The notes beneath the pieces were generated by a model. The model was not told the DNA's origin. It saw only the letters and a list, made by a program, of their open reading frames with translations, and did not search any database. Positions 1 to 64,000 of a stretch of 64,000 nt of DNA are shown here, piece by piece. The first letter of the stretch is position 1. Every line of letters begins with the position of its first letter. This stretch comes from Pseudomonadota bacterium (lineage in GTDB: Bacteria; Pseudomonadota; Gammaproteobacteria; Burkholderiales; Burkholderiaceae_C): positions 186,001 through 250,000 of the forward strand of contig JAIUPQ010000001.1 in assembly GCA_020161145.1 (NCBI GenBank), written 5' to 3'. A program made the translations under genes and the position numbers.

Positions 1-1193
1 TCGATGACCTGGCGCAGTTGCCGGTAGACGGGCTCGGGGGCCGAGATGATCAGCGAGTTGCTGGACGGGTCGGCCTGGATCTGGCCGCCGGTAGAGGGGC
101 CGGCCGACTGCGACACCGGCGTGGTGGCGGCCGCGCTGGTGCCGCCCGAGGCGCTGGCGGTGGCGCCGGCGACGCCGCCCATGGGCTGCTGCGGCGCGGG
201 CCGCTGCGGCGTGGTGCTGATGGGCGACGGGCCACCGGCACCGGCGGCGCCACCGCCCGCCAGACCGCTGGCCAGCGTGGCCCGCAGCACTTCGGCCAGC
301 TTGACCGCATCGGCGTTGCGCAGATAGACCACCCAGATGCGCCCGGCCGGGCCACTGCCTTCCACCGGGCGGTCGAGCTTGCTCACCAGCGAGCGCACGG
401 CGGCCATGCGCGTGGGGTTGGCCGCCCGCACGATCAGCGAGTTGCTGCGCGGATCGATCATGATGGTGGTGGCATTGCCCGTGCCCGGTGCCGCGCCGGG
501 CACGGTGATGCCCGTGCCGCCGTCCGACAGCCGCTGCACCAACGGCGCCACATCCGACGCCAGCGCGTGCTCCAGCGTGATGACCTCCACGTCCGACGCC
601 ACCGGCTGATCCAGCGCGCTGATCACCTGGGCGATGCGCTGCAGGTTGTCGGCGTAGTCGGTGATGATCAGCGAGCTGGTGGCCGGGTTGGCGTTGATGA
701 CGTTGTTGGCCGAAATCATCGGCCGCAGGATGGGGATCAGGTTGTTGGGGTTCTCGTGGTTGAGGCGGAAGATCTGCGTCACCACCAGATCACCGCGCTG
801 CGACGGGGTGCCGATGACCACGGTGCCCGCCTGGAACTTGGCCTCGGCCTCGGGCACCACCTTGAGCAGGCCGCCCACGTCCACCACCGTGAAGCCCAGG
901 CCGCGCAGCGACGCCAGGTAGCTGCGCCAGGCCTCTTGCGGTGGCTGGGCGCGCTCGTTGGTCAGCGTGATCTGGCCACGCACGCGGGGATCGACCAGGA
1001 TTTGCCGATCCAGCATGGCGCCGATGGCGCGGGTGACCATCTCGATGTCGGCATTGACGAAGTTCAGCGTCACCGGCGCATGGCGTTTGCTGGCCGGCAT
1101 GGGCAGGTCTTGCGCGGCCAGCGGCGCGCCGGTCAACGCCAGGGCAAGCGCGAGCGACGAGAGGGCGAAGCGTTGGAGCGGGTGAGTCGTCAT
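1..1193 (-). CDS. gspD: Type II secretion outer-membrane secretin GspD (C-terminus beyond the window)
   Basis: Forms the outer-membrane ring through which folded exoproteins leave the periplasm. The start is ATG at 1193, overlapping the gspN stop as ATGA. About 397 codons are visible: a signal peptide (residues 1-27), an N0 domain (motif VTLNFVNADIEMVTRAIGAM), then N1 and N2 repeats with LIITDYADN and SNSLIVRAANP signatures. A Gly/Ala/Pro-rich loop follows inside N3, near 130-270 on the DNA. The secretin barrel lies past the left edge. It is the last visible gene of the minus-strand gsp operon. gspE and gspF are not in the window and probably follow outside it. Family assignment is secure from the repeated N-domain pattern and context. 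Confidence 0.93.
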   Translation of the reverse strand, partial: MTTHPLQRFALSSLALALALTGAPLAAQDLPMPASKRHAPVTLNFVNADIEMVTRAIGAMLDRQILVDPRVRGQITLTNERAQPPQEAWRSYLASLRGLGFTVVDVGGLLKVVPEAEAKFQAGTVVIGTPSQRGDLVVTQIFRLNHENPNNLIPILRPMISANNVINANPATSSLIITDYADNLQRIAQVISALDQPVASDVEVITLEHALASDVAPLVQRLSDGGTGITVPGAAPGTGNATTIMIDPRSNSLIVRAANPTRMAAVRSLVSKLDRPVEGSGPAGRIWVVYLRNADAVKLAEVLRATLASGLAGGGAAGAGGPSPISTTPQRPAPQQPMGGVAGATASASGGTSAAATTPVSQSAGPSTGGQIQADPSSNSLIISAPEPVYRQLRQVI

Positions 1194-2059
1194 GGCGAAC
1201 CGATCGAGATGAGGGACACCGCACCCTGGCGGCGTCCGATGATGTTCAGCAAATTGGCCAGTGCGGCCTCCTGGCCCGGTGCCGCGCTGGCCTGGGCGGT
1301 GAAACGCAGGCCGCGCGGGGTGATCTGCCCCTGGCCATTGAGCAGCAGCGCGCCGCCGAGCGTGCGCAGCGCCAGCGTGGGCGCTGCGCCGGGTGTGCCT
1401 TGCAGCGTGGCTTCGTAGCTGCCCAGCGGCGAGACCACCGCCACCAGCGAGGCGGCGTCCAGCACCCGGAACACGGCACGGCCGCTGAGCTGCCAGGGGC
1501 CCTGGCTGCGTGTCAGCGCCAGGTCATGCGCTTGCAGCAGCAGTTGGCCCTGCGGGCGCAAGGTGTTCAGCGGCGCGCCCAGGCCTTCAAGCACGGCCGC
1601 GGGCCAGACGGCCAGCGTGCCGTCGGGCGCGGTGGTCTGCACCTGCAGCCGCGTTTCGCGCCAGCCGGGCAGCCAGCGCAGCGTGACCTCGCCCGGCATG
1701 GCACCGGGCTGGCTCAGGGTCAAGGCCGCCCCCAGCCAGGTGGGCGACAGGCGCCAGGCCAGACGCTCGGGCAGCCAGACGGCATCACGGCTGCCGGCCC
1801 CGCCGGTCAGCACCAGCAGCGCATCGCCGCGCCAGATGGTGCCGCGCGCATCGGCCAGCAGCACGCGGCCGCCGGTGGCACTGGCCACGCCGCTGGCCAG
1901 CCAGCCAGCCGGTGCCCACAGCAGCACGGCCAGCGCCAGCCCCATCAGCACACCGCCCAGCGCCCAGCGGCGCAGGCGCTGGGCCGGGCGCGGTGGCACG
2001 CTGGCGCCGCCGCCGCGCGGGCGTCGGTGCTGGCCTGCAAAGCCCATGGCCACGGTCAT
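1190..2059 (-). CDS. gspN: Type II secretion protein GspN
   Basis: A 289-residue bitopic inner-membrane protein of the type II secretion system. A basic N-terminus precedes one membrane segment at about residues 31-52. The rest is a periplasmic beta-rich domain resembling GspN, with several WLPG and LRPQGQL-type turns and a closing region rich in Ala and Gly. It overlaps gspM by 4 bases at its start and gspD by 4 at its stop, so translation is probably coupled. GspN is a variable accessory subunit that many systems lack. The call rests on the operon position between M and D plus the topology, more than on a single motif. Confidence 0.82.
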   Translation of the reverse strand: MTVAMGFAGQHRRPRGGGASVPPRPAQRLRRWALGGVLMGLALAVLLWAPAGWLASGVASATGGRVLLADARGTIWRGDALLVLTGGAGSRDAVWLPERLAWRLSPTWLGAALTLSQPGAMPGEVTLRWLPGWRETRLQVQTTAPDGTLAVWPAAVLEGLGAPLNTLRPQGQLLLQAHDLALTRSQGPWQLSGRAVFRVLDAASLVAVVSPLGSYEATLQGTPGAAPTLALRTLGGALLLNGQGQITPRGLRFTAQASAAPGQEAALANLLNIIGRRQGAVSLISIGSP

Positions 2060-2547
2060 GGTCCGCCCAGCCCCAGCACCAGTTGGCCTTGCCAGCCGGT
2101 AGGCGTCTGTTGCAACTGGGCTTCCAGCGGCCGGGCGCGGGCGCCGGCCCGGGCCTCAGCCAGCCAGGCCTGCAAGGCGTCGGGCGCCACGCCCTGCAGC
2201 GCCAGTGTGGCGCGGCCACCGGTGACGGTCAGCGTGGCGTGCTCGCCCAGGCGGCCCGTGGCGGCCTTGAGGGCAGCGGCGGCCTCCGGGCCGCCCACCG
2301 GGCTGGCGCCCTTGAGCGCCTTGGCCTCTTCGGCCAACTGGCGCATGGTGGCCAGCTCCACCGCCTGGGCCTGGATGCGGTTGGGCGCGCTGCGCAGCAC
2401 CGAGATGGCGGGGCCCAGCAACGCCAGCCACAGCAGCAGGGCGGCCAGCGCCGCACCGGCTGCCAGCAGCAGATGGCGCTCGCGCGGGGCCAGGCCGGCC
2501 CAGCGGGCGCGCAGCGCGGCAAGTTGGGCTTGGGTGGTGGCGTTCAT
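2056..2547 (-). CDS. gspM: Type II secretion inner-membrane platform protein GspM
   Basis: A 163-residue small platform subunit that binds GspL and helps anchor the assembly ATPase. One membrane segment (LLLAAGAALAALLLWLALLG, about residues 25-44) follows a short cytoplasmic arm with the ARWAGLAPRERHLL motif usual for GspM. The periplasmic part is a ferredoxin-like ring domain with an amphipathic helix. Both ends overlap the neighbours by 4 bases (gspL upstream, gspN downstream). The length matches the family (about 160). Confidence 0.88.
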   Translation of the reverse strand: MNATTQAQLAALRARWAGLAPRERHLLLAAGAALAALLLWLALLGPAISVLRSAPNRIQAQAVELATMRQLAEEAKALKGASPVGGPEAAAALKAATGRLGEHATLTVTGGRATLALQGVAPDALQAWLAEARAGARARPLEAQLQQTPTGWQGQLVLGLGGP

Positions 2548-4067
2548 TGGGCAACGGTGCCCGTCGGGGCGTGAGCGGGTGGCTGGGTCTGCTGGGGCAG
2601 GGTGGGCCGCAGCGGTTGCAAGGGCTGCATCGGCGGTGGCGCTGGTGGTTGCCAGGCCGGGCGGGGTGCGGGGTTGGCGCCGCCGGGCGTCTCCTCGGCT
2701 TCGGCGTCGTCGGACAGGGCGGCCTGGGGCTGCACCGTGGGGGCCACCACGGGCGCGGTCTGCGGTGGCGGGGGTGGTGGCGCGCTGCCGGGTCGCGGGC
2801 GCCAGGGGCTGATGGCCACGCCGGCCGCACCGCTTTGGGCATCAAAACCCTGGGCTTGCAGCCGCGCCTGCGCGGCGCCCACCTCGGCGGGTGGCCAGGG
2901 CGGTGTCAGCGTCAACTGGCCGGGCGCGAAGGTCAGGCCGCTGGCCGCCGGACGGCCAGGAGGCCAGGCGCGCTGGGCGGCGCTCAGCAAGGTCTCCAGG
3001 TCGCCCGGGCCCGGGCGGCCGGCTGCGGCGCGCAGCATGTCCACCTCGCGCTGCATTTGCAGCACCGGGTCCTGAATGGCCCGCACCTGTGGGAAGGTGG
3101 CTTGCAGCAGCTGGATCTGGGCCGTGCGCTGGGCCTTGGCCTCGCGGTTGAGTTGCCAGGCGTAGAGATTGAGGCCCACCACCTGGACCACGGCCAGCGT
3201 CGCCAGTCCCCAGCGCACCGGGCGCCAGCCAGGCTCGTGGGCGAAGCGTTGCCACAGCTGGCCCAGCCGCCCGCCCCGGCGCGGTCGGCCGGCCAGGTCG
3301 AACTGGCGCAGGTTCCAGGGCTGGGCGGCAGCGGCCAGCATCTGCTGGCCGGGCGAGAGGGCGGCCACGGTGGCGCCGGCACTGAGGTCGGGCAGCTGGG
3401 CCAGCCAGTGCGTGGCGGCGTCGGCGCTGTCGGCATCGGCCGTCCAGCGCACCGGCATGTCGGGCGGCACCCGGGCCACCAGGGCGCGGGCGGCATCGCT
3501 GTCCAGCGGCATGGCGATGGGGCCCTGGGCATCGCGCCAGGCCAGCCAGGGTGCAGCGGCGGCGGCGTCGCTTTGCGGCGCGGGGCGAAAGACGTGGCCG
3601 GCCGGGCGCTCGTCGGGCGTCCACAAGGGCACGATGCGGTCGGCCGGGCAGCCGGCGGCGGCCATGGCAGCCAGTTGGGCGGTGAGCCAGGGTTTGGGCA
3701 GCGCGGCCACCCAGGCCGACTCGCCCGCCTTGGCCTCGGGCTGCACGGCCAGGTGCAGGGCGGCGGACTCGTCCAGCAAATCGTCTTCCAGCAGGCCGAA
3801 CAGCGCCGCACGCAGTTTGGGGCCGCTGGCTTTGGGCAGGGTGGCGCGGTGCCAGACCACGTCGGCCGGGCTGACCAGCGCCACCACCTGGGTCTGGGCG
3901 CTTATGGGCGGCCATTGGGCGGGCTCGGCCCGGCCATGGCGGGTGAGCTGGCGACCGTCCTCGCTGTACAGGTAGGCCCATTCACCGGCGGTGGGCTGCA
4001 CGGCCGCGTCCGGTGGCTGGGCGGCCAGGCGCGGGGGCGAGGGCAGGGTGACGATGAGGATGGACAT
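2544..4067 (-). CDS. gspL: Type II secretion protein GspL
   Basis: Inner-membrane subunit that couples the GspE ATPase to the pseudopilus platform. The 507 residues comprise a cytoplasmic actin-like domain (about 1-280, with LRAALFGLLEDDLLDE), one membrane helix near 285-305 (ATLAVVQVVGLNLYAWQLN) and a periplasmic ring domain. The last 90 or so residues form a proline/glutamine-rich tail that starts with a run of prolines. That tail is longer than in typical GspL (about 400 residues) and looks disordered. The gene stands 54 bases after gspK and overlaps gspM by 4. Confidence 0.9.
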   Translation of the reverse strand: MSILIVTLPSPPRLAAQPPDAAVQPTAGEWAYLYSEDGRQLTRHGRAEPAQWPPISAQTQVVALVSPADVVWHRATLPKASGPKLRAALFGLLEDDLLDESAALHLAVQPEAKAGESAWVAALPKPWLTAQLAAMAAAGCPADRIVPLWTPDERPAGHVFRPAPQSDAAAAAPWLAWRDAQGPIAMPLDSDAARALVARVPPDMPVRWTADADSADAATHWLAQLPDLSAGATVAALSPGQQMLAAAAQPWNLRQFDLAGRPRRGGRLGQLWQRFAHEPGWRPVRWGLATLAVVQVVGLNLYAWQLNREAKAQRTAQIQLLQATFPQVRAIQDPVLQMQREVDMLRAAAGRPGPGDLETLLSAAQRAWPPGRPAASGLTFAPGQLTLTPPWPPAEVGAAQARLQAQGFDAQSGAAGVAISPWRPRPGSAPPPPPPQTAPVVAPTVQPQAALSDDAEAEETPGGANPAPRPAWQPPAPPPMQPLQPLRPTLPQQTQPPAHAPTGTVAQ

Positions 4068-4121
4068 GGTTGGGGCGGTATTGTGGCCTGCCTCACCCGG
4101 GGCAAGCCAAAGGTCTGACCC

Positions 4122-5144
4122 TCATTCGAGGGGTAATCGCTCGCGACGCAGCACCACCACGTCTTGCGCGCGGCGCTGCACCAGGGTTTGTTCACGCAGC
4201 ACGTAGCGGTCGTAGCGCAACTCGCCCACGATCTCAAAGAACGAGCTGCTGACGGCCAGCGCGGTGGCGTTGGGGGTCAGGTTGCCGCCCAGTTGCTGCT
4301 TGACGGCGTCCAGCGAGGGGTAGCCGCCGGCCGGGCGACCCCGCAGCACGCGCTCGGCGCTGCCTCGGTCCAGCCCGTCGAAGACGGCGGCCAGCACCTC
4401 GGCGCTGGTGGTGTTGACGTTGACCGGCGTGCGCGTGGGCAGCACGACCACGTAAGGGGTCAGGCGCTGCACGGTGGCGGCGTCCAGCCCCAGCCAGGCC
4501 AGTTGGGCCGGGCGCTGCGGCGCGACGGCGCCGGTGGCGGCGCTGCTGATGCCGCCCTGGGCGTTGCGGGGCCGCGCGGCCAGGCCTTGCATGGCGGTGT
4601 TGATGCGGTCGGCCACCTCTTCGGCCAGGCCCAGTTGGCTGCACAGGCGGCGCAGCGCACGCAGCGGGGCTTCGCGCCGCTCCTTGGCCGCCTTGATCTG
4701 CTCGGGCGTCTGGGTTTCGTCCTCCTCCTCCTCGGTGGCGTCTTCAGGCACCAGGTTGCGCAGGTTGAAGCGGCTCTGGGCGTCCACGATCTGGCCCGAG
4801 AGCGTGGCCTCGATGCCGCCCAGATCGGTTTGGTTGCGGTCGGTGGCCAGGAAGTCCGACAGCTTGGCGTCGCGCAGCGGGATGGCCCAGTTCTCGTCGC
4901 TGCTGTCCACGGGCGGCTTGCCGCTGGCGCTGCGGGCGTCTTCGCGCAAGATGATGCGGGCCCAGTCGCTGGTGCCCTCGATCAACCAGGCGGCCTGGGC
5001 GCGGGCGCGCTCGGCGCCTTCGACTTCAATGGCTCGCCACTGCTGCCACAGCATGGCGGCGGCAAACGTGGCCACCAGCGTGAGGATGAGCATGGCCAGC
5101 AGCAACGCGGCGCCGCGCTGGCCGTGGGCGCGGCGGGGGCTCAC
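4122..5144 (-). CDS. gspK: Minor pseudopilin GspK
   Basis: Largest minor pseudopilin, placed at the pseudopilus tip with GspI and GspJ. The 340 residues begin with a short basic leader and a hydrophobic helix (about residues 11-32) of the form GAALLLAMLILTLVATFAAA. It lacks the Glu+5 normally found in pseudopilins, as is known for GspK. The body contains the expected SRFNLRNLV segment and the helical insertion RRLCSQLGLAEEVADRI. A helix-hairpin-like TPVNVNTTSAEVLAAVFDGL follows. The stop of gspJ overlaps its start by 4 bases. Confidence 0.92.
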   Translation of the reverse strand: MSPRRAHGQRGAALLLAMLILTLVATFAAAMLWQQWRAIEVEGAERARAQAAWLIEGTSDWARIILREDARSASGKPPVDSSDENWAIPLRDAKLSDFLATDRNQTDLGGIEATLSGQIVDAQSRFNLRNLVPEDATEEEEDETQTPEQIKAAKERREAPLRALRRLCSQLGLAEEVADRINTAMQGLAARPRNAQGGISSAATGAVAPQRPAQLAWLGLDAATVQRLTPYVVVLPTRTPVNVNTTSAEVLAAVFDGLDRGSAERVLRGRPAGGYPSLDAVKQQLGGNLTPNATALAVSSSFFEIVGELRYDRYVLREQTLVQRRAQDVVVLRRERLPLE

Positions 5145-5896
5145 AGCGCCGGCGTGACGCGCACGTCACGAACCAGTTGGCCGGAGGGCAGCGTCAGCAC
5201 CACCCGCACGCCGATGGGCAGGGTGTCGGTTTCCACGTCCTGGACGGTGATGGGCTTGTCGCCGCCGCCACCACCGCCGCCGCTGCCGCCGCTGCCGCCG
5301 CCAGTGTCGCTACCACCGCCTTCCTCCTTCTCAGAGGGAGGTGGCGTCTTTGGGGTGGTGGGCGCCGGTGGCGGCCGCTGCGGCTGGCGGGCCACGTTGC
5401 CGCTGGACATCGCATTGCTCCAGGTCACGTCGCCGGGCTGGAAGTAATACACCTGCCAGTCGATCACGTCCTCGACGAGGCGCAGCGCGTCGGCCTGGAT
5501 GGCCGGCCATTGCAGGCTGCGCAGCCACCACTCCTGCAAGGCCTCGGCGCGGGTGAGGGGCGGCGTGGCCCAGCGCTGCAGCGCACCGTCCTGGCGCGTC
5601 CAGACGACGATTTGCAGGCCGTCCGCCGTGCGCCGGGTCAGCCGCAGCGCGGCGCCGTCAAAGCGCAGCGTGGGCGTGTCGGGCGTGGCCTGGAGCTGGG
5701 CCAGGTCTTGCTCCCACTGGGCCAGCGCGGTCTGCAGCTTGAGCGTGCGTTCGGTGGCGGCCTGGCCCCCGTCGCGGGCGCGCACCAGCGCATCCACGCC
5801 GCGCCAGGCCATGACGGCCATGATGGCCATGATGGCCAGCGCGACGATGACCTCGACCAGGGTGAAGGCGGCCTGCGTCCGTGTGCTGCGCATCAT
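5141..5896 (-). CDS. gspJ: Minor pseudopilin GspJ
   Basis: Pseudopilin of the tip complex, 251 residues. I chose ATG 5896 (a second ATG at 5893 is equally possible) because it sits directly before the type IV leader QAAFTLVEVIVALAIMAIM and overlaps the gspI stop by one base. The frame stays open upstream, but that extension is antisense-like noise inside gspI. Prepilin peptidase would cut before Phe in AFTLVE; the usual Gly is Ala here. An unusual Gly/Ser-rich, nearly homopolymeric glycine stretch interrupts the C-terminal half (DNA about 5250-5330). Confidence 0.9.
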   Translation of the reverse strand: MMRSTRTQAAFTLVEVIVALAIMAIMAVMAWRGVDALVRARDGGQAATERTLKLQTALAQWEQDLAQLQATPDTPTLRFDGAALRLTRRTADGLQIVVWTRQDGALQRWATPPLTRAEALQEWWLRSLQWPAIQADALRLVEDVIDWQVYYFQPGDVTWSNAMSSGNVARQPQRPPPAPTTPKTPPPSEKEEGGGSDTGGGSGGSGGGGGGGDKPITVQDVETDTLPIGVRVVLTLPSGQLVRDVRVTPAL

Positions 5897-6255
5897 CAAA
5901 AGCGCGGCATGATGGCCGACAGGCGCACCAGCGGGGTGGCGTCGGCCCGCGCCACGGCGGCATCGACGAGGCGGAAGTTGGGGTTGAACGAGGGTCGCAC
6001 GCTGACGGTGAGCCGGTAGACCTGGCCCAGCTGGTGGCATTCGCTGCTGGTCTCGCCCACGTCGGGAAACTGGCGCGCCAGCTTGAGGTTGGTCAGGTGG
6101 TTGTCGGCACACCATTGGGCGGCGGTGACGTCGGCCAGGCGCTCGGCGTTACCGATCAGGCCGCCGGCGGCGCGGCTGCCCGCACCCAGCGCCAGCGCAA
6201 TCAGCGCCAGCGCGACCAGCACCTCGACCAGGGTGAAGCCGCGCGCGGACTTCAT
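5896..6255 (-). CDS. gspI: Minor pseudopilin GspI
   Basis: A 119-residue minor pseudopilin. It has a short basic leader MKSARG followed by FTLVEVLVALALIALALGAG, the prepilin-peptidase site plus the N-terminal assembly helix with Glu+5. The globular part has the GspI landmarks WCADNHLTNL and FPDVGETSSECHQLGQVYR. It nucleates the tip trimer with GspJ and GspK. It overlaps gspH by 4 bases and gspJ by 1. Length is as expected. Confidence 0.94.
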   Translation of the reverse strand: MKSARGFTLVEVLVALALIALALGAGSRAAGGLIGNAERLADVTAAQWCADNHLTNLKLARQFPDVGETSSECHQLGQVYRLTVSVRPSFNPNFRLVDAAVARADATPLVRLSAIMPRF

Positions 6256-6737
6256 GGCGCGTCGGCGGCGGCAGCCGGCAGGATGTGGAAGGGGGCCAGC
6301 CCGTCGGTGCCGATGGTGATCTGCTGGCCATCGAGCCGCAGCACCACGCGTTGGGCGCCGATGATGGGCTCGGGGCCCAGGCGCAGCAGCGGCGCGCCCA
6401 CGACCTCGGCCTGCACCTCGGGCTCCAGCCAGTGGCTGGGGCGGGGCTCGGTGCGCGGTGGCAGGCCCTCGAACAGGAAGCCGGGCTGGGGGCTGTCGGC
6501 GGTGGGTTGGCGGCGCGGCAGCCAGCGTACGTCGATGCCCAGCACGCGCGACTCGGCGCGGGCGCCGTCGAGCAGGGCCGCGAGGCGCACGGCCTCGTGC
6601 TCCAGCCGGCTGCTGGCGCGGTCGCGCAAGGCCACGGTGGCCAGGCCCACGCCGATGGCGATGATGGTCATGACGACCATCACCTCGATCAGCGTGAAGC
6701 CCCGCGCCGGCTTATTGCCACGAGCCGATGTCGGCAT
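6252..6737 (-). CDS. gspH: Minor pseudopilin GspH
   Basis: A 161-residue minor pseudopilin that links the tip complex to the GspG fibre. The cleavage signal is ARG before FTLIEVMVVMTIIAIGVGLA, at residues 12-33. A beta-rich globular domain follows with EHEAVRLAALLDGARAESRV, typical of GspH. The start overlaps the end of gspG by 26 bases. No alternative start fits the leader, so the overlap appears real. Confidence 0.92.
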   Translation of the reverse strand: MPTSARGNKPARGFTLIEVMVVMTIIAIGVGLATVALRDRASSRLEHEAVRLAALLDGARAESRVLGIDVRWLPRRQPTADSPQPGFLFEGLPPRTEPRPSHWLEPEVQAEVVGAPLLRLGPEPIIGAQRVVLRLDGQQITIGTDGLAPFHILPAAAADAP

Positions 6738-7170
6738 CCTTGCCTTCGCCGCCGGGTTGGCCGTCGGCGCCCAGACTGAAGAGATCGACCTCGCCGTGCA
6801 GACCGGGGTTGGCGTACTGGTAGGGCGTGCCCCAGGGGTCGGCGGGCAGGCGTTTGTCCAGATACGGCTTCCAGTTGGGCGGGATGGGGCCGGTGGTGGG
6901 CTTGGCGGTCAATGCATCCAGCCCTTGCTCGGCGGTGGGGAAGCGGTTGTTGTCCAGCTTGTAGAGCTTGAGCGCCTGCATCAGGCTGCCGATGTCGGCC
7001 TTGGCTGCGGTGACCTTGGCCTCGGCCTGGCGCTCCAGCACGGCGGGCACGACCAGGGCGCCCATGATGCCGATGATGACCATCACCACCATGATTTCAA
7101 TCAGCGTGAAGCCGCGCTGGGCGGCGCGAAGTGGGCGGGCGTGCAAGGTCATATCCGTCTGTCTCAGCAT
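6712..7170 (-). CDS. gspG: Major pseudopilin GspG
   Basis: Major subunit of the type II pseudopilus, 152 residues. The leader ends in AAQRG before FTLIEIMVVMVIIGIMGALV. The body carries the GspG signatures AKADIGSLMQALKLYKLDNN, FPTAEQGLDALTAKP and DPWGTPYQYANPG, and the calcium-loop region FSLGADGQPGGEGKDADIGSW. ATG 7170 has AAGG five bases upstream. An internal ATG at 7152 is an alternative start. It is the first gene of the minus-strand gsp operon, only 25 bases from the divergent gspC start. Confidence 0.95.
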   Translation of the reverse strand: MLRQTDMTLHARPLRAAQRGFTLIEIMVVMVIIGIMGALVVPAVLERQAEAKVTAAKADIGSLMQALKLYKLDNNRFPTAEQGLDALTAKPTTGPIPPNWKPYLDKRLPADPWGTPYQYANPGLHGEVDLFSLGADGQPGGEGKDADIGSWQ

Positions 7171-7195
7171 GGGAGCCTTGGATGATAATCGGCCG

Positions 7196-7789
7196 ATGCA
7201 ATCTCGACTTGCGAGTTTCGGTGTGTGGGCGGCCGTCGCGGCCAGCCTGGTCTATTGGGGCTTCACCGTGGCCGGGCCGCGCACGCCGCTGCCGGATGGC
7301 GCGCGGTTGCCGGCGCCCGACTCGATGGGCGGCGGCGGTTGGTCGCAGGTGCTGGGCGCGGCCCCTGTGGCCGACGATGACGACGAGCCGGCCATGGCCG
7401 ACGACAGCCGGTTCCAGTTGCTGGGGGTGGTGGCGCCGCAAGGTGCGGCCCAGTCCAGCCAGGGCGTGGCCTTGATTGCCGTCGATGGCCAGCCGCCGCG
7501 CGCGGTGCGCACGGGGGCGGTGGTCGATGGCGAGACGGTGCTGCTGGCGGTGGAGCGGCGCGCCGCGCAGTTGGGCCCGCGCGGCGGCCCGGCGACGGTG
7601 GCGCTGAATCTGCCTGACCCCACCACCGCCTCGCACGCGGCGCCCGTCGTGGCTCCGGGCGCGCCCAGGGTGGCGCCTTCGCCGCCGATGCGCCCGCTGG
7701 GCCCTGCCGCCGTGCACCAGCAGCAGATGGTGGCGCCGCCGCAGCCCGATCCGGACATGATGCAGGACGGCGAAGACGAAGAAGAATGA
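7196..7789 (+). CDS. gspC: Type II secretion protein GspC
   Basis: Inner-membrane clamp protein that connects the platform to the GspD secretin, 197 residues. One membrane segment lies at about residues 5-22 (SFGVWAAVAASLVYWGF). An HR domain follows with SRFQLLGVVAPQGAAQSSQG and GVALIAVDGQPPRAVRTGAV, then a Pro/Met-rich tail ending in an acidic cluster. There is no PDZ or coiled-coil domain, as is usual for short GspC forms. It is transcribed divergently from gspG, 25 bases away, so its promoter must lie within or very near the gspG start. Confidence 0.88.
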   Translation: MQSRLASFGVWAAVAASLVYWGFTVAGPRTPLPDGARLPAPDSMGGGGWSQVLGAAPVADDDDEPAMADDSRFQLLGVVAPQGAAQSSQGVALIAVDGQPPRAVRTGAVVDGETVLLAVERRAAQLGPRGGPATVALNLPDPTTASHAAPVVAPGAPRVAPSPPMRPLGPAAVHQQQMVAPPQPDPDMMQDGEDEEE

Positions 7790-7838
7790 GTGCGCCCGCC
7801 AGTTGGCGGCGCCACTTCTGACCTCGCCACCCGCCAAG

Positions 7839-7869
7839 AAAAAAAGGCCGCACGGTGTGCGGCCTTTTT
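7839..7869. terminator. Bidirectional intrinsic terminator
   Basis: A perfect 8-bp stem (7846-7853 with 7857-7864, loop GGT) is flanked by seven A on the left and five T on the right. It can therefore stop gspC from the plus side and the M14 carboxypeptidase gene from the minus side, which converge here. Confidence 0.9.
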
Positions 7870-7889
7870 CGTGGGCGGTGTGACCGGCG

Positions 7890-9653
7890 TCAGTTGATCT
7901 TCAGGAACACCGCGCTGACGGCGCCCCAGTTGCCGGCGGCGTCACGGGCCCGCACGTAGACGATGTGGTTGCCCGTGCTGAGGCCGGCGGTAGGCAGGCG
8001 GCCCTTCAGGCCTTCGGTGCTGGCGTCGTAGGCGCCGTCGGTGGCATTGAGCGTCACGGCGTTGGCACCAGGCACCCAGGGCGGGGTGTCGATGTAGGCC
8101 TCGGCGCCGGCGATGAGCTGGCTGGGCTCGGTGCCGCCTTTGGTGCCGTAGCGTGTGTCGTTGGCCTGGGCGGTGATCTGCACGCGCTTGCCGGCGGGCA
8201 CACCGTTGGCGGCGGCCTTCCTGCCCAGCGCCACGTTCAGCGTGTCGGGGCCGGCCGGGGTCTGGTAGGGCGTGCGCACCACCTTGGCGGCGTACATCAG
8301 CGCATCCAGGTTCTGCGGCTTGATGGTGTTGTCGTAGGCCGAGCAGCTCTGGAAGAAGCTGGTGCCCAGCTCAAAGGTGTAGGCGGCCACGCCCAGCTCG
8401 CCATACGAGGCGCCATCCGAGGTGCCGTCGGTGGGGTACAGGCCGACGGACTGCTGTGGCTTGTAGTTGTTGAAGTAGGCGAACTTGCGGCCCAGCGTCT
8501 GCAGCGCCGGGCCGTTGGGCGCCTGCCCGTTGGTGTCGCCCCAGGGCCACAGCACGAGCTGGCTGTAGCTGTGCAGGTCGATGTGGATGCCGCTGGTGTC
8601 GGCGGGGGCGGCATCGGTCTTGGCCGGGCCACGGCGGTCGGGCCACAGCACCTTGGCGTACTCCTCGATGGTGTCCACCTCGGGCTCGGAGCCGGCGCTG
8701 CTGCCGCGGTAGGTTTCGGCGCAGGGCTGGCCGCTGGAGCCCTGGCCGTTGGTGACGTTCCAGCTGAACGAGAAGTTGCGGTTCAGGTCCACGCCGATGG
8801 CGTTCTGGCTGCCGCCGCCGCAGGCGGTGGTGTCGTGGTTCTTGCGCTTGAGCAGGCCGCTTTCGGCGATCTTGCGGCCATCGGGGTTGGTTTGCAGCAG
8901 CAGGTGTACCTCGTGGTGGTCGAGGATCCAGGTGGCATCGGCATCGCTGCCATAGCCGTCAAGCAGCTTGCGCGCCAGCGCCAGCGCCAGCGGGGCGGTG
9001 GCGTACTCGCGGGCGTGGATGGCGGCATTGATCAGCAGGCGGGGCTTGTCGCTGCCGCCCACACCGGTGGTGTTCTTGTTGGTGAGCTTGAGCACCATCA
9101 GGTCGTAGCCGGCGCCGCCATTGGCTTTTTGCCAGGAGTTGCCGGCGTCGATCCAGTCGGCCAGTTGCGGGTGGCTGACGGTAAAGCCCTGGGCGGCGGC
9201 GAAGGTCTCTTCCACCGTTTCGTAGCAGGCGTAGCCAGGGATGGCCTCGGCGTCTGCGCCCTGGATGGCCAGTCGCTCCTGGGCGGCCTTGCCCAGGATG
9301 CTGGGCATGCCGGCGCGGCGCAGCGCGTTCAGCATGGCGTCGCGCCTGGCCATGAAGGCGGTGTCGGGCTCGACGCGCAGGTTCAGCGCCTGCAGTTTCT
9401 TGATCTCGGCCGGTGAGAGGTCCATCACCAGGTAGAGCTTGTCGTAGTTGGACTCCAGCACCGCGCCGCCGAAGCTGATGGCGGCCTTGGCGGCCATGTC
9501 GGCATCGGGGAAGTAGACGCGGTAGATGGGGTTGCCGGCGATCTCGTCCTGGGCCATGCGGTCCAGCGCCTCGACGCTGGGGGCGGCCGAGGCCGGGGCG
9601 GCTAGGGTGCAGGCCAGCAGCGCGGCTGCGGCCAGGGTGGTCAGTGCATTCAT
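7890..9653 (-). CDS. Secreted M14 zinc carboxypeptidase
   Basis: A metallopeptidase expected to trim C-terminal residues from peptides outside the cytoplasm. ATG 9653 was chosen because it opens a signal peptide (MNALTTLAAAALLACTLAAP, cut near ASA-AP). This gives 587 residues and drops an unsupported 30-residue extension. Visible M14 ligands are His and Glu in INAAIHAREYATAPLA, a third His in HIDLHSYSQLVLWPWG, a DLNRNFSFSW substrate-binding block and the catalytic Glu in YTFELGTSFF. A C-terminal Ig-like module (GNHIVYVRARDAAGNWG) follows. Being exported and next to the gsp genes, it is a plausible type II secretion substrate, but that is inference. Confidence 0.9.
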   Translation of the reverse strand: MNALTTLAAAALLACTLAAPASAAPSVEALDRMAQDEIAGNPIYRVYFPDADMAAKAAISFGGAVLESNYDKLYLVMDLSPAEIKKLQALNLRVEPDTAFMARRDAMLNALRRAGMPSILGKAAQERLAIQGADAEAIPGYACYETVEETFAAAQGFTVSHPQLADWIDAGNSWQKANGGAGYDLMVLKLTNKNTTGVGGSDKPRLLINAAIHAREYATAPLALALARKLLDGYGSDADATWILDHHEVHLLLQTNPDGRKIAESGLLKRKNHDTTACGGGSQNAIGVDLNRNFSFSWNVTNGQGSSGQPCAETYRGSSAGSEPEVDTIEEYAKVLWPDRRGPAKTDAAPADTSGIHIDLHSYSQLVLWPWGDTNGQAPNGPALQTLGRKFAYFNNYKPQQSVGLYPTDGTSDGASYGELGVAAYTFELGTSFFQSCSAYDNTIKPQNLDALMYAAKVVRTPYQTPAGPDTLNVALGRKAAANGVPAGKRVQITAQANDTRYGTKGGTEPSQLIAGAEAYIDTPPWVPGANAVTLNATDGAYDASTEGLKGRLPTAGLSTGNHIVYVRARDAAGNWGAVSAVFLKIN

Positions 9654-9770
9654 GGTGTATCGATCAAGGTGAAAAGCAAGGGGCGCGAGCTGGACAGCCG
9701 CACCCAGCGAACTACTCGGGCATTGTGCGAAGCGGGCACGCACCCGAGCAGAGGGTTTTCACCGCCCCCC

Positions 9771-10403
9771 CTAGGACTTGGGGGTGCCATCCAGCAGCAC
9801 CACCAACGCACCCGCGCCACCCTGGGCGCGTGGCGCCTGGGTGAAGGCCATGACGGCGGCGCTTTGCGCCAGCCAGCGCTGCACCTTGTCTTTGAGCACC
9901 GGCTGGCGGCCCGGCGAGCCGTGGCCTTTGCCGTGCACCACGCGCACGCAGCGCTGACCTTGCTGGCGAGCCTGGCGGATGAAGGTGGCCAGGGCGTCGC
10001 GCGCGGCGTCGCGGCGCAGACCGTGCAAATCCAATTCGGCCTGCACACTCCACTGGCCACGCCGCAGCCTCACCACCACGTCGGCCGGCACGGCGCTGCG
10101 CCGCCAGGCCAGGCCGTCGTCGGTCAGCAGCAGCGAGGCCACGTCCACATCGTCGGACAAGGCCTCACGCAGCGCGGCCGCCTCGTCCTGCTGGCGCTGG
10201 CGCGGCTCGGGCGCTACCGGGGTGCGGGCCTGCTGGGCCTTGGGCGGGGCTTTCAGCGCCGCCACCGGGCCCACGCTGTGCGCGAAAAGCTGGCGCTCGC
10301 GCGCGGCGGTCGCCGCAGCCGCCGCTGCCGCCGCAGCGCGTTCGGCCTCGGCGGCCTGGCGCCGGGCCAGCTCGGCTTTGATGGCCGCGAGATCCGCTTT
10401 CAC
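9771..10403 (-). CDS. smr: Smr-domain protein
   Basis: A 210-residue protein with an N-terminal Ala/Arg-rich, probably coiled region (about 1-60) and a C-terminal Smr domain. The domain shows the expected LDLHGLRRDAARDALATF and VVHGKGHGS blocks. Smr domains nick branched or structured nucleic acids, and some act in ribosome rescue. The start is GTG 10403, chosen because it overlaps the radC stop as GTGA and begins VKADLAAIKAEL, the usual opening of this family. The open frame upstream is antisense-type sequence inside radC. Confidence 0.87.
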   Translation of the reverse strand: MKADLAAIKAELARRQAAEAERAAAAAAAAATAARERQLFAHSVGPVAALKAPPKAQQARTPVAPEPRQRQQDEAAALREALSDDVDVASLLLTDDGLAWRRSAVPADVVVRLRRGQWSVQAELDLHGLRRDAARDALATFIRQARQQGQRCVRVVHGKGHGSPGRQPVLKDKVQRWLAQSAAVMAFTQAPRAQGGAGALVVLLDGTPKS

Positions 10404-11071
10404 ACCAGCCCGCGTTCGGCCAGGCTGACATGGCAGCCCTGGCCAATGATGAGGTGGTCGAGCAGCCGCACATCCACCAGCGCCAGCGCCTGGCGCAGTG
10501 TGTGCGTCAGCGCCACGTCGGCGCCCGAGGGTTCGGCCATGCCGGAGGGGTGGTTGTGGGCGCAAAGGGCGGCGGCGGCGTTCAGGGCCAGCGCCTCGCG
10601 CACCACCTCGCGCGGTGGCACATCGGTGTGGCGGATGCTGCCCTCGAAGCGCTGCTGCCCTACCAGCCGGTGCTGGGCGTCCAGGTAGAGCACGACGAAC
10701 ACCTCGCGCGCCTGCCCGGCCAGCAGCAGGCCCAGGTAGTCGGCCACCTGGGCCGGCGTCTCCAGCACGGGCTGGGCGCGCAGCTGTTGGGCCAGTGCGC
10801 GGCGGGCGATTTCGGCCACCGCCGCCAGCTCGGCCCGCTTGGCCGGCCCCAGGCCTTTGATGCGGGCCAGCTCCTGTGGCCGCTGGCGCACGAGGCCGGC
10901 AAAGCCGCCGCAGCCATCCAGCACGGCCTGCGCCAGCACCAGCACGCCCTGGCCGGGCAGGCCGGTGCGCAGCAGCAGGGCCAGCAACTCGGCGTCGGTC
11001 AATGCGGCCGGCCCCTGAGCCAGCAGGCGCTCACGCGGCCGCTGGTCGGCGGGCAGTCGTTTCAAGTCCAT
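10400..11071 (-). CDS. radC: RadC-family JAB/MPN-domain protein
   Basis: A 223-residue member of the UPF0758/RadC family. It has an N-terminal helix-hairpin-helix (LARIKGLGPAKRAELAAVAE, about 68-87) and a C-terminal JAB-type metalloprotease fold with CAHNHPSGMAEPSGADVALT, which supplies the His-x-His and Asp ligands. Its historical link to DNA repair is doubtful and the true role is unknown. Start ATG 11071 gives the standard MDLKRLPADQRPRERLL opening. It is coupled to smr by a GTGA junction and is divergent from the FKBP gene, 48 bases away. Confidence 0.93.
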   Translation of the reverse strand: MDLKRLPADQRPRERLLAQGPAALTDAELLALLLRTGLPGQGVLVLAQAVLDGCGGFAGLVRQRPQELARIKGLGPAKRAELAAVAEIARRALAQQLRAQPVLETPAQVADYLGLLLAGQAREVFVVLYLDAQHRLVGQQRFEGSIRHTDVPPREVVREALALNAAAALCAHNHPSGMAEPSGADVALTHTLRQALALVDVRLLDHLIIGQGCHVSLAERGLV

Positions 11072-11119
11072 GGGTGGGGGCTTCGTAAAATGCCAGCGTA
11101 CCAGTTCCCCTTGCGCGCC

Positions 11120-11562
11120 ATGTCCACCGTCCAACCCGGCTCCTTCCTCACCCTGCATTACCGCCTGATCGGGCCCGATGGCGCCGACGTGGTCTCCACC
11201 TTCGCCGCCAGCCCGGCCACGCTGACGCTGGGCACGGGCCAGCTCACGCCGGCGCTGGAGGCGCGGCTGCTGGGCCTGGCCGAAGGCGCCCGCGCGCGCT
11301 TCGAGCTGCCGGCCGGTGAGGCGTTCGGCGAGCGCGAGCCGGCCATGATCCAGCGCGTCAGCCGCGCCCTGCTGGCCCGCCACAGCGACCCGCAAGAGGT
11401 GCTGGCGGTGGGCGATGCGGTGGAGTTCCCCGCCCCCGACGGCGTGGGCCGCGTGGCCGGCGTGGTGCGCGAACTGGGTGAGGACAGCGTGCTGTTCGAC
11501 TTCAACCACCCGCTGGCCAGCCAGCCGGTGGGGTTCGAGGTTCACGTGATCGGGGTGATGTG

Positions 11563-11563
<1 letters not shown>
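11120..11563 (+). CDS. FKBP-type peptidyl-prolyl cis-trans isomerase (SlpA/FkpB-like)
   Basis: A 147-residue cytoplasmic FKBP-type isomerase of the SlpA/FkpB subgroup. The FKBP core ([17 protein letters not shown]) is followed by [27 protein letters not shown] and the inserted-in-flap domain with FEREP-like and [16 protein letters not shown] blocks. An earlier in-frame ATG at 11090 would add 10 residues; I kept 11120 because it gives the usual family N-terminus. The stop overlaps the ispH start by one base (TGATG). This fkpB-ispH pairing is common in Proteobacteria. Confidence 0.86.
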
Positions 11564-13816
<2,253 letters not shown>

Positions 13817-13838
13817 AATCCCTGGTTCACCGCGACCC

Positions 13839-13929
13839 GGGAAGGTGGCAGAGTGGTTGAATGTACCTGACTCGAAATCAGGCGTACGGTAACCCCGTAC
13901 CGGGGGTTCGAATCCCCCCCTTCCCGCCA
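13839..13929 (+). tRNA. tRNA-Ser(CGA)
   Basis: A 91-nt class II tRNA. The acceptor stem GGGAAGG pairs with CCTTCCC, followed by discriminator G and an encoded CCA (13927-13929). The anticodon loop CTCGAAA gives anticodon CGA (13873-13875), reading UCG. The long variable arm CGTACGG-TAACCCCGTAC is typical of tRNA-Ser. The T-arm contains GGTTCGAATCC. It lies just behind serS and borders the accessory island, consistent with tRNA 3' ends being favoured integration sites. Confidence 0.97.
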
Positions 13930-13982
13930 GGGCTCGCTGTGTGCGCATCCCGTTGAGCGTGCCGGTGCGCACCGCAAACTGC

Positions 13983-14005
13983 AAAGCCCCGCATGCCGGG
14001 GCTTT
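13983..14005 (+). terminator. Hairpin terminator after tRNA-Ser
   Basis: A perfect 9-bp stem AAAGCCCCG / CGGGGCTTT with a 5-nt loop lies 53 bases after the tRNA end. The T-tract is only three bases, so termination strength is uncertain. Confidence 0.6.
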
Positions 14006-14019
14006 GTCGTTCCAGGACG

Positions 14020-14115
14020 TTGGATATCAAGTCCAACCTGACGCATGCCCAGCGCAACGAGTTGGCGGGCCTGGTGCGTGTGCTGGTGGGGCTGTGGCTG
14101 GACAAGGAGTCGTGA
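14020..14115 (+). pseudogene. C-terminal remnant of a possible RelE/HigB-type toxin
   Basis: An open stretch of about 31 codons without its own start ends in TGA at 14113-14115, overlapping the next ATG by one base. It reads LDIKSNLTHAQRNELAGLVR onwards. The KSN-hydrophobic-T pattern and the position directly before a HigA/NadS-like antitoxin suggest the tail of a RelE-type toxin whose front was lost. The upstream sequence goes straight into the tRNA terminator. The identification is weak and rests mostly on gene order. Confidence 0.4.
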
Positions 14116-14594
14116 TGAGCAAGGCGTTCGAGAGCATCAAACAAGGTCTGCAAGAGGCCATCATCCACGCGGGCGGGCGGGTCGAGGGGGTCAAGGTGTA
14201 CCGGCCCGAGCCCATCGACGTGGCCGGGTTGCGGGCGCGAGTGGGTTTGTCGCAGAGCCAGTTTGCGGCGCGGTTCGGTGTGTCGGTGGCTACGCTAAGG
14301 CATTGGGAGCGTGGCGACCGCCGCCCGCAAGGCCCAGCCCTGGTGCTGCTGAACCTGATCCAGCATGACCCGAAATGGGTGCTGCAGGCAACGCCAAGCC
14401 GCCTCGGGCGTAGGTGTGTCCGCGTGCTGGTCAGCTCGCTACAAGTCAGCCCGCTCGCGCTTTCCCGCCAAATATTCCTTGAGCTCCGCCTTCATCAGCG
14501 CCGTTCGCGCTTCAACGGCCTTCCGAACGTCGTCGGCAGGTTTCCCCGAAGGGTTCATAAGCGTCCTTATGATCATCCGGGATGGGACATTTAG
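14115..14594 (+). pseudogene. HigA/NadS-like antitoxin with replaced C-terminus
   Basis: From ATG 14115 the first 95 residues match a small HTH antitoxin. VDVAGLRARVGLSQSQFAAR and FGVSVATLRHWERGDRRPQG are the helix-turn-helix, and GPALVLLNLIQHDPKWVLQA is the usual closing helix. A normal family member stops here at about 95-105 residues. This frame instead runs on for another 64 unrelated, Arg/Ser-rich residues, past about 14395, to a stop inside the convergent luxR gene. The normal stop was evidently lost through a small rearrangement. With the toxin truncated, the module is probably dead, although the DNA-binding part may still be made. Confidence 0.6.
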
Positions 14595-15229
14595 GCAAGC
14601 ACGCGGGGATTGAGCGGCGGCATGGTCAATGCGCCAGCGATCACCTCGTGAACGGAGTGTGCTCCCAGCTTGCTTCGAATGCTGCCGATCTGGCTGCGCA
14701 CCGTTGCGAGCTTGACGTCACGCTGGAATGCGATCGCCTGCGCCTGTCTGCCCATGCACAACTCTTCCAGCACTTCTCGTTCGGAACTCGTTAACCCCGT
14801 CGCCATTGCAAATAGGCAGAGTGTTGAACGCAAGGGTTTGTTATCTGTCGCCCATATCACCAAGATGCGTTGTGAGTTGACCGCCGGAGGCGTTGTCGTG
14901 TTGGCCACCCCAGCGAGGGGAACAAAGGAGAGCATACGAGCTGTCGGTCCGAAACCTATCTTCAGCATTGAGCGTTTCCCGTGCTGTGCGCCCGTCAACG
15001 CGCGCCGCAACTCCTGGGTGTGCTCGCCATGTACCGTCACCAGATTGCAACCGTTCAGCCGAAAGGTGCTACCATCGCGCAACTCGTTGCGCGCCGCAAG
15101 ATTCGCATAGTGAATTGCCGCATCCGCATCGAGCACCATCACGCTCCATCCGATCGTCTCCAGTGCTGCTTGTGCTGCCGTAGCGTCGTTGTCAATAGAG
15201 GGCAGCCCTGTGGTGGTCAGGCCGTGCAT
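14591..15229 (-). CDS. LuxR-family transcriptional regulator
   Basis: A 212-residue regulator. A PAS-like N-terminal sensor (about 20-125, with GWSVMVLDADAAIHYANLAAR) precedes a C-terminal LuxR/GerE HTH (GLTSSEREVLEELCMGRQAQ through LGAHSVHEVIAGAL). There is no receiver domain and no obvious autoinducer pocket, so the ligand is unknown. ATG 15229 has a good AAGGGAG site 5-6 bases upstream. Codon use is less GC-rich than the housekeeping genes, in line with acquired DNA. The gene is divergent from the beta-sandwich protein at 15409, with 179 bases between them, and may control it. Confidence 0.82.
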   Translation of the reverse strand: MHGLTTTGLPSIDNDATAAQAALETIGWSVMVLDADAAIHYANLAARNELRDGSTFRLNGCNLVTVHGEHTQELRRALTGAQHGKRSMLKIGFGPTARMLSFVPLAGVANTTTPPAVNSQRILVIWATDNKPLRSTLCLFAMATGLTSSEREVLEELCMGRQAQAIAFQRDVKLATVRSQIGSIRSKLGAHSVHEVIAGALTMPPLNPRVLA

Positions 15230-15408
15230 GTTTTTCTCCCTTAGTTTTTTGATCGACTCCTTACGCCAGTCAGGTGCCGATGGCAGACTTTGCGAGATAT
15301 TGCGACGTCGATCAAGCGATGCCTGCTAATAGCGGTCATTAGCGTGGCTGGTGCTGTCACATTGGCCTGGAACGTGTCATTCATAGGTCAGAAGTCTGGA
15401 GCGTTCAA

Positions 15409-16155
15409 ATGCCTGATGATTGGAATCTCAAGTGGAAAGAGGAGTTCCAGAGCGTTGAGTCCATGGACACGCGGTGGGTGGCCGGACACCTCAATGTCAG
15501 TGCGGAGTGCGCTCTCAGCATCGATCATGGGGTTCGACTGGAGTTTGTGGAGGGAAAAGAGTACGCATCGGCCGGCGTCGTCCTGCGGCGTGCTCTGACC
15601 GGCGACTTCCGGGCTGACTTGGTTTTCAGCGTGCAAGCGCCGGCCCCCGGAGCGACGTTTGAACTGGCGGCTGTCACGGTGACGCCGCCGACTCGGACCG
15701 TGCTTTCGCCGAAGGAGCCACAGGATTGCTCCCTGGTGTTCAACGTGCATGGCGAGCCGCCCTTCGTCAGCAGCGAATTTGACGAAGAGGACGGCTGGAG
15801 GATCAGTTGGAATGAGCAACTGCCGGCGTTTCAGACGCTGGCCAGTGGTGAGGTCATCGCGGACACACGCAACAACGTGTATGGCAAGAACAGCGGCCCC
15901 AAGCCGGTTGGGCCGGCGAGCGGGGAGTTGCGGCTGGTGCGTGAGGGCGGTGTCCACTGGTCTGCTTGGCGGCGCCGGGCGGCTGACGAGCCCTGGGAAC
16001 TGGTGGGCCGGCACAACGCACAGGCTGCTGCCTTGAAGGATGGCGTGTATCTGAGGCTGGTGGGCAAACACTGGGTCAAGCACGCCGAACATCTGACCGT
16101 TGCGCCGATGAACCACATCGTGTTTCACCGCTTCAGCCTCTGGCGCCGATCGTGA
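15409..16155 (+). CDS. Hypothetical protein, concanavalin-like beta-sandwich fold likely
   Basis: A 248-residue protein with no signal peptide and no family that I can name with confidence. The pattern is beta-rich. The C-terminal half (LRLVREGGVHWSAWRRRAAD, then WELVGRHNAQAAALKDGVYL) resembles the final strands of DUF1349 or 3-keto-disaccharide-hydrolase-like jelly rolls, which often bind sugars. A GGAG site lies 7 bases before the ATG. It is the first plus-strand gene of the island. LysR, the 17160 gene and the UDG-like gene follow with short gaps, so they may share a transcript. Confidence 0.6.
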   Translation: MPDDWNLKWKEEFQSVESMDTRWVAGHLNVSAECALSIDHGVRLEFVEGKEYASAGVVLRRALTGDFRADLVFSVQAPAPGATFELAAVTVTPPTRTVLSPKEPQDCSLVFNVHGEPPFVSSEFDEEDGWRISWNEQLPAFQTLASGEVIADTRNNVYGKNSGPKPVGPASGELRLVREGGVHWSAWRRRAADEPWELVGRHNAQAAALKDGVYLRLVGKHWVKHAEHLTVAPMNHIVFHRFSLWRRS

Positions 16156-16185
16156 CCTGCTTGCCGTTGTAGGGAGGGACAAGAA

Positions 16186-17163
16186 ATGATGCTGCGTTGG
16201 ATTGCAAGTGATTTCGAGCGGCTTGACCCCCGCCTGTTTCGGTCATTTCTCGCAGTCGTCAGGACAGAGAGTTTTTCGGCCGCGGCACAGGAGGCGTCGT
16301 TGACGCAGGGGGCGATCAGCCAGCAGATTGCCAAGCTGGAAGACCGTTTGCACACCCAGCTATTTGTTCGCGCGGGGCAGCGCATCGTGACGACGCCAGG
16401 CGGTCAGTTGCTCGCGGCACATGCGCGTGCCTACATGGAGCACACATCTGCATTCCTCGAGTCGCTCAATGAGGAATTCGAATCCATGCGCGGACAGGTG
16501 TCGTACGCCATGCCAGAGAGTTGCGTCCATGCACCTCATTTCGGCTGGCTTCTGCAACGCCGGCTGGAATATCCGGAGTTGTTGCTGAGTATCGAACTCA
16601 AGCCGTCGTCGGATGTGTTGGACGACGTTCAAAGCGGCGTCATCGACTTTGGCTTCAGCATGTTGCCGTGCGACGCGGTATCGATGCAGGCCTACCCGTT
16701 CTGTACCGTGGAGTATGTGCTGGTCGGTCCGGCGGGCGCCTGCGCACCTTCACCTCTGGCCAACCTTGACGAACTGCTTGCGCTGCCGTTTGTCACCTAC
16801 CCCGACATGATCAACGGGCTGAACCGCTGGGTCACCGGCTACTTCGGCGAAAGCGATGCGCTGAGTCCACTGGCGTTGCGAGTCAGCGGCCAGTTCAATG
16901 ACCTCAGAGGCGTACTGGCGATGATTGAGGGTGGCATGGGATTTTCCGTACTTCCTCGACACGTGGTGGCGGCGCAGTTGGCGTCCGGAGGAATTAGGCT
17001 GGTACAGCCGCAGGACGCAGAGCCAGAGCGTGCGGTGAGGCAGCAGATCTGGATCGTCCGCCGGCGTGACCATCGCATGCCGGCGCGAGTGCGTCGAGTC
17101 ATCCGTTGGTTCCTGGATATGCATACCGAACTGCAACCCGTGCCACAGGAGTTCCTAAATTGA
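16186..17163 (+). CDS. LysR-family transcriptional regulator
   Basis: A 325-residue LTTR. The N-terminal winged HTH lies at about residues 14-75 (FRSFLAVVRTESFSAAAQEA, LTQGAISQQIAKLEDRLHTQ). A linker helix and a two-lobed periplasmic-binding-like effector domain follow (LRGVLAMIEGGMGFSVLPRH is the typical lobe II block). A strong AGGGAGG precedes ATG 16186 by 8 bases. It is unusual in preceding its likely targets on the same strand rather than standing divergent to them. The stop overlaps the next start as TTGA. Confidence 0.88.
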   Translation: MMLRWIASDFERLDPRLFRSFLAVVRTESFSAAAQEASLTQGAISQQIAKLEDRLHTQLFVRAGQRIVTTPGGQLLAAHARAYMEHTSAFLESLNEEFESMRGQVSYAMPESCVHAPHFGWLLQRRLEYPELLLSIELKPSSDVLDDVQSGVIDFGFSMLPCDAVSMQAYPFCTVEYVLVGPAGACAPSPLANLDELLALPFVTYPDMINGLNRWVTGYFGESDALSPLALRVSGQFNDLRGVLAMIEGGMGFSVLPRHVVAAQLASGGIRLVQPQDAEPERAVRQQIWIVRRRDHRMPARVRRVIRWFLDMHTELQPVPQEFLN

Positions 17164-17876
17164 GCGATCCGCGCATGATCCGTGTCTGGCAAGGGTGGCG
17201 CAGGGACCCCCTCGCTGATGCGGCTGACTGGAAGACTTTTCTCGACCGCCTGGGCAGTCAATTCATCCCGCAGACGTGGAAGGTAATGACGCGTTTCGGC
17301 CTGCAGGTGTATTCGCCAACGGTGCTGCAACCGATGGTTGACGGTCTGCCTGAAGAGGTGGCCCTGCTGATCTACTCAAGCGAAGCAGCGTACCTTGAGC
17401 ACAAGCAAGATCCCGAAGGAATCGCTTATAGCGCAAGCCATGCCGACATTTTCGGTTTCCCGAAGGGCCCGCAGCGTTCCCGCAGTGGCATCGCGGTCGA
17501 CGTGGGGGAGGTGCGAGCGAAGTACGGCACACCGGTGCATCGCGCTGCTGTTTCAGGTACCGAGGCTTTGGAGTCCGATAAGTGCGTTCTGGAACTGGCA
17601 GTGTTGTCGAAGGCTCATGCAAAGGACGCGGTCGGCGTGCTTTCGGCGTTGCAAAAGATCGGAGGCGAGATGGTCTTCCTGATCGAAGACCGCTACACCC
17701 TGCTATGGATCGCATCAGATGGTGGCTTGGATAGGGCGGCCGTCGAAGTGGCGCTGACGGGCTTGTTCGACGTTGCGCCGCAGATTGCCTGGTACCAGGC
17801 GGAGCGTGCATCGTTGAAGTCCACGTCGGGCTTCAAGGTCATCGACGGCAGCAGCCTCTATTTCAAGCAGGACTGA
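17160..17876 (+). CDS. Hypothetical protein with a possible dimeric alpha/beta-barrel N-terminal domain
   Basis: A 238-residue protein of unknown function. TTG 17160 is chosen over ATG 17175 because AGGAG (17147-17151) lies 8 bases upstream and the start overlaps the lysR stop as TTGA. The first 70 residues (MIRVWQGWRRDPLADAADWK, VALLIYSSEAAYLEHKQ) recall ferredoxin-like monooxygenase or EthD-type barrels. The C-terminal half, with ALQKIGGEMVFLIEDRYTLL and FDVAPQIAWYQAERASLK, is unrecognised. The end lies 3 bases before the UDG-like ATG, so the two proteins are probably co-produced and may act together. Confidence 0.6.
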   Translation: MSDPRMIRVWQGWRRDPLADAADWKTFLDRLGSQFIPQTWKVMTRFGLQVYSPTVLQPMVDGLPEEVALLIYSSEAAYLEHKQDPEGIAYSASHADIFGFPKGPQRSRSGIAVDVGEVRAKYGTPVHRAAVSGTEALESDKCVLELAVLSKAHAKDAVGVLSALQKIGGEMVFLIEDRYTLLWIASDGGLDRAAVEVALTGLFDVAPQIAWYQAERASLKSTSGFKVIDGSSLYFKQD

Positions 17877-17879
17877 TGC

Positions 17880-18770
17880 ATGGCGCCGCTCCTCAGAAAG
17901 GCGCTTGAGCAGCATCTGCGCAACTGGCGTGATGATGTGGCATCCATCTGGCAGCCGGTGTTCAAAGGTGTGGAGCCGGACTTTTCAGCGATCCCCGCCG
18001 ATCTGACCTTGGAGCCGGACGAAAAAATCATTCCGCTGCGTCGCGGTCATCCGCACGGTGGCGCACCGCCGGGTAGCCACATCTTCAAGGCCTTGGACAC
18101 AGTGTCACCGGACCAGGTCCGTGCGGTGCTTCTTGGACAGGATCCTTATCCGGACATCCGCGATGCCACCGGCATTTCGTTCCAGCAAGGGGGACTGAAC
18201 GACTGGCACCAGGATCATGTGGCGCTGAGCTTGCGGCGAGTGGTGCAGGTGTTGGCCGACCATCGATGGGGCGTGCGCGGATGGGGCACGTCGGATGCCG
18301 AGTGGCCGCAGTGGCGGGCTGCGTTCAGGGACGCAGTGGTGCCGATGCAGACGCCGCCTGAACTCTTCGAGCATTGGGCTCGAGAGGGCGTGTTGTGCAT
18401 CAATCTGGGCCTCACGTTGTCGCGATTCGACAAGAGGAAATATTCGCCGCCGCGCCGACCAGCACAGGCCGCGCATATGGCGATGTGGACGCCAGTGATC
18501 CGTGCCATCCTCATACATTTGGCCAGTCGCATCAACCGCCCGCTGCTGTTGATGCTGTGGGGAGGTAAGGCGCAGCAGGCGGTCGAGGCGATGGACCTGG
18601 CCAGCGCGGCACAGCGTGCCGGGGCGACTGCACCCATGCCCGTTCCAAAGCGTCATCCGGCATACGAGGTGGGCAAGCCGGCTAAAGTGCCTTTCCTGGA
18701 CGGCCCGAATCCTTTCACCGAAGCAGACATGCTGATGCGGCAGCGCGGCTTTGAAGTCGTGCGCTGGTGA
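17880..18770 (+). CDS. Divergent uracil-DNA glycosylase-like protein (family 1 fold)
   Basis: A 296-residue protein with the UDG superfamily plan and a 75-residue N-terminal extension. VRAVLLGQDPYPDIRDATGI (motif at 86-92) matches the water-activating GQDPY(H) loop, with Pro in place of His. GVLCINLGLTLSR (170-182) matches the uracil-binding LLN-x-x-LT strand including Asn175. LLLMLWGGKAQ (222-232) matches the FLLWGSHAQ strand. KRHPAYE (257-263) stands where HPSP is expected, keeping the catalytic His. It could be an active glycosylase on an unusual substrate or a UDG-fold binding protein. It is the last gene of the regulator-led island operon. Confidence 0.75.
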   Translation: MAPLLRKALEQHLRNWRDDVASIWQPVFKGVEPDFSAIPADLTLEPDEKIIPLRRGHPHGGAPPGSHIFKALDTVSPDQVRAVLLGQDPYPDIRDATGISFQQGGLNDWHQDHVALSLRRVVQVLADHRWGVRGWGTSDAEWPQWRAAFRDAVVPMQTPPELFEHWAREGVLCINLGLTLSRFDKRKYSPPRRPAQAAHMAMWTPVIRAILIHLASRINRPLLLMLWGGKAQQAVEAMDLASAAQRAGATAPMPVPKRHPAYEVGKPAKVPFLDGPNPFTEADMLMRQRGFEVVRW

Positions 18771-18975
18771 CTGTGTGGTGGGCTGGGTTCTGCTCTAGTG
18801 TCGTGAACTAGAAGTCCGCCAAACTATTTTGGGCGGTGGCGATCAGTCGTGTAGTGTGTATCCTGGGTGAGGTGACGATGCGGGGCAGGTGCGATGCAGC
18901 CTGCACTCGACGACCATTGCCTGATGGCCCATCGAGGCAGCCAAGTCAGGTTTCATAAAGACCTCGGCGTATAAA

Positions 18976-19005
18976 ACAAAAAAACCCGCCGGATCATGGC
19001 GGGTT
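18976..19005 (-). terminator. Intrinsic terminator of acnB
   Basis: On the minus strand an 8-bp stem AACCCGCC / GGCGGGTT (18998-19005 with 18983-18990) is followed by a T-rich tract (18976-18984). It lies 23 bases after the acnB stop. The 205 bases between it and the UDG-like gene contain no gene that I can support, only an imperfect GC-rich hairpin at 18816-18836. Confidence 0.9.
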
Positions 19006-19027
19006 GGTGTGGCCAAGAGCCGCTCGC

Positions 19028-21628
19028 TCAGGCCACCACAGCCTTGGCCTTTTCCACGTACTCAGGCAGTTGGTCGAAGTTCATGTAGCGGTAGATCTTC
19101 GTGGCCTCGCTGTTCACGTTCTGCATCTCGGCGTGGTACTCGGCCACGGTGGGGATACGACCCAGCTTGGAGCAGATGGCGGCCAGCTCGGCGCTGCCCA
19201 GGTAGACGTTGGTGTTCTTGCCCAGGCGGTTGGGGAAGTTGCGCGTGCTGGTGGACATGACGGTGGCGCCCTCGCGCACCTGGGCCTGGTTGCCCATGCA
19301 CAGGCTGCAGCCAGGCATTTCGGTGCGCGCACCGGCGGCGCCGAAGGTGGCGTAATGGCCTTCCTCGGTCAGCTCGCTTTCGTCCATCTTGGTGGGCGGC
19401 GCAATCCACAGCTTGACCGGGATGTCGCGCTTGCCTTCCAGCAGCTTGGCCGCCGCGCGGAAGTGGCCGATGTTGGTCATGCACGAGCCGATGAAGACCT
19501 CGTCGATGGCCTGGCCCGCCACGTCGGACAGCAGCTTGGCGTCGTCCGGGTCGTTGGGGCAGCAGACCACGGGCTCGCTGAGCTGGTTCAGGTCGATCTC
19601 GATGACGGCTGCGTACTCGGCATCCTTGTCGGCCTCCAGCAGCTGCGGCTGGGCCAGCCAGGCTTCCACCGCGGCGATGCGACGCGCCAGCGTGCGCTGG
19701 TCCGCGTAGCCGTCGGCAATCATGTTCTTCATCAGCACCACGTTGCTGCGCAGGTACTCGGTGATGGGGGCCTGGTTGAGCTTGATGGTGCAGCCGGCGG
19801 CGCTGCGCTCGGCCGAGGCGTCGGAGAGCTCGAACGCCTGCTCCACCTTCAGGTCGGGCAGACCTTCGATCTCCAGGATGCGGCCCGAGAAGATGTTTTT
19901 CTTGCCCTGCTTGGCCACCGTCAGCAGCCCTTGCTTGATGGCATAGAGCGGGATGGCGTGCACCAGGTCGCGCAGCGTGACGCCGGGCTGCATCTGGCCT
20001 TTGAAGCGCACCAGCACCGATTCGGGCATGTCCAGCGGCATCACGCCGGTGGCAGCGCCGAAGGCCACCAGGCCCGAGCCGGCCGGGAAGGAGATGCCGA
20101 TGGGGAAGCGCGTGTGCGAGTCGCCGCCGGTGCCCACGGTGTCGGGCAGCAGCAGGCGGTTGAGCCAGGAGTGGATGACGCCGTCGCCGGGGCGCAGGCT
20201 GACGCCGCCGCGCGTGCTGATGAACGTCGGCAGCTCGTGGTGCATCTTGACGTCCACCTTCTTGGGGTAGGCGGCGGTGTGGCAGAAGCTCTGCATCACC
20301 AGGTCGGCGCTGAAGCCCAGGCAGGCCAGGTCTTTGAGCTCGTCGCGCGTCATGGGGCCGGTGGTGTCCTGGCTGCCCACGGTGGTCATCCTGGGTTCGC
20401 AATAGGTGCCGGGGCGGATGCCCTGGCCCTCGGGCAGGCCGCAGGCGCGGCCCACCATCTTCTGCGCCAACGTGTAGCCCTTGCCAGTGTCTTTGGGCGC
20501 CTGCGGCAGGCGGAACACGGTGCTGGCGGGCAGGCCCAGGGCCTCGCGCGCCTTGCCGGTCAGGCTGCGGCCGATGATGAGGTTGATGCGGCCGCCGGCA
20601 CGCACCTCATCAAGCAGCACGTCGCTCTTGAGTGCAAAGGTCTCCAGCACGGCGCCGTTCTTCTCGACCTTGCCCTCGTAGGGGTAGACGTCCAGCACGT
20701 CGCCCATCTCCATCTTGGCCACGTCGACCTCGATGGGCAGCGAGCCCGAATCTTCTTGCGTGTTGAAGAAGATGGGCGCGATCTTGCCGCCCAGCGTCAC
20801 GCCGCCAAAGCGCTTGTTGGGCACGAAGGGGATGTCTTGCCCGGTGGCCCAGATGACCGAGTTGGTGGCGCTCTTGCGGCTGGAGCCGGTGCCCACCACG
20901 TCGCCCACATAGGCCACCAGATGGCCTTTCTTCTTGAGGTCTTCGATGAAGGCGATGGGGCCGCGCTTGCCGTCTTCTTCCGGCTTGAAGGCCGCGCCCT
21001 CGCGGGTGTTCTTCAGCATGGCCAGGTAGTGCAGCGGAATGTCCGGGCGGCTCCAGGCGTCGGGGGCGGGCGAGAGGTCGTCGGTGTTGGTCTCGCCGGG
21101 CACCTTGAAGACGGTGACGGTGATCTTTTGGGCCACTTCGGGGCGCGAGGTGAACCACTCGGCGTCGGCCCAGCTTTGCATCACGGCCCGGGCGCGGGCG
21201 TTGCCCTGCCTCGCCAACTCGGCCACGTCGTGGAAGGCGTCGAACATCAGCAGGGTTTTCTTCAGGCCCTCGGCCGCCGCATCGGCCACCGCCGCGTCGG
21301 CGCTGGCCAGCAAGTCCACCATGGGCTTGACGTTGTAGCCGCCCACCATGGTGCCCAGCAACTCGGTGGCGCGCTGGGCGCTGAGCGCCGCCACCTTCAC
21401 GTCGCCATGCCCCACGGCCGACAGAAAACTGGCCTTGACCTTGGCCGCGTCGTCCACGCCGGGTGGCACGCGGTGGGTCAGCAACTCCACCAGCTCGGCG
21501 GCGTTCTCGCCGGCCGGCGGGGCCTTGATGAGCTCGATCAGCTCGGCCGTTTGTTTGGCATCCAGGGCCAGCGGCGGGATACCGAGCGCGGCGCGTTCGG
21601 CGACATGTTGGCGATAGGCTTGCAGCAT
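19028..21628 (-). CDS. acnB: Aconitate hydratase B
   Basis: TCA-cycle enzyme interconverting citrate and isocitrate; many AcnB also handle 2-methylisocitrate. The 866 residues match the AcnB length and domain order: HEAT-like domain 5 first ([20 protein letters not shown]), a swivel domain, then the catalytic domains. Cluster cysteines are visible in [15 protein letters not shown] and [34 protein letters not shown] is a further AcnB landmark. The gene is transcribed alone, bounded by terminators on both sides. Its promoter carries an 18-bp palindrome (see the operator entry), so it is probably repressed by the GntR regulator at 35603. Confidence 0.98.
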
Positions 21629-21670
21629 CGGGTGGGGCTCCTTGAACGGATACTCGTCTGATCGGCGGGC

Positions 21671-21698
21671 ATTTTAAGTCTTATATAAGACTTGGCAA
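21671..21698 (-). promoter_or_regulatory. acnB promoter with an embedded 18-bp palindromic operator
   Basis: On the minus strand TTGCCA (21698-21693) and TAAAAT (21676-21671) are separated by 16 bases, a good sigma-70 match. The perfect palindrome AAGTCTTATATAAGACTT (21676-21693) fills the spacer, where a bound repressor would block polymerase. Twelve of the central 14 bases recur at 35570-35583 next to gntR and mdh. Confidence 0.75.
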
Positions 21699-21712
21699 GT
21701 GTTGCGGTGCAC

Positions 21713-21745
21713 AAAAAAAGACGCCACCGGCTGGCGGTGGCGTCT
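21713..21745 (-). terminator. Intrinsic terminator of the exported Ala/Lys-rich protein gene
   Basis: An 11-bp stem AGACGCCACCG / CGGTGGCGTCT with a 5-nt loop is followed, on the minus strand, by seven T (21719-21713). It is placed 25 bases after the stop at 21771 and insulates acnB from upstream transcription. Confidence 0.9.
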
Positions 21746-21770
21746 GTAGGCGGCCTGCGGCGCCGGTGGA

Positions 21771-22454
21771 TCAGCCCTGGATGGCGCCGCTGGCGGCGGG
21801 GGCGGGCGGTACGGGGGCGCTGGAGCCGGCTTGCGCGGCGGCGGTGGCGGCAGCAGCAGCCTTGGCTTTTGCCTCTGCTTCGGCAGCGGCTTCAGCCGCA
21901 GCCTTGGCGGCGGCCTCCTGCTCGGCGGCGGCCACGGCGCGGCGGGTTTCGGCCTGCTTTTCGCTGACGCAGTCGTCGGCCAGGCGCTGGCCCACTTTCA
22001 CGTCCAGCAGCATGGACTTCTGCGCGATCTGCACCATCAAGGCCTGGCCTTTGACGTCTTCCAGCCGCACCGCGCCGGTGGTGGAGAGCACGGGCTTGAC
22101 CAGGTAGCGGGTCTTGCCGAACAGCACGTCCATATAGGCCTCGTGCTGGGCATCGGGCGTGACCGACAGCGTCTTGTTCAGCTCGCAGGCGTAGGGGCCG
22201 GTGTAGACCAGCGCGGCGGCGGCGCGCTGGGCGTCGTCGGCCGGCGGCGGCGGCACCTCGGGTTCGGGCTCGGGCGCCTTCTTGGCCGCGGCTTTCTTGG
22301 TTGAGGCGGCCTTCTTGGCGGGGGCTTTCTTGGCCGGCGCCTTCTGGGCGCCACTGGGCGCAGCGGGTTGGCTCGGGGTCTGTGCGCTGGCGCTGGCGGC
22401 AGCCAGGCTCAGCAGCAGGGCGGTGCAGGCCCAGGCAAGGGAGGGGCGCGTCAT
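21771..22454 (-). CDS. Exported Ala/Lys-rich hypothetical protein
   Basis: A 227-residue protein. A clear signal peptide (MTRPSLAWACTALLLSLAAA, cut near ASA-Q) is followed by a Lys/Ala/Pro repeat region like histone H1 tails (about 38-70: KAPAKKAPAKKAASTKKAA, then Pro-Glu repeats). A compact central domain (YTGPYACELNKTLSVTPDAQ, RYLVKPVLSTTGAVRLEDVK, two Cys) follows, and then a long charged Ala-rich helix. The central domain resembles a conserved domain of unknown function seen in Burkholderiales. Start ATG 22454 is chosen for the signal peptide. Function unknown. Confidence 0.72.
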   Translation of the reverse strand: MTRPSLAWACTALLLSLAAASASAQTPSQPAAPSGAQKAPAKKAPAKKAASTKKAAAKKAPEPEPEVPPPPADDAQRAAAALVYTGPYACELNKTLSVTPDAQHEAYMDVLFGKTRYLVKPVLSTTGAVRLEDVKGQALMVQIAQKSMLLDVKVGQRLADDCVSEKQAETRRAVAAAEQEAAAKAAAEAAAEAEAKAKAAAAATAAAQAGSSAPVPPAPAASGAIQG

Positions 22455-22477
22455 GCGGGGGGATCTCCAGTCAAACA

Positions 22478-23515
22478 TCAGTCGTGATGGGCGGCATTTT
22501 CGCCGCTCGGGAAAAACGCGGCGCGCGCGGCTTCGGGCAGGGGCTGGCCGGTGCGGGCAGCCCGCACCAGCACCTGCCAGTAATAGCGGTAGCTGGCGCG
22601 GTCGTGCAGCGCGTCGGCGTGGCTGATGGGGCCCCAGCCGGCGGCCTGGGCCGCCAGCAACACGGCGGCGGCGGTGTCGATTTCCGCCGCCGCCGGGGCG
22701 AAGGCGGCCAGGATGGGTTCGATCTGGGCCGGGTGGATGCTCCACATCCGCGTGTAGCCGAACTCCTGCGCGGCGCGGCGGGCGGCGGCGGTCAGCGCCG
22801 CCGTGTCCTTGAACTCGGTCACCACGCAGTGCGAGGGCACGATGCCGGCCGCGTGGCAGGCGGCAGCGATCTCCACTTTGGCGCGCACCACCAGCGGGTG
22901 GCTGAACTGGCCCTGGGCCTGCATGGCGGTGTCCGGGATGGCGCCGCCGTGAGCCGAGACGAAGTCCATCAGGCCAAAGGAGAGCGACTCGATGCGCGGA
23001 TGGGCGGCGATGGCGAACACCTCGCGCAGGCCGCCGTGGGTTTCGATCAGCGCCTGCAGCGGCGGCGGCGGCACACCCGCGCGCGCGGCGGCCGCGTCCA
23101 CCGCATCGGCGGCGCGCTGCACGTCGGCCAGGCCACGCACCTTGGGCACCATCAGATAGGCCAGCCGCGCGCCCGCGCCGCCCACCAGCGTGGCCACGTC
23201 GTCGGCAAAGGCCGGGTGGTCCACCGGGTGGGCGCGGGCGCCCACGCGGCCATGGCGGTTGAGATCGGGGTCGTTGACCAGCGCCGCCACCAGCCGCGCG
23301 TGCGCGGCCTCGCGGCCCGCCTCGGCGCCGTCCTCGCAGTCCAGCGTCACGTCGAACAGCGGGCCCAGCTCGGCCTGCTTGGCCAGGCTTTTGCGCATCA
23401 AGGTCTCGCGGCCGCTGTAGTGGTCCACCACCGGCAGCTCGCGCGCGTGCTCGCCCTCGGCGAACAGCACCGCGCTGGGGTGCAGCACCGCGCTGGGGTG
23501 CAGCACCGTGCTCAC
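22478..23515 (-). CDS. HpcH/HpaI-family CoA-ester lyase (citrate lyase beta-like)
   Basis: A 345-residue TIM-barrel lyase of the CitE/malyl-CoA lyase group, which cleaves or forms 3-hydroxy-acyl-CoA esters with Mg2+. Visible blocks are FDVTLDCEDGAEAGREAAHA (metal/substrate site), LYLMVPKVRGLADVQ-type strands, LQALIETHGGLREVFAIAAH, SFGLMDFVSAHG and GYTRMWSIHPAQIEPILAAF. GTG 23515 overlaps the DUF2214 gene stop as GTGA. The N-terminus holds a tandem VLHPSA-VLHPSA duplication. Which CoA ester it uses cannot be read from the sequence. Confidence 0.85.
   Translation of the reverse strand: MSTVLHPSAVLHPSAVLFAEGEHARELPVVDHYSGRETLMRKSLAKQAELGPLFDVTLDCEDGAEAGREAAHARLVAALVNDPDLNRHGRVGARAHPVDHPAFADDVATLVGGAGARLAYLMVPKVRGLADVQRAADAVDAAAARAGVPPPPLQALIETHGGLREVFAIAAHPRIESLSFGLMDFVSAHGGAIPDTAMQAQGQFSHPLVVRAKVEIAAACHAAGIVPSHCVVTEFKDTAALTAAARRAAQEFGYTRMWSIHPAQIEPILAAFAPAAAEIDTAAAVLLAAQAAGWGPISHADALHDRASYRYYWQVLVRAARTGQPLPEAARAAFFPSGENAAHHD
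23465..23500. repeat. Two perfect 18-bp tandem copies inside the CoA-lyase gene
   Basis: CAGCACCGCGCTGGGGTG occurs twice back to back (23465-23482, 23483-23500), with a partial third copy starting at 23501. It is in frame and doubles the hexapeptide SAVLHP near the protein start. Confidence 0.95.
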
Positions 23516-23958
23516 CGGGTACCGACGCCCCGCGCCAGCAGCACGGCGGCTATCGGCACCAGCATCAGCAGGTGGGCCTCGATCATGATCCAGCGCCGCA
23601 CGCGGCGCACCTCGGCGGGCTCGGGCAGCGTGGGCAAGGCGCGCGCCCAGCGGCGAAAGGCCAGCGTGGGGATCAGCGACAGGCCGCCGATGACCAGGTA
23701 AGCCGTCAGCTTGATGTGCAGCAGCGGCTGGCTCCAGTACCAGCCATTGCCCTTGATGCCCCACCAGGCGCGCGCCAGGCCGGTGGCCAGCAGCGCCATG
23801 GCGGCGATCAGGTAAATCAGGTCCAGCCGCTGCAGCCGCTTGACGGCAGCGGCATTGATCCACTCGGGCCGGCACAGCGCAGCCTGGCTGGAGATGAACA
23901 CCACCACGGCGAGCAGGGCCGACAGGTGCAGATAGGCGAGCAGGGATTCAAGCAGCAT
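23512..23958 (-). CDS. DUF2214-family integral membrane protein
   Basis: A 148-residue protein with four predicted membrane segments (about 4-24, 44-64, 77-98 and 122-143) and short loops. The pattern MLLESLLAYLHLSALLAVVV, GLARAWWGIKGNGWYW and HIKLTAYLVIGGLSLIPTL is that of DUF2214 proteins, widespread in Burkholderiales and without known function. Conserved His and Trp residues at membrane edges hint at cofactor binding, but that is speculation. It overlaps the CoA-lyase start by 4 bases and lies 13 bases from the AraC gene stop. Confidence 0.78.
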   Translation of the reverse strand: MLLESLLAYLHLSALLAVVVFISSQAALCRPEWINAAAVKRLQRLDLIYLIAAMALLATGLARAWWGIKGNGWYWSQPLLHIKLTAYLVIGGLSLIPTLAFRRWARALPTLPEPAEVRRVRRWIMIEAHLLMLVPIAAVLLARGVGTR

Positions 23959-23971
23959 GGGCGGGATTCTT

Positions 23972-24871
23972 TCACGCTGGCGCCTCGCGGGCCGGCCATG
24001 CGCGCGGCGCCACGCCCTGCCGCTGCTTGAAGGCCTTGGACAGCGCCGCCGCGCTGCCATAGCCCAATTCGGCGGCCAGCGCCTTGACGGCGCGGCCCTC
24101 GCGCAGGCCGGCACAGGCCAGCGTGATGCGCCAGTCGGCCACGTAGTCCATGGGCGTGGTGCCCACGGTCTGCCGAAAGCGCGCGGCAAACGTGGTGCGC
24201 GAGAGGGCGGCTGCCTCGGCCAGCCGGGGCAGCGTCCATGCCGCCCCGGGCTCGGCGTGCACGGCCACCAGCGCGCGGGCCAGATGGGGATCGGCCAGGC
24301 CCAGGATCAGGCCCGAGCGGATGCCGGCCTGGGCCGGGTGGTCGAGCAGCCAGCGCAGCAGCTGGATCAGCACCACCTCGAATAGGCGATCAGCCAGCAG
24401 CCGCGAGCCGCAGCGCACGCGGTCGGTTTCGGCAAAGAGCACGTCCAGCGTGGCCTGCAGGCCGTCGGCCTCGCGCAGCGGCAGGGCAATGAGCGGCGGC
24501 AGGGCCGCCACCAGCGGGTTGTGGGCGCCGCCCTCGAAATCCAGCGTGGCACAGCTGAACGCCGAGCCCTCGCGCGGCGGATTGTGAAAGCGGTGCGTCA
24601 CGGCGCGCGGGTAGAACAGCAGCATGGGCTCGCTCACGCGCAGGCGGCGCGGCAGCCCTTGCAGCCGCTGCGGGTGGCTGACCTCCAGCGTGCCCGCGCG
24701 CAACACGTGCAAAAAAGCCCGTCCGGGCTGGGCCTCGAACGGGGTGAGGCCGCACAGCGAGCCGCTGAAGAACAAGTGGGTGCGCACCCGAAAGCGGCTC
24801 AGCAGCGCCGAGAGGCGGTCGATCCCTGGGGCCGCGGGTTTGGACGATGGGACATGTTTTACGGACGACAT
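23972..24871 (-). CDS. AraC-family transcriptional regulator
   Basis: A 299-residue regulator. The N-terminal cupin-like sensor (about 20-170: LFFSGSLCGLTPFEAQPGRA and VSEPMLLFYPRAVTHRF) belongs to the AraC-type cupin_6 group. The C-terminal tandem HTH is at about 200-299 (LPRLAEAAALSRTTFAARFR, LKALAAELGYGSAAALSKAF-like). ATG 24871 is used; ATG 24880 is an alternative. It is divergent from the exported protoglobin gene with 66 bases between them, so it is the obvious candidate to control that gene. Confidence 0.9.
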   Translation of the reverse strand: MSSVKHVPSSKPAAPGIDRLSALLSRFRVRTHLFFSGSLCGLTPFEAQPGRAFLHVLRAGTLEVSHPQRLQGLPRRLRVSEPMLLFYPRAVTHRFHNPPREGSAFSCATLDFEGGAHNPLVAALPPLIALPLREADGLQATLDVLFAETDRVRCGSRLLADRLFEVVLIQLLRWLLDHPAQAGIRSGLILGLADPHLARALVAVHAEPGAAWTLPRLAEAAALSRTTFAARFRQTVGTTPMDYVADWRITLACAGLREGRAVKALAAELGYGSAAALSKAFKQRQGVAPRAWPAREAPA

Positions 24872-24937
24872 GACGCCCATGATGCGACTGCGGCGCCCAC
24901 ACTGCAAGCCCGACCACCCCCCATGAAGGAGATGAAC

Positions 24938-25594
24938 ATGAGCCTGCTTCGCCACTTGTTGAGCGCCACCGCGCTGGGCGTCGTCGCGAGCACCGGCGCG
25001 GCCGCGCCGCCCGCCATCCCCGGCTACGCCCATGGCGCGGCCACCCTGGCGCCCGCACCCTACACGGTGGCCGACCTGGCGGCACTGCAAAAAGCGCTGC
25101 TGTTCACCGAGGCCGACGTGCAGGCGCTGCGCCGCAGCAAGCCCATCCTCGAAGGCCAGACCGACGCCATCCTGGACGTCTGGTACGGCTTCGTGGCCGC
25201 CACGCCCGAGTTGCTGGTGTTCTTCACCGACACGCGCACCGGCAAGCCCGATGGCGAGTACCTGGCTGCCGTGCGCCGGCGCTTCGCGCGCTGGATTCTG
25301 AACACCGCCGATGCGCGCTACGACCAGGCCTGGCTGGACTGGCAGTACGAAATCGGTCTGCGGCATCATCGGGCCAAGAAAAACCAGACCGACGGCGCGC
25401 ACAGCAGCGCGCTGGTCAACTACCGCTACCTCAGTGCGCTGACCATTCCCGTGACCACCACGCTCAAGCCCTTTCTCGCCAGGCAAGGCGCCACACCCGA
25501 GCAGGTGGAGGCCATGCATGCGGCCTGGGTCAAGTCGGTGCTGATGCAGACCATTTTGTGGAGCTACCCCTATGTGCGTGATGGCGATTTCTGA
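24938..25594 (+). CDS. Exported protoglobin
   Basis: A 218-residue heme globin of the protoglobin family. Start ATG 24938 is set by AAGGAGA six bases upstream and opens a signal peptide (MSLLRHLLSATALGVVASTG, cut after about residue 23). The globin part runs IPGYAHG, LLFTEADVQALRRSKPILEG, AILDVWYGFV, RRRFARWILNTADARYDQAW, YEIGLRHHRAKKNQTDGAH and PITVT-like FLARQG. The proximal heme His is in GLRHH (143/144). Protoglobins bind O2, CO and NO and are normally cytoplasmic, so the export signal is unusual. It abuts the MOSC gene with no gap, implying co-transcription. Confidence 0.9.
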   Translation: MSLLRHLLSATALGVVASTGAAAPPAIPGYAHGAATLAPAPYTVADLAALQKALLFTEADVQALRRSKPILEGQTDAILDVWYGFVAATPELLVFFTDTRTGKPDGEYLAAVRRRFARWILNTADARYDQAWLDWQYEIGLRHHRAKKNQTDGAHSSALVNYRYLSALTIPVTTTLKPFLARQGATPEQVEAMHAAWVKSVLMQTILWSYPYVRDGDF

Positions 25595-26284
25595 ATGGCG
25601 GTGATCGGCCGCGTGGGCGCCGTGCTGGCGGGCCGCGCGGCGCCGCTGGGCGCGGGCGGCCTCACCAGCGCCATCGCCAAGCAGCCGGTGGCCGGCCCGG
25701 CCTGGGTCAGCAGCCTGGGCCTGGCCGGCGACGAGCAGGCCGACCGCCGCGTGCATGGCGGCATCGACAAGGCCGTGCACGCCTATGCCGCCGGCCACTA
25801 CGCCGCCTGGCAGGCTGAGCTGGGCGCGGTGGCCGTGCCGTGGCAGGCGGGCGCGTTTGGCGAAAACCTCAGTGTCGAGGGCGTGGACGAGCAGGGCGTG
25901 TGCCTGGGCGACCTGTGGCGCGTGGGCCGAGCCGAGCTGCGCGTCAGTCAGGGCCGGCAGCCCTGCTTCAAGCTCAACCGCCGCTTTGGCGTGGCCGACA
26001 TGGCCGCCCGCGTGCAGGACAGCCTGCGCGCCGGCTGGTACCTGCGGGTGGAGCGGCCCGGCACCGTGCAGGCGGGTGACGCCATCTTGCGGCTGGCGCG
26101 GCCCCACCCCGAGGCCAGCGTGGCCGCGCTGCTGGCACTGATCCGCGACCGCGTCTGCGACCCCGCCCGGCTGGCGCCGGTGCTGGCCCTGCCACTGCCG
26201 CCCAGTTGGCAGCGGCTGTTTGCACAGCGGCTGGCGCGTGGCGAGGCCGAGGACTGGGCGCGGCGGCTGCGCGGTGGCGGATAG
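25595..26284 (+). CDS. MOSC-domain protein (YiiM-like)
   Basis: A 229-residue MOSC protein. MOSC domains carry a conserved Cys that holds molybdenum cofactor or sulfur; here it is in GRQPCFKLNRRFGVADM (about residue 125). GDEQADRRVHGGIDKAVHAY and WQAGAFGENLSVEGVDE are the other family blocks. The C-terminal 60 residues form the short helical tail of YiiM-type proteins, which reduce N-hydroxylated compounds in E. coli. The ATG directly follows the protoglobin TGA, suggesting a joint role in redox or nitrogen-oxide chemistry (inference). Confidence 0.88.
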   Translation: MAVIGRVGAVLAGRAAPLGAGGLTSAIAKQPVAGPAWVSSLGLAGDEQADRRVHGGIDKAVHAYAAGHYAAWQAELGAVAVPWQAGAFGENLSVEGVDEQGVCLGDLWRVGRAELRVSQGRQPCFKLNRRFGVADMAARVQDSLRAGWYLRVERPGTVQAGDAILRLARPHPEASVAALLALIRDRVCDPARLAPVLALPLPPSWQRLFAQRLARGEAEDWARRLRGGG

Positions 26285-26285
26285 G

Positions 26286-27254
26286 TCAGGGCACGGTCAG
26301 CGTCCAGCGCACCGTCAGCACGCCGCCCTCGCCGCCCTCGCCCTTGGTGGGAATGCGCTGCTCGCCGCGCTGGCTGCGCCAGGCACCTTGCAGTGGCACG
26401 GACAGCATGTCCGGCTGGGCCTTGGGAAAGGCCAGGCTGCGCGGCTGCGGGCCTTTGGGCGCCGGCACCTCGTGGGTGCCGGTTGGCTCGTCGGTGGTGA
26501 CGGTTTCGGTGTAGGCCAGCACGTTCAGCGGGATGGGCAGGTTCAGCCGCAAGGTGTTCTGTTGTCGATCGAATTCGAGCATGGCCGTGGTGGGTGACGC
26601 ACCGGGTTTGGCTTCGGGCGCGGGCTTGACCTCACCGCTGCCCTGGCGGCTCACATCGTGCGTGCAGCGGGCGCCCGGCAAGGCGCGGCAGATGGGGTCG
26701 CCGTGCAGCATGTGGATGCGCTCCTCGATGGCGTAGCGGCCTTTCTGGCTGACGCCCTGGAAGTACTGGTAGCGCAGCGGCCCGGCGTCACCCAACGACC
26801 TGGCCTCGCTGGCCGTTTGCCTGGCCTTGTCCAGTTGGGGCGTGCCGGCCATGGCGGCGCCCATCTTGCGCACCTCGCGTTCGATGCAGGCTTCGTCCTC
26901 ACCGCACTGGGCCATGACCTGCTCGGCGCTGGCCATCATGGGCGCCATGTCTTTGGCTGCGGCCTGGCCACGGGCCTGCTTGCTGGCCATGTCGGCCTTC
27001 TGCCCGGCGTCCAGGCTGTGCATGGCGGGCAGGCTGGTGGGCGCCTTGGCCGCCAGCCGCGCTTCAAGGGTGGCGCTGCGGCGCACACGCCATTCGTGCA
27101 AGTCGTACTTGGTCTGCGTCTTGCCGTCGGCCACGTAGCTGTACTCCACGGTGAGCACGGCGGGCGCGCCGGTGGGGGCAAAAGCGGGGGCGGCCAGCGC
27201 GGGCGCTGCCGCCGCTGCCAGCCAGACCCATGCGCCGGGGCGAATCGCAGTCAT
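26286..27254 (-). CDS. Exported hypothetical protein
   Basis: A 322-residue protein with a signal peptide (AWVWLAAAAAPALAAPAF). The mature part begins with LTVEYSYVADGKTQTKYDLH, continues with a charged, Met/Gln-rich helical stretch (about 75-165, with CGEDEACIEREVRKMGAAM) and ends in a beta-rich domain (TAMLEFDRQQNTLRLNLPIP, VLTVRWTLTVP). Paired cysteines suggest disulfides in the periplasm. I recognise no family. It converges on the MOSC gene with one base between stops and no visible terminator. Confidence 0.65.
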   Translation of the reverse strand: MTAIRPGAWVWLAAAAAPALAAPAFAPTGAPAVLTVEYSYVADGKTQTKYDLHEWRVRRSATLEARLAAKAPTSLPAMHSLDAGQKADMASKQARGQAAAKDMAPMMASAEQVMAQCGEDEACIEREVRKMGAAMAGTPQLDKARQTASEARSLGDAGPLRYQYFQGVSQKGRYAIEERIHMLHGDPICRALPGARCTHDVSRQGSGEVKPAPEAKPGASPTTAMLEFDRQQNTLRLNLPIPLNVLAYTETVTTDEPTGTHEVPAPKGPQPRSLAFPKAQPDMLSVPLQGAWRSQRGEQRIPTKGEGGEGGVLTVRWTLTVP

Positions 27255-27355
27255 GTCCAAACTCCAGCCAGAGCGCCGAGGCGCGACGCCCCAGTCTGCC
27301 AAGCGCGGGGCAGAGGCGCTGTCCCCCCAAAGGGTGACGCTGAACGCGGGCGCTC

Positions 27356-28057
27356 TTAACCAGTCAGGGTGCCGAAGAGGTTGCCGATGGCCACGGTGAC
27401 GGCAATGGCCGCCGCGCCCCAGAACACCACACGCAGCGTGGGCCGCAGCCAGGGCGAGCCGCCCGCGCGGGCACTGACGATGCCCAGCATGGCCAGGTAG
27501 ACCAGCGACGCGACGGAGACGGCCATCACCACCTGCTCGCGCGGCACCAGCCAGGTCACCACCAACGGCGCCAGCGCGCCGGCCGTGAAGGTGGCGGCCG
27601 AGGTGGCGGCGGCCAGCAAGGGCTGCGCCCGTTGTCCGGGCGTGATGCCCAGTTCGTCGCGCGCGTGGGCGTCCAGCGCATCGTGGGCGGTGAGTTGCTG
27701 GGCCACCGCCAGGGCGGTGGTCTCGTCCAGGCCCCGGCGGCGGTAGATGGCGGCCAGCTCGCGCAGCTCGTGGTCGGGCATGTCGGCCAGTTCGCGCCGC
27801 TCCAGCGCCAGGTCGGCGGCCTCGGTGTCGGCCTGCGAGCTGACCGAGACGTACTCGCCCGCCGCCATCGACATGGCGCCGGCCACCCATGCGGCCAGCC
27901 CGGCCAGCACCAGGGCCGGCTTGTCGGCCGACGAGGCGGCCAGACCGGCGATCAGGCTGGCGGTGGAGACGATGCCGTCGTTGGCGCCCAGCACGGCGGC
28001 GCGCAGCCAGCCGGTGCGCTGCACGGCGTGGCGTTCGGGGGGCTTGGCGTGGGGCAT
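27356..28057 (-). CDS. VIT1/CCC1-family membrane transporter
   Basis: A 233-residue protein of the vacuolar iron transporter family. It has five membrane segments and a cytoplasmic helical domain (about 80-140) that binds metal in characterised members. Typical blocks: GWLRAAVLGANDGIVSTASL, MSMAAGEYVSVSSQADTEAA (the substrate-site Gly-Glu-Tyr), and the acidic RRELADMPDHELRELAAIYR. It probably moves Fe2+ or Mn2+ across the inner membrane. It is divergent from the TOMM cluster; the 157-base gap holds the cluster promoter and a CCCCC-TTTT-GGGGG hairpin. Confidence 0.92.
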   Translation of the reverse strand: MPHAKPPERHAVQRTGWLRAAVLGANDGIVSTASLIAGLAASSADKPALVLAGLAAWVAGAMSMAAGEYVSVSSQADTEAADLALERRELADMPDHELRELAAIYRRRGLDETTALAVAQQLTAHDALDAHARDELGITPGQRAQPLLAAATSAATFTAGALAPLVVTWLVPREQVVMAVSVASLVYLAMLGIVSARAGGSPWLRPTLRVVFWGAAAIAVTVAIGNLFGTLTG

Positions 28058-28138
28058 GGCGGGTGTGTGACGGGCGGCAAATGGGGGAGTCTAGAAGCCC
28101 CGGGTGGGGCGTCCCCCTTTTGGGGGTCTCGGGCCCGG

Positions 28139-28167
28139 TTGACAGCCACCTGTTGCAGTCCTAGTGT
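28139..28167 (+). promoter_or_regulatory. Likely sigma-70 promoter of the TOMM cluster
   Basis: A perfect -35 TTGACA (28139-28144), a 17-base spacer and TAGTGT (28162-28167) lie 47 bases upstream of the precursor ATG. No operator repeat is obvious within it. Confidence 0.6.
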
Positions 28168-28214
28168 GCACACCAGACGGGTCATCCGTCGCCACAACCT
28201 TTGAGGAGGAGATC

Positions 28215-28538
28215 ATGTCCAACGAAAACGATCTCAGCAATCTCAACGCCCGTCTGACCGCGATTGAAAAGACGCTGGAAAGCTTGAGCCGCAAGCCCTC
28301 TGTGACGGAGTTGTCGGCAGAGGACATGGCAATCTACAAGAAGGTGCGTGACGTCATGGCCTTCGATCCCGACCACGTCTGCGGCATCAACGAGTGCTTC
28401 AAGTGCTCGGTCACCAGTTGCCGCGTGTGTTCGATCTGTCAGGTCTGCCGGGTGTGCCGCGTGTGCGACTTTGAATGCGTCTGCGGCCCGTGCAGCTTTG
28501 GTGGGTTGGGTGGCCGCTTCAGAGGCTTGGGTGACTGA
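28215..28538 (+). CDS. Cysteine-rich RiPP (TOMM) precursor peptide
   Basis: A 107-residue precursor with a strong GAGGAGGAG ribosome site before ATG 28215. The leader (about 1-55) is charged and helical (MSNENDLSNLNARLTAIEKT, then SVTELSAEDMAIYKKVRDVM). The core has 12 Cys (56, 61, 64, 69, 72, 75, 78, 81, 84, 88, 90, 93). Those from 69 to 84 sit at every third residue (SCRVCSICQVCRVCRVC), and a Gly-rich tail SFGGLGGRFRGLGD follows. A Cys ladder directly before E1-like, YcaO and SagB genes is what a thiazole-forming pathway acts on. It is not the Nif11 or nitrile-hydratase leader type, and the CxxC ladder recalls heterocycloanthracins only in spacing. The stop overlaps the E1 start by 8 bases. 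Confidence 0.85.
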   Translation: MSNENDLSNLNARLTAIEKTLESLSRKPSVTELSAEDMAIYKKVRDVMAFDPDHVCGINECFKCSVTSCRVCSICQVCRVCRVCDFECVCGPCSFGGLGGRFRGLGD

Positions 28539-29634
28539 GGGCGGCGCCGCCGCGAAGGCCTATCGGCTGGTGCCCGGCACCGAATGGGTGGCCGTGGATG
28601 ACAGCTCGGCCATCTTCCGCTCGCTGCGCAGCCAGGCCACGTTGAGCGGCGAAGCGGTCGGCGCCTTTGTGGCGGCGGTCGTGCCGCTGCTGGATGGCCG
28701 TCACAGCTTGCGGGAGCTGGCGGCCGCCAGCGTCGAGGTGCCGATCGAGGCCTTGCTGGCCCATCTGAAGGCCTTGGCCGATGCGGGCCTGATCGAGCCC
28801 GACGTGGGGGGGCAGTCGGGCGACTACCTGGCGCCCCTGGTCAGCCACCTGGCCACCGAAGGGCGAGCGCCCGAGCAGTTGCGAAACCGCCTCAGCGGGC
28901 AGCGGGTGGCCGTGTTTGGCCTGGAGTCGGCGGGCGCGCAGCTGGCGCGCGAGTTCGCGCGCTGGGGCGTGCGGCAGTTGTTGCTGGCCGATCCCTCGCC
29001 CCATCAGCCCGATGACCCTGCCGATCTGGCGGGCGACCCCACGGCCAGCCGCCAGGCCTTGCTGGCCGCCGAGTTGCGCCACCGCCACCCGGCACTGGAC
29101 GTGCAGACCCCGGTGGCCGCCTGGAGCGCGGCGGCCGTGGAGGCCGCCGTGGCCGATGTCGATGTGGCCATCGCCGCTGCCGACCGGGAGTTCGCCGTGC
29201 TGGCCCAATGGGTCAACAAGGCGGCGGTGGCACAGCGCAAGGTGGCCGCGTTCTGCACGCTGGAGGGCGATTCGGCCTGGATTGGCCCCATCGTCTTTCC
29301 CGACGAGACGGCCTGCTACATGTGCTACCGCATGCGCGCCATTGCCTGCGAGGACGACTACGCCGCCGCCATGGCCTTCGAGGAGCGCCGGGACAAGGAC
29401 AGGAGCCCGCGCGGCCCGCGCGAGCCCACGCTGATGCCGCTGGCCTCGGTGGCCGCCGGCATGCTGGCCATGGAGTTGGCCAAGACCTTCACCGCTGCCG
29501 GGCGGCATGCGGCGGCCGGCCGCGTGCTGGAGTGGAACGGCTTGCGCGGCGAGCCCGGCGCGCACACCATCTTGCGGCAGCCGGCGTGCCCGGTCTGCGC
29601 AAAAAAAAAAGCGCCCATCCCGACCTGGATCTGA
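28531..29634 (+). CDS. TOMM E1-like cyclodehydratase partner (leader-binding)
   Basis: A 367-residue E1/ThiF-related protein that presents the precursor to YcaO. The N-terminal winged-helix RRE-like domain is at about 8-95 (ESLRELAAASVEVPIEAL-type helices ending in ADAGLIEPD). The Rossmann core begins LSGQRVAVFGLESAGAQLAR. Zinc cysteines are C262/C265 (CYMC) and C353/C356 (CPVC). GTG 28531 is chosen: AGAGG lies 5 bases upstream and it overlaps the precursor stop; in-frame GTGs at 28510 and 28501 are alternatives. The zero frame ends only 11 residues after the last Cys, just past a run of ten A. Continuation into YcaO by a -1 shift there is possible. Confidence 0.85.
   Translation: MTEGGAAAKAYRLVPGTEWVAVDDSSAIFRSLRSQATLSGEAVGAFVAAVVPLLDGRHSLRELAAASVEVPIEALLAHLKALADAGLIEPDVGGQSGDYLAPLVSHLATEGRAPEQLRNRLSGQRVAVFGLESAGAQLAREFARWGVRQLLLADPSPHQPDDPADLAGDPTASRQALLAAELRHRHPALDVQTPVAAWSAAAVEAAVADVDVAIAAADREFAVLAQWVNKAAVAQRKVAAFCTLEGDSAWIGPIVFPDETACYMCYRMRAIACEDDYAAAMAFEERRDKDRSPRGPREPTLMPLASVAAGMLAMELAKTFTAAGRHAAAGRVLEWNGLRGEPGAHTILRQPACPVCAKKKAPIPTWI
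29601..29611 (+). other. A10 slippery run at the E1/YcaO junction
   Basis: Ten consecutive A followed by G, in DNA near 70% G+C. In the E1 frame the codons are GCA-AAA-AAA-AAA-GCG, which allows an A-AAA-AAA or A-AAA-AAG slip of -1. The -1 frame is already open upstream and stays open to the YcaO stop at 30953. The E1 frame ends 21 bases downstream at 29632. Programmed -1 frameshifting, transcriptional slippage, a real indel or a sequencing error in the homopolymer would all give the same picture. Confidence 0.7.
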
Positions 29635-29678
29635 GCGCGCCAAGGCCAGACACACCGCCGCTGCGCGACCTGGCGCCC

Positions 29679-30953
29679 GTGCTGGTCGGCCGCCACGCGG
29701 GGCTGGTGCGGTCGCTGACGCTGTTTCACAAGCCACCCGCTGAGCCGCCCTGGCCGCTGATCTACCGGGCCGAGCTGGCCAACAGCCGGTTTCTGTCCGA
29801 CAAGGCCGAGGCCTTCCAGGTCGCCTCCGGCAAGGGGATGGATGACGACGCGGCGCAGGTCAGCGCCCTGGGCGAGGCGGTGGAGCGCTACGCCGGCATG
29901 GCCTGGCCCGGCGAGGATATTCGGCGCTGCCCGCGCGGCGACCTGCCGGGCCTCGCCCTGGACCCGCAGCGGCTGGTGCTGTACGGCCAGGCGCAGTACG
30001 CGAACCTGCCCTATGCCCCACTGCTGCCGGACAGCGTGCTGGGCTGGCTGCCGGGGCGCACCCTGCCTTCGGGGCAGCCGATCTGGGTGCCCGCGCAGCC
30101 CACGCTGATGGCCTACACACCCGCACCGGCCGAGCCCGACCTGTGCCAGGTCACCTCCAATGGCCTGGCCGCCGGGCCCACGCTGGCCCAGGCTGCGCTG
30201 CGGGCGGCGCTGGAGGTGCTGGAGCGCGATGCCTTCGTGGCCACCTGGCTGTTGCGCCTGCCATGCGAGCGGGTCGATCCCGCCAGCGTGCCGGACGCGG
30301 GCGTGCGCCAGCTGGCGGCGGCCTATGCACGGCGGGGGGTGCAACTGGAGCTGTACCGCCTGTTTCCGCGTGGGCCGGTGCACTGTTTCGTCGGCCTGGG
30401 CGTTGCGCTGCAGGCGGCGGTGCTGCCGGCCGTGGTGGTGGGGCTGGGGGCCGATCTGGATCCGGTGCGCGCGGCCGCCTCTGCCGCGCTGGAGATTGGC
30501 CAGGTGCGGCCCGGCCTGGCCTACCGGCTCAAGGATCCGCAGGTGCAGGCCCAGCGTGCGGCCATGCTGGAGCACACCAAACTGCTCAAGACGCTGGAGG
30601 ACCATGACCTCTACTACGCCGGCCACGACACGCTGGCCGCATTCGATTTCATGCGCAGCGCGCCGTTCGTGACGCCGGACTGGCGGGCGCCCGCCGTGGT
30701 GGAGGGTGAAGCCGCAGTGCGGGCCCTGGCCGACGACGTGGCAGCCCAAGGCAGCGAGTTGGTGCTGGTCAACCTCACCCCGCCCGACCTGGCCGCATTG
30801 GGCGTCTTTGCCGTGCGCGCCTTCGTGCCGGATTTCCAGCCCATCTATTTCGGCCAGCAGGAGCGGCGCCTGGCCCATCGCCGCCTGGCCCAACTGGCCG
30901 CGCGCCATGGTCTGGACGTGACCATCAACCCCAACCCCCATCCGCTGGCATGA
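29679..30953 (+). CDS. YcaO-domain azoline-forming cyclodehydratase
   Basis: ATP-dependent enzyme that turns Cys (or Ser/Thr) of the precursor into thiazoline/oxazoline. Visible features: YRAELANSRFLSDKAEAFQV; the nucleotide/Mg blocks VSALGEAVERYAG and LRAALEVLERDAFVATW; the central VVVGLGADLDPVRAAASAAL; and the C-terminal PxPxP signature (PNPHP, residues 418-422), the mark of azole-forming YcaO proteins. The start is unsettled. GTG 29679 has no ribosome site and would cut the first helix (LRDLAPVLVGRH is coded from 29661). The frame is open back past the A10 run, so the protein may be made as an E1-YcaO fusion. It overlaps sagB by 4 bases. Confidence 0.88.
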   Translation: MLVGRHAGLVRSLTLFHKPPAEPPWPLIYRAELANSRFLSDKAEAFQVASGKGMDDDAAQVSALGEAVERYAGMAWPGEDIRRCPRGDLPGLALDPQRLVLYGQAQYANLPYAPLLPDSVLGWLPGRTLPSGQPIWVPAQPTLMAYTPAPAEPDLCQVTSNGLAAGPTLAQAALRAALEVLERDAFVATWLLRLPCERVDPASVPDAGVRQLAAAYARRGVQLELYRLFPRGPVHCFVGLGVALQAAVLPAVVVGLGADLDPVRAAASAALEIGQVRPGLAYRLKDPQVQAQRAAMLEHTKLLKTLEDHDLYYAGHDTLAAFDFMRSAPFVTPDWRAPAVVEGEAAVRALADDVAAQGSELVLVNLTPPDLAALGVFAVRAFVPDFQPIYFGQQERRLAHRRLAQLAARHGLDVTINPNPHPLA

Positions 30954-31735
30954 CGACTTCTGCTTTTCGCGACGCCCACCCCCTGAGCTGGGCTTTTCAC
31001 GCCAACACGGCGCGCTTTGCCCACAACGCCGAGCCACCGCCCGAGGACGTCTGGCCCGACCCGGCGCGCGAGGCGCCCGAGTTGCCGCTGACCCCGCTGC
31101 CCACGGGGCCGGTGCTGACGATGACGCTGGACGAGCTGCTGCACAGCCGCTGCTCCTGCCGCCAGTTCACGGCCGGGACGCTGCCGCTGGCGGCGCTGGC
31201 CAGCGTGTTGCAAGCCGCCTACGGCGTGGCGCGCCAGGAGGCGTATGGGCGGCTGGACTTCACGACCCGCACGGTGCCCTCGGGCGGTGCGCTGTATCCG
31301 CTGGAGCTGACGCTGATCTGCCGCCAGGTCGAGGGGCTGGCCAGCGGCGTCTACCACTACCTGCCGGGCCTGCACGCGCTGGAATGCGTCAAGGCCGTGG
31401 TGGTGCCAGCGGCCTTTCTGACCTATCTGTTCATGGGGCAGTCGCAGTTGACGCAGGCGCCGGTGCTGGGGGTGCTGTCGGCGGCATTCGGGCGCACGAT
31501 GAAGAAGTACGGCGACCGTGGCTACCGCTACATCCTGCTCGAAGCAGGCCACGTCATGCAGAACCTCAACCTGGCCTGCACCTCGCTGGGCCTGGGCTCG
31601 TGCAACATCGGCGGCTTCTTTGACGACGAACTGGCCGGCCTGCTGGGCCTGCCCGTCGCGCAGGAAGCGGTGCTTTACGCCGTGGCCATCGGCATGCCGG
31701 CCGCGACGGGCCGCCAGCAGCAGCGCGACCTTTGA
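30950..31735 (+). CDS. SagB/ThcOx-type azoline dehydrogenase
   Basis: An FMN-dependent nitroreductase-fold enzyme of 261 residues that oxidises azolines to aromatic azoles. Blocks: LDELLHSRCSCRQFTAGTL (FMN-phosphate Arg region), TRTVPSGGALYPLELTLICR, YHYLPGLHALE, YRYILLEAGHVMQNLNLACT and GLGSCNIGGFFDDELAGLLG, all typical of SagB. The Lys-Tyr pair used by azoline oxidases may be MKKYGDRGYRYI (about 184-195). Its ATG overlaps the YcaO stop as ATGA. It is the last gene of the cluster: no transporter, peptidase or immunity gene follows before the convergent MocR gene. Confidence 0.93.
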   Translation: MTTSAFRDAHPLSWAFHANTARFAHNAEPPPEDVWPDPAREAPELPLTPLPTGPVLTMTLDELLHSRCSCRQFTAGTLPLAALASVLQAAYGVARQEAYGRLDFTTRTVPSGGALYPLELTLICRQVEGLASGVYHYLPGLHALECVKAVVVPAAFLTYLFMGQSQLTQAPVLGVLSAAFGRTMKKYGDRGYRYILLEAGHVMQNLNLACTSLGLGSCNIGGFFDDELAGLLGLPVAQEAVLYAVAIGMPAATGRQQQRDL

Positions 31736-31773
31736 ACCTGCATTTAGGTGCGCCCATCGCCAACGGACTGGCG

Positions 31774-33222
31774 TCAGGCCAGGTCGGCCAGCCGCGCCAG
31801 CCCGGCGCGAATCGCCGCTGGCGTGATGGCGCCAAACCCGAACAGCAGGCCGGCGGGCACTTGCGGTGCCGTGCCATACCGGGCAATCGACGACACGCCG
31901 ATTCCCTCGGCGCGGGCGCGCTCGACGAGGCGGTCGGCATCCACCTGCGGCGCCGTGCGCGCCGCCAGGTGCAGCCCCGCTTCACCGGGCAGGGCGCTGA
32001 GCCAGGCGCCACAGTCGCTGGCCAGGCCTTGCAGCAGTGCGGCACGCCGCTGCGCGTACAGCCCGCGCATCTTGCGCACGTGCCGCGCCAGGTGGCCCTC
32101 GGCCATGAAGGCGGCCAGCGTCTGCTGGACCAGCAGGTTGCCGTGCCAGTCGGCACGCTCCCGGGCCGCCACCAGCGGCGCCAGCGCCCAGGGCGGGGCG
32201 ACGACAAAGCCCAGCCGCAGGGCCGGGAACAGGCTTTTGGAGAAGGTGCCGACGTAGCACACCGTGCCGCTGCCATCCAGCGTCTGCAAGGCGTCCAGGG
32301 GCCGGCCCGCATAGCGGAACTCGGCGTCGTAGTCGTCCTCGACGATGACCGCGTGATGACGTTGTGCAAAGGCCAGCAGGTCGGCGCGGCGGCGAGGTGA
32401 CATGACGCAGCCCAGCGGGAACTGGTGCGATGGCGTCACGCAGATCACGCGCGCCTGCGGTGGCAACCGCTCGACCACCAGGCCTTCGTCGTCCACCGGC
32501 ACGCGCACGATGCGCGCACCCGCCGCCTCGAAGGCGCGGCAGGTCGGCGGATAGCCCGGATGCTCGACGGCAACCACCGTCTGGCCGGCCGTCACCAGCA
32601 CCCGCGCCAACAGATCGAAGGCCTGCTGCGCGCCCGACGTGACGAGGATGTCGTCGGCGCCGCAGGAGACGGCCCGCGTCAGCGACACGTGGGCGGCAAT
32701 GGCCTCGCGCAGGGCGGGCTGGCCCTGGGCGCTGGCATAGCCCGCGTCACGCCGGGCCAGCGCGCGCAGGCTGCGCGCCGACAGGCGCCGCCACAGATCC
32801 TGCGGCAGTTGCGCCGCATCCGGCACGCCCAGGCGGAAGTCGTAGGCCCACGCACGCTCTGGTGCTCGCGCGGCCTCGGCGCCCAGGCCGCGGTAGAGCG
32901 GGGCCAGGCGCGGGTCGTCGGACGTCCGGCTGGCCGGCCGGCGCGCTGCGGGTGGCGTGCGGCTGGCCAGTGCGCTCACCTGGTGCCCCGATCCGGGCCG
33001 GGCCTCTATGTAGGCCTCGCCCAGCAACCAGCCATAGGCCGCAATCACGGTGTTGCGGCCCACGCCCAGCGACGCCGCGAGTGCCCGTGTAGAGGGCAGG
33101 CGCAGCCCCGGGGCGAGCCGGCCGTCCAGGATGGCCGACCGCAGCGCGCCGTGCAGGGCTTGCGCGCGGGTGCGCGAGCCCGCCGGGGGCAGGCGCAGAT
33201 CCAGTGGCAGAAGTGGTTCCAT
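31774..33222 (-). CDS. MocR/PdxR-family PLP-dependent transcriptional regulator
   Basis: A 482-residue fusion of a GntR-type winged HTH (about 15-80: LHGALRSAILDGRLAPGLRL, LAASLGVGRNTVIAAYGWLL) and a fold-type I aminotransferase domain. The PLP lysine is in YVGTFSKSLFPALRLGFVVA; IVEDDYDAEFRYAGRPLDAL holds the cofactor Asp and Tyr. Such proteins sense PLP or an amino acid adduct. It is divergent from the GST-cupin pair (86 bases apart), its likely target. It converges on the TOMM cluster, with only 38 bases and no terminator between the two stops. Confidence 0.92.
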   Translation of the reverse strand: MEPLLPLDLRLPPAGSRTRAQALHGALRSAILDGRLAPGLRLPSTRALAASLGVGRNTVIAAYGWLLGEAYIEARPGSGHQVSALASRTPPAARRPASRTSDDPRLAPLYRGLGAEAARAPERAWAYDFRLGVPDAAQLPQDLWRRLSARSLRALARRDAGYASAQGQPALREAIAAHVSLTRAVSCGADDILVTSGAQQAFDLLARVLVTAGQTVVAVEHPGYPPTCRAFEAAGARIVRVPVDDEGLVVERLPPQARVICVTPSHQFPLGCVMSPRRRADLLAFAQRHHAVIVEDDYDAEFRYAGRPLDALQTLDGSGTVCYVGTFSKSLFPALRLGFVVAPPWALAPLVAARERADWHGNLLVQQTLAAFMAEGHLARHVRKMRGLYAQRRAALLQGLASDCGAWLSALPGEAGLHLAARTAPQVDADRLVERARAEGIGVSSIARYGTAPQVPAGLLFGFGAITPAAIRAGLARLADLA

Positions 33223-33308
33223 AAAAATGGGCTAAAGCGGCACTGTTCAGGGTCCGCATGGCTGCCTATATTAGCGATGTCGCTACCCCCTGTTGCATCG
33301 GAACGCCC

Positions 33309-34001
33309 ATGATTGACCTCTACTACGCCCCCACTCCCAATGGCAGCAAGTTGCGGATGGCCCTCGAAGAGCTGGCGCTGCCCTACCGGCTCGTTCGGAT
33401 GGCCTTGAGCGAGGGCGAGCAGTTCACGCCCGCGTTCACGGCGATTTCGCCCAACCAGAAGATGCCGGCGCTGGTGGATCACGCGCCGGCCGATGGCGGC
33501 GGGCCGCTGGCTGTGTTCGAGTCGGGCGCGATGCTGATGTACCTGGCCGACAAGACTGGCCGCCTGCTGCCAGCCGACCCGCGCGGCCGGCTGGAGGCCA
33601 TGCAGTGGCTGTTCTGGCAGATGGCGGGGCTGGGCCCCATGTCGGGGCAGGCCGGGCACTTTCGCCGCTATGCGCCCGAGGGGGTGCCGTATGCGATTGA
33701 GCGCTACACGCGCGAGGTGGCCCGGCTCTACGGCGTGCTGGATGCACGCCTGGCCGGGCGCGAGTTCATTGCGGGGGCGTATTCCATCGCCGACATCGCC
33801 TGCTACCCCTGGGTCGCGGTGCATGCCGGGCTTGGGCAGGACCTGACCGATCGGCCTCACGTGAAGCGCTGGCTGGATCACATCGCCCTGCGGCCGGCCA
33901 CCGTGCGCGCCTACGCGGACGTGGCTGATCCCTATGCGCCAGCGGCGGCGCCCCTGTCGAGCCAGGCGCGGCAGCATTTGTTTGGAGGCACCGCACCATG
34001 A
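33309..34001 (+). CDS. Glutathione S-transferase (YghU/YfcG-like)
   Basis: A 230-residue GST. The N-terminal thioredoxin-like domain shows MIDLYYAPTPNGSKLRMALE, ISPNQKMPALVDH (cis-Pro) and FESGAMLMYLADKTGRLLP, the glutathione gamma-Glu site. The C-terminal helical domain has YSIADIACYPWVAVHAGLG (the N-capping box) and LDHIALRPATVRAY. An Asn in PTPNGSK occupies the catalytic position, as in the nucleophilic or disulfide-bond-reductase group of YfcG/YghU. ATG 33309 fits the family start better than upstream codons. Overlaps the cupin gene by 4 bases. Confidence 0.92.
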   Translation: MIDLYYAPTPNGSKLRMALEELALPYRLVRMALSEGEQFTPAFTAISPNQKMPALVDHAPADGGGPLAVFESGAMLMYLADKTGRLLPADPRGRLEAMQWLFWQMAGLGPMSGQAGHFRRYAPEGVPYAIERYTREVARLYGVLDARLAGREFIAGAYSIADIACYPWVAVHAGLGQDLTDRPHVKRWLDHIALRPATVRAYADVADPYAPAAAPLSSQARQHLFGGTAP

Positions 34002-34456
34002 TGCAGACCCTGCAGTTCGTGGCGGGCAATGACCCGCTGGACGACGAAGCGCTGTGGATGGCCGAGGGGCCGGGCAAGTGGTCGCGGCCGCTGCGCTTTC
34101 TGGACGATGGGCGGGGCTGGGTGGAGCTGATGCGGCTGGAGCCGGGCGTGACGCTGGGCCTGCATCGGCACACCGGCGACGTGCACGCGCTCAACCTCCA
34201 GGGGCACCGGCGGCTGGGCACCGGCGAGCTCGTGGGGCCAGGTGGCTATGTGCACGAGCTGGCCGGCAGCGCCGACACCTGGGGGGCAGTGGGCGATGGC
34301 CCGCTGGTGGTCTTCGTCGTGGTCATGGGGGAGGTCGAATACCTCGACGCCCAGGGGCGCGTGACGCGCCGCATCTCGACCGCCGACCGCATCGCCGACT
34401 ACCGTCGCTATTGCGAGGCCGCTGGGGTGGACCCTGCGGCGCTGCGGGCGGGCTGA
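33998..34456 (+). CDS. Cupin-domain protein (2,4'-dihydroxyacetophenone dioxygenase-like)
   Basis: A 152-residue single-domain cupin. The metal-binding motif is LHRHTGDVHALNLQGHRRL (His-x-His with a downstream His); VGPGGYVHELAGSADTWGAV is the second cupin box. It resembles the anti-sigma ChrR-like and DHAP-dioxygenase-like cupins. The substrate is not evident. It is coupled to GST by an ATGA overlap, so the two may act on the same electrophile or aromatic compound; that is inference. Confidence 0.8.
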   Translation: MMQTLQFVAGNDPLDDEALWMAEGPGKWSRPLRFLDDGRGWVELMRLEPGVTLGLHRHTGDVHALNLQGHRRLGTGELVGPGGYVHELAGSADTWGAVGDGPLVVFVVVMGEVEYLDAQGRVTRRISTADRIADYRRYCEAAGVDPAALRAG

Positions 34457-34463
34457 CCCCGCC

Positions 34464-34494
34464 CGCGCGGCCCCCCGATGGCTGGGGGGCGCGC
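34464..34494. terminator. GC-rich hairpin between convergent cupin and mdh genes
   Basis: An inverted repeat GCGCGGCCCCCC / GGGGGGCGCGC with a 7-base loop lies in the 48-base convergent gap. It has no T-tract on either strand, so its role as a terminator is only likely. Confidence 0.45.
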
Positions 34495-34504
34495 TGCCCT
34501 GCGC

Positions 34505-35491
34505 TTACAGCAGGTGCTTGACCGCGTCGCGCTCGCCTTCGAGCTCGGCCAGGGTCTTGTCGATGCACTGCTTGCTGAAGGCGTCGATGGGCAGGCCCTC
34601 GACGACTTTGTAGCTGCCGCCCTCGGTGGTCACCGGGAAGCCGAACATCACGCCCTCGGGGATGCCGTACCAGCCCTTGCTGGCCACGCCCATGGTCACC
34701 CACTCGCCGCCGCTGCCCAGCGCCCAGTCGCGCATGTGGTCGATGGCGGCGTTGGCCGCGCTGGCCGCGCTGGACAGGCCCCGCGCGTCGATGATGGCGG
34801 CGCCGCGCTTGCCCACGGTGGGCAGGAAGACGTTGGCGTTCCAGTCCTGGTCGTTGATCAGGTCCTTGACGCTGGCGCCATCGATGGTGGCAAAGCGGTA
34901 GTCGGCGTACATGGTGGGCGAGTGGTTGCCCCAGACGGTGAGCTTCCTGATGTCTTTGACGGCCTTGCCGGTCTTGGCGGCAATCTGGCTGGCGGCGCGG
35001 TTGTGGTCCAGGCGCAGCATGGCGGTGAAGTTCTCGGCCGGCAGGTCGGGGGCCGACTTCATGGCGATGTAGGCGTTGGTGTTGGCCGGGTTGCCCACCA
35101 CCAGCACCTTGACGCCCCGCGAGGCCACGGCGTTCAGCGCCTTGCCCTGGGCGGTGAAGATCTGGGCGTTGGCGGCCAGCAGGTCGGCGCGCTCCATGCC
35201 GGGGCCGCGCGGGCGGGCACCCACCAGCAGGGCGTAATCGGTGTCCTTGAAGGCGGTCATGGGGTCGCTGTGCGCTTCCATGCCGGCCAGCAGCGGGAAG
35301 GCGCAGTCTTCCAGCTCCATCATCACGCCCTTGAGCGCTTTCTGGGCCTTTTCGTCGGGGATTTCCAGCAGCTGCAGGATGACGGGCTGGTCCTTGCCCA
35401 GCATTTCGCCGGAGGCGATGCGGAACAGCAGGGCATAGCCGATCTGGCCGGCAGCGCCGGTGACGGCGACGCGAACGGGTTTCTTGCTCAT
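34505..35491 (-). CDS. mdh: Malate dehydrogenase
   Basis: TCA-cycle NAD-dependent oxidation of malate to oxaloacetate. A 328-residue protein of the LDH-like MalDH2 type. [19 protein letters not shown] is the NAD motif; [20 protein letters not shown] carries the substrate Arg residues; NPANTNAYI and the catalytic His block [14 protein letters not shown] are intact. It is divergent from gntR, with a GntR-type operator half-way between them. It sits beside sdh and gltA, so the TCA genes form one regulated block. Confidence 0.98.
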
Positions 35492-35569
35492 AAAGGGGGC
35501 TCCGTGAAGGGCATCAGGGTAAACGCTCAGTTTACCGGCCGGTTTGACGCATGGCTGACAATGGCCCCA

Positions 35570-35583
35570 GTCATTTATAAGAC
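35570..35583. promoter_or_regulatory. Operator shared with acnB, between mdh and gntR
   Basis: GTCATTTATAAGAC differs from the central 14 bases of the acnB palindrome (GTCTTATATAAGAC, 21678-21691) at only two positions, and it retains both GTC/GAC ends. It lies 20 bases before the gntR ATG and 79 bases before the mdh ATG. A regulator bound here would act on gntR itself and possibly mdh. Confidence 0.65.
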
Positions 35584-35602
35584 ATCTTTTACATTACTGC
35601 AC

Positions 35603-36409
35603 ATGCCGTCTTCGCTGAAGTCCAGCCCCACGCCTGTCCCGACGCCCGATCCCTCTGCCGCTGCGGCGCCCGCGCTGGCCGCCGAGAGTGCGCTGGCGTT
35701 CAGCCCGCTGTACCAGCAGATCAAGGCGCGGCTGACCGAGAGCCTGCACCAGGGCGAGTGGAAGCCGGGCGAGGCCATCCCCAGCGAGATGGAGCTGGCG
35801 GCGCGCTTTCGGGTCAGCCAGGGCACGGTGCGCAAGGCCATCGACGAGCTGGCGGCCGACAACCGCGTGGTGCGCCGCCAGGGCCGGGGCACCTTCGTGG
35901 CCACCCATGCCGAGCGGCACACGCAATACCGGTTTTTGCGCCTGACGCCGGACGATGCCGCCGAGGCCGGCCCCATGGCGCGCCACGTGCTGGACTGCAA
36001 GCGGCTGCGGGCGCCCGCCGACGTGGCGCGGGCGCTGGCGCTCAAGGCGGGCGAGGCGGTGGTCTTCGTGCGGCGCACGCTGTCGCGCCATGGCCGGCCG
36101 GTGGTGCTGGACGACATCTGGTTGCCGGCCGAGCTGTTCAAAGGCCTGTCGGCGCAGCGGCTGGCACAGTATGCGGGGCCCATGTACGGGCTCTTTGAGG
36201 CCGAATTCGGCGTGCACATGATCCGCGCCGAAGAAAAAATCCGTGCCGTGGCGGCCGATGCCGCGTCGGCGGCGCTGCTGGAGGTGGCCCAAGGCGCGCC
36301 GCTGATGAGCGTGGAGCGCATCGCCCACACCTATGGCGACCGCCCGGTGGAGCTGCGGCGCGGCCTCTACGTCACCACCGCCCACCATTACCGCAATGGC
36401 TTGTCATGA
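35603..36409 (+). CDS. GntR-family (HutC/UTRA) transcriptional regulator, probable TCA-cycle regulator
   Basis: A 268-residue regulator. A Pro/Ala-rich N-terminal arm (1-35) precedes the winged HTH (LYQQIKARLTESLHQGEWKP, IPSEMELAARFRVSQGTVRK, VVRRQGRGTFVATH). The C-terminal UTRA effector domain follows (LALKAGEAVVFVRRTLSRHG, VVLDDIWLPAELFKGL, APLMSVERIAHTYGDRPVEL). UTRA domains bind small metabolites. The operator 20 bases upstream suggests autoregulation. Its position between mdh and sdhCDAB, plus the acnB palindrome, points to control of the TCA cycle. ATG 35603 is the first fitting start. Confidence 0.9.
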   Translation: MPSSLKSSPTPVPTPDPSAAAAPALAAESALAFSPLYQQIKARLTESLHQGEWKPGEAIPSEMELAARFRVSQGTVRKAIDELAADNRVVRRQGRGTFVATHAERHTQYRFLRLTPDDAAEAGPMARHVLDCKRLRAPADVARALALKAGEAVVFVRRTLSRHGRPVVLDDIWLPAELFKGLSAQRLAQYAGPMYGLFEAEFGVHMIRAEEKIRAVAADAASAALLEVAQGAPLMSVERIAHTYGDRPVELRRGLYVTTAHHYRNGLS

Positions 36410-36473
36410 GGATTGCAAGCCTGGCGACAGTCGGCACCCCTATGCTGCGTCGCAATAAAATGCCCGGCTACCG

Positions 36474-36491
36474 GTGACGCCCAGGCGTCAC
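36474..36491 (+). repeat. Inverted repeat in the sdhC leader
   Basis: GTGACGCC-CA-GGCGTCAC, a perfect 8-bp inverted repeat with a 2-base spacer, lies 37 bases before the sdhC ATG. It could be a protein-binding site or an RNA hairpin. There is no T-tract behind it. Confidence 0.6.
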
Positions 36492-36527
36492 GTCATCGCA
36501 GCGAGCGAACACCACCCGAGGACCGTT

Positions 36528-36968
36528 ATGGCAGACACGCTCAATCAAGCCAAGCCCCGCCCGGAATTCCGCAACATCAATGCGCTTTCCGACCTTCCGC
36601 ACTACCGGATGCCCCTGGCCTCCATCGTCTCCATCCTGCACCGCATCAGCGGGTTGCTGATGCTGCTGCTGCTGCCGCTGGTGGTCTGGCTCTTCGACAA
36701 GAGCGTGACCTCCGAGGTGGCGTTCGAGAGCTTTCGCAGCGCGTTTGCGGCCGGCATCGGTTTTGTGCCTGCCTGGGCGTTCAAGCTGGTGGTGCTGGGC
36801 CTGATCTGGGCCTTTTTGCACCATCTGACGGCCGGCGTGCGCCACGTCTGGATGGACGTGTGCCACACGGTGAGCAAAGAAGACGGCCGCAACTCGGCGG
36901 TCGTGGTGCTGGTCATCAGCCTGACGCTGACGGCGCTGCTGGGCGCCAAGCTGTTCGGCCTGTACTGA
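36528..36968 (+). CDS. sdhC: Succinate dehydrogenase cytochrome b556 subunit
   Basis: Membrane anchor of complex II, 146 residues. SIVSILHRISGLLMLLLLPL carries the quinone-site Ser and Arg. HHLTAGVRHVWMDVCH contains the heme-ligand His. Three membrane helices lie at about 28-52, 76-98 and 122-143. First gene of sdhCDABE, 118 bases after gntR. It opens the operon that feeds electrons from succinate to ubiquinone. Confidence 0.95.
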   Translation: MADTLNQAKPRPEFRNINALSDLPHYRMPLASIVSILHRISGLLMLLLLPLVVWLFDKSVTSEVAFESFRSAFAAGIGFVPAWAFKLVVLGLIWAFLHHLTAGVRHVWMDVCHTVSKEDGRNSAVVVLVISLTLTALLGAKLFGLY

Positions 36969-36979
36969 GGGAGCGCAAC

Positions 36980-37342
36980 ATGGCAATCAATCACGGATCC
37001 AAACGCCTCGTCGTGGGCGCCCATTACGGCCTGCGCGACTGGATGATGCAGCGCGCCACCGCGGTGCTGATGGCGGTGTTCACGCTGGTGGTGCTGGTGC
37101 AGGTGCTGCTGCCCGGCGAGATGGGCTACGACCGCTGGGCCGCCATCTTTTCGTCGGCCTGGATGAAGGCGCTGACCTTCGCTGTCATCGTGGGCCTGGC
37201 CTGGCACGCCTGGGTGGGCGCGCGGGACATCTGGATGGACTACGTCAAACCGGTTGGCGTGCGCATGGTGCTGCACGTGTTGTCCATCGTCTGGCTGGTC
37301 GGCTGTGCCGGCTGGGCCACGCAAGTGCTCTGGAGGCTCTGA
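36980..37342 (+). CDS. sdhD: Succinate dehydrogenase hydrophobic anchor subunit
   Basis: Second membrane anchor of complex II, 120 residues with three helices (about 22-43, 60-80 and 92-114). GLRDWMMQRATAVLMAVFTL and the heme/quinone block WHAWVGARDIWMDYVKPVGV are typical SdhD. It is 11 bases after sdhC, with GGGAG before the ATG, and 4 bases before sdhA. Confidence 0.95.
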   Translation: MAINHGSKRLVVGAHYGLRDWMMQRATAVLMAVFTLVVLVQVLLPGEMGYDRWAAIFSSAWMKALTFAVIVGLAWHAWVGARDIWMDYVKPVGVRMVLHVLSIVWLVGCAGWATQVLWRL

Positions 37343-37346
37343 AACC

Positions 37347-39122
37347 ATGTCGTCATCTGCATCCCTACCGACGCGCAAATTCGACGTCGTCATCATCGGT
37401 GCTGGCGGCTCCGGCATGCGGGCCTCGCTGCAACTGGCGCTGGCCGGCCTGAACGTGGCCGTGCTGTCCAAGGTCTTCCCCACGCGCTCGCACACGGTGG
37501 CCGCTCAGGGCGGCATCGGTGCCTCGCTGGGCAATATGAGCGAGGACAACTGGCACTACCACTTCTACGACACCATCAAGGGCTCGGACTGGCTGGGCGA
37601 CCAGGACGCCATCGAGTTCATGTGCCGCGAGGCGCCCAACGTGGTCTATGAGCTGGAGCACTTCGGCATGCCGTTCGACCGCAATGCGGACGGCACCATT
37701 TACCAGCGCCCGTTCGGCGGCCATACCGCCAACTACGGCGAGAAGCCCGTGCAGCGCGCCTGCGCCGCAGCCGACCGCACCGGCCACGCCATGCTGCACA
37801 CGCTGTACCAGCAGAACGTGCGCGCGCGCACCCAGTTCTTTGTCGAGTGGATGGCGCTGGACCTGATCCGCGACGCCGAGGGCGACGTGGTCGGGGTCAT
37901 TGCGCTGGAGATGGAAACGGGCGACGTGCACGTGCTCCAGGCCAAGGTGGTGTTGCTGGCCACGGGCGGCGCCGGCCGCATCTTTGCGGCCAGCACCAAC
38001 GCCTTCATCAACACCGGTGACGGCCTGGGCCTGGCGGCGCGGGCCGGGCTGCCGCTGCAAGACATGGAGTTCTGGCAGTTTCACCCCACCGGCGTGGCCG
38101 GCGCGGGCGTGCTGCTGACCGAAGGCTGCCGCGGTGAAGGGGCCATCCTGCGCAACGCCGCCGGCGAGCGCTTCATGGAGCGCTACGCGCCCACCTTGAA
38201 GGACCTGGCGCCACGCGACTTCGTCTCGCGCTCCATGGACCAGGAGATCAAGGAAGGCCGGGGCTGCGGCCCCAACAAGGACTACGTGGTGCTGGACATG
38301 ACCCACCTGGGCGTGGAAACCATCATGAAGCGCCTGCCCAGCGTGTTCGAGATCGGCCACAACTTCGCCAACGTGGACATCACCAAAGAGCCCATCCCGG
38401 TGGTGCCCACCATCCACTACCAGATGGGCGGCGTGCCCACCAACGTCCATGGCCAGGTGGTGGCGCCCAAGGGCGGCGACGACCGCAGCATCGTGGGCGG
38501 CCTCTATGCCGTGGGCGAGTGCTCGTGCGTCAGCGTGCACGGCGCCAACCGGCTGGGCACCAACTCGCTGCTCGACCTGCTGGTCTTTGGCCGCGCGGCG
38601 GGCAACCACATCGTGGCCGCCGGCCTCAAGGACAAGGCCCACAAGCCGCTGCCCAAAGACGCTGCCGACCGCACGCTGGCCCGTCTGGCGCGGCTGGACG
38701 CCAACACCAAGGGCGAGTACGCGCAAGACGTGGCAGGCGACATCCGCAGCGTGATGCAGGCCCACGCCGGGGTGTTCCGCACCCAGGCGCTGATGGATGA
38801 GGGCGTGAGCCGCATCCTGGAGGTGGCCGAGCGGGCCAAGAACGTCGGCCTGGCCGACAACTCCAAGGTCTTCAACACCGCACGCGGCGAGGCCCTCGAG
38901 GTGGACAACCTCATCGAGGCCGCCAAGGCCACCATGATCTCGGCAGCGGCCCGCACCGAGAGCCGCGGCGCCCATGCCCACGACGACCATCCCCAGCGCG
39001 ATGACGTCAATTGGCTCAAACACACGCTTTGGTACGCAGAAAACAACCGGCTGGCCTACAAATCGGTCAATCTCCAGCCGATGACGGTGGCGTCCGTGCC
39101 GCCCAAAGAACGCACCTTCTAA
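37347..39122 (+). CDS. sdhA: Succinate dehydrogenase flavoprotein subunit
   Basis: Catalytic subunit of complex II, 591 residues: oxidises succinate to fumarate and carries covalent FAD. FDVVIIGAGGSGMRASLQLA is the dinucleotide fold. The flavin-linking His is in TRSHTVAAQGGIGASLGN. Active-site blocks are FHPTGVAGAGVLLTEGCRGE and HGANRLGTNSLLDLLVFG. The C-terminal NRLAYKSVNLQPMTV matches the family end. ATG 37347 follows sdhD by 4 bases. Confidence 0.98.
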   Translation: MSSSASLPTRKFDVVIIGAGGSGMRASLQLALAGLNVAVLSKVFPTRSHTVAAQGGIGASLGNMSEDNWHYHFYDTIKGSDWLGDQDAIEFMCREAPNVVYELEHFGMPFDRNADGTIYQRPFGGHTANYGEKPVQRACAAADRTGHAMLHTLYQQNVRARTQFFVEWMALDLIRDAEGDVVGVIALEMETGDVHVLQAKVVLLATGGAGRIFAASTNAFINTGDGLGLAARAGLPLQDMEFWQFHPTGVAGAGVLLTEGCRGEGAILRNAAGERFMERYAPTLKDLAPRDFVSRSMDQEIKEGRGCGPNKDYVVLDMTHLGVETIMKRLPSVFEIGHNFANVDITKEPIPVVPTIHYQMGGVPTNVHGQVVAPKGGDDRSIVGGLYAVGECSCVSVHGANRLGTNSLLDLLVFGRAAGNHIVAAGLKDKAHKPLPKDAADRTLARLARLDANTKGEYAQDVAGDIRSVMQAHAGVFRTQALMDEGVSRILEVAERAKNVGLADNSKVFNTARGEALEVDNLIEAAKATMISAAARTESRGAHAHDDHPQRDDVNWLKHTLWYAENNRLAYKSVNLQPMTVASVPPKERTF

Positions 39123-39150
39123 GCGCAGCAGGTACAAAAGGACACCCCAG

Positions 39151-39858
39151 ATGAGTGACAAACGCACTTTCAAGGTCTACCGCTACGACCCGGACAAGGA
39201 CGCCAAGCCTTACATGCAGACCATCGAGATCGAGCTCGATGGGCACGAGCGCATGCTGCTCGACGCGCTGCTCAAGCTCAAGGCCGTCGATCCCACGCTG
39301 TCGTTCCGCCGCTCCTGCCGCGAGGGCGTCTGCGGCTCGGACGCGATGAACATCAACGGCAAGAACGGCCTGGCCTGCCTGACCAATATGCGCACGCTGC
39401 CGCAGACCATCACGCTGCGTCCGCTGCCCGGCCTGCCGGTGGTGCGCGACCTGATCGTCGACATGACGCAGTTCTTCACGCAGTACCACTCGATCACGCC
39501 CTACCTGATCAACGACACGCCGCCGCCCGAGAAAGAGCGCCTGCAGTCGCCCGAGCAGCGCGAGGAGCTCGATGGCCTCTACGAGTGCATCCTCTGTGCC
39601 AGCTGCTCCACCAGCTGCCCCAGCTTCTGGTGGAACCCCGACAAGTTCGTCGGCCCGGCCGGTCTGTTGCAGGCCTACCGCTTCATCGCGGACAGCCGCG
39701 ACCACGCCACCGGCGCCCGGCTGGACAACCTGGAAGACCCCTACCGGCTGTTCCGCTGCCACACCATCATGAACTGCGTGGACGTCTGCCCCAAGGGGCT
39801 CAACCCCACCAAGGCCATCGGCAAGATCAAAGAGCTGATGGTCAGAAGGGCCGTCTGA
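39151..39858 (+). CDS. sdhB: Succinate dehydrogenase iron-sulfur subunit
   Basis: Passes electrons from FAD to ubiquinone through three clusters. In its 235 residues the [2Fe-2S] ligands are in CREGVCGSDAMNINGKNGLA followed by C. The [4Fe-4S] ligands are in CILCASCSTSCPSFWWN and the [3Fe-4S] ligands in CHTIMNCVDVCPKGLNP. AGGA lies 11-14 bases before the ATG, and the end is 4 bases before sdhE. Confidence 0.98.
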   Translation: MSDKRTFKVYRYDPDKDAKPYMQTIEIELDGHERMLLDALLKLKAVDPTLSFRRSCREGVCGSDAMNINGKNGLACLTNMRTLPQTITLRPLPGLPVVRDLIVDMTQFFTQYHSITPYLINDTPPPEKERLQSPEQREELDGLYECILCASCSTSCPSFWWNPDKFVGPAGLLQAYRFIADSRDHATGARLDNLEDPYRLFRCHTIMNCVDVCPKGLNPTKAIGKIKELMVRRAV

Positions 39859-39862
39859 ACCC

Positions 39863-40126
39863 ATGGACCAGGCCCTCTCCACCGCTGAACTCGGCCGCCT
39901 GCAATGGCGGTGCCGGCGCGGCTTGCTGGAGAACGACCTGGTGCTGGCGCGCTTTTTCAGGCGCCATGGCGACGGCCTGACGGCCGACCAGGGCGCGGCG
40001 TTGGCGCAGTTGATGGACTTGTCGGACCCCGACCTGCTTGAGCTGCTGCTGGCCCGCCGCGAGCCCGATGGTGACCTCGCCACCCCCGACGTGCAGGCCC
40101 TGCTCGGCCTGCTGCGTCAACCCTGA
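39863..40126 (+). CDS. sdhE: FAD assembly factor SdhE (SDH5/YgfY)
   Basis: An 87-residue five-helix protein that promotes covalent attachment of FAD to SdhA. The conserved Arg-Gly motif is in WRCRRGLLENDLVLARFFRR, followed by LAQLMDLSDPDLLELLLAR. Its location directly after sdhB and before gltA agrees with the role. Confidence 0.95.
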   Translation: MDQALSTAELGRLQWRCRRGLLENDLVLARFFRRHGDGLTADQGAALAQLMDLSDPDLLELLLARREPDGDLATPDVQALLGLLRQP

Positions 40127-40162
40127 CCTTTGCATGACCGGAAACCGAAAGGACCCCACGAG

Positions 40163-41473
<1,311 letters not shown>

Positions 41474-41497
41474 GCGGCATTCAGGCTCGAACATCGC

Positions 41498-41522
41498 AGC
41501 GGCCTTCAGAGGCCGCTTTTTT
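41498..41522 (+). terminator. Intrinsic terminator of the sdh-gltA operon
   Basis: An 8-bp stem AGCGGCCT / AGGCCGCT with a TCAG loop is followed by six T (41517-41522). It lies 24 bases after the gltA stop. Confidence 0.93.
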
Positions 41523-41537
41523 GGGATAAAACTCCAC

Positions 41538-41566
41538 TTGACTTAGTACTAAATATTTAGTAAAAA
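41538..41566 (+). promoter_or_regulatory. blaI-M56 promoter with BlaI-type palindrome
   Basis: TTGACT (41538-41543) and TAAAAA (41561-41566) are separated by 17 bases. The spacer is almost filled by the perfect 16-bp palindrome TACTAAATATTTAGTA (41547-41562). Placement between -35 and -10 is classical for BlaI/MecI repressors. The same arms recur before the S41 gene (43251-43266). Confidence 0.8.
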
Positions 41567-41592
41567 TACCCCATCGTATTGAAAGACGAATC

Positions 41593-42000
41593 ATGCGCAA
41601 GCACCACCCCGTGCCCAACCCCACCGACGGTGAATTGGCCATCCTGCGCGTGTTGTGGGCACATCGTGGGCCCATGACGGTGCGCGAGGTGCATGACGTG
41701 CTGGTGCGCAGCAAGGACACGGCCTACACCACGGTGCTCAAGATGCTGACCATCATGGCGGACAAAGGCCTCGTCCGCCGCGACGAGTCCCAGCGCAGTC
41801 ACCGCTATCAGGCGCTCCAGGAGGAGCCCACAGTGCAGGCATCGTTGCTCAAAGAGCTGACGCGCAAGGCGTTCTCGGGTTCGGCGCTGATGTTGGTGCA
41901 GCGGGCACTGGCCGATGACGTGGCCAGCGAGGCCGAACTGGGGCAAATCGCCAAGCTCATTGACGAGGCCAAGGCAAGGCGCCGGGACGGGGGGAACTGA
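41593..42000 (+). CDS. BlaI/MecI/CopY-family repressor
   Basis: A 135-residue winged-helix repressor: PTDGELAILRVLWAHRGPMT, then TAYTTVLKMLTIMADKGLVR (recognition helix and wing) and a C-terminal dimerisation helix. In characterised systems the partner membrane protease inactivates the repressor. The palindrome between its own -35 and -10 indicates autorepression. It shares one base with the M56 gene (TGATG). The stimulus here is unknown; no beta-lactamase gene is nearby. Confidence 0.9.
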   Translation: MRKHHPVPNPTDGELAILRVLWAHRGPMTVREVHDVLVRSKDTAYTTVLKMLTIMADKGLVRRDESQRSHRYQALQEEPTVQASLLKELTRKAFSGSALMLVQRALADDVASEAELGQIAKLIDEAKARRRDGGN

Positions 42001-43190
42001 TGGATCCGGCGGCCTCCTATCCACCCGGGCTGGTGTCCGCTCTGGCTTTGGCCTTGTTGCATTCGCTGTGGCAGGCCGCGCTGCTGGGTTTGGTGGCCAG
42101 GTGTGCGCTGGGGCTCATGGCACAGAGCAGCGCGGCCCGCCGCCATGGTGTGGCGCTGGCATTTCTGTTGGCGATGGTGATTTCGCCCGTCTTGGGGGTT
42201 GTGTCGGTCTGTTCCCTGTCCATCGAACAGCTTCAGCAGTTTCAGCAAACGTGGCTGCCGGGGGCGACGACCGGGCGGTGGGAGGCGCTGTTTCAGATGC
42301 CCATCTACTGGATCACACGGGCTGCGCCTTTCCCTGATGCCATCGTGCTGCTTTGGCTGCTGGGTGCGGCCCTGATGTTGCTATGTCACATGGCAGGTTT
42401 GTACACAGTGGCTCAGATGGTGCGTGCGCCGCATGACGTGCTGCCACCGCATTGGCAGGCACGGGTGTGCAAGCTGCGCGTGGTGCTGGGGGTGACGCAA
42501 CGCGTTGTGGTGCAGGTCTCGCGCGAGGTGTTGGTGCCGTGTACGGCACGACTGGTGCGGCCGGTGATCTGGCTGCCAGCAAGCCTGTTGGCACGCATGC
42601 CTTCCGCGCAGCTGGAAGCACTGCTCGCGCACGAGTTGGCCCATATCGCACGCAAGGACTGGCTGTGGAACGGCTTGCAGTGTCTGTGCGAAGCACTGCT
42701 GTTCTTCCATCCGGCCGCATGGTGGCTGGGGCGGCGCATCCGACAGGAGCGTGAGCACGCTGCAGATGATTTGGCCGTGGCGGCTTGCGGCGACGCCATC
42801 GCATTGGCCGAGGCCCTGGCGACGGTGGTGTCCCGGTGTCCGGCGCCCAGCTTGGTACTGGCCGCTCACGGCGGTCTATTGGTCAAACGCATTGCCCGCC
42901 TGCTCACCGTGCCCTCGGTGCCTGAAGGAGGGTTTGGTTGCGTGGCATTGGGTGCTGTGTTGGTTGGTGGGGTGCTGGTCGCCACTCCGGTCGGCCTTGC
43001 CGGCGCCCAGCGTCATGCCGGCATCCACGCTCTGCCCAATTTGCCCAAACCACCTGAGTCAACGACGTTGCCCAAGCCGCCTAGCCCACCCCGCTTGCAT
43101 CGTCTATCCAGGCCATTGCCTTTGCCGGAACTGCCCAAACCGCCCAAACCGCCCAGGATGATCGCGGTACCTGAATCTGCAGCGGTGTAG
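42000..43190 (+). CDS. M56 membrane metalloprotease (BlaR1-like without penicillin-sensor domain)
   Basis: A 396-residue polytopic protease. Membrane segments lie at about 15-40, 50-70 and 118-142 and again near 315-335. The zinc site is LEALLAHELAHIARKDWLW (HELAH), with the third ligand in RQEREHAADDLAVAACGDAI. BlaR1 proteins end in a penicillin-binding domain of about 250 residues. This one instead ends in a short Pro/Lys/Leu tail with PKPP repeats (LPKPPSPPRL, LPELPKPPKPP). It probably senses something through the tail or loops and cleaves the BlaI-type repressor encoded upstream. Confidence 0.88.
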   Translation: MDPAASYPPGLVSALALALLHSLWQAALLGLVARCALGLMAQSSAARRHGVALAFLLAMVISPVLGVVSVCSLSIEQLQQFQQTWLPGATTGRWEALFQMPIYWITRAAPFPDAIVLLWLLGAALMLLCHMAGLYTVAQMVRAPHDVLPPHWQARVCKLRVVLGVTQRVVVQVSREVLVPCTARLVRPVIWLPASLLARMPSAQLEALLAHELAHIARKDWLWNGLQCLCEALLFFHPAAWWLGRRIRQEREHAADDLAVAACGDAIALAEALATVVSRCPAPSLVLAAHGGLLVKRIARLLTVPSVPEGGFGCVALGAVLVGGVLVATPVGLAGAQRHAGIHALPNLPKPPESTTLPKPPSPPRLHRLSRPLPLPELPKPPKPPRMIAVPESAAV

Positions 43191-43250
43191 CCACCTATCG
43201 CCAACGCTCCCGAGCACTGAAGTCTCTCTTTCGTTTTTTTGGCGCCAAAT

Positions 43251-43266
43251 TACTAATATGTTAGTA
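43251..43266 (+). promoter_or_regulatory. Second BlaI-type operator, before the S41 protease gene
   Basis: TACTAATATGTTAGTA has the same TACTAA/TTAGTA arms and spacing as the operator at 41547. It overlaps a weak -10 (TAGTAG, 43262-43267) that pairs with TTGGCG (43239-43244) at 17-base spacing. It lies 40 bases before the S41 start codon. Confidence 0.72.
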
Positions 43267-43306
43267 GACCCACGCTGGCAGCCATTCACATCCAGAAAGG
43301 ACCGAT

Positions 43307-44392
43307 ATGAAGCCCATTGCCCTCACGCTGGCCGCGTTGCTCGCCGCCTTGCAACTCCATGCGCATGCGCAGCGGGTTCTGCCCCCGATGCCACCCCAGT
43401 CACTTGGCGTAGCCGAGCGCCAAGCGGTCATTGCCCAGTTGAACCAGCAGTTGGTCGACCACTATGTCTTTCCTGACCGCGCCAAACAGCTGGGTGCGGC
43501 GCTGATGGACAAAGAGGCCAACGGCGGCTACGCCGCCGTCCACGACACCGTGGCGTTGGCCAAGGCCCTCAGTGATGATTTGCAAACACAAGGTGAGGAT
43601 CTGCACCTGGTGGTTCGGTTTGATCCCGAATTCAAGCCTGCGCCGGCCATTGAGGAAACCCCGATCGACACGGTGCTGGACCCGCAGGCGGTCGAGTCCA
43701 TGGCCGCCATTGGCTACGGCGTGGAGGCCGTGCAGCGACTGCCGGGCAATGTGGGCTATCTGGAAGTGCGTGGCTTTGGGCCGACCGAAGTAGTTGCTCC
43801 CGCCCTGTCGGCGGCCATGCTGCTGCTGCATGGCACCGATGCCCTCATCCTTGACTTGCGCCGCAACCGGGGCGGATCACCGCGCTCGGTTGTCTATCTG
43901 CTCAGCCATTTCTTTGCGTTGGGTGACGAGCGCCATCTCAACAGCATCTACAGCCGCAAAGACGACCGGACCCAGCAGTTCTGGACCCACACGGCAGTGA
44001 TGCCGCGCTACCTCAAACCCATTTTTGTATTGACTTCCGGGCAGACGTTCTCGGGTGGCGAAGAATGCGCCTATGACCTGCAAACGCAACAACGAGCCAC
44101 TGTGGTGGGAGAGGCGACCGGTGGCGGCGCCAATCCCGGTCAGCGCTTTGCGCTGGGTCACGGTTTGACCGCCTTCATTCCGACCGGCCGCTCGATCAAC
44201 CCCATCACCCACACCAACTGGGAGCATGTGGGAGTTCAGCCCGATGTGCCGGTGGCGGCGAGCCGGGCGCGCAGCGTGGCCTATGTGACCATCCTCAAGG
44301 GCTTGCTTGCCAAGGCTGCCAGTGTGAACGACCGGGAGGGCCTGTACCTGGCGCTGACCCAGGCCGAGACGGAGGCGGCTGCTGGCCCCTGA
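43307..44392 (+). CDS. Exported S41-family peptidase
   Basis: A 361-residue serine protease of the C-terminal-processing (tail-specific) family, IRBP-like without a PDZ domain. The signal peptide is MKPIALTLAALLAALQLHAH, cut near AHA-Q. The N-terminal helical bundle has AVIAQLNQQLVDHYVFPDRA. The core shows NVGYLEVRGFGP, ALILDLRRNRGGSPRSVVYL and the nucleophile Ser in LTSGQTFSGGEECAYDL, with TVVGEATGGGANPGQRFALG behind it. Controlled by the BlaI-type operator upstream, so it is probably induced with blaI-M56. The substrate is unknown. Confidence 0.9.
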   Translation: MKPIALTLAALLAALQLHAHAQRVLPPMPPQSLGVAERQAVIAQLNQQLVDHYVFPDRAKQLGAALMDKEANGGYAAVHDTVALAKALSDDLQTQGEDLHLVVRFDPEFKPAPAIEETPIDTVLDPQAVESMAAIGYGVEAVQRLPGNVGYLEVRGFGPTEVVAPALSAAMLLLHGTDALILDLRRNRGGSPRSVVYLLSHFFALGDERHLNSIYSRKDDRTQQFWTHTAVMPRYLKPIFVLTSGQTFSGGEECAYDLQTQQRATVVGEATGGGANPGQRFALGHGLTAFIPTGRSINPITHTNWEHVGVQPDVPVAASRARSVAYVTILKGLLAKAASVNDREGLYLALTQAETEAAAGP

Positions 44393-44440
44393 ACGCCGGT
44401 GCGCCCGCATTGACGCGGGGCCGGCTGCTATCCTCGCCGC

Positions 44441-45589
44441 GTGCCAGACCGTCCTGATTTGCTTCAATCCGTCATAGTGCAGCGCGCCACTTTTGAGGCG
44501 CCGCTGCATCTGCGCAGCGGCGCCCAACTGGGGCCCTATACCCTGGTCTACGAAACCTACGGCCAGCTCAACGCCGCACGCAGCAACGCCGTGCTGGTCT
44601 GCCATGCGCTCAACGCCTCCCACCATGTGGCGGGCCGTTATGCCGATGCGCCGGACAACGTGGGCTGGTGGGACAACCTCGTCGGCCCCGGCAAGCCGCT
44701 GGACACCGACCGCTTCTTCGTCATCGGCGTCAACAACCTGGGCTCGTGCTTTGGCTCCACCGGGCCCACCCACACCAACCCCGCCACCGGCCAGCCGTGG
44801 GGCGCGGACTTCCCGGTGGTGACGGTGGAAGACTGGGTGGCCGCCCAGGCGCGGCTCATCGACCACCTGGGCATCACCCGGCTGGCCGCCGTGCTGGGCG
44901 GCAGCCTGGGTGGCATGCAGGCCCAGGCCTGGGCGCTGGCCCATCCCGAGCGCGTCGCGCACTGCGTGGTGGTGGCCTCGGCGCCCCACCTTTCCACACA
45001 GAACATTGCCTTCAACGAGGTGGCGCGGCGCGCCATCGTCACCGACCCCGACTTCCATGACGGCCACTTCTATGCCCATGGCGTGGTGCCGGCGCGCGGG
45101 TTGCGCGTGGCGCGGATGATCGGCCACATCACCTACCTCTCCGACGACGCCATGGAGGCCAAGTTCGGCCGCGCGTTTCAAGGCGCGCAGGAGCCCGGCT
45201 ACAGCACGCAGAACATCGAGTTCCAGGTCGAGAGCTACCTGCGCCACCAGGGCGAAAAGTTCGCCGGCTACTTTGACGCCAACACCTATCTGCTCATCAC
45301 CCGCGCGCTGGACTACTTCGACCCGGCGCGCGCGCATGGCGGCTCGCTGGCGCGGGCCTATGCACAAGCCCGGGGCGTGGAGTTTCTGGTGGTGAGTTTC
45401 TCCACCGACTGGCGGTTCTCGCCGCTGCGCTCGCGCGAGATCGTCAAGGCGCTGGTGGACAACCACGCCCGCGTCAGCTACGCCGAGATCGACGCCCCGC
45501 ATGGCCACGACGCCTTTTTGCTGGACGACGCCCGCTACCACGGTGTGATGCGGGCCTACTTCGAGCGCGTGGCGGGGCAACTGGCATGA
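44441..45589 (+). CDS. metX: Homoserine O-acyltransferase MetX
   Basis: First committed step of methionine synthesis: acylates homoserine with acetyl- or succinyl-CoA. A 382-residue alpha/beta-hydrolase. The nucleophile elbow is [20 protein letters not shown]; Asp and His are in the closing [18 protein letters not shown] and [16 protein letters not shown] blocks. Acyl-donor choice cannot be settled from motifs; many Burkholderiales MetX use succinyl-CoA. GTG 44441 is the only start giving the normal N-terminus and has no clear ribosome site. Confidence 0.94.
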
Positions 45590-45594
45590 AACAA

Positions 45595-45633
45595 CCCCCC
45601 ACGCTCACTTCGCTCGCTGCCCCGCGCGGGGGC
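45595..45633. repeat. Comamonadaceae-type dispersed intergenic repeat
   Basis: A CCCCCCACGCTCACTTCGCT start, with the self-complementary CACTTCGCTCGCTG and GCCCCGCGCGGGGGC parts, lies between metX and metW. I recall similar elements dispersed in Comamonadaceae intergenic DNA. Only this copy is clear in the window. Confidence 0.45.
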
Positions 45634-45668
45634 TGTCGACACCTTCGGAACGGCTGGGCGGTGCTGAC

Positions 45669-46250
45669 ATGACCGACAACCAGGAACTGCTGACCATCGC
45701 CAGCCTGGTGCCCGAGGGCTCGCGGGTGCTGGATCTGGGCTGTGGCCGCGGCGAGCTGCTGGCCCATTTGCAGGCCCACCGCGGCTGCACCGGCTATGGC
45801 GTGGACATTGCCGACGCCAACGTGCTGGCCTGCGTCCAGCGCGGCGTCAACGTGCTGCAGGCCAACCTCGAAGACGGCCTGGCGGCCTTTGATGACCAGA
45901 GCTTCGACGTGGTGCTGCAGATGGAGACCTTCCAGCACCTGCGCAACGCCGAAGACATGTTGCGCGAGACGGCGCGCGTGGGTCGCATGGGCATCGTCAG
46001 CTTCCCCAACTTTGCGCACTGGGCCAACCGGCTGGCCGTGCTGCGCGGGCGCATGCCGGTGACGCGCACGCTGCCCTATGAGTGGTACGACACGCCCAAC
46101 ATCCGCGTGGGCACGTTTGCCGACTTCGAGGTGCTGGCGCGCAAGAACGGCCTGACCATCCTGGACAGCCTGGGCCTGCATGCAGGCAAGCCCGTGCGCC
46201 GCTGGCCCAATGCGTTGGCCAGTGTGGCCGTTTTCAAGTTCGAGCGATGA
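45669..46250 (+). CDS. metW: Methionine biosynthesis protein MetW
   Basis: A 193-residue class I methyltransferase-fold protein that partners MetX. The SAM loop is VLDLGCGRGELLAHL; acidic VDIADANVLACVQRGVNVLQ and DVVLQMETFQHLRNAEDML follow. The PYEWYDTPNIRVGTFADFE block is specific to MetW. It is required for full MetX activity in several species. The stop overlaps the exeA/gspA start as ATGA, an unusual link between methionine synthesis and secretion genes. Confidence 0.95.
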   Translation: MTDNQELLTIASLVPEGSRVLDLGCGRGELLAHLQAHRGCTGYGVDIADANVLACVQRGVNVLQANLEDGLAAFDDQSFDVVLQMETFQHLRNAEDMLRETARVGRMGIVSFPNFAHWANRLAVLRGRMPVTRTLPYEWYDTPNIRVGTFADFEVLARKNGLTILDSLGLHAGKPVRRWPNALASVAVFKFER

Positions 46251-47890
46251 CCGCCAGCCTCTACACCGCCTACTTCGGCCTGACGCAGCCGCCGTTCTCC
46301 ATTGCGCCCGACCCGCACATGCTCTACATGAGCGAGCGCCACCGCGAGGCGCTGGCGCATCTGCTCTACGGCATCGACGCCGGCGGCGGCTTCGTCGTGC
46401 TCACCGGTGCCATCGGCGCGGGCAAGACCACCGTCTGCCGCTGCTTTCTGGAACAGGTGCCCGCCACCAGCCGCGTGGCCTACATCTTCAACCCCAAGCT
46501 CACGGTGGCCGAGCTGCTGCAGACCATCTGCGACGAGTTCCACATCCCCGTGCCGCCGCGCGCGGGCATCAAGGCCCACGTGGACCTGCTCAACGCCTTC
46601 CTGCTGGCGCGCCATGCGGCGGGTGAATCCTGCGTGCTCATCATCGACGAGGCGCAGATGCTGGCGGCAGAGGTGCTGGAGCAGTTGCGCCTGCTGACCA
46701 ACCTGGAGACCGCCGAGCGCAAGCTGCTGCAGATCATGCTCATCGGCCAGCCCGAGCTGCGCACCCTGCTGGCCTCGCCCCAACTGGAGCAACTGGCCCA
46801 GCGCGTCATCGCGCGCTACCACCTGGAGCCGCTGTCGCCCCACGAGGTGGGGCAATACCTCCAGCACCGGCTGGCCGTGGCCGGCTGGCAAGGGCCGGCC
46901 CTGTTCGACGCCGGCGCTGTGGCCGCCATCGCCGACATCAGCCGCGGTGTGCCCCGCCGCATCAACCTGCTGGCCGACCGCGCCCTGCTGGGGGCTTACG
47001 CCCAGGGGGTGCGCCAGGTCAGTGAGCCCATGGCCCGCCGCGCCGCAGCCGAGGTGCTGGGCAAACCTCCGGCCCGCGTGCGCCGCACCGATACGCACCA
47101 CCTGGCCCTCTGGGGGGCGTGGGGTTTGCTGGCCGCTGTGCTGGCCTGGGGCGGCTGGCGTGCCTGGCAGGTCTGGGGGCCTGCCGATCACGTGGCAGCC
47201 ACCTTGCCAGTGGCCTCTGCCCCGGTGGTGCGGCCGGCGCCGGTGGCCGTGCCGGCATCGGCGGCATCGGCGCCAGCTGCCGTCGCCGCGCCGGCCGTCG
47301 CTGCCTCCTTGCTGCCCGATGCCCACGCGGCCGCCATGCTGCTGGCCGGCCTGTGGGGGGCAGCGCTGGATGGCGGCAGCCCGGCCTGCGAGCAACTTGC
47401 ACCCCAAGGCCTGCGCTGTTTTGATGGCGAGGGCGCCGACCTGCTCCAGCGCCTGGGCCGCCCGGCGCTGGTGCGGCTGCATGAGGACGCACCCGGCGGT
47501 GCCAGTGGTTGGGCCGTGGTGCGGGCCTGGGCACCCGATCAGGTCGGCCTGCTGCTGCAGGGCGGCGCCGTGGTGTCCTGGCCTGCGGCCCGCTTTGCCC
47601 GCGCGTGGGACGGCTCATTCACCACGTTGTGGCGGGCCAGGCCCGAGCAGCCCAACGTGCTGCGCGCCGGCGTGGCCGATCCGGCCGTGACCGCGCTGCA
47701 CGCCGCCTTGCAGGCTTGGGAGGGCAGCGCCGCCACGCCCGCGCCCGCCGTGCTGGACGCCGAGCTGCGCGCGCGGGTGCGCGCCTTCCAGGCCGCCCAG
47801 GGCCTGCGCGCCGATGGCCTGGCCGGCCCCACCACCTGGATGCTGCTTGCCCGCGCCACCGGCGCGAGCGAGCCGCGCCTCAATCCCTGA
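46247..47890 (+). CDS. gspA: Type II secretion assembly ATPase ExeA/GspA
   Basis: A 547-residue inner-membrane protein that helps insert the GspD secretin through peptidoglycan. The AAA+ domain has Walker A GAIGAGKTT, Walker B CVLIIDEAQML and sensor region IMLIGQPELRTLL. A single membrane segment is at about 289-308 (LALWGAWGLLAAVLAWGGW). A Pro/Ala-rich spacer follows, then a periplasmic C-terminal domain ending in a peptidoglycan-binding module (DAELRARVRAFQAAQGLRAD, GLAGPTTWMLL). The domain order is that of Aeromonas ExeA. It overlaps metW by 4 bases and lies 13 bases before gspB. Confidence 0.92.
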   Translation: MTASLYTAYFGLTQPPFSIAPDPHMLYMSERHREALAHLLYGIDAGGGFVVLTGAIGAGKTTVCRCFLEQVPATSRVAYIFNPKLTVAELLQTICDEFHIPVPPRAGIKAHVDLLNAFLLARHAAGESCVLIIDEAQMLAAEVLEQLRLLTNLETAERKLLQIMLIGQPELRTLLASPQLEQLAQRVIARYHLEPLSPHEVGQYLQHRLAVAGWQGPALFDAGAVAAIADISRGVPRRINLLADRALLGAYAQGVRQVSEPMARRAAAEVLGKPPARVRRTDTHHLALWGAWGLLAAVLAWGGWRAWQVWGPADHVAATLPVASAPVVRPAPVAVPASAASAPAAVAAPAVAASLLPDAHAAAMLLAGLWGAALDGGSPACEQLAPQGLRCFDGEGADLLQRLGRPALVRLHEDAPGGASGWAVVRAWAPDQVGLLLQGGAVVSWPAARFARAWDGSFTTLWRARPEQPNVLRAGVADPAVTALHAALQAWEGSAATPAPAVLDAELRARVRAFQAAQGLRADGLAGPTTWMLLARATGASEPRLNP

Positions 47891-47903
47891 AGGCGTCGCG
47901 CCC

Positions 47904-48542
47904 ATGTCTTACATCCTCGACGCCTTGCGCAAAGCCGATGCCGAGCGCCAGCGCGGCCATGTCCCCGACTTGAACAGCCCGGCACCGGCCACGCCGATGG
48001 CGGCTGCGCCCCCAGGCCGCAGCGCGGCCATGGGCTGGTGGGGGGCGGCTGCGGCGCTGGTGGTGCTGGCCGCCGCCCTGGGCTGGTGGCTGCGGCCCAC
48101 CGCGCCGCCGCCGGATCCGGTACCCCCTGCGCCGCTGGCACAGGCACCGGCACCGACGCCCCCTATCCAGACGCGGCCGCCACCCGTGGTGGCCACGCCA
48201 ACGCCACAGACACCCGCGCCCACCACGCCGCCGCCACTGCGCCGGCCACCGCCGCCGGCGCCTCCCGCACCCGCCCCGGCACCGACCCCTGTACCCCAGG
48301 CCGATGCCGTGCTGCCCTGGGCCCGCGTGCCGCCCACGCTGCGGGCGCAGCTGCCACCGCTCAGTTTTGGCGGCTCCATGTACTCCAGCGATGCCAAGGC
48401 CCGGATGGTGGTCATCAGCGGCCAGGCCGTGCACGAGGGGGGCACCCTGGCCGGCGGGGCCGTGGTGGTGGAGCGCATTGGCGAGCATGCCGCCCAATTG
48501 CGCTTCCAGGGTCAGCGCTTCATGTGGCCCTACCGGCCGTAG
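47904..48542 (+). CDS. gspB: Type II secretion assembly protein GspB/ExeB
   Basis: A 212-residue bitopic partner of GspA. The start MSYILDALRKADAERQRGHV is the hallmark of GspB. One membrane helix is at about 44-64. A long Pro/Ala/Thr linker (67-135) spans the periplasm. The conserved terminal domain reads LPPLSFGGSMYSSDAKARMV through FQGQRFMWPYRP. It acts with GspA and the gsp genes at the left of the window, about 40 kb away. Confidence 0.93.
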   Translation: MSYILDALRKADAERQRGHVPDLNSPAPATPMAAAPPGRSAAMGWWGAAAALVVLAAALGWWLRPTAPPPDPVPPAPLAQAPAPTPPIQTRPPPVVATPTPQTPAPTTPPPLRRPPPPAPPAPAPAPTPVPQADAVLPWARVPPTLRAQLPPLSFGGSMYSSDAKARMVVISGQAVHEGGTLAGGAVVVERIGEHAAQLRFQGQRFMWPYRP

Positions 48543-48631
48543 CGGCGGTCCACAAGAAAACGAAGGGCCGCTCCCGAGTTTTCTTGACCCCCTCGGGGGC
48601 CTGACGCGCAGCGGCAGGTTTGGGGGCGCAC

Positions 48632-48661
48632 AAAAACAAACGCCCGGCACATGGCCGGGCG
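48632..48661 (-). terminator. Intrinsic terminator of the small zinc-ribbon gene
   Basis: On the minus strand an 8-bp stem CGCCCGGC / GCCGGGCG with a 5-nt loop is followed by a T-rich tract (48640-48632). It is 21 bases after the stop at 48683. Confidence 0.85.
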
Positions 48662-48682
48662 AATGAGGTCACCAGTAGCGGG

Positions 48683-48919
48683 TTACTTGCCCTGCATGGC
48701 GTCGAGTTCTTTGCACGACGGCGAGCAGACGGCCTGCGCCTTGCCCAGCAGCTTGCGCGACTTCAGTTGCGCGCGCGGGCGGTGCTTGCCGCACAGAAAG
48801 CACGACATGGTGGCGGCGCCAAACGCGCCGGTCGCTGAAAACGGGGAACCCGCTACTTTGGAGCGGTAACGCAGGCCACCGGGTTCGATGGCGGTCTTGG
48901 GATCGTCCTTGGCCAACAA
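48683..48919 (-). CDS. Small two-CxxC-type putative zinc protein
   Basis: A 78-residue basic protein. Four Cys in MSCFLCGKHRPRAQLKSRKL and AVCSPSCKEL (CxxC and CxxxC) could hold one zinc. The segment before it (GGLRYRSKVAGSPFSATGAF) is flexible. The start is TTG (48919, or the next codon TTG 48916), supported by a near-ideal AAGGAAGGAG just upstream. An internal ATG would give 41 residues but has no ribosome site. Function unknown; it could be an RNA- or ribosome-binding protein. Confidence 0.68.
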   Translation of the reverse strand: MLAKDDPKTAIEPGGLRYRSKVAGSPFSATGAFGAATMSCFLCGKHRPRAQLKSRKLLGKAQAVCSPSCKELDAMQGK

Positions 48920-49032
48920 AAGCTCCTTCCTTTGCGTGATGCCGCCTTATGTCGCGCAGTAGGGGTGCGACTCCGGGGCGATCTCCTATTATCGCTTGAA
49001 ATGCCCTGTTTTACCAGCCTGTTGCGGGCACA

Positions 49033-50043
49033 ATGGCGGGCCCCATGAAGTCTGCCTTGCCACCGTCCAGCGCCGCACCTGCATCACTAGGCCCCCTGGG
49101 CGTGCGTCTGCCCGATGCGGTGGGGGACGCCGTGATGGCGCTGCCTGCGCTGCGGCTGCTGGCCCAGCGGGGCTACGGCCTGCAGGTATGGGGGCCGCGC
49201 TGGGCGGCCGATGTGCTGGCGGGTGAAGCCTGGCCTTGTCATGTATTGCCCGCAGGGTGGCGCGACGCCGCTGCGGCCTGGCGAGGGTTGCGGGAGCGGC
49301 TGGGCGCGCCCAGCGGGGTGCTGCCGGCGCTGCTGATGCACGGCGACCGTGCCAGTGCGGTCGCCGCCCGCCTGGGCGGATGGCAAGGCCATGGCTACAC
49401 CGGCGGCGGTCGCGCCTGGCTGCTGCACCGGGCCTGGCCGCTGCCGGACGGTCAGCCGCACGCGGTGCAGCGCCTGTGGCATCTGGCCTGCATGATGCTG
49501 GACGAAGACTTGGCGCCACCGGCCCGCCTGGGCTGGCAGATGGGACCGGCGGCGGCACAGGCGGCCGTCAATCTGCTGGGCTCGCGTGGCCTGACGCAGC
49601 GGCCGTTCGTGGTGCTGTGCCCCTACGGGACCGACGGCGAACAAGGCGTGATTTGGCCGCACTTCGCCGCGCTTGCGCGCGAATGGGCGCCAGAGCTGGC
49701 CCGGCAGGGGGTGGCGCTGCTGGTCTGTGCTGCACCAGGCGAGGTCGATGCGGCGCGCAGGGACTACCCCGATGCGCTGGTCGTTGAGGGCATGGGTTGG
49801 GCTGCCAGCACAGCCCTGTTGGCACAGGCCGAGCTGGTGGTCGCCGCCGACGGTGGGCTGGGCCATCTGGCCGCTGCCGTGGGCGCGCCGCTGCTGAGCG
49901 TATTGGGGCCGGGCGAAGCGGTCTGCGATGCGCCCTGGGGGCCTTCGGTGCAGGTGTTGCGGCGCTGGCCCGAGTGGCTGGACGTGGCGCCGGTGCTGGT
50001 GGCGGCCCGCCAGCGACTGGCGCAGCGGCTGGCACTGGCTTGA
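49033..50043 (+). CDS. Glycosyltransferase family 9 (heptosyltransferase-like)
   Basis: A 336-residue GT-B enzyme of the ADP-heptose:LPS heptosyltransferase family. The N-terminal lobe begins GVRLPDAVGDAVMALPALRL. The C-terminal sugar-nucleotide lobe has FVVLCPYGTDGEQGVIWPHF and LVVAADGGLGHLAAAVGAPL followed by SVLGPG, the typical GT9 signature. ATG 49045 is an alternative start. Probably adds a sugar to lipopolysaccharide core or another surface glycan. Confidence 0.87.
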   Translation: MAGPMKSALPPSSAAPASLGPLGVRLPDAVGDAVMALPALRLLAQRGYGLQVWGPRWAADVLAGEAWPCHVLPAGWRDAAAAWRGLRERLGAPSGVLPALLMHGDRASAVAARLGGWQGHGYTGGGRAWLLHRAWPLPDGQPHAVQRLWHLACMMLDEDLAPPARLGWQMGPAAAQAAVNLLGSRGLTQRPFVVLCPYGTDGEQGVIWPHFAALAREWAPELARQGVALLVCAAPGEVDAARRDYPDALVVEGMGWAASTALLAQAELVVAADGGLGHLAAAVGAPLLSVLGPGEAVCDAPWGPSVQVLRRWPEWLDVAPVLVAARQRLAQRLALA

Positions 50044-50060
50044 TTCGGGATGAGGCAGGT

Positions 50061-50687
50061 ATGGCACTGAATGTTTGGCTGACGCTGTTTGTCGCTGCAT
50101 GGTTGATCAGCCTCTCACCCGGCTCGGGCGCCGTGGCGGCCATGTCGGCAGGCGCCAGCCATGGGTTTGCCCGGGCCACGCACCATACGGTGGGGCTGGT
50201 GCTGGGCCTGTGGACGCAGGTGCTGGTGGTGGGGCTGGGGCTGGGCGCGCTGCTGGCGGCCTCCGAGCTGGCGTTTGCTGCCGTCAAATGGGTGGGCGTG
50301 GCCTATCTGCTGTGGTTGGGCATCCAGGCCTGGCGCAACAAGGCGGGTGCGCTGCGGCTGCAGGTGGATGGCGGGCCCGCGTCTCCCCGGGCGCTGATGT
50401 GGCGCGGCTGGGCGGTCAATGCCGTCAACCCCAAGGGCACGCTGTTTCTGCTGGCCGTGGTGCCGCAGTTCGTGAACCCGGCGGCGGCGTTGGGGCCGCA
50501 GTACCTGGTGATCGGTGCCACGTTGGGGTTGACCGAACTGGTGGTGATGAGCGGCTACACGCTGCTGGCCACCCAGATGCTGCGGCTGCTGCGCGGCCCC
50601 CAGGCCATGCGTTGGGTGGAGCGGGCGTTCGGCAGCCTGTTCATTGCGGTGGCGCTGGCGCTGGCCGCCGTCAAGCGCCCATCCTAG
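50061..50687 (+). CDS. LysE/RhtB-family amino acid exporter
   Basis: A 208-residue inner-membrane exporter with six helices. WLISLSPGSGAVAAMSAGAS is the conserved first-loop motif. VAYLLWLGIQAWRNKAG, WAVNAVNPKGTLFLLAVVPQ and the final FGSLFIAVALALAAVK complete the family pattern. Substrate not predictable (homoserine, threonine, leucine or others). The start ATG 50061 lies 17 bases after the GT9 stop. Confidence 0.92.
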   Translation: MALNVWLTLFVAAWLISLSPGSGAVAAMSAGASHGFARATHHTVGLVLGLWTQVLVVGLGLGALLAASELAFAAVKWVGVAYLLWLGIQAWRNKAGALRLQVDGGPASPRALMWRGWAVNAVNPKGTLFLLAVVPQFVNPAAALGPQYLVIGATLGLTELVVMSGYTLLATQMLRLLRGPQAMRWVERAFGSLFIAVALALAAVKRPS

Positions 50688-50690
50688 GGT

Positions 50691-51419
50691 TTACTCCCGC
50701 CAATGCTCGGCGATCCAGGGCGCAGGCAACGGCTTGCGCCAGTTGCCGTTGCTGCGTCCGGCCAGTGCGTCGGGTGGATTGACCACGCCATGGAAGATCA
50801 GGATGCGTGCGCCCTGCGGGATGCGAGGGGCGCGCACCAGGTTCAGCGGCCAGCGCGGGATGCAGTGGTATTTGTAGCTGGCGCACCAGCGGGCATCCCA
50901 GTACTGCAGCAGGCCCTGGCGGTGCATTTCGTCGGAGAGGTAGGCCTGTTCATTGCGGAACTGCTGGCGTATGGCTTCGAACTCGAGCCGGAATTTGGCC
51001 AGGATGTCGGCATGGGCGCCGATCTCGAAGCGGTAGACGGAGGAGTTGCCGGTGACGCGCCAGGGCCGCTTCCAGTCGTGGATGATGCGAAAGCGACCGG
51101 ATTCCTCGAAGAAGGGCGTGATGTCGTCGACGATGACCACGTCCAGATCGAGAAACAGCGCGGTGCCGGCCAGGCCGTACAGGTCGGCCTCAAACGTGGT
51201 GAGTTTCTTCCAGCCCCGCTCGGGCAGGCCTTCGGGCAGCGCGAGGTCGGGGATGGGCAGGCAGTGCACCTCGCTGCGGATGCCCTCGCTGCGGTCGGTC
51301 AGGCAGACGAACTCGAACGACCCGCGCAGGTGCCGCGCCACCATGGCGTAGAGCCGGTTGACGTACTCGGGGCCGTATTTGGTGCCCCACTTCATGCACA
51401 GGATGATGCGGTTGCTCAT
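50691..51419 (-). CDS. Probable glycosyltransferase (GT-A fold, DxD type)
   Basis: A 242-residue protein. IILCMKWGTKYGPEYVNRLY, FVCLTDRSEGI, WKKLTTFEADLYGLAGTALF and the metal-site LFLDLDVVIVDDITPFFE are characteristic of GT-A transferases acting on surface glycans. NEQAYLSDEMHR and ILIFHGVVNPPD are further family blocks (the His after the DxD site). No signal peptide or membrane segment. It stands 40 bases after the KpsS-like gene on the same strand, so both probably serve one polysaccharide. Confidence 0.75.
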   Translation of the reverse strand: MSNRIILCMKWGTKYGPEYVNRLYAMVARHLRGSFEFVCLTDRSEGIRSEVHCLPIPDLALPEGLPERGWKKLTTFEADLYGLAGTALFLDLDVVIVDDITPFFEESGRFRIIHDWKRPWRVTGNSSVYRFEIGAHADILAKFRLEFEAIRQQFRNEQAYLSDEMHRQGLLQYWDARWCASYKYHCIPRWPLNLVRAPRIPQGARILIFHGVVNPPDALAGRSNGNWRKPLPAPWIAEHWRE

Positions 51420-51459
51420 GCTGGATTCTCGCCGACGCCCAGAGGTTGGCAGGACTGCG

Positions 51460-52629
51460 TCAGGGCTGTGCCATCAGGCGGGCGAGGTGTTGCCGGGCTG
51501 CCGCCGTCAGCGGGCCGCCGGCCTTGAGGTCGTAAGGGAGGAAGTAATCTTGCTGCAGGTAGCGCATGAACTGCTCGCGCAGCCGGGCATCCACCGTCAG
51601 CGAGGCGGCCGCGCCGAACAGCGCACCCAGCTCGGCCACGCTGCGGGCGCGCTGGACCAGTGGCTCGAAGCCATAGAAGGCGCGGCCCAGCACGATGACC
51701 GGCTGATCGAAGAAGAAGCTCTGCAGGCCCACCGAGGAGTTGATGGTCACCACGCCCCGGCTGTGGCGCACCAGCGTGAAGGTGTCCGAGGCGTTGTCCA
51801 GTCGGCAGCGGCTGTCCGGCTGCTGACCGACGAGGTGGCCAAGCCGGATGCGCGACGACGGGTGCTCTTTGATGCGCAGGTGCCAGCCGACCGGCAGGTG
51901 GCGCGCAGCCTGTTCCACCGCTTCGATCAACTGCTCGATGGAGGCGATCCAGTCGCCAAAGTAGCGCACCTGGGAGTCGCCTGGCACCTGCAGCGGCAGG
52001 AACAGATAGGGCTGCGCCGCCAATTCATCTTCGGAGGGTCCGGCTGCTGCTGCGGCGCTGGCACTGCGCGGCTTGCGGGCAGTCAGGTTGGCGCCGATGG
52101 CGCGCCAGTCGAACGGTGCCGGGTGTGCGGCGGCCCACGCCGGGTAGAACGCCGGGTCGCGGGGGACGCTGTTGGCGTCGTTGACGCCTTGGGCGTCCAG
52201 CGTCACCACGCCCGGCAGCGGCGCCAGCTCGGCGCACAGGCAGCCGTGGCCCGCATCGCGGGCGGCGAGGCGAAACACCAGCCGGTTGCGATCGAAGCCG
52301 TTCCAGCACACGCCCAGGCTGCCGGGTTCGCGCTCGAAGCGCCGGCGCATGCCGTTGTACTGCCAGCCGATCAGGGTTTGAGCCCAGGGGCGCGGCAGCC
52401 AGCGGCGCCAGCTGCTGCGGCGGGCCGTCTGCTGAAAGGTGGCCCAGGCGCGCTGGGCCACGCCAGCGGTCTCGGGGTAGCCGCGCCAGGACCAGGGCAG
52501 CGTCCACACCGGCTGGCTGCCGGGCACGGCGGTCAGCAGGGCGTTGAACAGCGGCCGGGCACCGCCCGGCGTCATCAGGATGCGCAGCGGCCGGGCCGGC
52601 TGTGGCGCGGCGTCGGGTTCAGAGTGCAT
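51460..52629 (-). CDS. Capsule polysaccharide biosynthesis protein (KpsS/KpsC-like)
   Basis: A 389-residue protein of the capsule_synth family, whose members are Kdo transferases building the lipid linker of group 2 capsules. Blocks seen: YLFLPLQVPGDSQVRYFGDW, LPVGWHLRIKEHPSSRIRLG, GVVTINSSVGLQSFFFDQPV and the tail FMRYLQQDYFLPYDLKAGGP. It overlaps lapB by 11 bases at its start, so it is in the ihfB-lapAB transcription direction. No export ATPase (KpsT/M) is in the window. Confidence 0.82.
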   Translation of the reverse strand: MHSEPDAAPQPARPLRILMTPGGARPLFNALLTAVPGSQPVWTLPWSWRGYPETAGVAQRAWATFQQTARRSSWRRWLPRPWAQTLIGWQYNGMRRRFEREPGSLGVCWNGFDRNRLVFRLAARDAGHGCLCAELAPLPGVVTLDAQGVNDANSVPRDPAFYPAWAAAHPAPFDWRAIGANLTARKPRSASAAAAAGPSEDELAAQPYLFLPLQVPGDSQVRYFGDWIASIEQLIEAVEQAARHLPVGWHLRIKEHPSSRIRLGHLVGQQPDSRCRLDNASDTFTLVRHSRGVVTINSSVGLQSFFFDQPVIVLGRAFYGFEPLVQRARSVAELGALFGAAASLTVDARLREQFMRYLQQDYFLPYDLKAGGPLTAAARQHLARLMAQP

Positions 52630-53770
52630 CGATCTGCCGTGCCGGCATGCTGTCCCAGCTCAGGCAGCCGGGGCATTGCCAGAAGTAGCGTGCCGACTCG
52701 AAGCCGCAGGCCACGCAGCGGTGGCGGTGCAGCGGCTGTCCAGCGCGGGTTACGGCCTGGGCCAGAGCCGCCTGGGCGCCCTCGGGCCATGCGGCGGCGG
52801 GGGCCGTCAGCAACACCTCGGCCGCCCCCAGCGTGGGGCGGCGGTTGAGTTCGGCCACCAGCGCGGGTTGGGTGGCCAGCGTGATGTCTTCCAGCGTGGC
52901 ACTGGCGCTCAGCAAGGCCAGTGCCGGGGCATTGGCATAGGCCTCGCGCAGCCGTGCCAGGGCTTCGTCGGTGTGCCCGCTGGCGCGGGCGCTGTCGGCA
53001 TAGGCCTGGGCCACGAGCAGGAAATGCTCGGGGCTGCGCTGGCGCACCACATCCCAGGCGCGCCAGGCACCTTCGGCATCACCGGCGTTGGCCGCGCGCT
53101 CGCCGCGCAGCAACCAGGGGCGGGACGCCTGCGGCGCCGCCTCGAGGGCACGGGCCAGCTCGGCCTCGGCCGTGGCGGCGTCGCCGCGGGCGTCGGCCTC
53201 CAGGGCCAACTCGCAGTGGTAGTGGGCCAGCCGCCCGGCGAACGAGCCCACGCCCGCGCGCTCGAGTTCGCTGGCGGTGGTGATGGCGGCGGCCCAGTCG
53301 TGGGCGCGCTCGTGCACGCCCAGCAGCGCCAGCCGGGCCTCGGTGTCGAAGGCGGTGCCCAGCAGCGCGCGGTAGGCGGCTTCGGCGCGGTCGAACAGGC
53401 CGGCCTTCATGAAGTCCTGGGCCAGCGCGTGCTGGGCGCGGTCGTGCTCGGTGGCCGGCAGGTCGGCCCGGGCCAGCAGGTGCTGGTGCACGCGCACGGC
53501 ACGCTCGAACTCGCCGCGGCGACGGAACAGGTTGCCCAGGCCGAAGTGCAGCTCGGTGGTGTCGGGGTCGGCCTGCACGGCTTCGATGAAGGCATCGATG
53601 GCCTTGTCCTGTTGCTCGTTGAGCAGCAGGTTGAGGCCTTTGTAGTAGGCGCGCGAGCCGTCGCGCTGCTCGCGGCGCAACTGGCGCCAGTCCATGCGCG
53701 CGGCCAACCAGCCCAGGGCGAAAACCAGGGGCAGGGCGACCAGCAGCCAGGTCAGGCCATCAATAGGCAT
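52619..53770 (-). CDS. lapB: LPS assembly protein LapB (YciM)
   Basis: A 383-residue membrane-anchored TPR protein that controls LpxC turnover and coordinates LPS synthesis. An N-terminal anchor (IDGLTWLLVALPLVFALGWL) is followed by about eight TPR repeats. A C-terminal rubredoxin-like zinc site follows (HRCVACGFESARYFWQCPGC). ATG 53770 gives this opening; an upstream extension has no support. The start overlaps lapA by 11 bases. Confidence 0.93.
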   Translation of the reverse strand: MPIDGLTWLLVALPLVFALGWLAARMDWRQLRREQRDGSRAYYKGLNLLLNEQQDKAIDAFIEAVQADPDTTELHFGLGNLFRRRGEFERAVRVHQHLLARADLPATEHDRAQHALAQDFMKAGLFDRAEAAYRALLGTAFDTEARLALLGVHERAHDWAAAITTASELERAGVGSFAGRLAHYHCELALEADARGDAATAEAELARALEAAPQASRPWLLRGERAANAGDAEGAWRAWDVVRQRSPEHFLLVAQAYADSARASGHTDEALARLREAYANAPALALLSASATLEDITLATQPALVAELNRRPTLGAAEVLLTAPAAAWPEGAQAALAQAVTRAGQPLHRHRCVACGFESARYFWQCPGCLSWDSMPARQIDAL

Positions 53771-54062
53771 CGGGCACTCCGTCCACCACGGGCGGGCGCG
53801 CGGCGGTGGGCGGGCCGGCCAGTGCGGCATCGGCCTGGGCCGGCTGCGGCTGCGACCGGCCGCGCCGCCACCAGTGCGGTGCCATGGCCGCAATGCCCAG
53901 CGCGATGCCACCGCCAAAAGCCACCAGCAGCGCCACGACCAACGGCCCTTGCCAGGCATGACCCCAGAAGCCGTGCACGGTGATCAGGTGCTGGTTGTTC
54001 AGCGCGAAGGCGAACAGCAGGAAAAAGACGAGGCCGCGAACCAGCCAGGCGAGGATGCGCAT
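53760..54062 (-). CDS. lapA: LPS assembly protein LapA domain protein
   Basis: A 100-residue inner-membrane protein with two helices (about 4-22 and 41-63). ILAWLVRGLVFFLLFAFALN followed by HLITVHGFWG and PLVVALLVAFGGGIALG is the LapA (DUF1049) pattern. It is the partner of LapB, with an 11-base overlap. Confidence 0.9.
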   Translation of the reverse strand: MRILAWLVRGLVFFLLFAFALNNQHLITVHGFWGHAWQGPLVVALLVAFGGGIALGIAAMAPHWWRRGRSQPQPAQADAALAGPPTAARPPVVDGVPDAY

Positions 54063-54093
54063 GGCCTGGATTCTCGCCGACGATGACGGCCAG

Positions 54094-54117
54094 AAAAAAG
54101 CCCGCGCGAGGCGGGCT
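54094..54117 (-). terminator. Intrinsic terminator after ihfB
   Basis: A 7-bp stem AGCCCGC / GCGGGCT with a 5-base loop and, on the minus strand, six T (54099-54094). It separates ihfB from lapAB, which then need their own promoter or read-through. Confidence 0.85.
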
Positions 54118-54143
54118 GGGCGGGACGGCGCGCGGGCGCGGCC

Positions 54144-54422
54144 TTACTGGTTGATGGTCTCGCGCAGTGCCTTGCCGGGCTTGAAGTGGGGCACCAGCTT
54201 TTCAGGGATGGTGACTTGTTCGCCGCTGCGTGGGTTGCGGCCCACGCGCGGCGGGCGCCGGCTGATGGAAAAGCTGCCGAAGCCCCGGATCTCGATGCGA
54301 TGGCCCCGCGCCAGGGCGTCGCTCATCGCATCGAGCATGGTCTTGACGGCGAACTCGGCGTCGCGCTGCGTCAGGTGCGCAAAACGCTCGGCCAACTGAG
54401 CCACCAGATCAGAGCGCGTCAT
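54144..54422 (-). CDS. ihfB: Integration host factor subunit beta
   Basis: A 92-residue DNA-bending protein, partner of IhfA. It has [20 protein letters not shown] and the beta-arm block [20 protein letters not shown], where Arg and Pro at the arm tip intercalate, followed by [20 protein letters not shown]. It stands 30 bases after rpsA, the usual order in Proteobacteria. Confidence 0.97.
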
Positions 54423-54452
54423 CGTGCTTCAACCGTCGCCGTCCTTGGGGGC

Positions 54453-56162
<1,710 letters not shown>

Positions 56163-56291
56163 GAGAGGTGTGTTTCCAGTCGTTGTGGCGCGGGCGCACC
56201 ACGGGGTTGCGTTGCACGTTCACCGCCCTCGGCGGCACTTTGCGTGCCAGGAGGGAAGGGCGGTGGGCGGGGAAAAACCCCTTGCGGTTGC

Positions 56292-58289
56292 CTACGCCGC
56301 GAAGGGCCGCCGCTGTTGCCACCAGTCCAGCACCTGCGCCACCGATTCGGTGACGCCAAGCGCCGAGTTGTCGAGCAGCAGGGCGTCTTCGGCCGGCTTG
56401 AGGGGTGCGCTGGCGCGGCTGCGATCCCGCGCGTCACGCGCCTCAATGTCGGCGTGAAGGTCTTCGATTCTAGCGTGCACGCCCCGGGCCTGCAACTGGG
56501 CCTGGCGGCGTAGCGCCCGCTCGCGGCTGCCGGCGGTCAGAAACACCTTGAGTGTGGCGCCCGGAAAAATCACCGTGCCCATGTCGCGGCCGTCGGCCAC
56601 CAGTCCGGGCGCACGCCGAAAGCTCAGTTGCAACGCGGTCAGCGCGGCGCGCACCGGCGGGTGGACTGACACCTGCGAGGCCAACTCGCCCGTGGTTTCC
56701 AGCCGCAAGGCGTGGGTCACGTCGGCACCCGCCAGCCAGACGCGCTCGCCGTCGAAGCGCAGCGGCAAGGTGGCGGCGATGCGGGCCACGGCCTCGCCGT
56801 CGCTGAGGGCCACGCCGGCCTGGTGGGCGGCCAGCGCGGTGGCGCGGTAGAGCGCGCCCGAGTCCAGCAGGTGGTAGCCCAGCGTGGCCGCCAGCGCGGC
56901 GGCCAGCGTGCCCTTGCCGGAGGCGGTGGGGCCATCGACGGTGAGCACCGGCACGCTGTCCGCCACCGGCGTGGTCAGGGCGAACAAGGTCTCGAAATAG
57001 TCGGGGAAGGTCTTGCCCACGCAGCGCGGGTCTTCGATGCGCATGGGCAGGCCGGCCGGGTTGCAGGCCGCCAGCGCCAGGCACATGGCCATGCGGTGGT
57101 CGTCGTAGGTGGCCAGACGGGCGGCCTGCCATTGGCGCGGTGGGGTGATGGTGAGCCAATCCGGGCCCTCCGCCACGCCGGCGCCCACCTTGCGCAACTC
57201 GGTGGCCATGGCGGCGATGCGGTCGGTTTCCTTGACGCGCCAGGAGGCTATGCCGGTGAGGCGGCAGGGGCCGTCGGCGAACAGGGCCAGCGGGGCCAGC
57301 GTCATCGCGGCGTCGGGCAGGCGGTCGGCGTCCAGCGTGACCGCGCGCAGCGGCCACGCGCCGCGGCGCACGGCCAGCCAGTCTTGGCCGCCTTCGACGA
57401 TGGCGCCCATGGCGCGCAAGGTGTCCACGAAGCGGATGTCGCCTTGCAGTGCGTTCAACCCCAGCCCTTCGATGCGCACGGGCCCACCGGCGATGGCGCC
57501 CAGCGCCATGAAGTACGACGCGCCCGAGGCGTCACCTTCCACGTGCAGCCGGCCGGGCGCGGTGTAGCGGGCGCCTGCCGGCAGCACGAAGCGCGCGTGG
57601 CCCTGAGCTTCGACGGAGACGCCAAAGCGCGCCATCAGCGCCAGCGTGATGTCGATATAGGGCGCCGAGATCAGCGGGCCATCCACCTCGATGACCACCG
57701 GCTGCGCGCTGCCGGCCAGCGGCAGTGCCATCAGCAAGGCGGTGAGGAACTGGCTGGAGACGTCGCCGCGCACCCGGATGGGGCGCGCCAGATCCAGCGG
57801 GTGCGGCGCGCCGTCGCCCACGCGCAGCGGCGGGTAGCCGGGCGTACCCAGCTCGGCAATGGGGCAGCCCAGCGGGCGCAGCGCGGCCAGCAGGTCGGCA
57901 ATGGGGCGCTCGTGCATGCGCGGCGTGCCCGCCAGCGTGAAGGCGCCGCCGTGGCGCGTGGCCAGCACCGCCAGGGCCGCGGCCAGCGGGCGCATGGCCG
58001 TGCCGGCGTTGCCCAGAAACAGCTCGGCCGTGTGCACCGGCAGCGTGCCGGCCAGCCCCTCGATGACCAGCGCCTCGCCGTCCTGCTGCAGCCGGCAGCC
58101 CAGCGCCAGCAGCGCATCGCGCATGACCTGGGTGTCGTCGGCCTCGAGCAGGCCTTCAATGCGGGTTGCGCCTGCCGCCATGCCGGCCAGCAGCAGCACG
58201 CGGTTGGAGATGCTCTTGGAGCCGGGCAGCCGCACCGTGCCTTGGGCGTGGGCAATGGGGGGGAGGTCGAGAAAAGAGGTGCTGTACAT
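56292..58289 (-). CDS. aroA-cmk: Bifunctional EPSP synthase / cytidylate kinase (AroA-Cmk fusion)
   Basis: A 665-residue fusion. The AroA part (about 1-440) makes EPSP from shikimate-3-phosphate and [82 protein letters not shown] and [18 protein letters not shown] are all intact. The Cmk part (about 443-665) phosphorylates [23 protein letters not shown] (P-loop), [40 protein letters not shown] and [20 protein letters not shown]. In most relatives these are two adjacent genes. The start is ATG 58289; a TTG two codons earlier is less likely. Confidence 0.97.
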
Positions 58290-58296
58290 CGCCAAC

Positions 58297-59163
58297 CTAC
58301 CGCTTGTTCAGTCGCCAGTGCGAGCGGGCCTGGGAGACGCCGCTGATCAGGGCCTCCAGCGCCTCGCCCTGGGTGTCGCGCATGGTGCGCTCCAGCACGT
58401 CCAGCGCGCCGCGAAAGCGGGTGCTTTGCGCCAGCACCTGCTCGCGGTTGCTCACCAGGATGTCACGCCAGATGGCGGGGTCGCTGGCGGCAATGCGGGT
58501 GAAGTCGCGAAAACCGGGGCCGGCCAGGGCAAGGAATTCATCGGCTTCTTTCTGCTGCAGGATGCTGGCGAAGTAGGCAAACGCAATCAGGTGCGGCAGG
58601 TGGCTGACGGCGGCGAAGGCGTCGTCGTGGGCCTCGGGCGTCATGCGCCTGACCTCGGCGCCACAGGCGCGCCAGATGGCCTCGGCCTTGGTCAGCAGCG
58701 TGGCATCGGTTTGCGGCAGCGGCGTGAGGATGGCGCGCTTGCCCTGGAACAGCAGCGCGTCGGCGTGCTCGACGCCCGACAGCTCCTTGCCGGCAATCGG
58801 GTGGGCGGGTACGAACTGGGTCACGCGCTCGCGCAGCACGCGGCGCGCCGCATCCACCACGTCGCGCTTGGTGCTGCCCACGTCCATCACCAGCACGCCG
58901 GGGGGCAGCAACTCGCGGATGGTCTTGAAGGTGCGCTCGGTGGCGGCCACAGGCACGGCGATGAGCACCACGTCGGCCCCCGAGATGGCGCGCAGCGCCG
59001 ATTCGGCTGCGGTGTCGATGACGCCCAGCGCCCGCGCCCGCTCGGTGGTGGTGGGCGAAGGGCTGTAGCCCACGACATGGCGCACGGTGCCGGCGGCCTT
59101 CAGCGCCAGCGCCACGCTGCCGCCGATCAGACCGCAGCCGATAAGGCCCAACTGCTGGATCAT
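58297..59163 (-). CDS. tyrA: Prephenate dehydrogenase
   Basis: Tyrosine branch enzyme, 288 residues: oxidative decarboxylation of prephenate with NAD(P). The cofactor motif is [20 protein letters not shown]. Catalytic blocks are [19 protein letters not shown] (His) and [19 protein letters not shown]. The ATG at 59163 overlaps the pheA stop as ATGA, and the stop is 8 bases before aroA-cmk. hisC, found between pheA and tyrA in some relatives, is absent here. Confidence 0.96.
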
Positions 59164-60251
59164 GGCGTCACCGGATACGTGCCCAGCACCTTGTAGAACG
59201 ACGCCAGCGCCTGCAATTCGCGCAAGGCCTGTGCGACGTTGGCCTGGGCCGGGTGGCCGTCGATGTCGACGTAGAAGTAGTACTCCCACTGCCCGGTGCG
59301 GGCGGGGCGGGATTCGAAGCGGGTCATGGAGACGCCGTGCGTCTTGAGCGGCACCAGCAGGTCGTGCATGGCGCCGGGACGGTTGGGCACCGACACCACC
59401 AGGCTGGTGCAGTCGTGCCCCGAGGGCGCGGGCGTGGCCAGCGTGTGGGGCAGGCAGATGACGGCAAAGCGGGTGCGGTTGTAGGCCTCGTCCTGAATGG
59501 CATGGGCCACGATGTGCAGGCCGAACTGGGCGGCCGCGCGTTCGCTGGCCAGCGCCGCCCAGGCCGGGTGGGTGGCGGCCAGGCGTGCGCCCTCGGCGTT
59601 GCTGGAGACGGGCCGGCGTTCGGCATAGGGCAGGAATTTGGTCAACCACGACTGGCATTGCGCCAGCGCCTGCGGGTGGGCCAGCACGGCCTCGATGCCG
59701 TCCACCGAGTTGGACAGCCGCATCAGGTTGTGCCGCACCAGCAGGCTGACCTCGCCCACGATGTGGGTGGGCGTGTGCAGAAACAGATCCAGCGTGCGCG
59801 CCACCGCGCCTTCGGTGGAGTTCTCGACGCCCACCACGCCGAACTGCGCGCTGCCGGCGGCGGTGGCGTGGAAAACCTCGTCGAAGTTGGCGCAGTACAT
59901 CAGGTCGGCGGCGCCGCCGAAGTACTGGATGGCAGCCTGCTCGCAGAACGTGCCCTCGGGCCCCAGCACGGCCACGCGCTGGGGCGACTCCAGCGCCAGG
60001 CAGGCCGAGGTGATTTCGCGCCAGATGGCGGCCACGTGGGCGCCTTTGAGCGGGCCGGGGTTGGCCGTCTGCATCTTGTCGATGACCTGGGCCACGCGAT
60101 CGGGGCGGAACAGCGGCGTGCCGTGCTGCTTCTTGACCTCGCCAATGCGCTCGGCCACGTGGGCGCGCTCGTTGAGCAGGTTCAGCAGCCGGTCGTCCAG
60201 GCTGTCGATCTGGCGCCTGAGCGCATCGAGTTGGGCGGCGTCGTCATCCAT
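59160..60251 (-). CDS. pheA: Chorismate mutase / prephenate dehydratase (P-protein)
   Basis: Bifunctional phenylalanine-pathway enzyme of 363 residues. The chorismate mutase domain is at 8-95 ([40 protein letters not shown]). The dehydratase domain has [20 protein letters not shown] and the catalytic Thr-Arg-Phe in [13 protein letters not shown]. The C-terminal ACT domain for Phe feedback has [20 protein letters not shown] and the ESRP motif in [20 protein letters not shown]. It overlaps serC by 8 bases. Confidence 0.97.
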
Positions 60252-61320
60252 GGTGGCGCTGGAAGTGGTGCAGGTAGCTGATGAGGGCGGCCACGGCCGG
60301 CTCGGGCAGGGCGTTGTAGAGCGAGGCGCGCAGCCCGCCCACGCTGGCGTGGCCTTTGAGCTGCAGCAGACCGGCGGCTTTGGCGCCGGCCAGGAAGGGG
60401 GCGGTCAGGCGCTCGTCGTGGATGAAGAACGGCACGTTCGTCCGCGAACGGGCGGCGGTGTCCACGCGGTTGGCGTAAAAGCCGCCGCTGGCATCGATGG
60501 CGGCATAAAGGGCTTGCGACTTGCGCGCCGCCGCCGCGTCCATGGCGGCCACGCCGCCCTGGGCCACCAGCCAGTCGAACACCAGGCCGGCGATGTAGAT
60601 GGCGTAGGCCGGCGGCGTGTTGTAGAGCGAATTGGCCTCGGCCACCAGGGTGTAGTTGAAGGCGCTGGGGCAGATGGGCAGGGCCTGGCCCAGCAGGTCT
60701 TCGCGCACGAAGACCAGCGTCAGGCCGGCGATGCCGACGTTCTTCTGGGCGCCCGCAAACAGCAAGCCCACACGCGACCAGTCCACGGGGCGCGAGAGGA
60801 TGTGGGAGGAGGCGTCGACCACCAGGGGCCGATCAACGGCCGGCAGGCTGGCCATCTCCACGCCGTGGATGGTCTCGTTGCTGCACACGTGGACATAGGC
60901 GGCGTCCTCGCGCAGCCGCCAGCTCGCCGCGTCGGGCAGGCTGGTGTAGCCAGGGCCGGTGTCGGTGGCGGCCTGGGCATCGGCATAGCGGCGCGCCTCG
61001 GCCAGCGATTTGGCGCTCCAGGCGCCGGTGACCACCACGTCCACTTTGCCGCCGCGCCCGATGTTCAAGGGCACGATGGCGTTGTGCCCCAGGCCGCCCC
61101 CCTGCATGAAGAGGATGCGGAACTCGGGCGGCACCGCCAGCAACTCGCGCAGTCGCGCCAGCGCCGCATGGTGGATCTGTCCGAAGGCCTCGCTGCGGTG
61201 GCTCATCTCCATCACCGACAGGCCCTGGCCATGCCAGTCCAGCATCTCGGCGGCGGCCTGCGCCAGCACGGGCTCGGGCAGTGTGGCGGGGCCGGCGCAG
61301 AAGTTGTAGGGACGCGCCAT
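60244..61320 (-). CDS. serC: Phosphoserine aminotransferase
   Basis: PLP enzyme for serine (and pyridoxine) synthesis, 358 residues. It opens [50 protein letters not shown] and the PLP-lysine block [20 protein letters not shown] are standard. The end [20 protein letters not shown] is also canonical. ATG 61320 is chosen over upstream in-frame codons because it gives this opening; the gene lies 7 bases after gyrA. Confidence 0.97.
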
Positions 61321-61327
61321 GGTGGAC

Positions 61328-63958
<2,631 letters not shown>

Positions 63959-64000
63959 GTAGCAGCCGGATTCGTGGTCCGTGTGTGGCCCGCAGATGGG

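Follow-up and report, generated by a model that had tools for sequence, protein, structure and literature searches.

Within the window, the 64,000-nucleotide stretch of DNA analyzed here, four genes follow one another closely on the forward strand. The first (28215..28538, ATG start) codes for a 107-residue precursor peptide and overlaps by 8 nt the gene for an E1-like C protein (28531..29634, GTG start), which matches TIGR03882 (55.7 bits; cut-off 36.9) and the ThiF domain PF00899. This is followed by the YcaO (D) reading frame (29586..30953, counted from the first GTG of that frame; TIGR03604, 238.9 bits against a cut-off of 219.25; PF02624), which shares 4 nt with the gene for a SagB-type FMN dehydrogenase, the B protein (30950..31735; TIGR03605, 146.3 bits against 78.4; PF00881). 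These overlaps and the NCBIfam matches above cut-off bear out the compact run of precursor, E1-like, YcaO and SagB genes noted in a preliminary description of this DNA, although the feature had been drawn from 28139, ahead of the precursor gene. The adjacency of C and YcaO likewise holds, but they are not the simple neighboring genes described there: across a run of ten adenines (A10, 29601..29610, forward strand), a putative slippage site, the YcaO frame lies at -1 relative to the C frame. A sequence scan of the cluster recovered no promoter-like sites, and two terminator-like sites against 1.7 in shuffles. Judged by its gene content, the locus is well supported as a compact azoline/azole-type RiPP cluster (a minimal TOMM/LAP), and we infer that its product could be a thiazole ladder.

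The C protein contains two CxxC zinc motifs, the last of which (CPVC) lies near its C-terminus, and has MccB, TruD and LynD among its PDB matches. Its residues 49-126 give weak winged-helix matches, and the profile matches to PaaA and MccB start within this stretch, at profile positions 52 and 66; on this indirect evidence it probably carries an N-terminal RRE. A role in a defense system was considered and rejected, the C protein having faint E1-E2 similarity at most. TruD and LynD are also PDB matches of the YcaO protein, whose C-terminal PxPxP, reported earlier, is present in the final residues NPNPHPLA. The PDB matches of SagB include CyaGox and McbC.

The junction of the C and D domains

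The A10 run is the sole homopolymer of at least 8 nt in the window. C terminates in frame just past its last zinc motif, and D continues at the -1 frame. Of the 22 members of the YcaO clade to which the window belongs, 17 have a run of A7-A10 directly behind the final CxxC of the C domain; these are the window and 16 others with the run at the matching place, 15 of which possess a single fused C-D gene there. In two members (L018 and L019) the motif ahead of the run reads CAAC. The remaining five (L004, L009, L013, L020 and L021) lack the run, which is therefore inessential.

It is possible, though unlikely, that the window has an ordinary fused C-D gene whose frame was changed by a recent mutation or by a homopolymer error of assembly, and that the A runs of the relatives merely encode a conserved Lys-Lys. 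Long stretches of A readily acquire indels and are easily misassembled, and L017, a metagenome-assembled genome, is likewise frame-broken at its A9, D being reached there by the opposite shift and not by -1. Moreover, the run needs no explanation beyond codon usage in the low-GC members tested: its occurrence matches the prediction in L008 and in three of the four Bacteroidota (P 0.25-0.69; L007 was left out of this test), and in L017 the corresponding P is 0.08. Against this, none of 20,000 codings simulated from codon usage produced the A run of the window, and in nine high-GC actinobacteria, where its probability from codon usage is 0.0001-0.021, an A7 with the codons AAA AAA is retained as the only A/T run of at least 7 nt in the locus (9/9).

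A second line of evidence against mutation or misassembly comes from the alternative frames. In all 14 fused C-D genes scored (L007, which has in-frame stops, was omitted), the -1 frame reaches a stop after 2-20 codons, with a combined p of 0.00067 for the 14 genes and 0.0051 for nine representatives, as opposed to 0.32 and 0.14, respectively, for an early stop in the +1 frame. None of the loci reaches significance below 0.039 on its own, and congeners are not independent. Three clade members that have a fused gene but lack the run keep the -1 frame open for 65-121 codons; against this pattern, in L042, a fused gene without the run from outside the clade, the -1 frame stops after 3 codons. No stimulatory hairpin was detected after the run, folding energies there being within background; this includes some actinobacterial sequences in which inspection by eye had suggested a downstream hairpin. 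RNA-polymerase slippage does not need such a hairpin. A search of 397 other genomes yielded no further members for the slippage test.

We regard as improbable the reading in which C and D are separate genes in the window, no slippage occurs and translation of D is coupled to that of C through a GTG close to the C stop. Precedents for separation exist, as C and D are split in L009 and in all nine radical-SAM-type loci, and GTG codons do occur in the D frame upstream of the conserved part of D. However, by eye YcaO shows no clear start of its own and no clear ribosome-binding site, including before these GTG codons, and the sequence past the A10 matches the linker of the fused relatives. Furthermore, the run has been lost in L009, which is close in the tree and whose two genes are truly split.

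The precursor peptide and its relatives

As first described, the 107-residue peptide contains 12 cysteines (positions 56, 61, 64, 69, 72, 75, 78, 81, 84, 88, 90 and 93), six of which (69-84) are spaced exactly three residues apart. Such a six-step ladder was reached in 8 of 200,000 shuffles of the precursor's own residues, and it ranks first among the 784 six-frame stretches of at least 40 aa in the window, the runners-up having three steps. The peptide can be divided into a leader (approximately residues 1-54), a Cys-rich core (56-93) ending in ECVCGPC and a tail, GGRFRGLGD. Searches against NCBIfam and Pfam returned no family above cut-off, and so no match to a described TOMM family, in keeping with the earlier suspicion that the precursor had not been catalogued. 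Across the genome, the precursor-family profile has one strong match, the window precursor itself (E 5.5e-41), and one at chance level (E 0.91); the genome contains no second precursor and no second YcaO.

Sequence comparison indicates that this precursor belongs to a real family, rare and undescribed, with members in several bacterial phyla; cultured relatives include Ginsengibacter, Micropruina glycogenica and Actinoplanes. A Cys-rich relative immediately precedes the same enzymes in 14 of 14 relatives with a fully aligned precursor, which come from three phyla, so that homologous YcaO neighborhoods do possess a conserved Cys-rich peptide. In the family alignment the leader and tail are conserved and the Cys core is variable. 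The exact three-residue ladder is thus present in the window but is not a family-wide feature, the gaps in the 14 relatives ranging from 2 to 10. At the extremes, the cores of L017, L021 and L022 contain just one or two cysteines, and the L060 precursor has the longest ladder, with 13 CxxC steps.

Three arrangements are seen in the wider lineage: SagB by itself; SagB accompanied by a B12 radical-SAM enzyme, the addition that marks the radical-SAM sister clade; and a thiazoline reductase replacing SagB. The last is seen in another sister clade, the Shewanella/Undibacterium type, where an Irp3-like thiazolinyl imine reductase domain at the place of SagB is consistent with thiazoline intermediates. 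No dedicated exporter or protease recurs among the flanking genes scanned, and the product may hence be exported by machinery of general use or have an intracellular role. Gene cluster c3 (12 loci) was considered as a conserved exporter and discarded, since the three members scanned are ABC ATPases at differing places.

That the Cys-rich peptide is instead a metal-binding or redox protein, or a thioamide substrate, is most improbable: the conserved CGINxC and ECxCGPC resemble metal sites, the precursor has a very weak resemblance to NuoI (E 0.014) and RecR (E 0.077), and a recurrent export gene is wanting among those scanned, but an E1-type C protein with SagB is the azole set (PMC4603692), the core differs widely in the number and spacing of its cysteines between a conserved leader and tail, and the sister clade carries the Irp3-like reductase.

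Farther afield, the precursor had no match on plasmids, searches of E. coli genomes at the DNA level were negative, and one partial YcaO, 31% identical, was recovered from viral contigs. When the upstream side was searched as DNA in 16 genomes, for comparison with an empty site in the genus, two long matches (71 and 69% identity) were obtained in addition to that of the window itself.

Proposed mechanism and known systems

In light of these observations, we propose that the locus is probably a minimal TOMM/LAP RiPP cluster with a precursor of an uncatalogued family, in which C and D are coupled by slippage at their junction. Ring formation, the slippage and its purpose we infer as follows. The C protein would bind the precursor leader, the D domain would spend ATP to cyclodehydrate core cysteines to thiazolines, and SagB would oxidize some or all of these to thiazoles. 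In the window, straight reading of the A10 would yield C alone, ending just past the last zinc motif, and a -1 slip on it, whether of RNA polymerase (on A9-A10) or of the ribosome, would yield a C-D fusion. In most relatives, straight reading would give the fusion and a slip C alone, such that either layout could supply the cell with both free C and C-D, and slippage might thereby set the ratio of leader-binding to catalytic subunits. Extended to the relatives, the proposal is of an undescribed azole-RiPP family in five phyla with programmed slippage at A7-A10 that delivers C and C-D in a set ratio, a dnaX-like means of fixing stoichiometry in a complex that modifies peptides, the layout being reversed in the window; this too we consider fairly probable.

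The E1-like C, YcaO D and SagB-type B beside a Cys-rich precursor are shared with TOMM/LAP clusters, as is the C-D fusion of most of the window's clade, such fusions being reported for about half of TOMM clusters (PMC4603692). The window differs from these in the lack of an NCBIfam or Pfam family for its precursor, the conserved tail after the core and the A run at the C/D junction. Heterocycloanthracins also have a Cys-rich core, and the title of the paper on their HMM speaks of "repeated Cys-Xaa-Xaa motifs"; however, they are described as using a truncated cyclodehydratase with a TOMM F protein (PMC4603692), unlike the TIGR03882-type C protein of the window. Their model, TIGR03601, matched neither the window precursor at E up to 1 nor 15 members of the family at E up to 0.1. 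A long leader is common to the NHLP/Nif11-leader TOMMs and the proteusins, and the radical-SAM sister clade presumably resembles proteusin-like clusters. Yet the leader of the window family is a short heptad-like segment, and the NCBIfam models of NHLP and Nif11 leaders matched neither the window precursor nor the family members searched, which agrees with the initial impression that the leader is not of the Nif11 or nitrile-hydratase type. Mobilisin (Cox et al. 2015) offers a minimal B, C and D set with a fused cyclodehydratase in Actinobacteria; compared by description, it differs in its candidate precursor, which is reported to be poor in Cys, Ser and Thr.

For the junction, the closest parallel drawn is with dnaX, in which programmed frameshifting or transcriptional slippage is known in both layouts (PMC5009743, PMC3711429). 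An A-rich slippery site where two domains meet, an early -1 stop and the occurrence of both layouts are common to the two, and by this analogy slippage may give C alone and the C-D fusion. The gene is a different one, and no hairpin beyond background was detected after the run in the window's clade.

Through this locus, the precursors of azole RiPPs come to include a family with long Cys ladders. Should the slippage prove real, it would be, within the literature searched, the first recoding event reported in a RiPP biosynthetic enzyme, and would caution against annotating split genes of this kind as necessarily broken. It would also provide a natural handle on whether cyclodehydratases require free C protein in addition to the catalytic unit.

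A four-gene cluster with a variable cysteine-rich precursor

Examination of the window shows that the four genes of the cluster are as the preliminary description had them, with limits that needed correction: they code for a cysteine-rich precursor (28215-28538), an E1-like C protein (28531-29634), a YcaO protein (D; 29586-30953) and a SagB dehydrogenase (B; 30950-31735). The last three exceed the NCBIfam cut-offs of TIGR03882 (C), TIGR03604 (D) and TIGR03605 (B). Among solved structures, YcaO matches TruD and LynD, the C protein matches MccB best and then TruD and LynD, and SagB matches a putative nitroreductase best, with CyaGox next and McbC lower. The YcaO protein does have the C-terminal PxPxP ascribed to it, ending in PNPHPLA, and the PHPLA terminus recurs in its two closest relatives from a plasmid collection. 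The precursor likewise bears the reported 12 cysteines, six of them spaced exactly three residues apart; this six-step ladder is reached in 8 of 200,000 shuffles of its own residues, and the runner-up among 784 six-frame stretches examined in the window has three cysteine steps.

An alignment of three YcaO members was used to scan about 85,000 species genomes with two search patterns, and the best 80 of 354 confirmed stretches (78 loci, denoted by L numbers) were retained. In a tree of 81 YcaOs the window's protein falls in a clade of 22 rows (support 100/99; two of these, L004 and L019, fill less than half of the tree columns). The clade includes Actinoplanes, Micropruina, Propionicimonas, Kribbella, Georgenia and Nonomuraea, along with a Rhodocyclaceae bacterium, Thiodiazotropha, an Acidobacteriaceae bacterium, two Chloroflexota and four Bacteroidota. 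The cluster is rare: such a YcaO (E up to 1e-20) is found in 1 of 299 genomes of the window's family, namely its own, and in 2 of 369 at the class level, the second being 24% identical, while a precursor profile is positive in 1 of 398 genomes of the phylum, again the window's own. SagB lies downstream in 19 of the 22 clade members and is not detected in L004, L013 and L020.

Translated searches and the profile recovered 14 complete precursor relatives from these loci, each encoded directly upstream of the C gene with spacings from an overlap to about 130 nt. The leader (LExRIxELExxL ... EExxxYxKV) is conserved across the 15 aligned sequences, as are an RFGGLG-like tail and two cysteine motifs: CGINDC, which differs in the Bacteroidota, and ECxCGPC, which differs in L007. 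The core between the two cysteine motifs is variable: at one extreme Aquimarina (L060) has a CxxC ladder of 13 steps, at the other Thiodiazotropha (L008) has few cysteines, with gaps of up to 10. The three-residue ladder, exact in the window, is thus not general but one variant of a variable core. The clade members L017, L021 and L022 keep a leader-like sequence with one or two cysteines in the core (a single one in the Kribbella loci L021 and L022), L006 preserves just the end of a precursor-like gene, and the Chloroflexota locus L013 (7704-9392) has a leader-like peptide without a cysteine core followed by YcaO, with neither a C gene nor SagB detected. No precursor relative was found in L004 and L020.

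The earlier suspicion that the precursor family might be undescribed is borne out. The window's precursor has no Pfam match at E up to 1 and just three weak NCBIfam matches, far under cut-off (best E 0.014); it alone of the 15 aligned sequences matches NCBIfam at E up to 0.1, and Pfam gives the set scattered weak matches (best E 0.001). Among the TOMM groups in the available part of PMC4603692 (heterocycloanthracin, NHLP/Nif11, propionisin, coryneazolisin, mobilisin and gallolytisin), a precursor of the window's type is not described; mobilisin, a minimal set of B, C and D genes, could overlap with the actinobacterial clade members. Together these observations show that the cluster is a real TOMM/LAP-type system with an undescribed precursor family, and we infer ring formation in the product.

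The flanking genes scanned comprise 15 around the window cluster (including VIT1, MOSC, a MocR-type regulator, glutathione transferase, aconitase, and malate and succinate dehydrogenases) and 23 from 12 clade members, where they include general ABC transporters, a LanC-like protein, a helicase, dehydrogenases and regulators. Within this set there is no recurrent gene for a dedicated exporter or protease, though one may lie among the remaining flanking genes. The gene for the LanC-like protein lies upstream of the Actinoplanes cluster on the opposite strand (L012:5003-6346), and a large AAA/LuxR-type regulator gene adjoins SagB in the Kribbella loci L021 and L022 (L021 copy scanned).

Sister clades and their accessory enzymes

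A sister clade of nine loci (L005, L023, L024, L026, L029, L030, L034, L038 and L043), from Paracoccus and relatives and two Acidobacteriota, has the same precursor leader as the window's family. All nine have separate C and D genes and a large gene (cluster c4) between precursor and C; the sole copy scanned, from L005, is TIGR03975, by name a B12 radical-SAM C-methyltransferase. SagB is present in eight, the L024 contig stopping short of its position. In the Paracoccaceae/Roseobacteraceae precursors examined, cysteines recur at intervals of roughly four to six residues and the tail resembles FGGLG or FGSLG; the two acidobacterial ones have fewer cysteines and other tails.

The second sister clade has five loci (L025, L028, L031, L032 and L036; two Shewanella, Undibacterium, Methylococcaceae and Hellea), with C and D fused, the C part of L028 lying beyond the contig end. 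SagB is not detected in these five; at its usual place after YcaO, all have a cluster c7 gene. The sole c7 protein scanned (L025:9471-10340) contains the C-terminal domain of Irp3 thiazolinyl imine reductase (PF21390, E 1.3e-12) and a GFO_IDH_MocA domain. Since an enzyme of a thiazoline-reducing family lies beside a related cyclodehydratase, there is good, though indirect, reason to regard the intermediates as probable thiazolines, and the reductase in place of SagB suggests that these loci may yield thiazolidine-bearing RiPPs. No work joining YcaO with thiazolines, thiazolidines and a reductase was found in the literature searched, which covered few subscription journals. In the Hellea MAG, a 144-residue open frame with 32 cysteines in CxxC steps (L036:6320-6751), missed by the precursor profile, directly precedes the fused C-D gene. 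The loci L027 (6088-6843) and L033 (6134-6691) encode precursor-like peptides whose cores contain GACFP or GACQ repeats; a large guanylate cyclase/AAA/TPR protein adjoins the L033 genes, and L027 has a related large gene.

An adenine run at the C/D junction

The window's YcaO is read in the -1 frame relative to C, and the two frames meet just past the last Zn-type motif (CPVC) at a run of ten adenines (A10), the sole homopolymer of eight or more in the 64 kb. Such a run is present in 17 of the 22 clade members, the window included. In 15 of them C and D form a single frame through the same CxxC-then-Lys sequence, with A10 in L006, L007, L008, L010 and L060, A9 in L011, and A7 in nine actinobacteria (L012, L014, L015, L016, L018, L019, L022, L037 and L040). 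In L017 the frame is broken at an A9 run; reaching D there would take a shift in the other direction, and the locus may contain an indel. The run is absent at the junction of L004, L009, L020 and L021, and L013, which has no detected C gene, is counted with these. The tree labels 14 of the 17 run-bearing rows as slip, L007, L018 and L019 being unlabelled. The fused gene of L007 (a Mucilaginibacter MAG) has in-frame stops at 1515-1517 and 3003-3005, reflecting either decay or assembly errors.

Codon usage suffices, or nearly so, to account for the run in L008, L010, L011 and L060 (P 0.25-0.69) and in L017 (P 0.08). Lysine codons cannot explain it in the high-GC members, because AAA makes up 1 of 15 lysine codons in the window's genes elsewhere and the run is rare in codings simulated from local usage with the protein fixed: it appears in 0 of 20,000 for the window, at frequencies of 0.0001-0.021 in the nine actinobacteria and at 0.027 in L006 (L007 was left out). 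In none of the nine actinobacteria does the examined stretch contain another A or T run of at least seven.

A site in use should have an early stop in the alternative frame. Among the 14 of 15 fused run-bearing genes scored (L007 being omitted for its in-frame stops), all have a -1 stop 2-20 codons past the run, whereas background medians range from 7 to 220 codons. The combined p is 0.00067 (0.0051 for nine representatives); the +1 frame gives 0.32 and 0.14, respectively. The best p for a single locus is 0.039, and congeners are not independent. In the fused clade members without a run, L004, L020 and L021, the -1 frame is open for 121, 65 and 76 codons; a counter-example is L042, outside the clade, which lacks the run and has a -1 stop after 3 codons. 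Folding energies indicate no hairpin beyond background at the junction (L018 and L019 left out).

Straight reading in the window gives a C protein ending CPVCAKKKAPIPTWI, and we propose that a slip at A10 would produce a C-D fusion. In the fused relatives the short slipped product would terminate immediately past the C domain, at the point where the free-standing C protein of L005 naturally ends. Both layouts, with the roles of straight and slipped reading as proposed here for the window and its fused relatives, are known from dnaX: according to PMC3711429 and PMC5009743, the E. coli layout uses ribosomal shifting on A_AAA_AAG and the Thermus layout depends on slippage of RNA polymerase at nine A's. 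Neither PMC3711429 nor the examined portion of PMC5009743 mentions YcaO, thiazole, bacteriocin or microcin, and no programmed frameshifting of RiPP/YcaO cyclodehydratases was found, judging papers by title and opening of the abstract, in the literature searched, with its few subscription journals. The junction is thus an unexpected, conserved and testable candidate slippage site, at which the C protein and a C-D fusion may both be made.
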